From a virus: a stretch of 29,558 nt of DNA. Each line of letters starts with the position of its first letter. The first letter of the stretch is position 1. This document shows positions 1-29,558 of this stretch, piece after piece. The translations under genes were made by a program, and so were the position numbers. The notes under the pieces are model-generated. The model had not been told where the DNA came from, made no database searches, and was given only the letters and a program-made list of their open reading frames with translations. The stretch lies in the IMG/VR virus record IMGVR_UViG_3300047472_000246, positions 1 through 29,558 of that record; one strand, given 5' to 3'.

Positions 1-1
1 C

Positions 2-169
2 ACCCCGTGCGGACAGCCATCCCGGCATGCCGACCACTACCCCCAGGACCGGCGTGCCCTGGTCGCTGCCGGCTTCGACCCCAACGACCCGCAGTACGGG
101 CGCGGCCTGTGCCCTCCGTGCCACAGCAGCCACACCGCAGCCGAGCAGCCTGGAGGATGGAACGCATGA
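2..169 (+). CDS. HNH endonuclease, C-terminal part (5' end outside window)
   Basis: Reading from base 2 gives 55 codons ending at TGA 167-169, with no start because the gene begins before the window. The visible part has ADHYPQ, then LVAAGFDPNDPQYGRGLC, PPCHSSHTA and a QPGGW tail. The conserved H, the FDPNDP segment and the C-x-x-C-H-S-x-H-T cluster are those of the small HNH endonucleases found next to terminase genes in actinophages. Such proteins assist the large terminase in cutting cohesive ends in several siphophages; that role here is inferred from position. The frame is clearly coding and the stop overlaps the next ATG by four bases, so the genes are probably co-translated. Family assignment is good; completeness cannot be judged. 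Confidence 0.8.
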   Translation, partial: TPCGQPSRHADHYPQDRRALVAAGFDPNDPQYGRGLCPPCHSSHTAAEQPGGWNA

Positions 170-414
170 CGACACCAACCGGCTGGTGGGCTGAGTGCGA
201 CGACAGTCCCGAGACCAACCCCTTCGCGCCCGAAGCGCCCTGGCTCGCCACACTTCAGACCGCGGCTGGCTGCTTCTCCCTAGGCGGCATCGCTTTCTAC
301 ACCATGGACCAGTGCCTCGCTTTCATCCGAGACGACGTACTCGGCAAGGGATCACTGGACGCAGACGCACTGAAGGCGCTCGGCTCAACGGCACCTGAGG
401 ACAGCGAGGGGTGA
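166..414 (+). CDS. Small protein of unknown function (82 aa)
   Basis: The ATG at 166 overlaps the stop of the HNH gene (ATGA), and the end overlaps the next gene's GTG by four bases, so it belongs to a tight operon. The protein starts MTTPTGWWAECDD and is mostly polar with a short hydrophobic stretch around FSLGGIAFYTMDQCLAFI. No signal peptide, convincing membrane helix or known motif is visible. A longer in-frame reading from base 7 exists but would run through the HNH coding region, so ATG 166 is the sensible start. Function unknown; its position between an HNH nuclease and terminase is common for small actinophage genes. Confidence 0.65.
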   Translation: MTTPTGWWAECDDSPETNPFAPEAPWLATLQTAAGCFSLGGIAFYTMDQCLAFIRDDVLGKGSLDADALKALGSTAPEDSEG

Positions 415-650
415 GCGACGGCACGAGGCCGATTGGCGACGTCCTCGACGGCATCGGCATCGAGGCCACCCTGGACGATGGCGAGCTGGTGGCCGGCGCC
501 ATCGTCCTGCTCAAGGTCATCGATGCCGACGGCGACGTCCGGCTGAGCATGGCCTACTCGGACGGCCTCTCCTGGATCGAGCGCTCCGGCATGGTCCACG
601 TCGCCGAGACGATGGAAGCCCGGCGGAACTTCGACCCGGACGAGCCCTGA
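411..650 (+). CDS. Small protein of unknown function (79 aa)
   Basis: It starts with GTG 411 inside the overlap GTGA with the preceding stop and ends at TGA 648-650. The 79-residue product is acidic (many D and E), starts with SDGTRPIGDVLDGIGIEATLDDGELVAGAIVLLKVID and looks like a small beta-rich soluble protein. No membrane segment or catalytic motif is visible. It is the last gene of the three-gene group before a 188-base spacer, and co-translation with the upstream gene is likely. I do not recognise the family. Confidence 0.65.
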   Translation: MSDGTRPIGDVLDGIGIEATLDDGELVAGAIVLLKVIDADGDVRLSMAYSDGLSWIERSGMVHVAETMEARRNFDPDEP

Positions 651-838
651 CCTGCAATGACTCTGCGTAACCGGACCCGGGGGGTGACCCCCAAACCATG
701 ATCCAATCAGGACCGCCGGGGAGGGAGCTGTCTGTCTGTACGGGTCTGGGAGGCCCGCAGTCGCAGCCCCAGCAGCACGCACAGTAACCAGGTCCGGCCG
801 CAACGGCCGGACCCCTTCAGAGGTGCCGCAACGGCACC
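651..838 (+). promoter_or_regulatory. Structured spacer in front of the small terminase gene
   Basis: This 188-base gap has no convincing ORF. It holds three short hairpins with three-base loops: five G, TGA, five C at 680-692; a perfect 10-bp stem around CAA at 791-813; and a perfect 7-bp stem around CAA at 822-838. The third ends exactly where the GTG at 839 begins. No T-run follows, so simple termination is not obvious. A late promoter or a terminase-recognition region would be expected about here, but I see no clear -35/-10 pair. The hairpins are direct observation; any role is inference. Confidence 0.55.
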
Positions 839-1456
839 GTGGGGGTGATCGGCATGGCCGGAATGGGCCCTGCTCCGAAGCCCAACGCGAGGCGGCGCAA
901 CGCCACCGTCGCGATGGTCGAACTGCCCGCCGCCGGCCGCGAGGGACCACCTCCGGCCTGGCCACTCCTCGCCGACATCGTGCTGCAAACACAGCGGGAT
1001 TCGGCCCAACGAGCCGCCGACGAACTGGAATTGGCACTGGCGGAGCCCGATCTGATCGGCCGTCGCCGTACCGCCGCGCAGCGCAAGGCTGACGCGGCCC
1101 GGGAAGCAGCGGCGATCCTCACGGCGCAGCTCGCCGCCCAGGAACGGGTGGAAGCCGAGCTGTGGGCGCAGCTGTGGACGCTCCCTCAGGCAGTCGAGTG
1201 GGAGCGCGCGGGCTGGACTCGCGAGATCGCGCAGTACGTCCGCTGGAAGGGCCGCGCGGAACAGGGCGACCTGGACGCGTCGAAGGAAGCGCGTCAACTG
1301 GCCGACCGCCTGGGGCTGTCTCCTCTGGCGATGCTGCGGCTGCGCTGGAAGGTCACGGCCGACGACGAGGACCGCGCCGCGCGGCCCCGACGCCGGGCCG
1401 TGGCCGGAGGACGCCGGCCGGACGATCCGCGGGCCACCCTGCACGTGGTGGAGTAG
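839..1456 (+). CDS. Putative terminase small subunit
   Basis: This is a 205-residue protein if GTG 839 is used, or 200 if ATG 854 is used. ATG 854 is preceded by a G-rich stretch (GTGGGGGTGATCGG) and is equally plausible; the GTG abuts the second CAA hairpin. The early sequence GPAPKPNARRRNATV is typical of actinophage small terminase subunits, which recognise phage DNA and regulate the large subunit. The middle (about residues 55-105) is Ala/Glu/Arg-rich helix with coiled-coil character, and a helical region with AEQGDLDASKEARQLADRLGLSPLAMLRLRW follows. The tail is basic (RPRRRAVAGGRR), suiting DNA contact. It lies directly before the large subunit gene. Assignment rests on motif and position. 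Confidence 0.72.
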   Translation: MGVIGMAGMGPAPKPNARRRNATVAMVELPAAGREGPPPAWPLLADIVLQTQRDSAQRAADELELALAEPDLIGRRRTAAQRKADAAREAAAILTAQLAAQERVEAELWAQLWTLPQAVEWERAGWTREIAQYVRWKGRAEQGDLDASKEARQLADRLGLSPLAMLRLRWKVTADDEDRAARPRRRAVAGGRRPDDPRATLHVVE

Positions 1457-1459
1457 ACC

Positions 1460-3109
1460 GTGGGCGTCCTGATGGTCCCAGCCCCGGACACGGAGCCGTG
1501 GCCGACGCTGGGACCGCAGGTGTGCGACCTGGTCGAGGAACGGGCCGTGCACGGACCGGGCGCCCTGCGCGGACGCCCCTACGTCCTCGATCCGGAGAAA
1601 CGCGCGCTCATCTACCGCTGGTACGAGGTGTACCCGCAGGGCCATCCCCGAGCGGGGAAGCGGCGCTTCAAACGGGTCGGCCTGAGCGTCCGCAAGGGCA
1701 CGGCCAAGACGGAGCTCGCCGCCGCGGTGGCGTTCGCCGAGCTGCACCCGGACGGCCCGGTGCGCTGCGACGGGTTCGACGCGAACGGCGATCCCGTGGG
1801 CGTGCCGGTCTCCGACCCGTACATCCCGATGGTGGCGTACACCGAGGAGCAGACGGAGGAACTGGCCTACGCCGCCCTGTACGTGATGATCGTGGAAGGG
1901 CCGGACGGCGACCTGTTCGATCCCGGCCTAGACCGCATCATGCGGTGGGGCGGCTCCGGCAAGGCCGTGCCGCTCGCGTCCTCCCCGGACAGCAGGGACG
2001 GCGCGCGCACGACGTTCCAGCACTTCGACGAGACCCACCGCTTCACGCTGCCGCGGCACAAGGAAGCGCACCAGACGATGCTGGCGAACATCCCGAAGAT
2101 CATGCTGTTCGATCCGTGGTCGCTGGAGACCACGACCACGTACACACCCGGCGAGGACAGTGTGGCGCAGGGCACGCACGAGTTCGCCGAGCTGATCGTG
2201 GCGGGCAAATCGAAGGACCGGACGCTGTTCTTCTTCCACCGCGAGGCAGCCCCCCGCGTGGACGAGGACCTCTCGGACGAGCCGCAGATCCGTGCAGCGG
2301 TCCGAGAAGCGTCCGGCCCGTCCATCGCGGCCTGGCCCGACTTCGAGGGCCAGGTCGACGCGATCGTCGCCCTGTACAACGCCCCGGACACCGACCGGGC
2401 GTACTGGGAGCGCGTGTGGCTCAACCGGCGGGTGCAGGCGGGCCGTCAGGCGTTCTCGGTCGAGCGGTGGACGGAACTGGCCCGGCCTGACCTGCCGTTG
2501 CCGCCCAAGGGCGACCGGATCACAATCGGCTTCGATGGCGCCCAGTTCCGGGACGCCACCGCGCTGGTCGCAACACACCTCGCGACCGGCTTCCAGTGGC
2601 CGCTGGGCATCTGGGAGTGCCCGCCCGGAGCCAACGACCCCGGCGGCCCGGGCTGGAAGTGCCCCGAGGACGAGGTCGACGCCGTCCTGGTGAACGCGTT
2701 CGCCACGTGGGACGTCGTCCGCCTGTACGCAGACCCTCCGTACTGGGAGGGAATGATCAGCCTCTGGAAAGGCCGCTGGGGTGACAAGCGGGTCACCGAG
2801 TGGTGGACGAACCGGCTGAAGGCCATGGCGTACTCGCTGAAGGCATACAAGGGCGCCATGCAGTCCGGCGCCCTTACCCACTCCGGCGATGCAGTGCTTG
2901 CCCGGCACGTAGGCAACGCCCGCCGGAAGATCCTCAAGATGCTGGACGAGCAGGGCCAGCCGCTGTGGGTCATCGAGAAAGAGCGTCACCAGAGCCCGCT
3001 GTCCATGGACGGCGCGATGGCCGGGTGCCTGTCCTGGGAGGCGTACCTGGACGCCATCGCCGCGGGCCAGAACAAGCCGAAGAAGAAGGCCTCCATGGTC
3101 GTGATGTGA
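1460..3109 (+). CDS. terL: Terminase large subunit
   Basis: The 549-residue packaging motor and headful/cos nuclease. The N-terminal ATPase has a deviant Walker A near residues 76-84 (SVRKGTAKTE) and a Walker B with catalytic acid at 188-192 (HFDET). A coupling-type segment follows near 224-230 (TTTTYTP). The C-terminal RNase H-like nuclease starts near 354 with ITIGFDGAQFRD (D359), continues with YADPPYW (D425) and ends with SMDGAMAG (D517), the expected three acidic positions. The basic tail is KPKKKASMVVM. Length is normal. GTG 1460 lies three bases after the preceding stop; an in-frame ATG at 1472 is an alternative. Product acts with the small subunit and portal to fill the prohead. Confidence 0.93.
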   Translation: MGVLMVPAPDTEPWPTLGPQVCDLVEERAVHGPGALRGRPYVLDPEKRALIYRWYEVYPQGHPRAGKRRFKRVGLSVRKGTAKTELAAAVAFAELHPDGPVRCDGFDANGDPVGVPVSDPYIPMVAYTEEQTEELAYAALYVMIVEGPDGDLFDPGLDRIMRWGGSGKAVPLASSPDSRDGARTTFQHFDETHRFTLPRHKEAHQTMLANIPKIMLFDPWSLETTTTYTPGEDSVAQGTHEFAELIVAGKSKDRTLFFFHREAAPRVDEDLSDEPQIRAAVREASGPSIAAWPDFEGQVDAIVALYNAPDTDRAYWERVWLNRRVQAGRQAFSVERWTELARPDLPLPPKGDRITIGFDGAQFRDATALVATHLATGFQWPLGIWECPPGANDPGGPGWKCPEDEVDAVLVNAFATWDVVRLYADPPYWEGMISLWKGRWGDKRVTEWWTNRLKAMAYSLKAYKGAMQSGALTHSGDAVLARHVGNARRKILKMLDEQGQPLWVIEKERHQSPLSMDGAMAGCLSWEAYLDAIAAGQNKPKKKASMVVM

Positions 3110-3121
3110 GAGGAGCGACCG

Positions 3122-4555
3122 GTGGACCTGAACCTGAGCGAAGAGGACTGGGCAACCTACCTCTCGCGCAGCCACGACTTCGAGCTGCAGGAACTCCAGG
3201 AGTACAACGCGTACTACGAGGGCACACAGCCGCTCTCCTACATGCACCCGGAACTGCTGAAGGAGATCGGCGAGCAGATCCGCCAAGTCGTCATCAACTG
3301 GCCGCAGTTGGTCATTGACGCGATCGAAGAGCGGCTCGACGTCGAGGGCTTCCGGTACCCGGACACGGACTCTGCCAGTGACGAGCTGTGGCGGATCTGG
3401 CAGGCCAACGGCATGGACGAGAAGAGCCAGCAGGCCCACACCGACGCGCTCGTCATGAAACGGTCCTTCCTCGTCGTCGGGTCGAACCCGAAGGATCCCA
3501 CCACCCCGCTGGTGACGGCAGAGTCACCGCTCCAGATGTACGCCGACTTCGACCCGGCGACCCGCGAGATCCGAGCCGCCCTGAAGCGGTACAACGAGAT
3601 CGACCCCCTCACCTCGGCCGTACGCGACCGGTACGCCACCCTGTACCGGCCCAACGCCACGGTGCATTTCAAGTCCGGCGGACCCGGCACCTGGACGGTC
3701 ATCGACCGCGACGACCACGGGGTTGGTGAACCGCTCGTCGCGGTGCTGGCCAACCGCGCTCGACTCTTGGTCCCTGGTGGCCAGTCAGGGCTGAAGGCAG
3801 TTCTGCCGGTCTCGGACGCGGCCTGCAAGATGGCCACCGACCTGATGGTGGGCGCTGAGTTCCACGCCCTCCCCCGTCGGGCCGCTTTCGGCTTCGACGA
3901 GGAAGACTTCGTCGACGTCAACGGCAAGCAACTGTCGGTGTGGTCGCGGCTGGCGGGCCGCATCTGGTCGACGTCGAAGACCCGCAAGGAAGACGGCGCC
4001 GACGTCGTCCAGTTCCCGGCCGCCGACCTGGCCAACTTCACCGGGACGATCGAGTTCCTCGCCCGGATGGTCGCCGCGCTCGCCGCCCTGCCGCCGAACT
4101 ATCTGGGCCTCAGCGCAGACGATGCCGCCTCGGCCGACGCGATCCGCTCGCGCGAGACCCGGCTGGTCAAGCGGTGCGAGCGCACACAGAAGCCCTTCGA
4201 GGCCGGTCACGAACGGATGAACCGTCTGGTCATGCGGATCATCGAAGGCGACTGGGACCCTCGCCTGCTGCGCCTGGAAACGCTGTGGCGGGACCCGGCC
4301 ACGCCGACGTTCGCACAGAAGGCGGACGCCACGGTGAAGCTGGTGCAGGCCGACATCATCCCGGTCGAGCAGGGCCGCGAGGACCTCGGCTACACCGCCG
4401 TACAACTGGCCCGGATGCGGGAGATGGACGAGCGCGCCCTGGACCGGGCCATGGGCGGCGACTTCGCCGCCGGGTACGGGCCGAAGCCTCCGGTCGAGCC
4501 GCCCGCGCCGGCTGACCCGACGATCGCGCCGGCTGACCCGGTGCCCGTGGGGTAA
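3122..4555 (+). CDS. Portal protein (SPP1 Gp6-like)
   Basis: A 477-residue protein starting at GTG 3122 behind the ribosome-binding stretch GAGAGGAG. Early features are YYEGTQPLSYMHPELL and NWPQLVIDAIEERLDVEGFRYP, standard for Gp6-type portals, followed by the FLVVG and YADFDPATREIRAALKRY strands of the clip/stem region. The region LPPNYLGLSADDAASADAIRSRETRLVKRCERTQKPF is the conserved crown-side helix pair. The tail is Pro/Ala-rich. A dodecameric ring of this protein forms the DNA entry channel at one capsid vertex, binds the terminase and later the connectors. Length and position directly after the large terminase are typical. Confidence 0.93.
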   Translation: MDLNLSEEDWATYLSRSHDFELQELQEYNAYYEGTQPLSYMHPELLKEIGEQIRQVVINWPQLVIDAIEERLDVEGFRYPDTDSASDELWRIWQANGMDEKSQQAHTDALVMKRSFLVVGSNPKDPTTPLVTAESPLQMYADFDPATREIRAALKRYNEIDPLTSAVRDRYATLYRPNATVHFKSGGPGTWTVIDRDDHGVGEPLVAVLANRARLLVPGGQSGLKAVLPVSDAACKMATDLMVGAEFHALPRRAAFGFDEEDFVDVNGKQLSVWSRLAGRIWSTSKTRKEDGADVVQFPAADLANFTGTIEFLARMVAALAALPPNYLGLSADDAASADAIRSRETRLVKRCERTQKPFEAGHERMNRLVMRIIEGDWDPRLLRLETLWRDPATPTFAQKADATVKLVQADIIPVEQGREDLGYTAVQLARMREMDERALDRAMGGDFAAGYGPKPPVEPPAPADPTIAPADPVPVG

Positions 4556-4558
4556 GCC

Positions 4559-5608
4559 GTGACCGACACGCTGGTGCGCTCGATCGCGCTCGCGCAGTAC
4601 CGGCGCCAGCAGCTCGTCGTGCGCCGCGCCGTCAACCGCGTACAGACACTGTGGGGGCAGATCGACCGGGGCGACATTAGCGGGTCCTGGAGCCAGCTCT
4701 CACCGCTGCTGGTGGGCGCCGTCACCGACGCGCAGACGCAGTCGGCCCGGCTCGCGGACCCGTACCTTGACGACGTCCTGGCCGCCGAGGACGCCGACCC
4801 GGCTGCCGACGGCCATGTCGTCCCGGGCTCGCTCGCGGGCATTGCCTCGGACGGCCGCCCGCTCCTCTCTCTGCTGTACCAGCCGGTCATCGACTGGAAA
4901 GTGCGGATGCTGGCCGGGCAGTCCATGGAGGACGCGTTCCGCGGATCCCTGGCGAGCGCGTTGCGGATCACCTCGACTCAGGTCGCCGATGCCGGACGCG
5001 GTGCGACCAGCGTGGCCATGGCCGGGCGCCGCACCATTCAGGGCTATGTCCGTGTGGTGCAGCCGCCCGCCTGCTCCCGGTGCGTGATCCTCGCGGGCAC
5101 CGAGTACGGCTGGAACAAAGGGTTCCAGAGACACCCGCGGTGTGACTGCATCCACCTGCCGACCACGCTGATCGCCCGTCACCAGCATGGGCGGCTCGGA
5201 TCGGACCGGTTCTCGCCGACCACCCGGCCCGGCAGCGGATCGCCGGGGTTCATCGACCCGCGTGGCTACTTCAACGGCCTGTCCCGGGCCGAGCAGAACC
5301 GTGTGTTCGGCGAGGCCGGCGCGAGGGCGATCCGCGAGGGCGCCGACATGGCGCAGGTCGTCAACGCCCGCCGCGGCATGACGACGATGACCGCCTACGG
5401 GCGCCGCGTGCAGGCCACGACAGAGGGCACAACCCGGCGCGGCGCCTTCTACCGGCAGGAGCGGGCACGCGCGGTCGCGGCCGGGCAGACGACGGCCGCG
5501 AACTTCCGCCTGCTGACGCCCCGCCTGATGCCCGAAGAGATCTTCCGGCTCACCCAGAGCCGGGACGAGGCGCTCGCCATGCTGCGGCGCTTCGGCTACC
5601 TGACCTGA
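4559..5608 (+). CDS. MuF-like head morphogenesis / minor capsid protein
   Basis: Starts at GTG 4559, three bases after the portal stop; 349 residues. A helical N-terminal part (about 1-160) precedes a Cys/His cluster, C172-x-x-C175 and H192-P-R-C-D-C197, characteristic of MuF/SPP1 gp7-type proteins in actinophages. The second half is basic with FIDPRGYFNGLSRAEQNRVFGEAGARAI and MTTMTAYGRR. Proteins of this type bind the portal, enter the prohead in few copies and may help DNA exit; in some phages the locus carries a capsid maturation protease. I see no serine or cysteine protease signature, so a protease call is not supported. Position between portal and scaffold is canonical. Confidence 0.82.
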   Translation: MTDTLVRSIALAQYRRQQLVVRRAVNRVQTLWGQIDRGDISGSWSQLSPLLVGAVTDAQTQSARLADPYLDDVLAAEDADPAADGHVVPGSLAGIASDGRPLLSLLYQPVIDWKVRMLAGQSMEDAFRGSLASALRITSTQVADAGRGATSVAMAGRRTIQGYVRVVQPPACSRCVILAGTEYGWNKGFQRHPRCDCIHLPTTLIARHQHGRLGSDRFSPTTRPGSGSPGFIDPRGYFNGLSRAEQNRVFGEAGARAIREGADMAQVVNARRGMTTMTAYGRRVQATTEGTTRRGAFYRQERARAVAAGQTTAANFRLLTPRLMPEEIFRLTQSRDEALAMLRRFGYLT

Positions 5609-5655
5609 CCCCGGCGCAACGCCGACGGTCACACCCTCCTGCAACGGGAGTAGCA
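5609..5655 (+). promoter_or_regulatory. Short spacer with CAA-loop hairpin before scaffold gene
   Basis: The 47-base gap holds GGCG-CAA-CGCC near 5612-5622, the same small triloop hairpin shape as those before the small terminase gene. A looser CTCC/GGAG pair near 5637-5651 overlaps the ribosome-binding sequence GGGAG before ATG 5656. It could tune scaffold translation, since scaffold must be made in excess; this is inference from sequence only. Confidence 0.35.
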
Positions 5656-6345
5656 ATGAGCACACCTCCGGCCCCGACCACCCCACCGGCCCCGGCTCCG
5701 GGCAATCCGCAGCCGCCTGCCGGTCCGCCCGCACCGCCGGCGCCTCCGGCCCCCGTCCCGCAACCGCCGGCGCCCGGGCCTGCCCCGGTGCCACCTGTGG
5801 GCGGTCCGCCGTCGGACGATCCGGCCCTGGGGCCGGAGGGAGAAAAGGCGCTCGCCCTGTGGAAGCAGCGGGCCAAGGACGCCGAGAAGCTGGCCGCGGA
5901 TCACGCAGCCAAGGTCAAGGAGTTCGAGGACCGCGACAAGACCGATGTGGAGAAGCAGGCGGACGCCCTGAAGGCCGCCACCGAGCGCGCCGATCAGGCC
6001 ACCCGGCTCGCAGTCAGCTCCCAGGTCGAGGCCCTCGCCGCAGGCCGCTTCCAGGACCCGCAGGACGCGGTGACCGCCCTCCAGAGCGGCAACTTCGTCA
6101 CGGCGGACGGCACGGTCGACCGGGCTGCCATCACGACCGCCCTCGACAACCTGATCGCCCAGAAGCCGCACTGGGCGGCGAACGGCGCCCGCACACCGCT
6201 CCCGGACCCCTCCCAGGGGCCGCGGCCGGGCGGCAACCCGGGCGCAGGCACCGTCGACCAGCAGATCGCCGAAGCCACGGCGGCCAAGGACTGGCGCAAG
6301 GTCCTGTCCCTGCAAAACAGCAAGCTCGCCAACGTCAAGAACTGA
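5656..6345 (+). CDS. Capsid scaffolding protein
   Basis: A 229-residue protein starting at ATG 5656 behind GGGAG. The first 60 residues are almost entirely Pro/Ala/Gly/Val, a disordered leader. From about residue 65 to 125 it is a charged helix (EKALALWKQRAKDAEKLAADHAAKVKEFEDRDKTDVEKQADALKAATERADQ) with heptad-like spacing, then a helical region with FQDPQDAVTALQSGNFV, and a basic end (AAKDWRKVLSLQNSKLANVKN). This disordered/coiled-coil/basic layout just upstream of the major capsid gene is that of siphophage scaffolds, which assemble inside the prohead and leave before DNA entry. The basic tail is likely the capsid-binding part. Confidence 0.85.
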   Translation: MSTPPAPTTPPAPAPGNPQPPAGPPAPPAPPAPVPQPPAPGPAPVPPVGGPPSDDPALGPEGEKALALWKQRAKDAEKLAADHAAKVKEFEDRDKTDVEKQADALKAATERADQATRLAVSSQVEALAAGRFQDPQDAVTALQSGNFVTADGTVDRAAITTALDNLIAQKPHWAANGARTPLPDPSQGPRPGGNPGAGTVDQQIAEATAAKDWRKVLSLQNSKLANVKN

Positions 6346-6391
6346 CCATCCGGGCAGGCGCACGCCGTGCCCCGCACCGTAGGAGGCCCCC

Positions 6392-7585
6392 ATGGCTGGG
6401 AGCATCACCGCCCTGGGCACGACGTACAACCTGCCCAACTACACCGGCATCCTGCATCAGCTGACGCCGGACGACACCCCGTTCTTCTCCGCGATCGGCG
6501 GCCTGACCGGCGGCGGCCAGAGCACCGCGAAAGAGTTCGAATGGCAGACCTTCGACCTTCGCGGCGCGGGCCAGAACACCGCCCTTGAGGGCCAGGACGC
6601 GCCCAACGACCAGGAGCGGGTGCGCGGGTCGGTCGACAACATCTGCCAGATCCACCACGAGACTGTCGGCGTCTCCTACTCCAAGCTCGCTGCGGTCGGC
6701 GCGCACTCCGGCCTGAACATCGAGGCCACCAACCCGGTCCGCAACGAACTGGACTGGCAGGTCGAGCAGATGCTGAAGCAGATGAACCGGGACGTGGAGT
6801 ACTCGTTCATCAACGGCATCTACCAGAAGCCGACCGACAACACGACGGCCCGCCGCACCCGGGGCATGCTCCAGGCCATCGCCACCAACGTCGCGAGCGC
6901 CGGCGCCGCGCTCGGCTCGGCGGCGGGTGCCATCAGCACGGACGCATTCACCCTGAGCGCCCACGGCCTCATCCTCAACGACCAGGTCACCCTGGACACC
7001 ATCGTCAACCTGACCGGCGTCAGCGCGGACACCCCGTACTACGTCGTCACCCCGACCACCAACACCTTCAAGCTGGCGGCGACCAAGGGCGGCGCGGCGA
7101 TCGACCTGGCAGGCGCCGACGGCACCGCCAACGTCACCAAGCTGGCCGCCGTCACCAAGGCGGTCATCGACGGCATCCTCCAGACCGTCTTCGACAACGG
7201 CGGGATCATGGAGTCGGAGACCGCGACGCTGGTCGTCGGCTCGACCTCGAAGCGGGGCGTCACCGACGCCTACGCCAACGCCTACGGCAAGTACCAGGAG
7301 ACCAGCCGCAGCGTCGGAGGGGTCAACCTCCAGACGATCCAGACCGACTTCGGCGTGCTGAACATCATGCTCGACCGGCACATGCCCCGGCACAAGATCA
7401 TGGTCGCGTCGCTCGAAGAGTGCATGCCGGTCTACCTGGAGACCCCCGGCAAGGGCCACTTCTTCGCCGAGCCGCTCGCCAAGACCGGCGCCAAGGAGCG
7501 CACGCAGCTCTACGGCGAGGTCGGCCTGAAGTACGGCAACGAGCGCAAGCACGGCCTGGTGACCGGCCTGGTCGCCAGCCTGTAA
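6392..7585 (+). CDS. Major capsid protein with a beta-type insertion
   Basis: Starts at ATG 6392 behind an AGGAGG at 6381-6386; 397 residues. N-terminal ITALGTTYNLPNYTGILHQLTPDDTPFFSAIGG and ELDWQVEQMLKQMNRDVEYSFINGIYQ match the SU10/DUF5309-type HK97-fold capsid proteins, and the C-terminal FGVLNIMLDRHMPRHKIMVASLEECMPVYLETPGKGHFFAEPLAKTG is the usual A-domain end. Between about residues 181 and 249 it has an added Thr/Val/Gly-rich stretch (FTLSAHGLILNDQVTL, PYYVVTPTTNTFKLAAT, GGAAIDLAGADGTA) of a type otherwise seen in phage tail and surface proteins. The insertion probably forms a surface domain. The protein forms the shell by hundreds of copies. The capsid call is firm; the insertion's function is open. 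Confidence 0.92.
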   Translation: MAGSITALGTTYNLPNYTGILHQLTPDDTPFFSAIGGLTGGGQSTAKEFEWQTFDLRGAGQNTALEGQDAPNDQERVRGSVDNICQIHHETVGVSYSKLAAVGAHSGLNIEATNPVRNELDWQVEQMLKQMNRDVEYSFINGIYQKPTDNTTARRTRGMLQAIATNVASAGAALGSAAGAISTDAFTLSAHGLILNDQVTLDTIVNLTGVSADTPYYVVTPTTNTFKLAATKGGAAIDLAGADGTANVTKLAAVTKAVIDGILQTVFDNGGIMESETATLVVGSTSKRGVTDAYANAYGKYQETSRSVGGVNLQTIQTDFGVLNIMLDRHMPRHKIMVASLEECMPVYLETPGKGHFFAEPLAKTGAKERTQLYGEVGLKYGNERKHGLVTGLVASL

Positions 7586-7600
7586 GGAGGGGAGAAGGCG

Positions 7601-7963
7601 GTGGCACTGGCAACTCTGGAGGACGTGGCGAACCGGCTCGGTCGCGACCTGACCGCCGAGGAGGAGCGCCGGGCCACCGCGAACCTGGAGGACGCGACCG
7701 CCCTGATCCTCGACCGGTTCCCGCAGTACGAGACGGCACCCACCGCCGTCTCCAAGAAGGTGTGCTGCGCGATGGTGCTGCGCGTGCTGACCAACCCGGA
7801 CGGCAAGCGGCAGGAATCCATCGACGACTACTCGTACACCGTCGACTCATCCCGCTCGCGCGGCGAGGTGTACCTGTCCGACGACGAGATGGACGAGCTG
7901 CGGCCCCCGGCGAAGAGGGCGTTCAGCATCGTTCCCGGCGTCCCCTGCGAGACAGCGCCGTGA
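7601..7963 (+). CDS. Head-tail connector protein (Gp15/gp6-like)
   Basis: A 120-residue protein starting at GTG 7601 behind a strong AAGGAGG (7584-7590). MALATLEDVANRLGRDLTAEEERRATANLEDATALILDRFP is the standard first half of Gp15-type head completion proteins: two antiparallel helices that bind beneath the portal. The middle (KKVCCAMVLRVLTNPDG) and the end with SRGEVYLSDDEMDELRP also fit. It begins the block of small connector genes and overlaps the next start by four bases. Ring-forming role is family knowledge. Confidence 0.82.
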   Translation: MALATLEDVANRLGRDLTAEEERRATANLEDATALILDRFPQYETAPTAVSKKVCCAMVLRVLTNPDGKRQESIDDYSYTVDSSRSRGEVYLSDDEMDELRPPAKRAFSIVPGVPCETAP

Positions 7964-8370
7964 GCGTCGACGGCGCCCTCGCCGGGGGACGGATCGCCGC
8001 CAAGGCTCGGATGCGGGACACCGTCCGCCTGTACTCGCAGGCGGACGACACCTTCGACCGCACCACCGGCACCACGACGCCCGGCGCACAGACGGCCCTC
8101 TACACCGGCATGGCCCGCGTGAAGACCATCGCGCAGGCGTCGGGCGAGGACACCCAGGCCAGCGAGCGCGAGGTGCGCCTGCTGGAGTACGAGATCGAAC
8201 TGCCCTGGGACGCGCCGCTGCCCGACGGGGTGCGGGTCCTGCCCGGCATGCGGATCGAGGTGACGGCCTCACGCGACGCCCGCATGGTCGGCCTGGTCCT
8301 GTGGGTCATCGGGGCGGCGTTCGGTGACCAGGCGACGGCCTGGCGGATCAAGACGGAGGACCGATCCTGA
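7960..8370 (+). CDS. Head-tail joining protein, DUF6093-like
   Basis: The GTG at 7960 overlaps the previous stop (GTGA); 136 residues. It begins SVDGALAGGRIAAKARMRDTVRLYSQ, contains FDRTTGTTTPGAQTALYTGMARVK, and ends with a beta-rich part GVRVLPGMRIEVTASRDARMVGLVLWVIGAAFG. This matches the DUF6093-type connector proteins that follow Gp15-like genes in actinophages, probably serving as the stopper. A longer in-frame extension upstream would run through the neighbour's coding region and is rejected. The protein likely seals the head until tail docking. Confidence 0.72.
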   Translation: MSVDGALAGGRIAAKARMRDTVRLYSQADDTFDRTTGTTTPGAQTALYTGMARVKTIAQASGEDTQASEREVRLLEYEIELPWDAPLPDGVRVLPGMRIEVTASRDARMVGLVLWVIGAAFGDQATAWRIKTEDRS

Positions 8371-8768
8371 TGGACAGCAGCTTCGACATGGGCGACGTCC
8401 GACGCCTCCAACTGCACCTGGCCCGCAGCATCCCGATCGTCCGGCGAGAGGCCCGCGCGACGGTCTCCAAGGGCGCGCTGAACGTGAAGCGCGACTGGGC
8501 CAAGAACGCCCGGCAGTCCAGCGGCCGGCACGCGCCCCTCTACCCGGCGAGCGTGTCCTACGACCTGCTGACGGTCGGCCCGGACATCACCGACGCCCGT
8601 ATCGGCCCGGATAAGGGCGCTCCTCAGGGCGCGCTCGGCAACATCTTGGAGTACGGGTCGGTGAAGAACCCGCCGCACCGCGACGGCGGCCGGGCGCTCG
8701 ATGCCGAGATGCCGCGCTTCACGGCGGCGATGGACGTCGTGGCCGCGCGCGGCCTGGCGTGGTGGTGA
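8370..8768 (+). CDS. HK97 gp10-like tail completion protein
   Basis: ATG 8370 shares one base with the previous stop (TGATG); 132 residues. The layout is a helical start with ARSIPIVRREARATVSKGALNVKRDWAKNAR, then APLYPASVSYDLLTVGPDITDARIGPDKGAPQGALGNILEYGSVKNPPHRDG, ending in a helix. The GALGNILEYGS...NPP segment is the recognised gp10/neck signature. Such proteins sit at the head-tail interface and terminate the tail tube. Neighbours on both sides are connector genes. Confidence 0.82.
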   Translation: MDSSFDMGDVRRLQLHLARSIPIVRREARATVSKGALNVKRDWAKNARQSSGRHAPLYPASVSYDLLTVGPDITDARIGPDKGAPQGALGNILEYGSVKNPPHRDGGRALDAEMPRFTAAMDVVAARGLAWW

Positions 8769-8772
8769 CCCG

Positions 8773-9189
8773 GTGACCGCCACCGTGCCGGACGTCCTCC
8801 CGCACCTCGACGCCGTCAAGGAGGCGCTGGAGGGCGCCGACCTGACGGTGTACGTCGGCGGTACCCCGACCGGTGCGGGCTGGTCACCGCCGGACAAGTT
8901 CGCCGTCCTCTACCCCGACCCCGGGATGGCCGTGCGCGAGTCCCTGGCGGACGAGCGCACGGACTTCGAGTCGACGATGCAGATCACGTGCGTCGGCGGC
9001 GACGTCGAACGCGTGCTGTGGGTCGCGGGCCGGGTCCGGTGGGCGCTTGCCTTCGGCATCACCGTCGAGGGGCGGTCCTGCTGGCGTCCCGAGGACCTCG
9101 GCGGGCCGCCGGTCGCCCGCGACGACGACGTCACCCCACCGGTCTGGTACGTGCCCGTCCAGTACCGCATCTGTTCCACACCCGCCTGA
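8773..9189 (+). CDS. Tail terminator / minor tail protein
   Basis: Starts at GTG 8773, four bases after the previous stop; 138 residues. Begins TATVPDVLPHLDAVKEALEGADLTVYVGGTPTG and has FAVLYPDPGMAVRESLADERTDFESTMQITCVGGDVERVLWVAGRVRWAL, then a C-terminal strand WYVPVQYRI. The alpha/beta pattern, length and position between gp10-like and tail genes fit tail terminator proteins (lambda gpU-like), which cap the tail at the head side. The start could also be further upstream, but that would overlap the gp10-like gene. No key residue is diagnostic, so the call is by layout. Confidence 0.68.
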   Translation: MTATVPDVLPHLDAVKEALEGADLTVYVGGTPTGAGWSPPDKFAVLYPDPGMAVRESLADERTDFESTMQITCVGGDVERVLWVAGRVRWALAFGITVEGRSCWRPEDLGGPPVARDDDVTPPVWYVPVQYRICSTPA

Positions 9190-9200
9190 AGGAGAGTCCC

Positions 9201-9533
9201 ATGGCACTGCTTGCACAGCAGGTCATCGCGCGAGCCGGAACGACGCCGACGTACTCGGCTGCCGCCGCCTCGACGACGGTGACGTGCGGAGACCGCAGCT
9301 TCCTGCACGTCAAGAACACCAACGGTTCCAGCATGACCGTGACGATCGCGTGCACGGCAGTGGTCGACGGCCAGGCCGCCGCCGACCTGGTGGTCACCGT
9401 TCCGGCCACGACCGGCGACAAGATGATCGGCCCGATCAGCAACAAGCTCTTCGCGTCCCTCGCCGACGGTGTCAGCGCGACGATCACCTACTCGTCGACG
9501 ACCAGCGTCACCGTCGCCAGCCTCGTCATCTGA
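9201..9533 (+). CDS. Small beta-rich protein, possible decoration or neck protein
   Basis: ATG 9201 lies behind AAGGAGAG; 110 residues. The sequence is rich in Thr, Ser, Val and Ala: SAAAASTTVTCGDRSFLHVKNTNGSSMTVTI, DLVVTVPATTGDKMIGPISNKLFASLADGVSATITYSSTTSVTVASLVI. Alternating hydrophobic residues point to an immunoglobulin-like or jelly-roll beta sandwich. Similar small proteins are frequent in actinophages between head and tail genes and are usually left unnamed; decoration of the capsid is one possibility. A terminator follows directly, so it closes the head block. Function uncertain. Confidence 0.7.
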   Translation: MALLAQQVIARAGTTPTYSAAAASTTVTCGDRSFLHVKNTNGSSMTVTIACTAVVDGQAAADLVVTVPATTGDKMIGPISNKLFASLADGVSATITYSSTTSVTVASLVI

Positions 9534-9554
9534 CGCTCCCCGCCCCGCCCCGTT

Positions 9555-9578
9555 CGCCCCGTCGCCCGGGGCTTTTTT
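9555..9578 (+). terminator. Rho-independent terminator between head and tail genes
   Basis: GCCCCG (9556-9561) pairs with CGGGGC (9567-9572) around a five-base loop, followed by six T (9573-9578). This is the only hairpin in the window with a six-T run. It would reduce rather than abolish tail gene expression unless a promoter lies in the short gap to ATG 9598, where none is obvious. Confidence 0.8.
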
Positions 9579-9597
9579 CATGCCCTGAGGAGGGTCC

Positions 9598-10077
9598 ATG
9601 TCCGACCTGATCAACGACGGAATGACCAAGGTGAGCTGGGTGGCCAGCATCGCCAACATCAACTCGCCGACCGCGGCCGAGCTGACGGCGGGCCAGGACT
9701 TCACGACCCGCATCACCCCGGACGGGCTGAAGATCGACCCGTCCACGGCGGACGTCGACACGTCCAGCCTGGCGTCGACCTTCGACACCAAGACCGTGGG
9801 CCGCGTGGGCTTCGACACGGAGCTGACTTTCAAGCGCGGCACCACCGGCCCGGAGGACCTGCCCTACACGACGCTCAAGTACGGCGTCAGCGGCTACCTC
9901 GCAATCCGCCGCGGCGTCGCCTACGCCACCGCCTACGCCACCGGGCAGAAGGTTGAGATCTACCCGATCACCTGCGGCGAGCCGCAGAACACGGCGCCGG
10001 CCTCCAACGAGGTCATGCGGTTCGTGTCCCCGATGAAGGTCACGAACCCGCCCGCGACTGCGGCGACGGTCGCCTGA
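9598..10077 (+). CDS. Major tail (tube) protein
   Basis: ATG 9598 follows TGAGGAGGGTCC, a strong ribosome-binding site; 159 residues. The protein starts MSDLINDGMTKVSWVASIANINSPTAAELTAGQDFTTRITPDGLKIDPSTADVDTSSLAST and continues with KTVGRVGFDTELTFKRG and YLAIRRGVAYATAYATGQKVEIYPITCGEP, the beta-strand series of siphophage tail tube proteins. The end KVTNPP and Ala-rich tail are common. Hexameric rings stack around the tape measure protein. The strong site and separate initiation fit the high amount needed. Position before the G/GT chaperone supports it. Confidence 0.87.
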   Translation: MSDLINDGMTKVSWVASIANINSPTAAELTAGQDFTTRITPDGLKIDPSTADVDTSSLASTFDTKTVGRVGFDTELTFKRGTTGPEDLPYTTLKYGVSGYLAIRRGVAYATAYATGQKVEIYPITCGEPQNTAPASNEVMRFVSPMKVTNPPATAATVA

Positions 10078-10601
10078 TGGCGAAGATCAGCGACATCCTC
10101 GCGCAGGCCAAGCCCCGGGAGCGCACCGTCATGGTGTGCACCCGGGGCGACCTGGCGGGCGAGGCCGCGCGCCTGGCCGCCGAGCTGGCCCGCGCCTCCG
10201 AGGACTGGGAACCGACCGACCTCACCGACGTGCACCCGGGCCGGGAACTGGCCGCACAGCTCAAGGCGGTCCGCGCGCAGGTGAAGGTATCCGAAGTGCC
10301 GTTCCTGCTGCGGTACATCGGCGACAAGGCCTACTCGGACCTGCTGGCCGCGCACCCGTCGACGAAGCCGGACGAAGAACTCTTCGACAGCGTCACCTTC
10401 CCCCGGGCGCTGATCGCTGCCTCGTGTGTCGACCCGGTCATGACCGAGGACGAGGTCATCGAGCTGTTCGAGGTCATCAACGAGGGCCAGATCAAGGACC
10501 TGTTCGACGGGGCCTGGGACGTCCACAACGCCGCCGACTCGATCGTCCCTTTCTCGCTGGCCGCCTCCGCGCTCCTGGCGGGCCTTGGCGGCGAGAGCTA
10601 G
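10077..10601 (+). CDS. Tail assembly chaperone G (0-frame product)
   Basis: ATG 10077 shares one base with the preceding stop (TGATG); 174 residues. The protein is helical and acidic in the second half (MTEDEVIELFEVINEGQIKDLFDGAWDVHNAAD). It lies between tail tube and tape measure, the invariant place of the G chaperone. A heptamer C-CCT-TTC in the proper register occurs at 10547-10553, near its end, and the -1 frame stays open to 10903, so a fraction of ribosomes should make the longer G-T form. Chaperones of this kind coat the tape measure before tube assembly and are absent from the virion. Confidence 0.85.
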   Translation: MAKISDILAQAKPRERTVMVCTRGDLAGEAARLAAELARASEDWEPTDLTDVHPGRELAAQLKAVRAQVKVSEVPFLLRYIGDKAYSDLLAAHPSTKPDEELFDSVTFPRALIAASCVDPVMTEDEVIELFEVINEGQIKDLFDGAWDVHNAADSIVPFSLAASALLAGLGGES

Positions 10602-10903
10602 AAACCGCCCGGTCCTGGGGCGTCCCCCGCAGCGTCTTCCTCGGCCGCGTGGTGGTTGAGAACGAGCCTCTGTGGCTACCCGAGGACCGGGCGTGGGCGC
10701 TCGCCCTGGCCCATGTCGAGGCCGACTCGTGCCCCGAGTGCGGTCAGCCCTGGAGCGAAGCCACGGACAAAGCGAACCAGTACAAGTACCAGGCGGAGCT
10801 GGTGCGCTGCCATCCGTGCACCACCTCGGCGGAAGCGGTCAAGGCCTACCAGGACCGGGGCGGCAAGGGCGAAGGCCTGCACGTCCACATCACCCGCACC
10901 TGA
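10077..10903 (+). CDS. Tail assembly chaperone G-T fusion by -1 frameshift
   Basis: Predicted product of 275 residues: 159 from the 0 frame up to Phe at the slippery site (10551-10553), then 116 from the -1 frame starting with codon 10553 and ending at TGA 10901-10903. At C-CCT-TTC the P-site codon CCT re-pairs as CCC and the A-site codon TTC as TTT, so Pro and Phe are unchanged and sequence continues LAGRLRAPGG. The T part has ENEPLWLPEDRAWALALAHVEADSCPECGQPWSEATDK and a second C-x-x-C (RCHPC), suggesting a zinc site. The -1 register matches the conserved lambda-type rule. The slip is inferred from sequence and is not measured here. Confidence 0.8.
10547..10553 (+). other. Programmed -1 ribosomal frameshift site
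   Basis: CCCTTTC is an X-XXY-YYZ heptamer placed in the 0 frame as C CCT TTC. It lies 16 codons before the G stop at 10599-10601, within the overlap of the 0 and -1 frames. GC-rich sequence downstream could form a stimulatory structure, though I did not identify a clear one. An upstream Shine-Dalgarno-like stimulator is not evident. Confidence 0.78.
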
Positions 10904-10939
10904 CGGCCGCACCGGCCCTGCACCCCCTTGGGAGGTGAC

Positions 10940-13900
10940 ATGGCCGTCCGTACCGTCACCGTCCGGCTCCGCGCCGACGTCAACCAGTACACCCGCTCGC
11001 TGCGGGACGCCTCCGACCGCACCTCCCAGCTCGCCGGAGTCGGAGCGAAGGTCGGCGCCGTCTTGGTCACCGGTTTCGCGTTGGCGGTTGCCGCCGCCGC
11101 CAAATTCGACAAGGGCCTGTCGAACGTGAGGGCCGTGACGGGCGCCAGCACGGCGCAGATGGCCAAGCTGCGGGCGGCCGCCCTGGACGCGGGCCGTACC
11201 ACCTCCTTCACGGCCACGCAGGCAGCGGACGCCGAGGCGGAGCTGGCACGCGCCGGCATCTCCGTCGCCGACATCACCGGGGGCGCCCTCAAGGGGTCGC
11301 TGGCGCTGGCGGCGTCGGGTCAGATGGACCTCGCCGACAGCGCCGTCATCGCAGCCCAGACCATGAACACCTTCGGGCTGAAGGGCAAAGACGTCTCCCA
11401 CATCGCCGACGTCCTGTCCGCTGCGGCGAACAAGAGCGCCGCGGACATGCACGGGCTGGGAATGTCCCTGCGGATGGGCGGGCTGCTCGCCAACCAGACC
11501 GGCCTGAGCTTGGAAGAGACGGTCGGCACCCTCGCCGCCTTCGCCGACCACGCCCTGATCGGCTCCGACGCGGGCACCTCGCTCAAGGTCATGCTGCAGA
11601 GGCTCACCCCGCAGTCCGACGAGGCCCGCACCATGATGGACCGCCTCGGCTTCACCGCCTACGACTCGCAGGGCAAGTTCGTCGGCCTGAGCAAGCTGGC
11701 CGGGAACCTGAAGACGTCGTTCAGCAAGCTGACCCCCGAGGCCCGCAACAGCGCCTTCGCAACGATCTTCGGCAGCGACGCCGTCCGGTCGGCGACGATC
11801 CTGTACGAGCTGGGCTCGAAGGGCATCGACAAGTACGTCAAGTCCGTCAACGACCAGGGCGCCGCCTCCCGCATGGCGTCGATCCAGACCGACAACCTGG
11901 TCGGCGACTTCCAGCGGCTCAAGGGCGCCCTGGAGGTCGCGCTCATCGAGGGCGGAAGCAGCGCCAACGGCGCGATGCGGGACATGGTCCAGTGGGTCAC
12001 CAAGCTCATCAACGCCTACAACGACCTGCCCCCGAGTCTCCAGCACACGGTCACCCTGATGAGCGGCATCGGCGGCGCGAGCGCCCTCGCAGTCGCCGGG
12101 TTTCTCCTGCTGCTGCCCCGGATCGCGGCCACCCGTACCGCGCTTCAGTCCCTCGGTCTCACCGCGGCCCGTACCCGCGTGCTGCTGGCCGGGCTCGCGC
12201 GGGCCGGGGTTGTCCTGGCGACTCTGGAGGCCATGTCGTTCGGGGCCGACAAGCTGAAGGAGGCGTTCGAGGACGCCCCGCCGAACGTCACGCAACTGGG
12301 CAATGCCCTGCTGGCCTTCGGAAAGACCGGCAAGGCGTCGGGTGAGCTGACGAAGTCCTTCGGCAAGGACCTGGACGGTTTCGGTGACGCCGTCGCCCGG
12401 CTCGCCCACCCGGGCGCCCTCGACCGGGTCGGTGACTCCCTCTACACGATCACCCACCTCGGCTCCGACTCCCAGGGCCTGGACGAAGCCCGCGACAAAC
12501 TGAAGTCCGTGGACCAGGCCCTCACGAACCTGGTCCAGGGAGGAGCCCCGGACACGGCAGCAGCCGCATTCCAGCGGCTAGCCAAGGAGGCCGAAGCTCA
12601 GGGCACATCGACGGAAAAACTACGGACGCTCCTGCCGGGGTACGCCGATGCCCTGACGGAGACGGACACGCAGTCGAAGTTGTCCGCGGACTCGCAGGCG
12701 AAGCTGTCCCAGGAGCTGGGTCTGACGAACGACGCCCTCCAGGACCAGCGCACCGAGGCAGAGAAGCTCTCCGACGCCCTGGACGCCCTCAACGGGGTCA
12801 ACATCTCCGCTGCGGAGAAGGAGATCTCGTTCCGGCAGTCAGTGCACGACCTGACCGACGCCGTGAAGGAGAACGGGCACAGCCTCAACGTCTCCTCGGA
12901 GGCCGGCCGGAAGGTCAAGGGCGCGTTCCTCGACGCCGCACAGGCCGCTCTCGACCACGCCGACGCGATCGCCAAGCAGACCGGCTCCCAGGCCAAGGGG
13001 CAGGCCGCGCTGAAGACGGACATCGAGCTGCTCAAGGAGCAGATGCATCAGGCCGGTTTCTCGAAGGACGCGATCGACACACTCATCGCGTCCTACCTGA
13101 AGGTGCCCCCGACAGCGACGACGAAGGTCGACGCGAAGACCTCGGCAGCACTCGCCGATCTGAAGACCGTCGAAGACAAGATCAAGAACATGAAGGGAAA
13201 ATCGGTCACGGTCAACGCCCTGACCAAGACCGCCGAGGACGCCCTGACCGGGCTGGGCTTCAAGGTCACCCACATGAAGAACGGGAAGGTGCAGATCACC
13301 ATCCCCACCGGCACTCCCAAGGGTGCGGTTAGCGCCATCCAGGCCTGGGTCAACGGCCTGCACGGCAAATCCGTGGACGTCTACGTCCAGGAGCACATCA
13401 AGGCCGCCGCCGGCCGCGACAGCGTCCTGTCCCGCGGCTACAACGCCAACGGTGCGGTGTACTACGCCGACGGCGGCACCGAGAACCACGTCGCGCAGAT
13501 CGCGAAGGCCGGCATGTGGCGGGTGTGGGCCGAGGACGAGACGGGCGGCGAGGCCTACATCCCGCTCGCCCGCTCGAAGCGGCCCCGCTCGCGGCAGATC
13601 GCCGCCGAGACCGTGAAGCGGCTCGGCGGGCAGGTCGCATGGTTCGCCGGCGGCGGCATTCCAGGCTTCACGTACTCGCCAGCAGCTCAGGCCGTGCTCG
13701 GCGGCCCGTCCGACGCGAAGGAGCGGTACGACAAGCAGGTCGAGGCCCTCAAGAAGGCCTGGGACACCCTCAACACCGCGCTGAAGGCCCAGAAAAAGGC
13801 CGCCGACAACCTCTCGACCGCCGAGAAGAACCTCAGCCGCGTGCGGAAGGGTCACCACACGGCGGCCCAGTTGAGGGCCGCAGAGGAGAAGGTCGACAAG

Positions 13901-14968
13901 GCCAAGGCCGCGAAGAAGACCACCGACAAGACGGTCAGCGCGGACCGCCAGAAGGTGTACGCGGCAGACGCGGCCCTTGGGGTGAAGAAGGGCGCCAAGG
14001 CACCCACTGGCTTCGACCTCAAGGCGTATGAGGCGCAGCTCAACAAGAGCGTCGCCGCGACGCAGAAGTGGCGCTCCAACCTGAACAAGATCGGCACCCG
14101 GGGCGGCAAGGAGCTCCAGAGCCTGCTGGAGGGGATGGGCGAGGACGGGTACGCCCTCGTCAACGCCCTGGCCGGGGCGAGCGACAAACAGTTCAAGTCG
14201 ATCACGGCCAAGCTAGAGAAGACGGGCGAGCTGGCCAAGGCCACACTCAAGGACTTCACCAGCCAGCTCAACAGCTCGACCAAGGAGTCCCAGCAGTTCG
14301 CCGCGGACCTTCAGAAGTTGGCGGCGAACGGGTTCGGTGACCTGGCCCAGGCCCTGGCCGCGCAGGGCGACGCCAACGCCATGACGCTCGCCCACCAGGC
14401 CGCCGGCGACAGCAAGGCCGCGGCGGCGGCCAACAAGTCGGTGGGTACGGCGCAGTCCGCGCTGACCGGTGACGACCTCGCCGACAGCCTGATCCTGCTG
14501 TCGACCCTGCGCAGCGGAACGGGCAAGGGCTTCGCCGACCTCATCGCGGCTGGCCTGGACGTGGCCACCATCCGCGCCCTGGTCCCGAAAATGACCAAGC
14601 AGATTGGCGGCCTGCCGGAGGCGAACAAGGCGACGTTCGTCCGGCAGTGGGTGCAGCAGGGCGGTAAGGCCATGGCCGCAGGCGGCATCCTCTCGCGGCC
14701 CACGATGGTGCTCGGCGCCGAGGCCGGCGTGCGTGAGTCGTGGATCCCGTGGAACGGTTCCGCCCGCTCCCGGGCGCTGCTCGCCAAGACCGCGGCCTCC
14801 ATGGGCTATCAGCTCACCCCTGCCGGACGGTACGGGGGCGGCACCACGTCTGCGGCGGCCGTCGCGAGGGAGGTCAGCAAGCAGATCACGGTGAACCTCT
14901 ACGGCGCCAAGCAGACCACCGCAGAGCAGGCGATGGACGTCGCCCGGCACATGACGTTCGTCGGCTGA
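10940..14968 (+). CDS. Tape measure protein
   Basis: ATG 10940 follows GGGAGGTGACA; 1342 residues. Domains: TP901-type core about residues 56-300 (KFDKGLSNVRAVTGASTAQM, FAATIFGSDAVRS); two hydrophobic segments near 372-395 (LMSGIGGASALAVAGFLLLL) and 414-430; helical middle with coiled coils near 500-700 and again at about 924-1017 (KKAWDTLNTALKAQKKAADN). Two similar Gly-rich/WIPL-type motifs occur near 842-905 and 1244-1294, the second being the usual tape measure end. The protein sets tail length; at about 0.15 nm per residue a tail of roughly 200 nm is expected. Long helical character and position are diagnostic. A further upstream in-frame start at 10928 lacks a ribosome-binding site. Confidence 0.93.
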   Translation: MAVRTVTVRLRADVNQYTRSLRDASDRTSQLAGVGAKVGAVLVTGFALAVAAAAKFDKGLSNVRAVTGASTAQMAKLRAAALDAGRTTSFTATQAADAEAELARAGISVADITGGALKGSLALAASGQMDLADSAVIAAQTMNTFGLKGKDVSHIADVLSAAANKSAADMHGLGMSLRMGGLLANQTGLSLEETVGTLAAFADHALIGSDAGTSLKVMLQRLTPQSDEARTMMDRLGFTAYDSQGKFVGLSKLAGNLKTSFSKLTPEARNSAFATIFGSDAVRSATILYELGSKGIDKYVKSVNDQGAASRMASIQTDNLVGDFQRLKGALEVALIEGGSSANGAMRDMVQWVTKLINAYNDLPPSLQHTVTLMSGIGGASALAVAGFLLLLPRIAATRTALQSLGLTAARTRVLLAGLARAGVVLATLEAMSFGADKLKEAFEDAPPNVTQLGNALLAFGKTGKASGELTKSFGKDLDGFGDAVARLAHPGALDRVGDSLYTITHLGSDSQGLDEARDKLKSVDQALTNLVQGGAPDTAAAAFQRLAKEAEAQGTSTEKLRTLLPGYADALTETDTQSKLSADSQAKLSQELGLTNDALQDQRTEAEKLSDALDALNGVNISAAEKEISFRQSVHDLTDAVKENGHSLNVSSEAGRKVKGAFLDAAQAALDHADAIAKQTGSQAKGQAALKTDIELLKEQMHQAGFSKDAIDTLIASYLKVPPTATTKVDAKTSAALADLKTVEDKIKNMKGKSVTVNALTKTAEDALTGLGFKVTHMKNGKVQITIPTGTPKGAVSAIQAWVNGLHGKSVDVYVQEHIKAAAGRDSVLSRGYNANGAVYYADGGTENHVAQIAKAGMWRVWAEDETGGEAYIPLARSKRPRSRQIAAETVKRLGGQVAWFAGGGIPGFTYSPAAQAVLGGPSDAKERYDKQVEALKKAWDTLNTALKAQKKAADNLSTAEKNLSRVRKGHHTAAQLRAAEEKVDKAKAAKKTTDKTVSADRQKVYAADAALGVKKGAKAPTGFDLKAYEAQLNKSVAATQKWRSNLNKIGTRGGKELQSLLEGMGEDGYALVNALAGASDKQFKSITAKLEKTGELAKATLKDFTSQLNSSTKESQQFAADLQKLAANGFGDLAQALAAQGDANAMTLAHQAAGDSKAAAAANKSVGTAQSALTGDDLADSLILLSTLRSGTGKGFADLIAAGLDVATIRALVPKMTKQIGGLPEANKATFVRQWVQQGGKAMAAGGILSRPTMVLGAEAGVRESWIPWNGSARSRALLAKTAASMGYQLTPAGRYGGGTTSAAAVAREVSKQITVNLYGAKQTTAEQAMDVARHMTFVG

Positions 14969-14981
14969 GGAAGGGGGCAGG

Positions 14982-15836
14982 ATGGCGATCCAGAACGGGA
15001 TGAGCGCCACGCTGGGGGCGGTCGCGCTGGGTGCGGTCGACGCCAGCGGGGTGGACTGGCGCCTGATGACCCTGGAGGGCTGGGACTCCCCGGACTCCCG
15101 CAGCGAGTTCACCGACCGGGAGGCCGACCACGGGGCCTGGGCATCCCCGGTCTACCTCTCCTCGCGGCCGATCACCCTGGGCGGTGTCATCGTCGCCCCG
15201 TCGCAGGCGTTGCTCGAAGCCGCGATGGATCAGCTTCGGGCAGCGGCCGGCCTCACCGACACGCTGCTGACGGTGTGGGAGACCTCTCCGAAGCAGGCTG
15301 TGGTGAGGCGCTCGGGGAAACCCCTCATGCAGTACCTCACCGACACCCGGGCCAGCTACTCCGTGCTGGTGACGGCCGCCGACCCGCGCCGCTACAGCAC
15401 CACCCTGAGCGGCGGAACGACCAACCTGCCGTCCGCCAGCGGCGGCCTCACCTTCCCGGTCACCTTCCCCGTGACGTTCTCGGCGACGACGGTGGCCGGG
15501 TCCATCTCGGCAGTGAACGCGGGGAACGTCGACACGCGCCCGGTGCTCACGATCACCGGGCCGGTCGTTGCCCCGTCCGTGTCGGCGCTGTACCCGGACG
15601 GCACGGTGCGCCAGCTCCTCTACTCCCTCGACCTGGCCACCGGCGACGTCCTGACCATCGACACCGACGCCCGGACCGTCCTGCTCAACGGCAACGTCTC
15701 CCGGCGCCGGTTCATGACACCCGTGGGCGGCTGGCCCGTCATTCCCGCCAGCGCCGCCGTGACCTACCAGTTCCAGTCGTCCACCTACAACGCGACCGCC
15801 ACGCTGACCGCCGCCTGGCGCTCGGCATGGATGTGA
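14982..15836 (+). CDS. Distal tail protein (Dit-like)
   Basis: ATG 14982 follows GAGGAAGGGGGCAGG; 284 residues. The N-terminal part has VDWRLMTLEGWDSPDSRSEFTDREADHGAWASPVYLSSRPITLGGVIVAPS, typical of the siphophage Dit N-domain that forms the hexameric hub at the tail tip. The C-terminal part is beta-rich (RPVLTITGPVVAPSV, LLYSLDLATGDVLTIDTDARTVLLNGNV) and resembles the galectin-like half. Directly downstream of the tape measure, as in most siphophages. It links tail tube and host-binding tip. Confidence 0.85.
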   Translation: MAIQNGMSATLGAVALGAVDASGVDWRLMTLEGWDSPDSRSEFTDREADHGAWASPVYLSSRPITLGGVIVAPSQALLEAAMDQLRAAAGLTDTLLTVWETSPKQAVVRRSGKPLMQYLTDTRASYSVLVTAADPRRYSTTLSGGTTNLPSASGGLTFPVTFPVTFSATTVAGSISAVNAGNVDTRPVLTITGPVVAPSVSALYPDGTVRQLLYSLDLATGDVLTIDTDARTVLLNGNVSRRRFMTPVGGWPVIPASAAVTYQFQSSTYNATATLTAAWRSAWM

Positions 15837-15846
15837 GGAGGCAGAC

Positions 15847-16875
15847 GTGCCCGTAGACGTGTGGGCCATCGACACACTGGCGTTCTCGGGCCTGGAGGCC
15901 CGACTCGTCGACTCCCTGCTGTCCATGGGCAACGGCACCGCGCTCGGCTCCCGCTCGGGCGTCCGCCCGGGCGACCCGGGCCTGACCGTCACCCTGGCCG
16001 GTACGACCATCAACTGCTCGGCAGGTGTGGCCCTGGTCGCCTACCCCGGGCAGGGCATCTACCGTGCCGCCTTCCCCTCGTCGGTGTCGCCCGGCGTGTA
16101 CACGGCGGCGCACGCCACCCTCACCAGGATCGACCTCGTCTATCTGCGGGTGTGGGACAGCTCCGTGGACTCGTCCGGCCTGTTCAAGGGCGACGTCGTC
16201 TATCTGGCGGGCACCCCCTCCGCATCGCCGGTTGCCCCGACGCCGGCGGGCACCGTGATCTATGTGCCGCTCGCCACGATCACCGTGCTGTCGGTGGCCG
16301 CCGGCAGCACGGCGTCCGTGAGCACCGTGGTGCGGCCCTACGCCGTGGCGCCGGGCGGCATCCTGCCCGCCTCGTCCGCACCGACCGGCCTGTACGTCGG
16401 CCAGTACTACGACGATGGCACCGGCCTGCTGCGCTGGAACGGCACCAACTGGAGGCAGGTCAACCCGTACACGCCGCTCTCCCAGGCGCAAGTCAGCCAG
16501 CCCGGCTCATTCACCGCAGGGCCGTTCACGGACTTTCCCTCGGTGAACTGGCCGACGCTCAGTTTCGTCGTGCCTCCCAGCGGGCTGGTGTGGATCAGCA
16601 TCGGCGGCTCGGTCATGAACACGAACACCGGCACGTCGTCGGGCTGGATGGCGTGGCGTGCTTCCGGCGGTGTGACCGAGGCCGCGTCCGAGGCGAACGG
16701 TCTGTCGACGGTCGGCGGCCGTAACTACGGCACCCGCCGCGTCCTGCGCTCCTGGACTCCTGGCGCCTCGGTCGTGCTGACCCCGCAGTACCTGTTCAGC
16801 TCGGTCGGCGCCCTGACCACCGTCACCCGGGCCGACAACGGGCTGTTGGCCGTCGAGCCCGTCGCTGCCGCATGA
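15847..16875 (+). CDS. Minor tail / baseplate protein
   Basis: GTG 15847 lies behind TGAGGAGGCAGAC; 342 residues. The N-terminal part (about 1-170) includes MGNGTALGSRSGVRPGDPGLTVTLAGTTINCSAGVALVAYPGQGIYRAAFP and LTRIDLVYLRVWDSS, a pattern seen in actinophage minor tail proteins next to Dit. A segment GLYVGQYYDDGTGLLRWNGTNWRQVNPYTPL follows, and the C-terminal quarter is a Trp/Ser/Thr beta region that may be the exposed part. It overlaps the next gene by four bases. A role in the tip or in binding host surface is inferred from place and composition; no enzyme motif is seen. Confidence 0.72.
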   Translation: MPVDVWAIDTLAFSGLEARLVDSLLSMGNGTALGSRSGVRPGDPGLTVTLAGTTINCSAGVALVAYPGQGIYRAAFPSSVSPGVYTAAHATLTRIDLVYLRVWDSSVDSSGLFKGDVVYLAGTPSASPVAPTPAGTVIYVPLATITVLSVAAGSTASVSTVVRPYAVAPGGILPASSAPTGLYVGQYYDDGTGLLRWNGTNWRQVNPYTPLSQAQVSQPGSFTAGPFTDFPSVNWPTLSFVVPPSGLVWISIGGSVMNTNTGTSSGWMAWRASGGVTEAASEANGLSTVGGRNYGTRRVLRSWTPGASVVLTPQYLFSSVGALTTVTRADNGLLAVEPVAAA

Positions 16876-17945
16876 CCGCGGTCGAACTGGCCTGGTTCGG
16901 CTGCGACATGCGGACCGGCGGCATCATCGAGGACCTGCCCTCGCTCAAGCCGACTGGCGCGCTGTCGAGGAAGCTGGGCGACGCGACGACCCTTCAGTTC
17001 GACCTCGGTCTGCCCGGGGCCGCCGCGAACTGGGACGAGGCGACCGTGGCCGGCGCGACCGTCCTGGTCGCCGTCGACATCGCCACCGACACTCCGGTAT
17101 GGGCCGGCGAAGTCCTCACCCGAGACGCGGGCAGCACCCAGACCGCCCAGCTCGGCGCGGCCACCCTGGAGCACTACCTGGACAGCCGCTACCCCGGCAC
17201 CCAGACCCTGCTCGCCACCGACCAGGCCGCCGTCATCACCGCCCTCGCCACCCCGGCGCTCACCAACGGGCCACCGTTCGTCATCGACGCCACGAACACC
17301 GGCGTCACCATGGACTACCTGAGCAACGACGGCGACGACAAATCCATCCTGAGCTGCCTCAAAGAGGTCATGGCCCTGGACGGCGGACCCGAGTGGATCG
17401 TCGACGTCACCTGGAACGCGGGCCACACCGGGTTCCGGTTCCCGCTGCGCGTCCGCCCCAAGATCGGCGTCCAGGCGGGCACTGCGGTGACGTTCGACTT
17501 CCCCGGCTGCGTCGCCTCCTACACCCTCAGCGAGTCCTACGAGGCCGGGAAAGGGGCGACCGACATCCTGGCCCGCGGCGAGGGTGAAGGAGAGTCTCGC
17601 CTCACCTCCAGCCTGTACGAGGCGACCGCCCTGATCGCGGCCGGGTGGCCACGCCGCGACTTCAGGTTCACGCCCGCGACCGGGGTGACGGACCCCGACA
17701 TGCTCAACCTCCACGCCGCTCAGTCGCAGGCGCTGATGGCGCAGGGCGCCCAGGTGTGGAGTGTCGAGGCCATCGCCTCCCGGGCGCCACGGCTCGGACA
17801 GAGCTGGGGACTTGGCGACAGCATCCACCTGGCCGTGGAGACCTCGCCTCGGCACCCCCAGGGCGCTGATATGACGGCACGCTGCTGGGCTTGGGAGCTG
17901 GATGCCGGCGCCGACCGTGTCCGGCCGATCCTGGTAGAGGAGTAG
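16872..17945 (+). CDS. Tail-tip protein, Gp37/Tal-like
   Basis: ATG 16872 overlaps the previous stop (ATGA); 357 residues. N-terminal LAWFGCDMRTGGIIEDLPSLKPTGALSRKLGDATTLQFDLGLPG and VWAGEVLTRDAGSTQTAQLGAATLEHYLDSRYP are typical of Siphovirus ReqiPepy6 Gp37-like proteins, the actinophage counterpart of the tail-associated protein that closes the tube. The middle has EWIVDVTWNAGHTGFRFPLRVRPKIG and the C-terminal part LGDSIHLAVE. Early-gp27-like beta domains are expected. It would trimerise beneath Dit. Family recognition is fair. Confidence 0.77.
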   Translation: MTAVELAWFGCDMRTGGIIEDLPSLKPTGALSRKLGDATTLQFDLGLPGAAANWDEATVAGATVLVAVDIATDTPVWAGEVLTRDAGSTQTAQLGAATLEHYLDSRYPGTQTLLATDQAAVITALATPALTNGPPFVIDATNTGVTMDYLSNDGDDKSILSCLKEVMALDGGPEWIVDVTWNAGHTGFRFPLRVRPKIGVQAGTAVTFDFPGCVASYTLSESYEAGKGATDILARGEGEGESRLTSSLYEATALIAAGWPRRDFRFTPATGVTDPDMLNLHAAQSQALMAQGAQVWSVEAIASRAPRLGQSWGLGDSIHLAVETSPRHPQGADMTARCWAWELDAGADRVRPILVEE

Positions 17946-17948
17946 CCG

Positions 17949-18716
17949 ATGCCGAAGCAGCTGGACCAGTTGCCCGCCGACGCAACGAGCCTGGCCCGCG
18001 ATGTGGCTGCCCTCAAGCGGCAGATGAACGAGATGCGGGCCGCGCGCCGCATGAGCAACGCCACCGTCGGCACGCTGAAGCTGTACGCCGCGGACGGGGT
18101 GACGCTGCTCGCCGAGATCGGGCAGACCGACGACGGCGGTGGCGGCCTCCAGACCTACGGCAACCTCGGCCTCGACGAGATCCCCATCGTCGCGACCCTG
18201 AGCAGCGGTGAGCTGAACTTCAAGCCGTCCGTGCCGCAGGTCAGCGACGTGCCCGCCAGGCTCTCCTACGACGTGCTCCCCGAGACCGGCACCGACCTTC
18301 AGCTCTCCTCAGGCTCGATCAAGGAGACCGACTGGGCGGCCATCGTCGACCTCAGCTCCACGTCGGGTAGTGGCGTGCCCTACGTGCTGATCTCGGGCTT
18401 CCGAGAGATCGACGGCTCCGGAGAGTCCGGCGCCTGCAACCTGGACCTGGACGGCGTGTTCACCTCGTCGAACTGGGCGATGGGCACCGTCACCATCACA
18501 CCGAGCGCAGCCAACACACCGACCTCGTCCGTGGTGAGCGGGTTGTCCCTACGTGGGTCCACCTTCTACGCGTTCGCCACTGCCCAAACCGCTGCCCCCG
18601 GCTCGAACGTCACCGGGGTCGGGACCACCGCGGTGAGTGCGTCCGGGCTGACGGTGTGGGTGACCCGCACCAACACGACGGCCACGGTGGTCAACTGGAT
18701 GGTGATCGGCTTGTGA
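17949..18716 (+). CDS. Distal minor tail protein, candidate receptor-binding protein
   Basis: ATG 17949, three bases after the previous stop, behind GAGGAGTAG; 255 residues. A short helical start (LPADATSLARDVAALKRQMNEMRAARRM) with coiled-coil character is followed by a beta-strand part: TVGTLKLYAADGVTLLAEIGQTDDGGGGLQTYGNLGLDEIP, then Ser/Thr-rich sequence and a C-terminal SGLTVWVTRTNTTATVVNWMVIGL. A trimeric helix leading to a beta domain is the usual design of small tail fibres or receptor-binding proteins at the end of the tail block. No glycan-binding motif is identifiable. Assignment is by position and layout. Confidence 0.65.
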   Translation: MPKQLDQLPADATSLARDVAALKRQMNEMRAARRMSNATVGTLKLYAADGVTLLAEIGQTDDGGGGLQTYGNLGLDEIPIVATLSSGELNFKPSVPQVSDVPARLSYDVLPETGTDLQLSSGSIKETDWAAIVDLSSTSGSGVPYVLISGFREIDGSGESGACNLDLDGVFTSSNWAMGTVTITPSAANTPTSSVVSGLSLRGSTFYAFATAQTAAPGSNVTGVGTTAVSASGLTVWVTRTNTTATVVNWMVIGL

Positions 18717-18922
18717 GCGACGTGACGTTCCTGCCCGCGCTGTACTACGCGGTCACAGTCCGGGACAACAACCCGGACTGCCGGAACTACGAGCAGGTCT
18801 TCGACGTCGCCGAGTTCTACTCGAATGACGGCGTCCACTGCTACGTCACCTGCGGCATCTGCCGACAGCGGATGGAGATACTCACCGCCGTCCTCCTCGA
18901 CCCGCAGCCCGAAGTGTCGTAG
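18713..18922 (+). CDS. Small Cys-containing protein of unknown function (69 aa)
   Basis: GTG 18713 overlaps the preceding stop (GTGA); 69 residues, starting SDVTFLPALYYAVTVRDNNPDCRNYEQVFDVAEFYSNDGVHCYVTCGICRQRMEIL. It has five regularly placed features: C26 region, HCYVTC and GICRQ, of which C-x-x-x-C-x-x-C could bind zinc. Similar small ORFs follow tail genes in other actinophages and remain unnamed. The reading frame has normal third-position GC. It ends the tail operon before a terminator. Zinc binding is inference. Confidence 0.65.
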   Translation: MSDVTFLPALYYAVTVRDNNPDCRNYEQVFDVAEFYSNDGVHCYVTCGICRQRMEILTAVLLDPQPEVS

Positions 18923-18944
18923 CCACCCACCGTTCTTCCTCTCT

Positions 18945-18972
18945 CGCCCCGTGCCGACAGGCCGGGGCGTTT
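18945..18972 (+). terminator. Likely terminator after the tail genes
   Basis: CGCCCCG (18945-18951) pairs with CGGGGCG (18963-18969) around an 11-base loop, followed by TTTCTC. The T-run is short, as often in Streptomyces-type DNA. It resembles the terminator after the head block in stem sequence (GCCCCG/CGGGGC). Confidence 0.6.
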
Positions 18973-18992
18973 CTCATGCCCTGGGAGGGCAC

Positions 18993-19259
18993 GTGCCACA
19001 GCAACAGCCGTCCGCCGGACGGATCGTCCACTACGTCAGCCACGGCACGCCCGTCCGGCCCGACGGCTCCCAGACGTACACCTCGCAGTGCCGCGCGGCG
19101 ATCGTCACGACCGTCACCGACGACCCGGAGATCGTCGGCCTGGCAGTCCTCAACCCGACGGACATGTTCTTCCATGAGGCCGTCGGCCACCTGGAGCCCG
19201 AGGAACCTGCCGACATCGCCCACCTCGGCGGCACCTGGCACTGGCCGGAGCGTGTCTGA
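18993..19259 (+). CDS. Conserved small actinophage protein (88 aa)
   Basis: GTG 18993 follows GGGAGGGCAC; 88 residues. Begins PQQQPSAGRIVHYVSHGTPVRPDGSQTYTSQCRAAIVTTV and ends HLGGTWHWPERV. The GRIVHYVSHGTP...C-RAA-V and GGTWHWPE elements are familiar from small proteins widespread in actinophages beside tail or lysis genes, with no assigned role. No membrane segment. The stop overlaps the endolysin start by one base, so they are likely translated together. ATG 18976 is in another frame and is not used. Confidence 0.75.
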   Translation: MPQQQPSAGRIVHYVSHGTPVRPDGSQTYTSQCRAAIVTTVTDDPEIVGLAVLNPTDMFFHEAVGHLEPEEPADIAHLGGTWHWPERV

Positions 19260-20113
19260 TGGCTGATCTCTGGATGCCGGGCGCGACCCGGCTGGACATA
19301 GGCGACCACGCCGCGACCGACGGCGGTCCCGCGAAGGCGATCGGCCACATCACGTGGGACCGCAATGCCACGGCAGCGAAGCCGCAGGACCTCGTGCCCT
19401 ACGAGGACCTCCGCTCGTACTTCGCGGGCTCCGGCAAGACGGTCGCACCCCACCTGCTGTGGGACCCGTTCACCGGCCGCATCACCCAGTTCGTGCCTGC
19501 CACCTCCCGCTCGAAGAGCCTCGTCGACCTGAGCGGCGGGACGCGGACGAACAGAGCTGGCGCGGTGGTGATCCAGGTCGAGGCGCTCTTCTTCCCGTAC
19601 TGCCGGGTCGGGAAGTCGGTGTACGCCAGGCTCATCGACACCCCGTGCAAGGGGTGGCCGGAGCTTCAGGCCTGGGTGCACTCCTGGGGTGTGCCGAACT
19701 CGTGGCCCATGGGCAAGCCCGTGGACTTCACCTCCCACCGCAACGAGTCGACGTGGGAGAAGACGGCCGGCTGGTACGGGCACTCGCAGAGCCCCGAGAA
19801 CACCCACCAGGACCCCGGCTCGTGGCCCGCGTTCGTCGGTACGACCACGGCCACGCCGCCCGTGTTCGAGCCGTTCCCGGGCAGCTCGTACTTCACGGAC
19901 GGCCGCAAGTCCCCGGTCATCGCGGCGATGCACAAGCGGCTCGTCGCCGAGGGCTGCAACGCGTACAAGTCCAGCGCCAACTCCGACGTGTGGGGCTCCG
20001 GCGACAAGGCCTCCTACGCGAAGTGGCAGCGGAAGCTCGGCTACACCGGCACCGCTGCCGACGGCATCCCGGGTTCCGCGTCCTGGTCGAAGCTGCACGT
20101 CCCCAACGTCTGA
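19259..20113 (+). CDS. Endolysin: N-acetylmuramoyl-L-alanine amidase with cell wall-binding domain
   Basis: ATG 19259 shares one base with the previous stop; 284 residues. Residues about 1-190 are an amidase-2/PGRP-type catalytic domain: H30 in AIGHITWD, the core LLWDPFTGRITQFVPA, FTSHRNEST, and HSQSPENTHQDPG (H175, H183, D185), the last providing expected zinc ligands. A Thr/Pro linker (about 194-205) precedes residues 207-280, a peptidoglycan-binding domain with PVIAAMHKRLVAEGC, VWGSGDKASYAKWQRKLGYTGTAADGIPG and SWSKLHVP. No signal peptide, so release needs the holin. It cleaves the amide link between muramic acid and the stem peptide. Neighbouring holin supports the role. Confidence 0.9.
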   Translation: MADLWMPGATRLDIGDHAATDGGPAKAIGHITWDRNATAAKPQDLVPYEDLRSYFAGSGKTVAPHLLWDPFTGRITQFVPATSRSKSLVDLSGGTRTNRAGAVVIQVEALFFPYCRVGKSVYARLIDTPCKGWPELQAWVHSWGVPNSWPMGKPVDFTSHRNESTWEKTAGWYGHSQSPENTHQDPGSWPAFVGTTTATPPVFEPFPGSSYFTDGRKSPVIAAMHKRLVAEGCNAYKSSANSDVWGSGDKASYAKWQRKLGYTGTAADGIPGSASWSKLHVPNV

Positions 20114-20135
20114 CTCCTCGAAAGGAACCCCGACC

Positions 20136-20405
20136 ATGTCCGAGATCAACTTCCCCGGCGACGCCGAGACCCTCGTGAAGACGGCGGCCACCTACGGCCG
20201 TGACCTGGCCGAGCGCGTCGTCTGGTCCTTCCTCGGCGGCACCACCGCCGTGGTCGTGGCCGCCGGCCCGTCCGACATGTTCCACGCGTCGTTCTGGCAG
20301 GCCGTCGCAGTCGGCGGCTACGCGGCCGTCGCGTCCCTCGCCAAGGGCCTCATCGCCCGCTGGAGAGGCACCACGAACAGCGCGTCCACGGCCAAGGGCG
20401 TCTGA
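20136..20405 (+). CDS. Holin
   Basis: ATG 20136 follows AAAGGAACCCCGACC; 89 residues. A short polar start (MSEINFPGDAETLVKTAATYGRDLAERVV) is followed by two hydrophobic segments, WSFLGGTTAVVVAAGP (about 30-46) and FWQAVAVGGYAAVASLAKGLI (about 52-73), and a basic end (ARWRGTTNSASTAKGV). This two-helix form with charged tail is the r1t-type holin design common in actinophages. It opens the membrane for the endolysin just upstream. The end overlaps the next gene by one base. Confidence 0.83.
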   Translation: MSEINFPGDAETLVKTAATYGRDLAERVVWSFLGGTTAVVVAAGPSDMFHASFWQAVAVGGYAAVASLAKGLIARWRGTTNSASTAKGV

Positions 20406-20851
20406 TGCCCCGGGCCGCGCGAGCCCGGCTCTGGCGACATCTGGGCTGGCGCGGCCTGGCGCTCGCCGGAGTTGGCGCCTGCTGGACCGTCTACGGCACC
20501 GGCCTCATCGTGACCCGACGTGCGGGCGTCACCGCGGCGACCGAGCCCGTCACCGGCCTCATGTGCATGGAGGCGTGGGGGTCGGTGTGGATCGCGTGCG
20601 GTGTCCTGGGTCTGCTCGCCGGAGCGCGCCGCCCGGGCCGGGACCTATGGGGGTTCGCGGCGGTCGCCCTCCCCACCATCGTGTGGGCGATCGCCTACAG
20701 CGCGGCAGCGGTCCGCGGGGACTACGCGCCAGGCTGGGCTTCGGTCCCGCTGTTCGTCGCGGTCCTGCTCCTGGTCGTCATCGTCGCCGCGCTGACGGGG
20801 GGACAGCGCCGGATATGCACGTGCGAGAGAGGGGGCACCGGTGGGAGGTGA
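20405..20851 (+). CDS. Four-helix membrane protein of the lysis block
   Basis: ATG 20405 shares one base with the holin stop; 148 residues. After a basic start (MPRAARARLWRHLGWR) there are about four hydrophobic segments: GLALAGVGACWTVYGTGLIV, AWGSVWIACGVLGLLAG, GFAAVALPTIVWAIAYSAAAV and WASVPLFVAVLLLVVIVAAL. The C-terminal tail is basic with two Cys (RRICTCERGG). I do not recognise the family. Next to holin and endolysin it may modulate lysis or carry a second membrane activity; a lysogeny gene such as superinfection exclusion is also possible. Confidence 0.72.
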   Translation: MPRAARARLWRHLGWRGLALAGVGACWTVYGTGLIVTRRAGVTAATEPVTGLMCMEAWGSVWIACGVLGLLAGARRPGRDLWGFAAVALPTIVWAIAYSAAAVRGDYAPGWASVPLFVAVLLLVVIVAALTGGQRRICTCERGGTGGR

Positions 20852-21200
20852 CGGCACCGTCCTGGGGGTGGTGATCGCCGTGGTGGGCGTCATCGGCTCG
20901 GTCCTCGTCGCGCGGGTCTCCGCGCCTTCGCCGGACCGGTCGGCTCTGGAGGACGACGACTCGCGGGACGTAGCCGAGCTGCGGGTGTCACCCGCGATCT
21001 GGGAGCGGTTCGCCGTCCTGGAAGCCAAGGTCGACCACCTCACCGAGCTGGTGGAGAAGAAGAAGGAAGAGGTCACCACGCTGGAGCGCCTGCTCCGGAT
21101 GGCGATGCGCATCGTGCGGCGTGCGAACCGGCGCCTGGCCCGCTCTGGAGCTCCACCCGAGGAAGTCCCGCGCGAGCTGATCCCGTACAGCATCGACTGA
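20841..21200 (+). CDS. Single-span membrane protein with cytoplasmic coiled coil
   Basis: GTG 20841 lies inside the end of the preceding gene (11-base overlap); 119 residues. Residues about 6-26 (TVLGVVIAVVGVIGSVLVARV) form one membrane segment. The part from about 50 to 100 (ERFAVLEAKVDHLTELVEKKKEEVTTLERLLRMAMRIVRRANRRL) is heptad-like and charged, then a short Pro-rich end. The layout resembles a membrane-anchored coiled-coil partner of holins (antiholin- or spanin-like), though hosts of this type lack an outer membrane. A strong terminator follows. Function is not established. Confidence 0.7.
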   Translation: MGGDGTVLGVVIAVVGVIGSVLVARVSAPSPDRSALEDDDSRDVAELRVSPAIWERFAVLEAKVDHLTELVEKKKEEVTTLERLLRMAMRIVRRANRRLARSGAPPEEVPRELIPYSID

Positions 21201-21204
21201 CAAG

Positions 21205-21241
21205 GCGGCCCCGCTCTCCTTCGGGAGGGCGGGGCCGCTTT
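21205..21241 (+). terminator. Strong terminator after the lysis block
   Basis: A 10-bp GC stem, GCGGCCCCGC (21205-21214) with GCGGGGCCGC (21229-21238), is extended inside by CTCC/GGAG around a TTCG tetraloop, 15 bp in all with one T-G pair. TTT follows. It separates the late operon from the converging HAD gene and could act in both directions. Confidence 0.88.
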
Positions 21242-21260
21242 CGTCATGTCCGGCGCTCGG

Positions 21261-21929
21261 TCACACCCCGATGGCCGCCAGAGCTCGGGCAGTGTCCGAC
21301 AGGTCCTCCAGCACGGCGGCGGCGCCAGCTTCGTGCAGGTCGGCCGCCGAGGTCCGGCCCGTGGCCACCGCCACCACCCGAACTCCGGCCTCCCTCCCGC
21401 CCGCAACATCAGCCGGGGTGTCTCCGATGAACACCGCACTGCTGGGTACGACGTCGGCGCGCACAAGGGCGGTGTGCAGCAGCTCGGGGCGCTCGTCCCC
21501 GTCCTCGCTGTAGGCCCCCTCGTCCAGGCTTAGGTAGCTATCCAGCCCGAACACGGCGAGTTTGACCTCACCGGCCCGCCGGACGTTGCCGGTCACCACG
21601 GACTGCCGCACGCCACGATCTGCCAGAGCGGCGAGGACTGCCGCGGCACCAGGCAGCGCGTGCCCACGTTCCCTCAGCTCGGCAGCGCGGCGGATGTGGA
21701 GCGCGCCCAGGGCGTCAGCAAAGCGGGTGAACAGCTCGTCGCTGTAGGCCAGGTCGTGAAGGCGCACGGTCTCCCGCAGGATCACCCGCTCCGTCGACCC
21801 CGTCACTGCCGCCTGCTTTCGCAACGCCACGCCCGTCACCTGCTCGAACGCAGCCGCCCACAACTCTCCACCCAGGCCCCGGGTAGCCATCAGCGTGTGG
21901 TCGATGTCCCACAACACGAGGTCTGGCAC
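21261..21929 (-). CDS. HAD-superfamily phosphatase-like hydrolase
   Basis: GTG 21929 is chosen because AGAGGAG lies about eight bases upstream and the protein then starts at VPDLVLWDIDHTL; a longer start at 21965 lacks a better site. 222 residues. Motif I is D8-x-D10-x-T in WDIDHT, a cap region follows (about 15-85), motif II is TGN in SVVTGNV, motif III Lys is in GEVKLAVFG, and motif IV acid is in FIGDTPADV. All catalytic positions of a phosphoglycolate-phosphatase-type HAD enzyme are present, so it is probably active on a small phosphorylated substrate that I cannot name. It is convergent with the lysis operon and divergent from the HTH gene. Not a normal phage gene; likely cargo. Confidence 0.85.
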   Translation of the reverse strand: MPDLVLWDIDHTLMATRGLGGELWAAAFEQVTGVALRKQAAVTGSTERVILRETVRLHDLAYSDELFTRFADALGALHIRRAAELRERGHALPGAAAVLAALADRGVRQSVVTGNVRRAGEVKLAVFGLDSYLSLDEGAYSEDGDERPELLHTALVRADVVPSSAVFIGDTPADVAGGREAGVRVVAVATGRTSAADLHEAGAAAVLEDLSDTARALAAIGV

Positions 21930-22008
21930 CGACGACTCCTCTCTGAACGAACAGGGCGTCACCATGCCCCCGGAAGCCTACGCTCAGAGCAGCGAGCAAG
22001 GAGCGGGC
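21930..22008. promoter_or_regulatory. Divergent control region of the accessory cassette
   Basis: The 79 bases between the HAD and HTH gene starts must hold both promoters. AAGGAG near 21998-22003 serves the HTH gene and AGAGGAG on the other strand serves the HAD gene. I see no clear -35/-10 pair or perfect dyad in it. Confidence 0.5.
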
Positions 22009-23211
22009 ATGGTTGCAGCAGACCTCCCCATCGGGGACCGGATCAGGCACTACCGCGGCGGACGCCGCCAGGATGCAGTCGCGGGCCTGGTCGGCATCTC
22101 ACCGGACTACCTGTCCCAGATCGAACGAGGCCTCAAAGTGCCGTCGCTGCCGATCCTCTACGCCCTCGCTCAGGAACTGGGTGTGCTGGCGTCCGCGCTG
22201 CTGTCCGAGACGCCGCCAGCAGACGACGAGACGACGGATACAGCCGAGGCCGCCGTGGGCCGGGCGCTTCTGGGTTACGGCCCCGCTTGCAGCGCCACGC
22301 TCGTGCCGGCGGCCGTGCTCCGGGACCGGGTAGAGAGCGCGTGGCGCAGCTGGCAGACGGACGGCGACCGATTCACACGGGCCGCCGCTACGCTGCCCGC
22401 TCTCGTGGCCGACACGGAGCACGCTGTCAGGGCGGCACGGACGGGGGCGAACGCGGACGAGCGGCGAGCCGTCCTTCGTGCTGCCGCCGACCTGTACTGC
22501 CTGCTGCGCTCATACCTCCGGCGTACTGGACGCGTCGACCTTGCGACCCTCGCCGCCGACCGGGCGATGCGCGCCGCCGAGGACGCCGACGACCCGCTGC
22601 GCATCGCCGCCGCGCAATGGAACTTCGGCCACGTCCTCCTCGCGGCAGGACAGCCGGCCGAAGCCGAGGACCTGGCACTACAGGCGGCCGAGCAGGTAAC
22701 CGCAACGCGAATGCCGGATGCCGAACGAGCGGCGATGGGCGGCGCGTTGCAGCTGGTCGCCGTTGTGGCGTCGGCCCGACGGCGCCGTTGGTGGGAGGCC
22801 CGCGAGCGGCTACAGACCCACGCCGCGCCAGCCGCCCGACAGATCGCCGACAGCAGCAACATCGCCTTCACGGTGTTCGGGCCGACCAATGTGGCCCTGC
22901 ACGCGCTGAGTATCGATATGGAGGCTGGCGAGACCGGCGAGGCTCTACATACAGCGGACGCCATCGACACCGCCGGCCTGCCGTCGATCGAGCGCGAGTT
23001 CACCTTCGGCCTGGAGGTGGCCGCTTGCCACAGCCAGCGGCGCGATGACGCCGCCGCGCTGCTGTCCCTGCGCGACCTGGAGACGCTCGCGCCCGAGGAC
23101 CTGGCCCGCACGCCGCTCGCGCGGCATCTGCTGTTGACCGTGATCCGCCGGGCCCGCACGATGCATGCCCGCCAGGCAGAACAGTTGGCAGTCCGGATCG
23201 GTCTGATCTGA
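22009..23211 (+). CDS. HTH regulator with long helical-repeat C-terminal part
   Basis: ATG 22009 is chosen because AAGGAG lies just upstream; a longer start at 21964 lacks it. 400 residues. The XRE-type HTH is at about 8-60 (IGDRIRHYRGGRRQDAVAGLVGISPDYLSQIERGLKVPSL), with helix 3 ISPDYLSQIERG. From about 95 the protein is Ala/Arg/Glu-rich helix with repeat-like pairs (DLYCLLRSYLRRTGRVDLATLAADRAMRAAEDADDPLRIAAAQWNFGHVLLAAGQPAEAEDLALQAAE), the pattern of TPR domains. HTH plus TPR is the design of RRNPP-type regulators and of many actinobacterial XRE regulators that sense peptides or partners. A perfect dyad (23229-23251) follows the stop. Ligand and targets are unknown. Confidence 0.8.
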   Translation: MVAADLPIGDRIRHYRGGRRQDAVAGLVGISPDYLSQIERGLKVPSLPILYALAQELGVLASALLSETPPADDETTDTAEAAVGRALLGYGPACSATLVPAAVLRDRVESAWRSWQTDGDRFTRAAATLPALVADTEHAVRAARTGANADERRAVLRAAADLYCLLRSYLRRTGRVDLATLAADRAMRAAEDADDPLRIAAAQWNFGHVLLAAGQPAEAEDLALQAAEQVTATRMPDAERAAMGGALQLVAVVASARRRRWWEARERLQTHAAPAARQIADSSNIAFTVFGPTNVALHALSIDMEAGETGEALHTADAIDTAGLPSIEREFTFGLEVAACHSQRRDDAAALLSLRDLETLAPEDLARTPLARHLLLTVIRRARTMHARQAEQLAVRIGLI

Positions 23212-23228
23212 CAGCCGAGCCCGTGGGT

Positions 23229-23251
23229 CACCCGAACTGACAGTTCGGGTG
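23229..23251. promoter_or_regulatory. Perfect 23-bp dyad, candidate operator
   Basis: CACCCGAACTG and its exact complement CAGTTCGGGTG flank one A. It starts 18 bases after the HTH gene stop. It could fold as a 9-bp stem with a TGACA loop and act as a terminator, but no T-run follows and a -10-like TACGGT (23270-23275) lies just downstream, so an operator for the adjacent HTH protein is at least as likely. Confidence 0.6.
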
Positions 23252-23269
23252 GGGCTGGTGGTGCCTGCT

Positions 23270-23314
23270 TACGGTCTGCGTGTGAGACGGATCACCGTGA
23301 CCGTGGAGGCCTGA
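23270..23314 (+). promoter_or_regulatory. Candidate promoter and leaderless 10-codon ORF
   Basis: TACGGT at 23270-23275 fits a Streptomyces -10. A start seven bases later would coincide with GTG 23282, which opens VRRITVTVEA and stops at TGA 23312-23314, three bases before ATG 23318. No good -35 at standard spacing is seen; the dyad covers that position. The mini-ORF overlaps the GGAGG of the next gene, so it could couple translation. This is a proposal, not a demonstrated gene. Confidence 0.35.
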
Positions 23315-23317
23315 GCC

Positions 23318-23650
23318 ATGTCGAGCGAACACGCACCCACCCCGACCATCGACGTGCTCGCCTTACTCGCCCTCCCTGACGTGGATGACCTGTCGGACGA
23401 CCAGCGGCGCGGCGCGGTCTGCGTGTGGGGCGACAGCCCGCTCACCCCCCTGTCGGCCGTGGACCTCGGCGAGCGGCAGGCCGACGACGGTACGAACTGG
23501 TTCCCGCGGGGTTGCCGGTGGCACGCTCAGCGGCGGGCCATGGAAGCGCTTCAGGCTCATTCCGGATCGTGCGAGCAGTGCGTCGACGACCACGCCCAGT
23601 GCCCCGCCGGACTCGGCCTGGTCCGCCTCGTCAAGGAGACGCGGCGATGA
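23318..23650 (+). CDS. Small Cys/His-containing protein of the cassette (110 aa)
   Basis: ATG 23318 lies behind GTGGAGGCCTGAGCC; 110 residues. The first half has IDVLALLALPDVDDLSDDQRRGAVCVWGDSPLTPLSAVDLGERQ, the second WFPRGCRWHAQRRAMEALQAHSGSCEQCVDDHAQCPAGLGLVRLVKETRR. C-x-x-H near RGCRWH and C-x-x-C-x-x-x-H-x-x-C near SCEQCVDDHAQC could form a zinc site. I have seen such small proteins annotated only as hypothetical in actinomycete mobile elements. It overlaps the next gene by four bases. It would be under the dyad/promoter upstream. Function unknown. Confidence 0.7.
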   Translation: MSSEHAPTPTIDVLALLALPDVDDLSDDQRRGAVCVWGDSPLTPLSAVDLGERQADDGTNWFPRGCRWHAQRRAMEALQAHSGSCEQCVDDHAQCPAGLGLVRLVKETRR

Positions 23651-23805
23651 TCTGCGGACGCTGCGACAGGGCGATCCGCAAGGGCGAGCCATACACGGAG
23701 CACGAAATCACGCGGCCAACGGGCCCGGGCGCGCTCGTGTACCGGCACGTGGAGCTGTGCCGCAAGGTCCCGACGCGGTCGACACAGGCGTCCATACGCC
23801 ACTAG
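23647..23805 (+). CDS. Very small zinc-ribbon-like protein (52 aa)
   Basis: ATG 23647 overlaps the preceding stop (ATGA); 52 residues, starting MICGRCDRAIRKGEPYTEHEI, with HVELCRKVPT later. C3-x-x-C6 and a distal H-x-x-x-C could bind one zinc ion as in LIM-like or ribbon knuckles. Co-translation with the 110-residue neighbour is probable. No membrane or export signal. Function unknown; it may be a partner of the neighbour. Confidence 0.62.
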   Translation: MICGRCDRAIRKGEPYTEHEITRPTGPGALVYRHVELCRKVPTRSTQASIRH

Positions 23806-23835
23806 GCCCCCGCTCCCGGTGGTCGGCCCGGGGGC
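23806..23835 (+). terminator. Possible terminator after the cassette
   Basis: GCCCCCG (23806-23812) pairs with CGGGGGC (23829-23835) around a 16-base loop directly after the stop of the 52-residue gene. No T-run follows, so strength is uncertain. Confidence 0.45.
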
Positions 23836-23882
23836 GGGATGTACGCGGCTGCTCCGACGCCCCATCTGTGCAGCCGCCGTGT

Positions 23883-23915
23883 CCCGCCGCCGGGCCACCC
23901 CGTCCCGGCGGCGGG
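23883..23915 (-). terminator. Hairpin directly after the small XRE gene
   Basis: CCCGCCGCCGGG (23883-23894) and CCCGGCGGCGGG (23904-23915) form a perfect 12-bp stem with a nine-base loop. On the minus strand it begins immediately after the stop codon of the XRE gene. There is no T-run, as for many Streptomyces terminators; it may serve both converging genes. Confidence 0.6.
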
Positions 23916-24149
23916 TCACCCCACGAGTTCGGATAGCGGCACGTCCAGCGCCCGGGCGATCTTCAGCAGCGTGGAGAGTTTCATCTCCTCGCCGGACTCG
24001 ACGCGCTGGAGCGTCATGCGGTTGATGTGGGCAGCCAACCACACTTGATCTTGAGTGAGGTTCTGGCGGCGTCTCTCCGCGCGGATGCTTCTACCGATGG
24101 CCCGGCGGCGCTCGGTGATCCAGGTGTCGTCGTCGGGCAGATCTGGCAC
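23916..24149 (-). CDS. Small XRE-family DNA-binding protein (77 aa)
   Basis: GTG 24149 is the likely start, giving PDLPDDDTWITERRRAIGRSIRAERRRQNLTQDQVWLAAHINRMTLQRVESGEEMKLSTLLKIARALDVPLSELVG. The HTH lies at about 30-60 with a typical QDQVWLAAHINRMTLQRVESG turn. The reading frame extends upstream to 24287 but that part looks non-coding and includes inverted repeats. No ribosome-binding site is seen, so translation may be leaderless. It is just left of the attachment region, reads toward the cassette and may regulate either. A toxin partner is not visible. Confidence 0.72.
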   Translation of the reverse strand: MPDLPDDDTWITERRRAIGRSIRAERRRQNLTQDQVWLAAHINRMTLQRVESGEEMKLSTLLKIARALDVPLSELVG

Positions 24150-24249
24150 TCGACAAACGCTCTGGCGTGCATGATCGTATGTCTGCCTAACGCATTCGGC
24201 TTTTTGTGATCTTCGGCCACACGGGGACGAACTGCGCGGGTAGATCACA

Positions 24250-24274
24250 GGAGAACCCTGGCCCCCGGTTCTCC
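24250..24274. repeat. Inverted repeat in attachment region
   Basis: GGAGAACC (24250-24257) and GGTTCTCC (24267-24274) are perfect complements around nine bases. No T-run follows on either strand. Confidence 0.55.
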
Positions 24275-24287
24275 CCTCACGGCCCAC

Positions 24288-24319
24288 AGCCCTGCGGATC
24301 TGGCATATGCCGCAGGGCT
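24288..24319. repeat. Inverted repeat in attachment region
   Basis: AGCCCTGCGG (24288-24297) and CCGCAGGGCT (24310-24319) form a perfect 10-bp stem around 12 bases, with GGCATATGCC overlapping the right inner edge. No T-run follows. Confidence 0.6.
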
Positions 24320-24431
24320 ACAGGTATGGTCAGGATTCGAACATGCGTTCACACGAATGGGTGATTACGCCCTCCCACCTGCTCTGTTAGACATGTAGTC
24401 CACGCGGCGTACAGCACCTACGCCCCCAGAT

Positions 24432-24480
24432 GTGCCGGGCACCACAGGGACGGTGCCCCCTCCCAACGGTGGCCCGGCAC
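24432..24480. repeat. Inverted repeat in attachment region
   Basis: GTGCCGGGC (24432-24440) and GCCCGGCAC (24472-24480) are exact complements; ACC/GGT extends the stem with one bulged G. The 31-base interior is GC-rich. Confidence 0.55.
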
Positions 24481-24482
24481 GC

Positions 24483-24516
24483 GCAACCCCCGCCTCCTCT
24501 GGAGTGCGGGGGTTGC
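24483..24516. terminator. GC-rich hairpin in attachment region
   Basis: GCAACCCCCGC (24483-24493) pairs perfectly with GCGGGGGTTGC (24506-24516) around 12 bases. It is the most stable stem of the region. Its right arm contains one GGTTGCAC motif. No T-run follows on either strand, so a structural role is equally possible. Confidence 0.45.
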
Positions 24517-24546
24517 ACGCTTCCGGGCTGACCTGCGGGAACGGCA

Positions 24547-24572
24547 TGATCATTTGGTCGATATTTGGTCGA
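24547..24572. repeat. Integrase arm-type repeat, left copy
   Basis: Two TTTGGTCGA units at 24553-24561 and 24564-24572 are spaced 11 bases, about one helical turn, preceded by TGATCA. The 26 bases recur at 24801-24826 with two mismatches. The two copies flank the tRNA-like core, as arm sites of tyrosine integrases do. Confidence 0.7.
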
Positions 24573-24644
24573 CCGGACTCTGTAGTCACGCTGTATCCAG
24601 CGCGTAGCGAGCATGTAGGCAGAGTGGGACCGAGGGCATGAGAA

Positions 24645-24683
24645 AGGCCCCGGACCCTCCCTGACCTGGGAGTTCCGGGGCCT
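24645..24683 (-). terminator. Minus-strand terminator beyond the tRNA-like core
   Basis: AGGCCCCGGA (24645-24654) pairs perfectly with TCCGGGGCCT (24674-24683), with CTCCC/GGGAG inside. Read on the minus strand it is followed by TTCTC. It lies 19 bases past the discriminator end of the tRNA-like core, so it could end integrase transcription or, after integration, the restored tRNA transcript. Confidence 0.7.
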
Positions 24684-24701
24684 GAGCCCTGGTCAAACGT
24701 G

Positions 24702-24746
24702 TGCCCTCGGCAGGATTCGAACCTGCGACACCGGCTTTAGGAGAGC
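24702..24746 (-). other. attP: attP core: 3' half of tRNA-Arg(CCU)
   Basis: On the minus strand this is GCTCTCCTAAAGCCGG, then a five-base variable loop, a GCAGG-TTCGAAT-CCTGC T-arm and CGAGGGCA, i.e. from the anticodon stem-loop (U33, anticodon CCT) to the discriminator. The 5' half is absent, so it is a copy of a tRNA end, not a tRNA gene. Integration into tRNA-Arg genes reading AGG is known for Streptomyces phage VWB. After integration the phage would restore the tRNA 3' end. Confidence 0.82.
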
Positions 24747-24800
24747 AGCGTTTACACCTGGCATTCGCGCTGATAGGAGCTGGTGCGGTTGCACTTCGAG

Positions 24801-24826
24801 TGATCGTTTGGTCGATATTTGGTAGA
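24801..24826. repeat. Integrase arm-type repeat, right copy
   Basis: TTTGGTCGA at 24807-24815 and TTTGGTAGA at 24818-24826, preceded by TGATCG. It ends one base before the integrase stop codon. Same orientation as the left copy 254 bases away. Confidence 0.7.
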
Positions 24827-26122
24827 TCAACTCGGGGAGTACTTCCGGAGGTCCACCCGGCCCCACATTGTGCTCATTCCCAGGTTACTCATGGCCCGCC
24901 GGAACGTCTCCTCCAGGCCGTCCAGCCTCTCGGCGCGCATCGCCGGTGTGGGCTTCTGGTAGTGCCTCTTGATGCCCGGCCGTTTGTGCCCGGCCGCCTC
25001 GAACGCGAGCGGCTCCTTCACCCCGAGCTCCGACTGCATCGTGTCGTGCAGCGCGCGCAGCGCCCGCATGTCCAGGCCCGGCAGGATCGGCTCCCACGCC
25101 GCCCGGTACGACACCCCCTGCCGCTTCTCACGCGCGTCGCGCCCGTCGGCCGCCGGCCGGAAGGTGCGCGACCAGTTCCCGCGCCGCCACGGCTGCCCCG
25201 ACGCCGTGCAGAAGATCCGCGCGTGCGGCCAGTCGGCGAGGTGGTACCACAGCAGCGTCGCGAGGAACGGCGGCACGTCCACATCCCGGGTCGAGCCGTC
25301 GTTCTTCGTCGGCTCCAGCCGGAGCACGTAACCCTTCTTGTTACCGTGCTCGTCGCGCTCCTGGTACTCGGCGAACTCCTCCTTGATCCGGACGATCGGG
25401 CACACAAACTCGCCCGCACCCCACGGCTGGCGCCGGGTCAGCAGCACGTTGTCCCGATGCAGCCCGAGACCCTCGCCCCACCGCGGACCGAGGAACGCCG
25501 TCGTCAGCACGTGCATGCCGACGGCCGGCCCGAGCCGCTCCGCCAGGAGGACGGCATCCTCCGGACGCGGGCCGCCGTCCCGCGCGATCTTCGGCGGCTT
25601 CATCCATCCCGCGTCGCCCGCCGTCTCCTTCGTGCGCCTGCGCCCGAAGAGCGGATTCACGGTCACGTAACCGGCGTCCACGGCCGCGGTCATGATGGTC
25701 GACATCAGGCTCACCGCGTGCCCGCGACTGACGTCCTCGCAGGGCATCGTCTGCTGCCATGTGTCGACGTCGAACCAGGACACCTTCCGGAGGGGAACGC
25801 CCTCCCACCGGGGCAGGATGTCGTTCTCCAGCCGGTCCCACCGCCGGCTGCCCGTCGCGCCCCGCTTCTTGCGCGACGCCATGAAGGTCCGCGCGAACTG
25901 CCCGAACGTCGTGTTCACCTTGCCCGGGTCGATCCACGTTCCCTCGCGGATCGCCCGCTCCTGCGCCTCCCCCCATTCGAGCGCCAGGTTCTTCGTGTCG
26001 AATCCGGACTCGGACAGCCACTCCGGGACGTGCCCCTCCGGCGCCTTGTACAGGACCCGCCAGGTGAACTTCGTTGTCTGCTTGCCGTTGCGCATCTTGT
26101 AGCGCTTCGACGCGTGAGCCAT
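24827..26122 (-). CDS. int: Tyrosine-type site-specific integrase
   Basis: ATG 26122 lies behind GAGGGGGAAGATCCC; 431 residues. N-terminal arm-binding part about 1-70, SAM-like core-binding domain about 70-165 (TTFGQFARTFMASRKK, WFDVDTWQQTM), catalytic domain about 185-395. Catalytic positions: R214 in GPRWGEGLGL, K273 in EPTKNDG, R356 in RALRALHDT, H379 in AAGHKRPG, and nucleophile Y388 in KRHYQKP. The His of the usual HxxR box is Arg (R353). It should recombine the tRNA-Arg-like core with the host tRNA gene; the stop codon lies one base from the right arm repeat. Length and layout match Streptomyces phage integrases. Confidence 0.93.
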   Translation of the reverse strand: MAHASKRYKMRNGKQTTKFTWRVLYKAPEGHVPEWLSESGFDTKNLALEWGEAQERAIREGTWIDPGKVNTTFGQFARTFMASRKKRGATGSRRWDRLENDILPRWEGVPLRKVSWFDVDTWQQTMPCEDVSRGHAVSLMSTIMTAAVDAGYVTVNPLFGRRRTKETAGDAGWMKPPKIARDGGPRPEDAVLLAERLGPAVGMHVLTTAFLGPRWGEGLGLHRDNVLLTRRQPWGAGEFVCPIVRIKEEFAEYQERDEHGNKKGYVLRLEPTKNDGSTRDVDVPPFLATLLWYHLADWPHARIFCTASGQPWRRGNWSRTFRPAADGRDAREKRQGVSYRAAWEPILPGLDMRALRALHDTMQSELGVKEPLAFEAAGHKRPGIKRHYQKPTPAMRAERLDGLEETFRRAMSNLGMSTMWGRVDLRKYSPS

Positions 26123-26155
26123 GGGATCTTCCCCCTCTGCCTCGCCGCTGGTCGG

Positions 26156-26557
26156 CTACCGGATCGCGTACACGGCCGGCGAGCGCTCCCACCAGGGCGA
26201 CCGCTCGGACTGGTGACGTGTGATGTGACGGGCGCCGCGCTCGCTGATGAGCCGCGCGAGCACCGTGTACGCGATGTAGTCCGCGTTGTCGTCGACAGCC
26301 ACCCGGTGGCCGTCGGCCATCACCTCGCGGCGCTCCATGGTGATGGGGATGCGCGGCCCCAACGGGGCCCCTTCAGGACGAGGGTGCCAGCGGCGGGCCT
26401 GCTGCGTGAACAGCTCCGCGAAAACGCCCTGGGCGTCGTCGCTGATGTCGTCGTAGTGGAAGTGGAACAGACAGCCTGAGCCGTCCGGATAGTCCTGGAT
26501 CCACGGCTCGAAGTAAGGCTCCCCCTGCTCGTGCCGCGTGACCTCGATGGTGAGCAT
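26156..26557 (-). CDS. Unknown protein co-transcribed with integrase (133 aa)
   Basis: ATG 26557 follows GGGGGCAGTC; 133 residues. Begins MLTIEVTRHEQGEPYFEPWIQDYPDGSGCLFHFHYDDISDDAQGVFAELFTQQARRWHPRP and ends with RGARHITRHQSERSPWWERSPAVYAIR. The middle is acidic and the end basic. A longer reading up to 26620 lacks a ribosome-binding site. It lies 33 bases before integrase on the same strand, so the two form an operon, and may assist integration or lysogeny. No HTH or membrane segment is visible. Function unknown. Confidence 0.68.
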   Translation of the reverse strand: MLTIEVTRHEQGEPYFEPWIQDYPDGSGCLFHFHYDDISDDAQGVFAELFTQQARRWHPRPEGAPLGPRIPITMERREVMADGHRVAVDDNADYIAYTVLARLISERGARHITRHQSERSPWWERSPAVYAIR

Positions 26558-26608
26558 GACTGCCCCCGAATTCGCCGAGCGGTGCCCCCTCCCGGTGACG
26601 GTCTGTGC

Positions 26609-26655
26609 ATGCAACCACACGCATGGCTTAAATGCACGTACCTCGTATGGATCAA
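26609..26655 (-). promoter_or_regulatory. Candidate integrase-operon promoter with operator-like motif
   Basis: On the minus strand TTGATC (26655-26650) and TTTAAG (26632-26627) are separated by 17 bases, a fair -35/-10 pair. The expected start near 26620 is followed by GGTTGCAT (26616-26609), the motif also present in the repressor/early-gene divergent region. Repression of the integrase operon by the adjacent XRE protein is a reasonable inference. Confidence 0.45.
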
Positions 26656-27153
26656 TCAGTCGTCTGCAACCTCATCGTCTTCATTGGCGAGGTTCTGGAC
26701 ATAGCGGCGGACCTTGCGGTACCGGGCGGCGATGCGCCGCATCTCCTCGGGGGAGGCGCCCTTCTTCCCCTGGAGGACGACGATCACGTGGCCGTCGGCT
26801 TCTTCCGGCCCAAGGGTGATCACGGTGGCATCGAGCGTCTCCGACTGGCGCAGCTCGTACTCAACCGCCGGCGGTAGCGGCAACTGGTCCGGCTGAGACA
26901 GGGCGGCCTCTTCCTCCCGCGCCTCCGGCTCGCCCGCCGCAATGCGCTCGGCTTCACCGTCCTCGAAGCCGAGGAATCTCGCGTACTTCCGGACGCCCGC
27001 GTTGACCTTGGCGAACTTTCCGGCCTCGATGTTCTGGACGGTCGTGCGTCCCAGGCCGGTCTGCAAAGCGGCTTCCGGCTGAGTGAGCCGAGGCCTGCGC
27101 GCCTCGCGTGCCAGCTGGAGCCGCTGGCCCAGCTTCTTGGTTCCCTCGTCCAT
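26656..27153 (-). CDS. Putative immunity repressor (XRE family)
   Basis: ATG 27153 (MDEGTKKLGQRLQLAREARR) is chosen since the upstream extension to 27189 looks non-coding. 165 residues. HTH at about 8-60 with RLTQPEAALQTGLGRTTVQNIEAGKF. The C-terminal half has VEYELRQSETLDATVITLGPEEADGHVIVVLQGKKGASPEEMRRIAARYRKVRRYVQNLANEDDEVADD and an acidic end; no LexA-like Ser/Lys autocleavage motif is evident, so induction may not be RecA-dependent cleavage. It is divergent from the early HTH gene, the usual place of the phage master repressor. Confidence 0.78.
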   Translation of the reverse strand: MDEGTKKLGQRLQLAREARRPRLTQPEAALQTGLGRTTVQNIEAGKFAKVNAGVRKYARFLGFEDGEAERIAAGEPEAREEEAALSQPDQLPLPPAVEYELRQSETLDATVITLGPEEADGHVIVVLQGKKGASPEEMRRIAARYRKVRRYVQNLANEDDEVADD

Positions 27154-27352
27154 GGGAACCCATCTTGGCACATGCGGTTGCACGCCCATAGCTCAGATTC
27201 GGCGCTTTGACCTGGGCATTATTCGGCATTTACGCACCTCCGGTTGCATCTCGCCACATGCGCACTCCGAGCCATGCATGCAATCAGCTCACACTTCTTC
27301 GCGAAAAAGTGAGCAGCCTGCTTGCATTGCGTAGCTAAAGTGTGGTCAGAAT
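27154..27352. promoter_or_regulatory. Divergent lysis-lysogeny control region
   Basis: About 200 bases, lower in GC than the rest. GGTTGCAC (27176-27183) and GGTTGCAT (27242-27249) share an orientation; ACATGCG occurs twice (27170s and 27250s). An imperfect dyad at 27288-27313 has CTCAC/GTGAG outer arms and TTCGCGAA in the centre. TAAAGT (27336-27341) is a possible rightward -10. Operators for repressor and Cro-like proteins are expected here. Confidence 0.6.
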
Positions 27353-27571
27353 GTGGGCGTGAAGCCCAACGGACCAATGATCAGAGGCGTCCGCACGGGC
27401 CGGGGAATGGGCCTTCGTGAGCTTGAAGCCCGGACCGGCCTGAATCGCGGATACCTGTCCCGCCTCGAACGTGAGCAGGTGCGGGACGTCGGCTCTGAGC
27501 AGGTCCGCCGGGTCGCCGAGGCCCTCGACGTTCCCGAAGGCCTCCTGATCGACGAGGAGTCGACGCCGTGA
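27353..27571 (+). CDS. Small HTH protein, Cro-like early regulator
   Basis: GTG 27353 or GTG 27359 may start it (72 or 70 residues); no ribosome-binding site precedes either, so leaderless translation is likely. Sequence: MIRGVRTGRGMGLRELEARTGLNRGYLSRLEREQVRDVGSEQVRRVAEALDVPEGLLIDEE. The XRE HTH covers about residues 10-60 with helix 3 LNRGYLSRLERE. As first gene of the rightward early operon, facing the repressor, it takes the position of Cro. It overlaps the next gene by four bases (GTGA). Confidence 0.78.
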   Translation: MGVKPNGPMIRGVRTGRGMGLRELEARTGLNRGYLSRLEREQVRDVGSEQVRRVAEALDVPEGLLIDEESTP

Positions 27572-27849
27572 CCGCCACCCCTACGAGGGTGCGCCGCACC
27601 CGCACGAAGGCGGCCAATCCCCCCAACTCCGTTCCCCCGCAGGGCAGTTCGCCGGAGGCCGAATTTCGCCGGTGGACTCCCGAGGAGGTCGTCGCGCTGG
27701 AACTGCTGCCGTACAGCAGCGTCCGCGTGCTCAAGGAGAAGTGCTACAAGCGCCGGCTGTTCTGCCACACCGACGGAGGTCGACTGACCTTCACGGCTGA
27801 GGACCTGCGGCGCAACGCCGAGCTGGGCGCCAAGGCGCCCGCCGCCTGA
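27568..27849 (+). CDS. Winged-helix/HTH_17-like protein, candidate excisionase
   Basis: GTG 27568 overlaps the previous stop; 93 residues. A basic disordered start (TATPTRVRRTRTKAANPP) precedes RRWTPEEVVALELLPYSSVRVLKEKCYKRRLFCHTDGGRLTFTAEDLRRNAELGA. The TPEE-helix, SSVRVLKEKCYKRRL recognition helix and GGRLTFTAEDL wing with final helix match the MerR/excisionase-type layout. In a phage with a tyrosine integrase such a protein is the first candidate for directionality factor. It could also be a plain regulator. Confidence 0.62.
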   Translation: MTATPTRVRRTRTKAANPPNSVPPQGSSPEAEFRRWTPEEVVALELLPYSSVRVLKEKCYKRRLFCHTDGGRLTFTAEDLRRNAELGAKAPAA

Positions 27850-27941
27850 CCCACCCCTGAACGCGCCGAAGGGCCGCCCGCTTTGACCGGCCTGGCGACC
27901 CCCGACCGGCGCCCCTACCAACCCAGAAAGCAGAGGTCACC
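27850..27941 (+). promoter_or_regulatory. Spacer in the early operon
   Basis: The 92 bases between the Xis-like gene and GTG 27942 hold no ORF. AGAAAGCAGAGG before 27942 serves as ribosome-binding site. A weak CGCCGAAGGGCC-type pairing is present but no terminator is evident. Confidence 0.4.
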
Positions 27942-28301
27942 GTGACCACTGAGAATACGGCCTCGCCGTTCGCCGTACAGGCGTCCGCCCTCCAGATGCT
28001 CACCGAGCTGGTCGTCCAGTTCGGGGACCTGCCTGCCGCGTATATCACCATCCATCAGCCCTGGAAGGGTGCGGCGTCCAAGCTCGACTTCAACATCGAC
28101 ACGCCCACGGACTTCGAGCAGTGGCGCATCGCGCTCGGCATCGCCCCGGACGCGGTGAGTCTGCACCCGCACAGCCGGGAGTCCTGGGTCGCCGCCTCGA
28201 CCGTCCGCGACGGCATCACGATCCACATCAGTGCCCACGGCATCTCGCTCACCGAAGACCAGCTCTCCGCCCCGCGCATCCGTGAGGACGTGGCGGCGTG
28301 A
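27942..28301 (+). CDS. Early protein of unknown function (119 aa)
   Basis: GTG 27942 follows GCAGAGGTCACC; 119 residues. Begins TTENTASPFAVQASALQMLTELVVQFGDLPAAYITIHQP and has FNIDTPTDFEQWRIALGIAPDAVSLHPHSRESWVAASTVRDGITIHISAHGISL. The mixed alpha/beta pattern (strand-helix with HISAHGI) suggests a small soluble fold. Related unnamed proteins occur in actinophage and ICE early regions. The stop overlaps the next GTG by four bases. No catalytic signature is visible. Confidence 0.68.
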   Translation: MTTENTASPFAVQASALQMLTELVVQFGDLPAAYITIHQPWKGAASKLDFNIDTPTDFEQWRIALGIAPDAVSLHPHSRESWVAASTVRDGITIHISAHGISLTEDQLSAPRIREDVAA

Positions 28302-28858
28302 AGTGCGGCGAGCCGAAGCCCGGCGCCACCTTCAAGGACTGCGACGAGGAGCTGAAGCACCGCGGTGACCACAGCTACCTCGGTGAGCGGTGGCCGCGCG
28401 TAAAGCCCGCCGAGCCCGACTGGGACGTGCAGGAACTCCTGGAAGACGCCATGCCTCGCAACGCGTGGGGTGTGCTGGAGCGCAGCTTCCCGATCGTCGT
28501 CACCGAGACGGTCACCCGGATCGTGTGGGTGACCGCCGAGTCCGAGGACGATGCCCTCGCCTACTGGGGCAACGACCCCACGGACCTGTCGATGGACGGT
28601 GCCGAAGTCCTCGATGGGGACTTGGAGTTCTCGCGGCCGGACAGGTGGCAGCGGCAGGCGGCGTTCACGGCGAACCGCTTTGAGTCGAAGATCGGCCCGC
28701 TGGTGCCGTGCCCGGACTGCGGCGTGCAGGCCTTCCGGCGGGAGTGGTTCCACGACCCGTACCGGAAGTGCCACGGCCAGATCGACTGGCGGTTTGTCCG
28801 CAACGGGCGCGCGTTCCGCGAGCACAAGGCCCACGCCGGATCGGCGGTGACGGCATGA
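28298..28858 (+). CDS. Early zinc-binding protein of unknown function (186 aa)
   Basis: GTG 28298 overlaps the previous stop (GTGA); 186 residues. An N-terminal cluster KCGEPKPG..DCDEELKHRGDHSY (C3, C14, H20, H24) resembles small Cys/His knuckles found in actinophages. A middle part has FPIVVTETVTRIVWVTAESEDDALAYWG. The C-terminal cluster C138-x-x-C141 with C160 (PCPDCGVQ, YRKCHG) is a second likely zinc site. The protein may bind nucleic acid, but no known fold is identifiable. It overlaps the next gene by four bases. Confidence 0.7.
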   Translation: MKCGEPKPGATFKDCDEELKHRGDHSYLGERWPRVKPAEPDWDVQELLEDAMPRNAWGVLERSFPIVVTETVTRIVWVTAESEDDALAYWGNDPTDLSMDGAEVLDGDLEFSRPDRWQRQAAFTANRFESKIGPLVPCPDCGVQAFRREWFHDPYRKCHGQIDWRFVRNGRAFREHKAHAGSAVTA

Positions 28859-29109
28859 ACACCAAGCTCGTGAACAGCGCGGCGGGCGTCATCCTGGCCG
28901 CGCTCACCCAGAACAGGACGGCCGCCGGCATCGCGTTCGCGCTGGACTCGGCGCAGCTGCTGCTGACGCCGGAGGTCACGGCGGAGCTGGCCGAACTGCG
29001 GACGCGTGTCGCCGAGTTGGAGGCCGCGCCCGCCACGGTGTACCGGGCAGAGCACGACTCGATCGTCTTGGACTACTACCGAACGCGCGAGGCCGCACGC
29101 GAGCACTGA
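28855..29109 (+). CDS. Early small helical protein (84 aa)
   Basis: ATG 28855 overlaps the previous stop; 84 residues. A mildly hydrophobic start (VNSAAGVILAALTQNRTAAGIAFALDSAQLLLTPEV) is followed by a coiled-coil-like stretch TAELAELRTRVAELEAAP and a short tail DYYRTREAAREH. Its TGA is directly followed in the same frame by a 63-codon open stretch (29110-29301). It may end here or, with readthrough, extend. No function recognised. Confidence 0.7.
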   Translation: MNTKLVNSAAGVILAALTQNRTAAGIAFALDSAQLLLTPEVTAELAELRTRVAELEAAPATVYRAEHDSIVLDYYRTREAAREH

Positions 29110-29301
29110 CTGACTATCGCCCGCCGGGAGACCCACCCCACCGCGACGCTGGAATGGCGCACCGACGAGCCGTCCGAGGAGGACTCGCCGGAGGAACTGT
29201 GGGACGTCGTCCCCAAGACCGCTCGTCTGTCGTTCGACACCGGCTACGTCGTGACGCCGCTGGAGGTCGCCTCCCGCTACGACCCGGACGCCGACGAGTG
29301 A
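29110..29301 (+). CDS. Short coding stretch with no standard start (about 63 codons)
   Basis: Directly after TGA 29107-29109 and in the same frame, an open frame begins with CTG and reads TIARRETHPTATLEWRTDEPSEED, continuing with EELWDVVPKTARLSFDTGYVVTPLEVASRYDPDADE. It ends at TGA 29299-29301, overlapping the next GTG. Third-position GC and acidic, soluble sequence look coding, and the overlap pattern continues. No ATG, GTG or TTG exists near its start. CTG initiation, readthrough of the TGA, or a sequence error would explain this. Confidence 0.5.
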   Translation: MTIARRETHPTATLEWRTDEPSEEDSPEELWDVVPKTARLSFDTGYVVTPLEVASRYDPDADE

Positions 29302-29480
29302 GCGCCCTCGCGTGGATCACCTGGGTCCTCACCGCGTGGGCCGTGTTCTTCCTCTTCATGCTGTTCGACCTGCCGGTCCTCCTGGACCGCCCCGCGAACT
29401 GGCTGAGGCACCAACACCTCCCGCACTGGCCCCGCCGCGCCCACGCCGTACACCACGGCCGCCACTCCAAGACCGCCTGA
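29298..29480 (+). CDS. Small single-span membrane protein (60 aa)
   Basis: GTG 29298 overlaps the preceding stop (GTGA); 60 residues. ALAWITWVLTAWAVFFLFMLFDLPVLL (about 4-30) is one membrane helix, followed by a basic, His-rich tail (RPANWLRHQHLPHWPRRAHAVHHGRHSKTA). Positive charges after the helix suggest an N-out orientation. Such small proteins are common in actinophage early regions. Function unknown. Confidence 0.66.
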   Translation: MSALAWITWVLTAWAVFFLFMLFDLPVLLDRPANWLRHQHLPHWPRRAHAVHHGRHSKTA

Positions 29481-29488
29481 CGGGCCGC

Positions 29489-29517
29489 GCCGAGCCTCCC
29501 CCTGACAAGGGCTCGGC
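29489..29517 (+). terminator. Possible terminator at the right end
   Basis: GCCGAGCC (29489-29496) pairs with GGCTCGGC (29510-29517) around 13 bases, eight bases after the last stop. No T-run follows. The remaining 40 bases hold two long C runs and no gene. Confidence 0.45.
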
Positions 29518-29558
29518 AGCGGCCGGCCGTGGGCCCCCCCCCGACTTCCCCCCCCGGC

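Follow-up and report, generated by a model that had tools for sequence, protein, structure and literature searches.

Regulators of the RRNPPA group (PlcR, ComR, NprR, AimR) carry an N-terminal XRE helix-turn-helix (HTH) domain followed by a TPR superhelix, and the activators among them have a palindromic site near their own target gene. At PRM, lambda CI is a class II activator. Members of this class, for example CRP, bind at sites centred close to -41.5 and make up for the lack of a -35 box (PMC8561392, PMC6301791). The WhiJ/BldB (XRE-DUF397) systems of Streptomyces place an XRE regulator beside small genes at many paralogous loci, and one such regulator, WhiJ9, activates its neighbour iosA (PMC10294661). 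Regulators of the phrog_5823 family are encoded by phages SF1, SF3 and Chymera.

The DNA analysed here in its entirety (the window), 29,558 bases from a virus record, contains tail genes, an endolysin, a holin and a tyrosine integrase (structural genes were recognised by eye), and it is that of a Streptomyces-type phage. A cassette located between lysis genes and integrase comprises, in order, a HAD-family hydrolase gene on the minus strand, an XRE-TPR regulator gene, a perfect dyad, a TACGGT box and two small overlapping genes. We consider it likely that this is a portable, self-contained class II activator cassette that would switch on the adjoining small genes, with binding, activation, a ligand and a role for the HAD hydrolase all being predicted.

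The cassette shares with RRNPPA systems both the XRE HTH-TPR protein design and the placement of a palindrome near the target gene. AimR has its site of action downstream of the gene that encodes it, and the conserved, putative operator of the cassette likewise lies downstream, before a small gene. The cassette differs from these systems in having no propeptide gene, in belonging to Actinomycetota rather than Bacillota, in the position of the operator (immediately behind the regulator gene and exactly at -42) and in its obligate HAD neighbour; sequence identity between the regulator and RRNPPA structures is just 10-14%. As in WhiJ/BldB, an XRE regulator stands beside small genes at many paralogous loci, but WhiJ9 recognises direct repeats that lie 113 bp ahead of its target start, whereas the cassette has a dyad at -42, its regulator has a TPR domain and its partner is not DUF397 (Pfam gave no DUF397 match in the 110-aa and 52-aa products of the small genes). 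The dyad at about -42 replaces the -35 box, as in class II activation; what sets the cassettes apart from other class II activators is that each regulator would serve a single promoter, located just past the regulator gene, and that paralogues differ in operator sequence but preserve the geometry. The regulators of SF1, SF3 and Chymera belong to the same family as that of the window, match it over the full length and have a dyad and -10 box behind the gene, but they are about 31% identical to it, with another operator sequence and no HAD partner. The arrangement was not found described in the literature searched, which covered part of published work.

The regulator and the dyad behind its gene

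The regulator (22009-23211, plus strand) is a 400-aa protein of the phrog_5823 family, whose profile covers residues 8-399 (E 1.8e-70). Pfam gave HTH_3 at E 5e-9 and, weakly, TPR_12. An AF2 model built with 70 relatives (pLDDT 93.5, pTM 0.81) places the HTH ahead of TPR-like helix pairs. The recognition helix comprises residues 32-39 (22102-22125, plus strand), within ISPDYLSQIERG, and its class tracks the class of operator behind the gene. Residues 101-396 (22309-23196, plus strand) form a TPR-like superhelix, presumably a sensor of a ligand or partner. Foldseek and VIA-align matches to the model included PlcR, phage Rap, ComR, NprR, AimR and MalT domain III amid eukaryotic TPR proteins, with Rap, NprR, AimR and MalT domain III matching the superhelix; a second structural comparison was dominated by generic TPR proteins, and the absence of a family from it carries no meaning. 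The original prediction of an N-terminal XRE HTH joined to a helical-repeat part, an RRNPP-type design, is thus borne out by the model and its PlcR, ComR, NprR, Rap and AimR matches, and the C-terminal fold, on which that prediction hung, is TPR in the model. The HTH-TPR fold alone does not establish peptide sensing.

The gene appears to have its own promoter, marked by a conserved -10-like box (TACGCT, 21979-21984, plus strand) within CCTACGCT, which is conserved ahead of the start codon among relatives. Neither a scan with the operator position weight matrix (PWM) nor comparison of the upstream region among relatives revealed an operator upstream of the regulator gene, and autoregulation via the dyad was rejected on this ground.

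Seventeen bases past the regulator stop codon lies a perfect 23-bp dyad (23229-23251, centre 23240), composed of two 11-bp arms around a single central A (CACCCGAACTG-A-CAGTTCGGGTG). Its centre is 30 bp before the TACGGT box (23270-23275, plus strand), the predicted -10 box of the cargo promoter, from which transcription would start at about 23282 without a -35 box; the dyad would thereby be centred at about -42. Re-reading of the window confirmed the coordinates first assigned to the 400-aa reading frame, dyad, TACGGT box and small genes. In the PWM scan of the window, the dyad scored 40.1 and the runner-up site 4.9. Because of this difference, and because a dyad and -10 box recur behind the stop codons of relatives down to 28% identity, the dyad is not attributable to chance. 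A degenerate distal dyad (GAGCC-CGT-GGGTC, 23217-23229) lies 17 bp upstream of the main one; at the corresponding offset, 47 bp from the -10 box, bases were 75% self-complementary across 41 subfamily loci, compared with 8-43% at other offsets. One class of relatives has tandem operators, with a second dyad 27 bp upstream of the main one. It is very likely, judging from conservation and position, that the regulator binds the dyad, and strict conservation across relatives supports the earlier proposal that the dyad is the operator of this regulator.

Conservation and spacing among relatives

Close relatives of the regulator (44-86% identity) were drawn from Streptomyces genomes, viral contigs and plasmids. 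Nearly all have ACCCGA(A/G)CTnnnAG(C/T)TCGGGT 12-25 bases past the stop codon, followed by CCTACGGTC, so that the dyad proved to be conserved behind homologues, as the original prediction had asked. The half-site hardly varies among 33 distinct sites, and its position 4 can be A or G independently on each side; consequently, 15 of the 33 subfamily sites have an A-C mismatch there. The mismatches and the near-invariant half-site fit a site for a protein and not an RNA hairpin.

Addition of about 80 more distant relatives (28-36% identity) revealed that many have dyads of quite different sequence, namely ACCCGGAA..TTCCGGGT, GGGGGACA..TGTCCCCC, GGGGCAGGATTCCTGCCCC and the tandem GGGGGTAC/GGTAGG. 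Regulators spanning 28-100% protein identity, with at least five unrelated operators, keep one spacing, the dyad centre being exactly 30 bp upstream of the first base of the TACGGT-type -10 box. Averaged over 46 non-redundant loci, palindromicity was 0.74 at 30 bp and 0.2-0.35 at every other offset. A fixed criterion, under which at least 6 of 10 positions had to be complementary at 30 bp from TAnnnT, was passed by 49 of the 78 non-redundant loci; other offsets gave 0-5 of 78, and random pieces of the same loci 2 of 1,355. After clustering at 75%, the counts were 16 of 40 loci and 2 of 298 shuffled sequences. The distance from stop codon to dyad ranges from 14 to 61 bases while the spacing between dyad and -10 box stays fixed. 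In the -10 box, T-A-C and the final T are invariant (39/39 loci), and no -35 box was found, as matches to TTGACA averaged 2.0 compared with 2.44 in shuffled sequences, none being above chance. The value of -42 for the dyad centre assumes that the -10 box occupies -12 to -7 relative to a predicted transcription start.

The arrangement is missing in 29 of the 78 non-redundant relatives, mostly subfamilies with NUDIX or flavoprotein genes behind the regulator, and is therefore not universal in the XRE-TPR superfamily. Subfamilies of this kind (e.g., L110, L118, L119 and L123; L093, L101 and L108) lack a dyad after the stop codon; their operator may be located within the regulator coding sequence. 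In another subfamily (L097, L120, L130, L133 and L134), AGTACTAGACAGTACT or a close variant adjoins the stop codon and stands 20.5 bp ahead of a -10-like box, a different spacing.

Recognition helices pair with particular operators: ISPDYLSQIERG with ACCCGAACT, RSEDW with ACCCGGAA, GRGPDWLKKIE with GGGGGACA, RSTEWVKAIE with GGGGGTA, and SPSWVKQVE with GGGGCAGG. Although phylogeny explains much of the correlation between operator and protein (O~T 0.74), operator similarity followed that of the recognition region beyond what the C-terminal domains account for (partial Mantel 0.26, 0/2,000 permutations; rest of the HTH 0.08). Two groups with C-terminal domains just 31-33% identical both have RSEDW and GACCCGGAA.

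The operator-promoter was found to be restricted to the locus of the regulator, one decayed copy aside. The operator with its -10 box occurred in 2 of 298 Streptomycetaceae genomes, both times at an XRE locus (reversed control, 0), and 26 genomes chosen for carrying a relative gave 19 matches, 17 of them at an XRE locus. A match at L060 was set aside as a chance terminator-like site rather than a working copy. At L071 (G017:C21:172546), an operator-promoter without a regulator precedes an apparently frameshifted cargo gene, and this locus looks like a decayed cassette.

Mode of action and alternative explanations

In the mechanism that we favour, the XRE-TPR protein would be made from its own TACGCT-box promoter and, presumably as a dimer, bind the dyad directly behind its gene. 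From about -42 the bound regulator would stand in for the absent -35 box and recruit RNA polymerase to the TACGGT promoter, and this class II activation would lead to transcription of the two overlapping small Cys genes. The weaker distal dyad 17 bp upstream may aid cooperative binding. The TPR superhelix would sense a ligand or partner, which the divergent HAD hydrolase may make or remove. The site has class II geometry, in that the dyad centre is 30 bp from the -10 box of a promoter with a predicted start and a -35 region not above chance. The hydrolase gene (21261-21965, minus strand; Pfam HAD) is divergent from the regulator and probably has a GTG start at about 21929. It was the divergent neighbour at 49 of 50 loci with a regulator at least 44% identical and at 0 of 81 more distant loci, and a link between the hydrolase and the signal is plausible.

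The same regulator and operator could instead form a repressing switch, in which a dimer over the -35 region keeps RNA polymerase out for as long as the TPR domain has not met its signal. Repression is common among phage XRE proteins, and the dyad does overlap the -35 zone. We nonetheless regard repression as unlikely, given that the promoter offers sigma no -35 box to be covered and that spacing is exact to the base pair across unrelated operators, a precision needless for steric block.

The first cargo gene (23318-23650, plus strand) encodes a Cys-rich protein of 110 aa, with conserved Cys and His residues in 15 aligned proteins. The second (23647-23805, plus strand), which overlaps the first as ATGA, encodes a 52-aa protein with a CxxC motif and a conserved His. 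In L003/L057 and L070, the 110-aa domain continues into sequence resembling the 52-aa protein, and such fusions favour a shared function of the two window genes. Pfam, NCBIfam, PHROGs and PADLOC were uninformative on both proteins. A zinc-protein fold for the 110-aa product was considered and dropped, as its AF2 model, although confident (pLDDT 90), had no PDB fold match below E 0.5. Across relatives, the genes behind the promoter belong to a family of 150-195 aa (33 loci, with no meaningful Pfam match), the 110-aa Cys type (12), the phage SF1 type (11) and a HATPase-like type (4). One cargo family can follow different operator classes, as the 150-195-aa family does in L151, L153 and L154. The strict conservation of the dyad and -10 arrangement favours the earlier idea of a self-contained switch over adjoining small genes.

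Small variable genes beside an XRE gene on mobile elements also recall toxin-antitoxin or defence loci, in which the small Cys proteins would be the active element and the regulator would keep them silent; indeed, XRE-DUF397 pairs were formerly classed as toxin-antitoxin systems (PMC6262351). This is very unlikely here. The XRE-DUF397 pair that was tested proved non-toxic, the cargo families are diverse, and PADLOC gave no match for the cargo and only generic HTH matches for the regulators.

The layout had also been likened to a peptide-controlled lysogeny module. In an AimR/RRNPP-type switch, the choice between lysis and lysogeny depends on a peptide that is secreted, taken up again and bound by the TPR domain. 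The HTH-TPR design, with its fold matches to PlcR, ComR, NprR, Rap and AimR, agrees with such a switch, and AimR too is an activator whose DNA site lies past the end of the aimR gene (PMC6536502). However, 37 small open reading frames in 21200-24300 were checked for a conserved signal peptide and no adjacent gene for an exported propeptide was found; the widely conserved small frames in this interval overlap the HAD and regulator coding sequences. Moreover, the two large RRNPPA surveys consulted concern Bacillota (PMC12700828, PMC10075063), and the cassette is found on linear plasmids and at chromosomal loci (L018, L023) with flanks without recognised phage genes. Immunity genes also appear to lie elsewhere: a candidate repressor/Cro-like pair occupies 26656-27571 of the window, and Chymera has, in addition to its XRE-TPR gene, a separately annotated immunity repressor. 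The lysogeny claim is therefore unsupported, and we consider a peptide switch highly improbable.

That the dyad simply ends the regulator transcript, without a regulatory role, is scarcely credible: a hairpin could form from it just past the stop codon, but there is no U-tract behind it, its bases and not merely their pairing are conserved (position 4 being A-C mismatched as described above), the spacing to the -10 box is fixed while that to the stop codon varies, and its class tracks the recognition helix, unlike terminators.

If the class II reading is extended to all relatives, the cassettes may represent a large mobile family of single-target activators in actinobacteria and their phages, with operators recoded, the -42 position fixed and cargo exchanged, and, in the subfamily of the window, with the HAD hydrolase making or destroying the TPR ligand, hence a signalling system of its own; we put this forward tentatively, as a possibility with the odds against it. 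The analysis assigns an operator, promoter geometry and target to many uncharacterised Streptomyces regulators, which are usually annotated merely as 'helix-turn-helix transcriptional regulator'. A large recent survey of XRE binding motifs used only sequences upstream of regulator genes (PMC12565409), and sites of the cassette type would thus be missed. If binding holds true, the cassettes would provide naturally recoded activator-operator pairs for Streptomyces, and the obligate HAD partner would make testable what TPR regulators sense in actinobacteria.

The cassette slot in phage genomes

In related phages (L042), the cassette occupies the same slot, with lysis genes on one side and unrelated integrases on the other. 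No homologous integrase or repressor is common to the window phage and Chymera, nor is an integrase shared with L042; the window phage and Chymera/L042 share only the slot. In L086, genes upstream of the slot encode proteins 64-68% identical to those of the window at 20405-20851 and 20841-21200, and the slot itself holds a different XRE-TPR gene and operator class (GGGGGACA). XRE-TPR modules appear to be exchanged at this slot.

On the minus strand, 24701-24760 resembles, by eye, a tRNA-Arg (CCU) gene reduced to its 3' half, although ARAGORN found no whole tRNA there; this stretch is probably the attP core. Its T-arm sequence has a shorter copy at 24331-24347. Beside the integrase, two direct repeats of 26 bases (TGATCATTTGGTCGATATTTGGTCGA; 24547-24572 and 24801-24826, 92% identical) lie on either side of the tRNA-like stretch and are perhaps integrase arm sites. 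Behind the cassette, a small XRE gene (23916-24287, minus strand) recurs in about 10 related loci, and its product resembles Chymera gp28 (37% identity over 63 residues).
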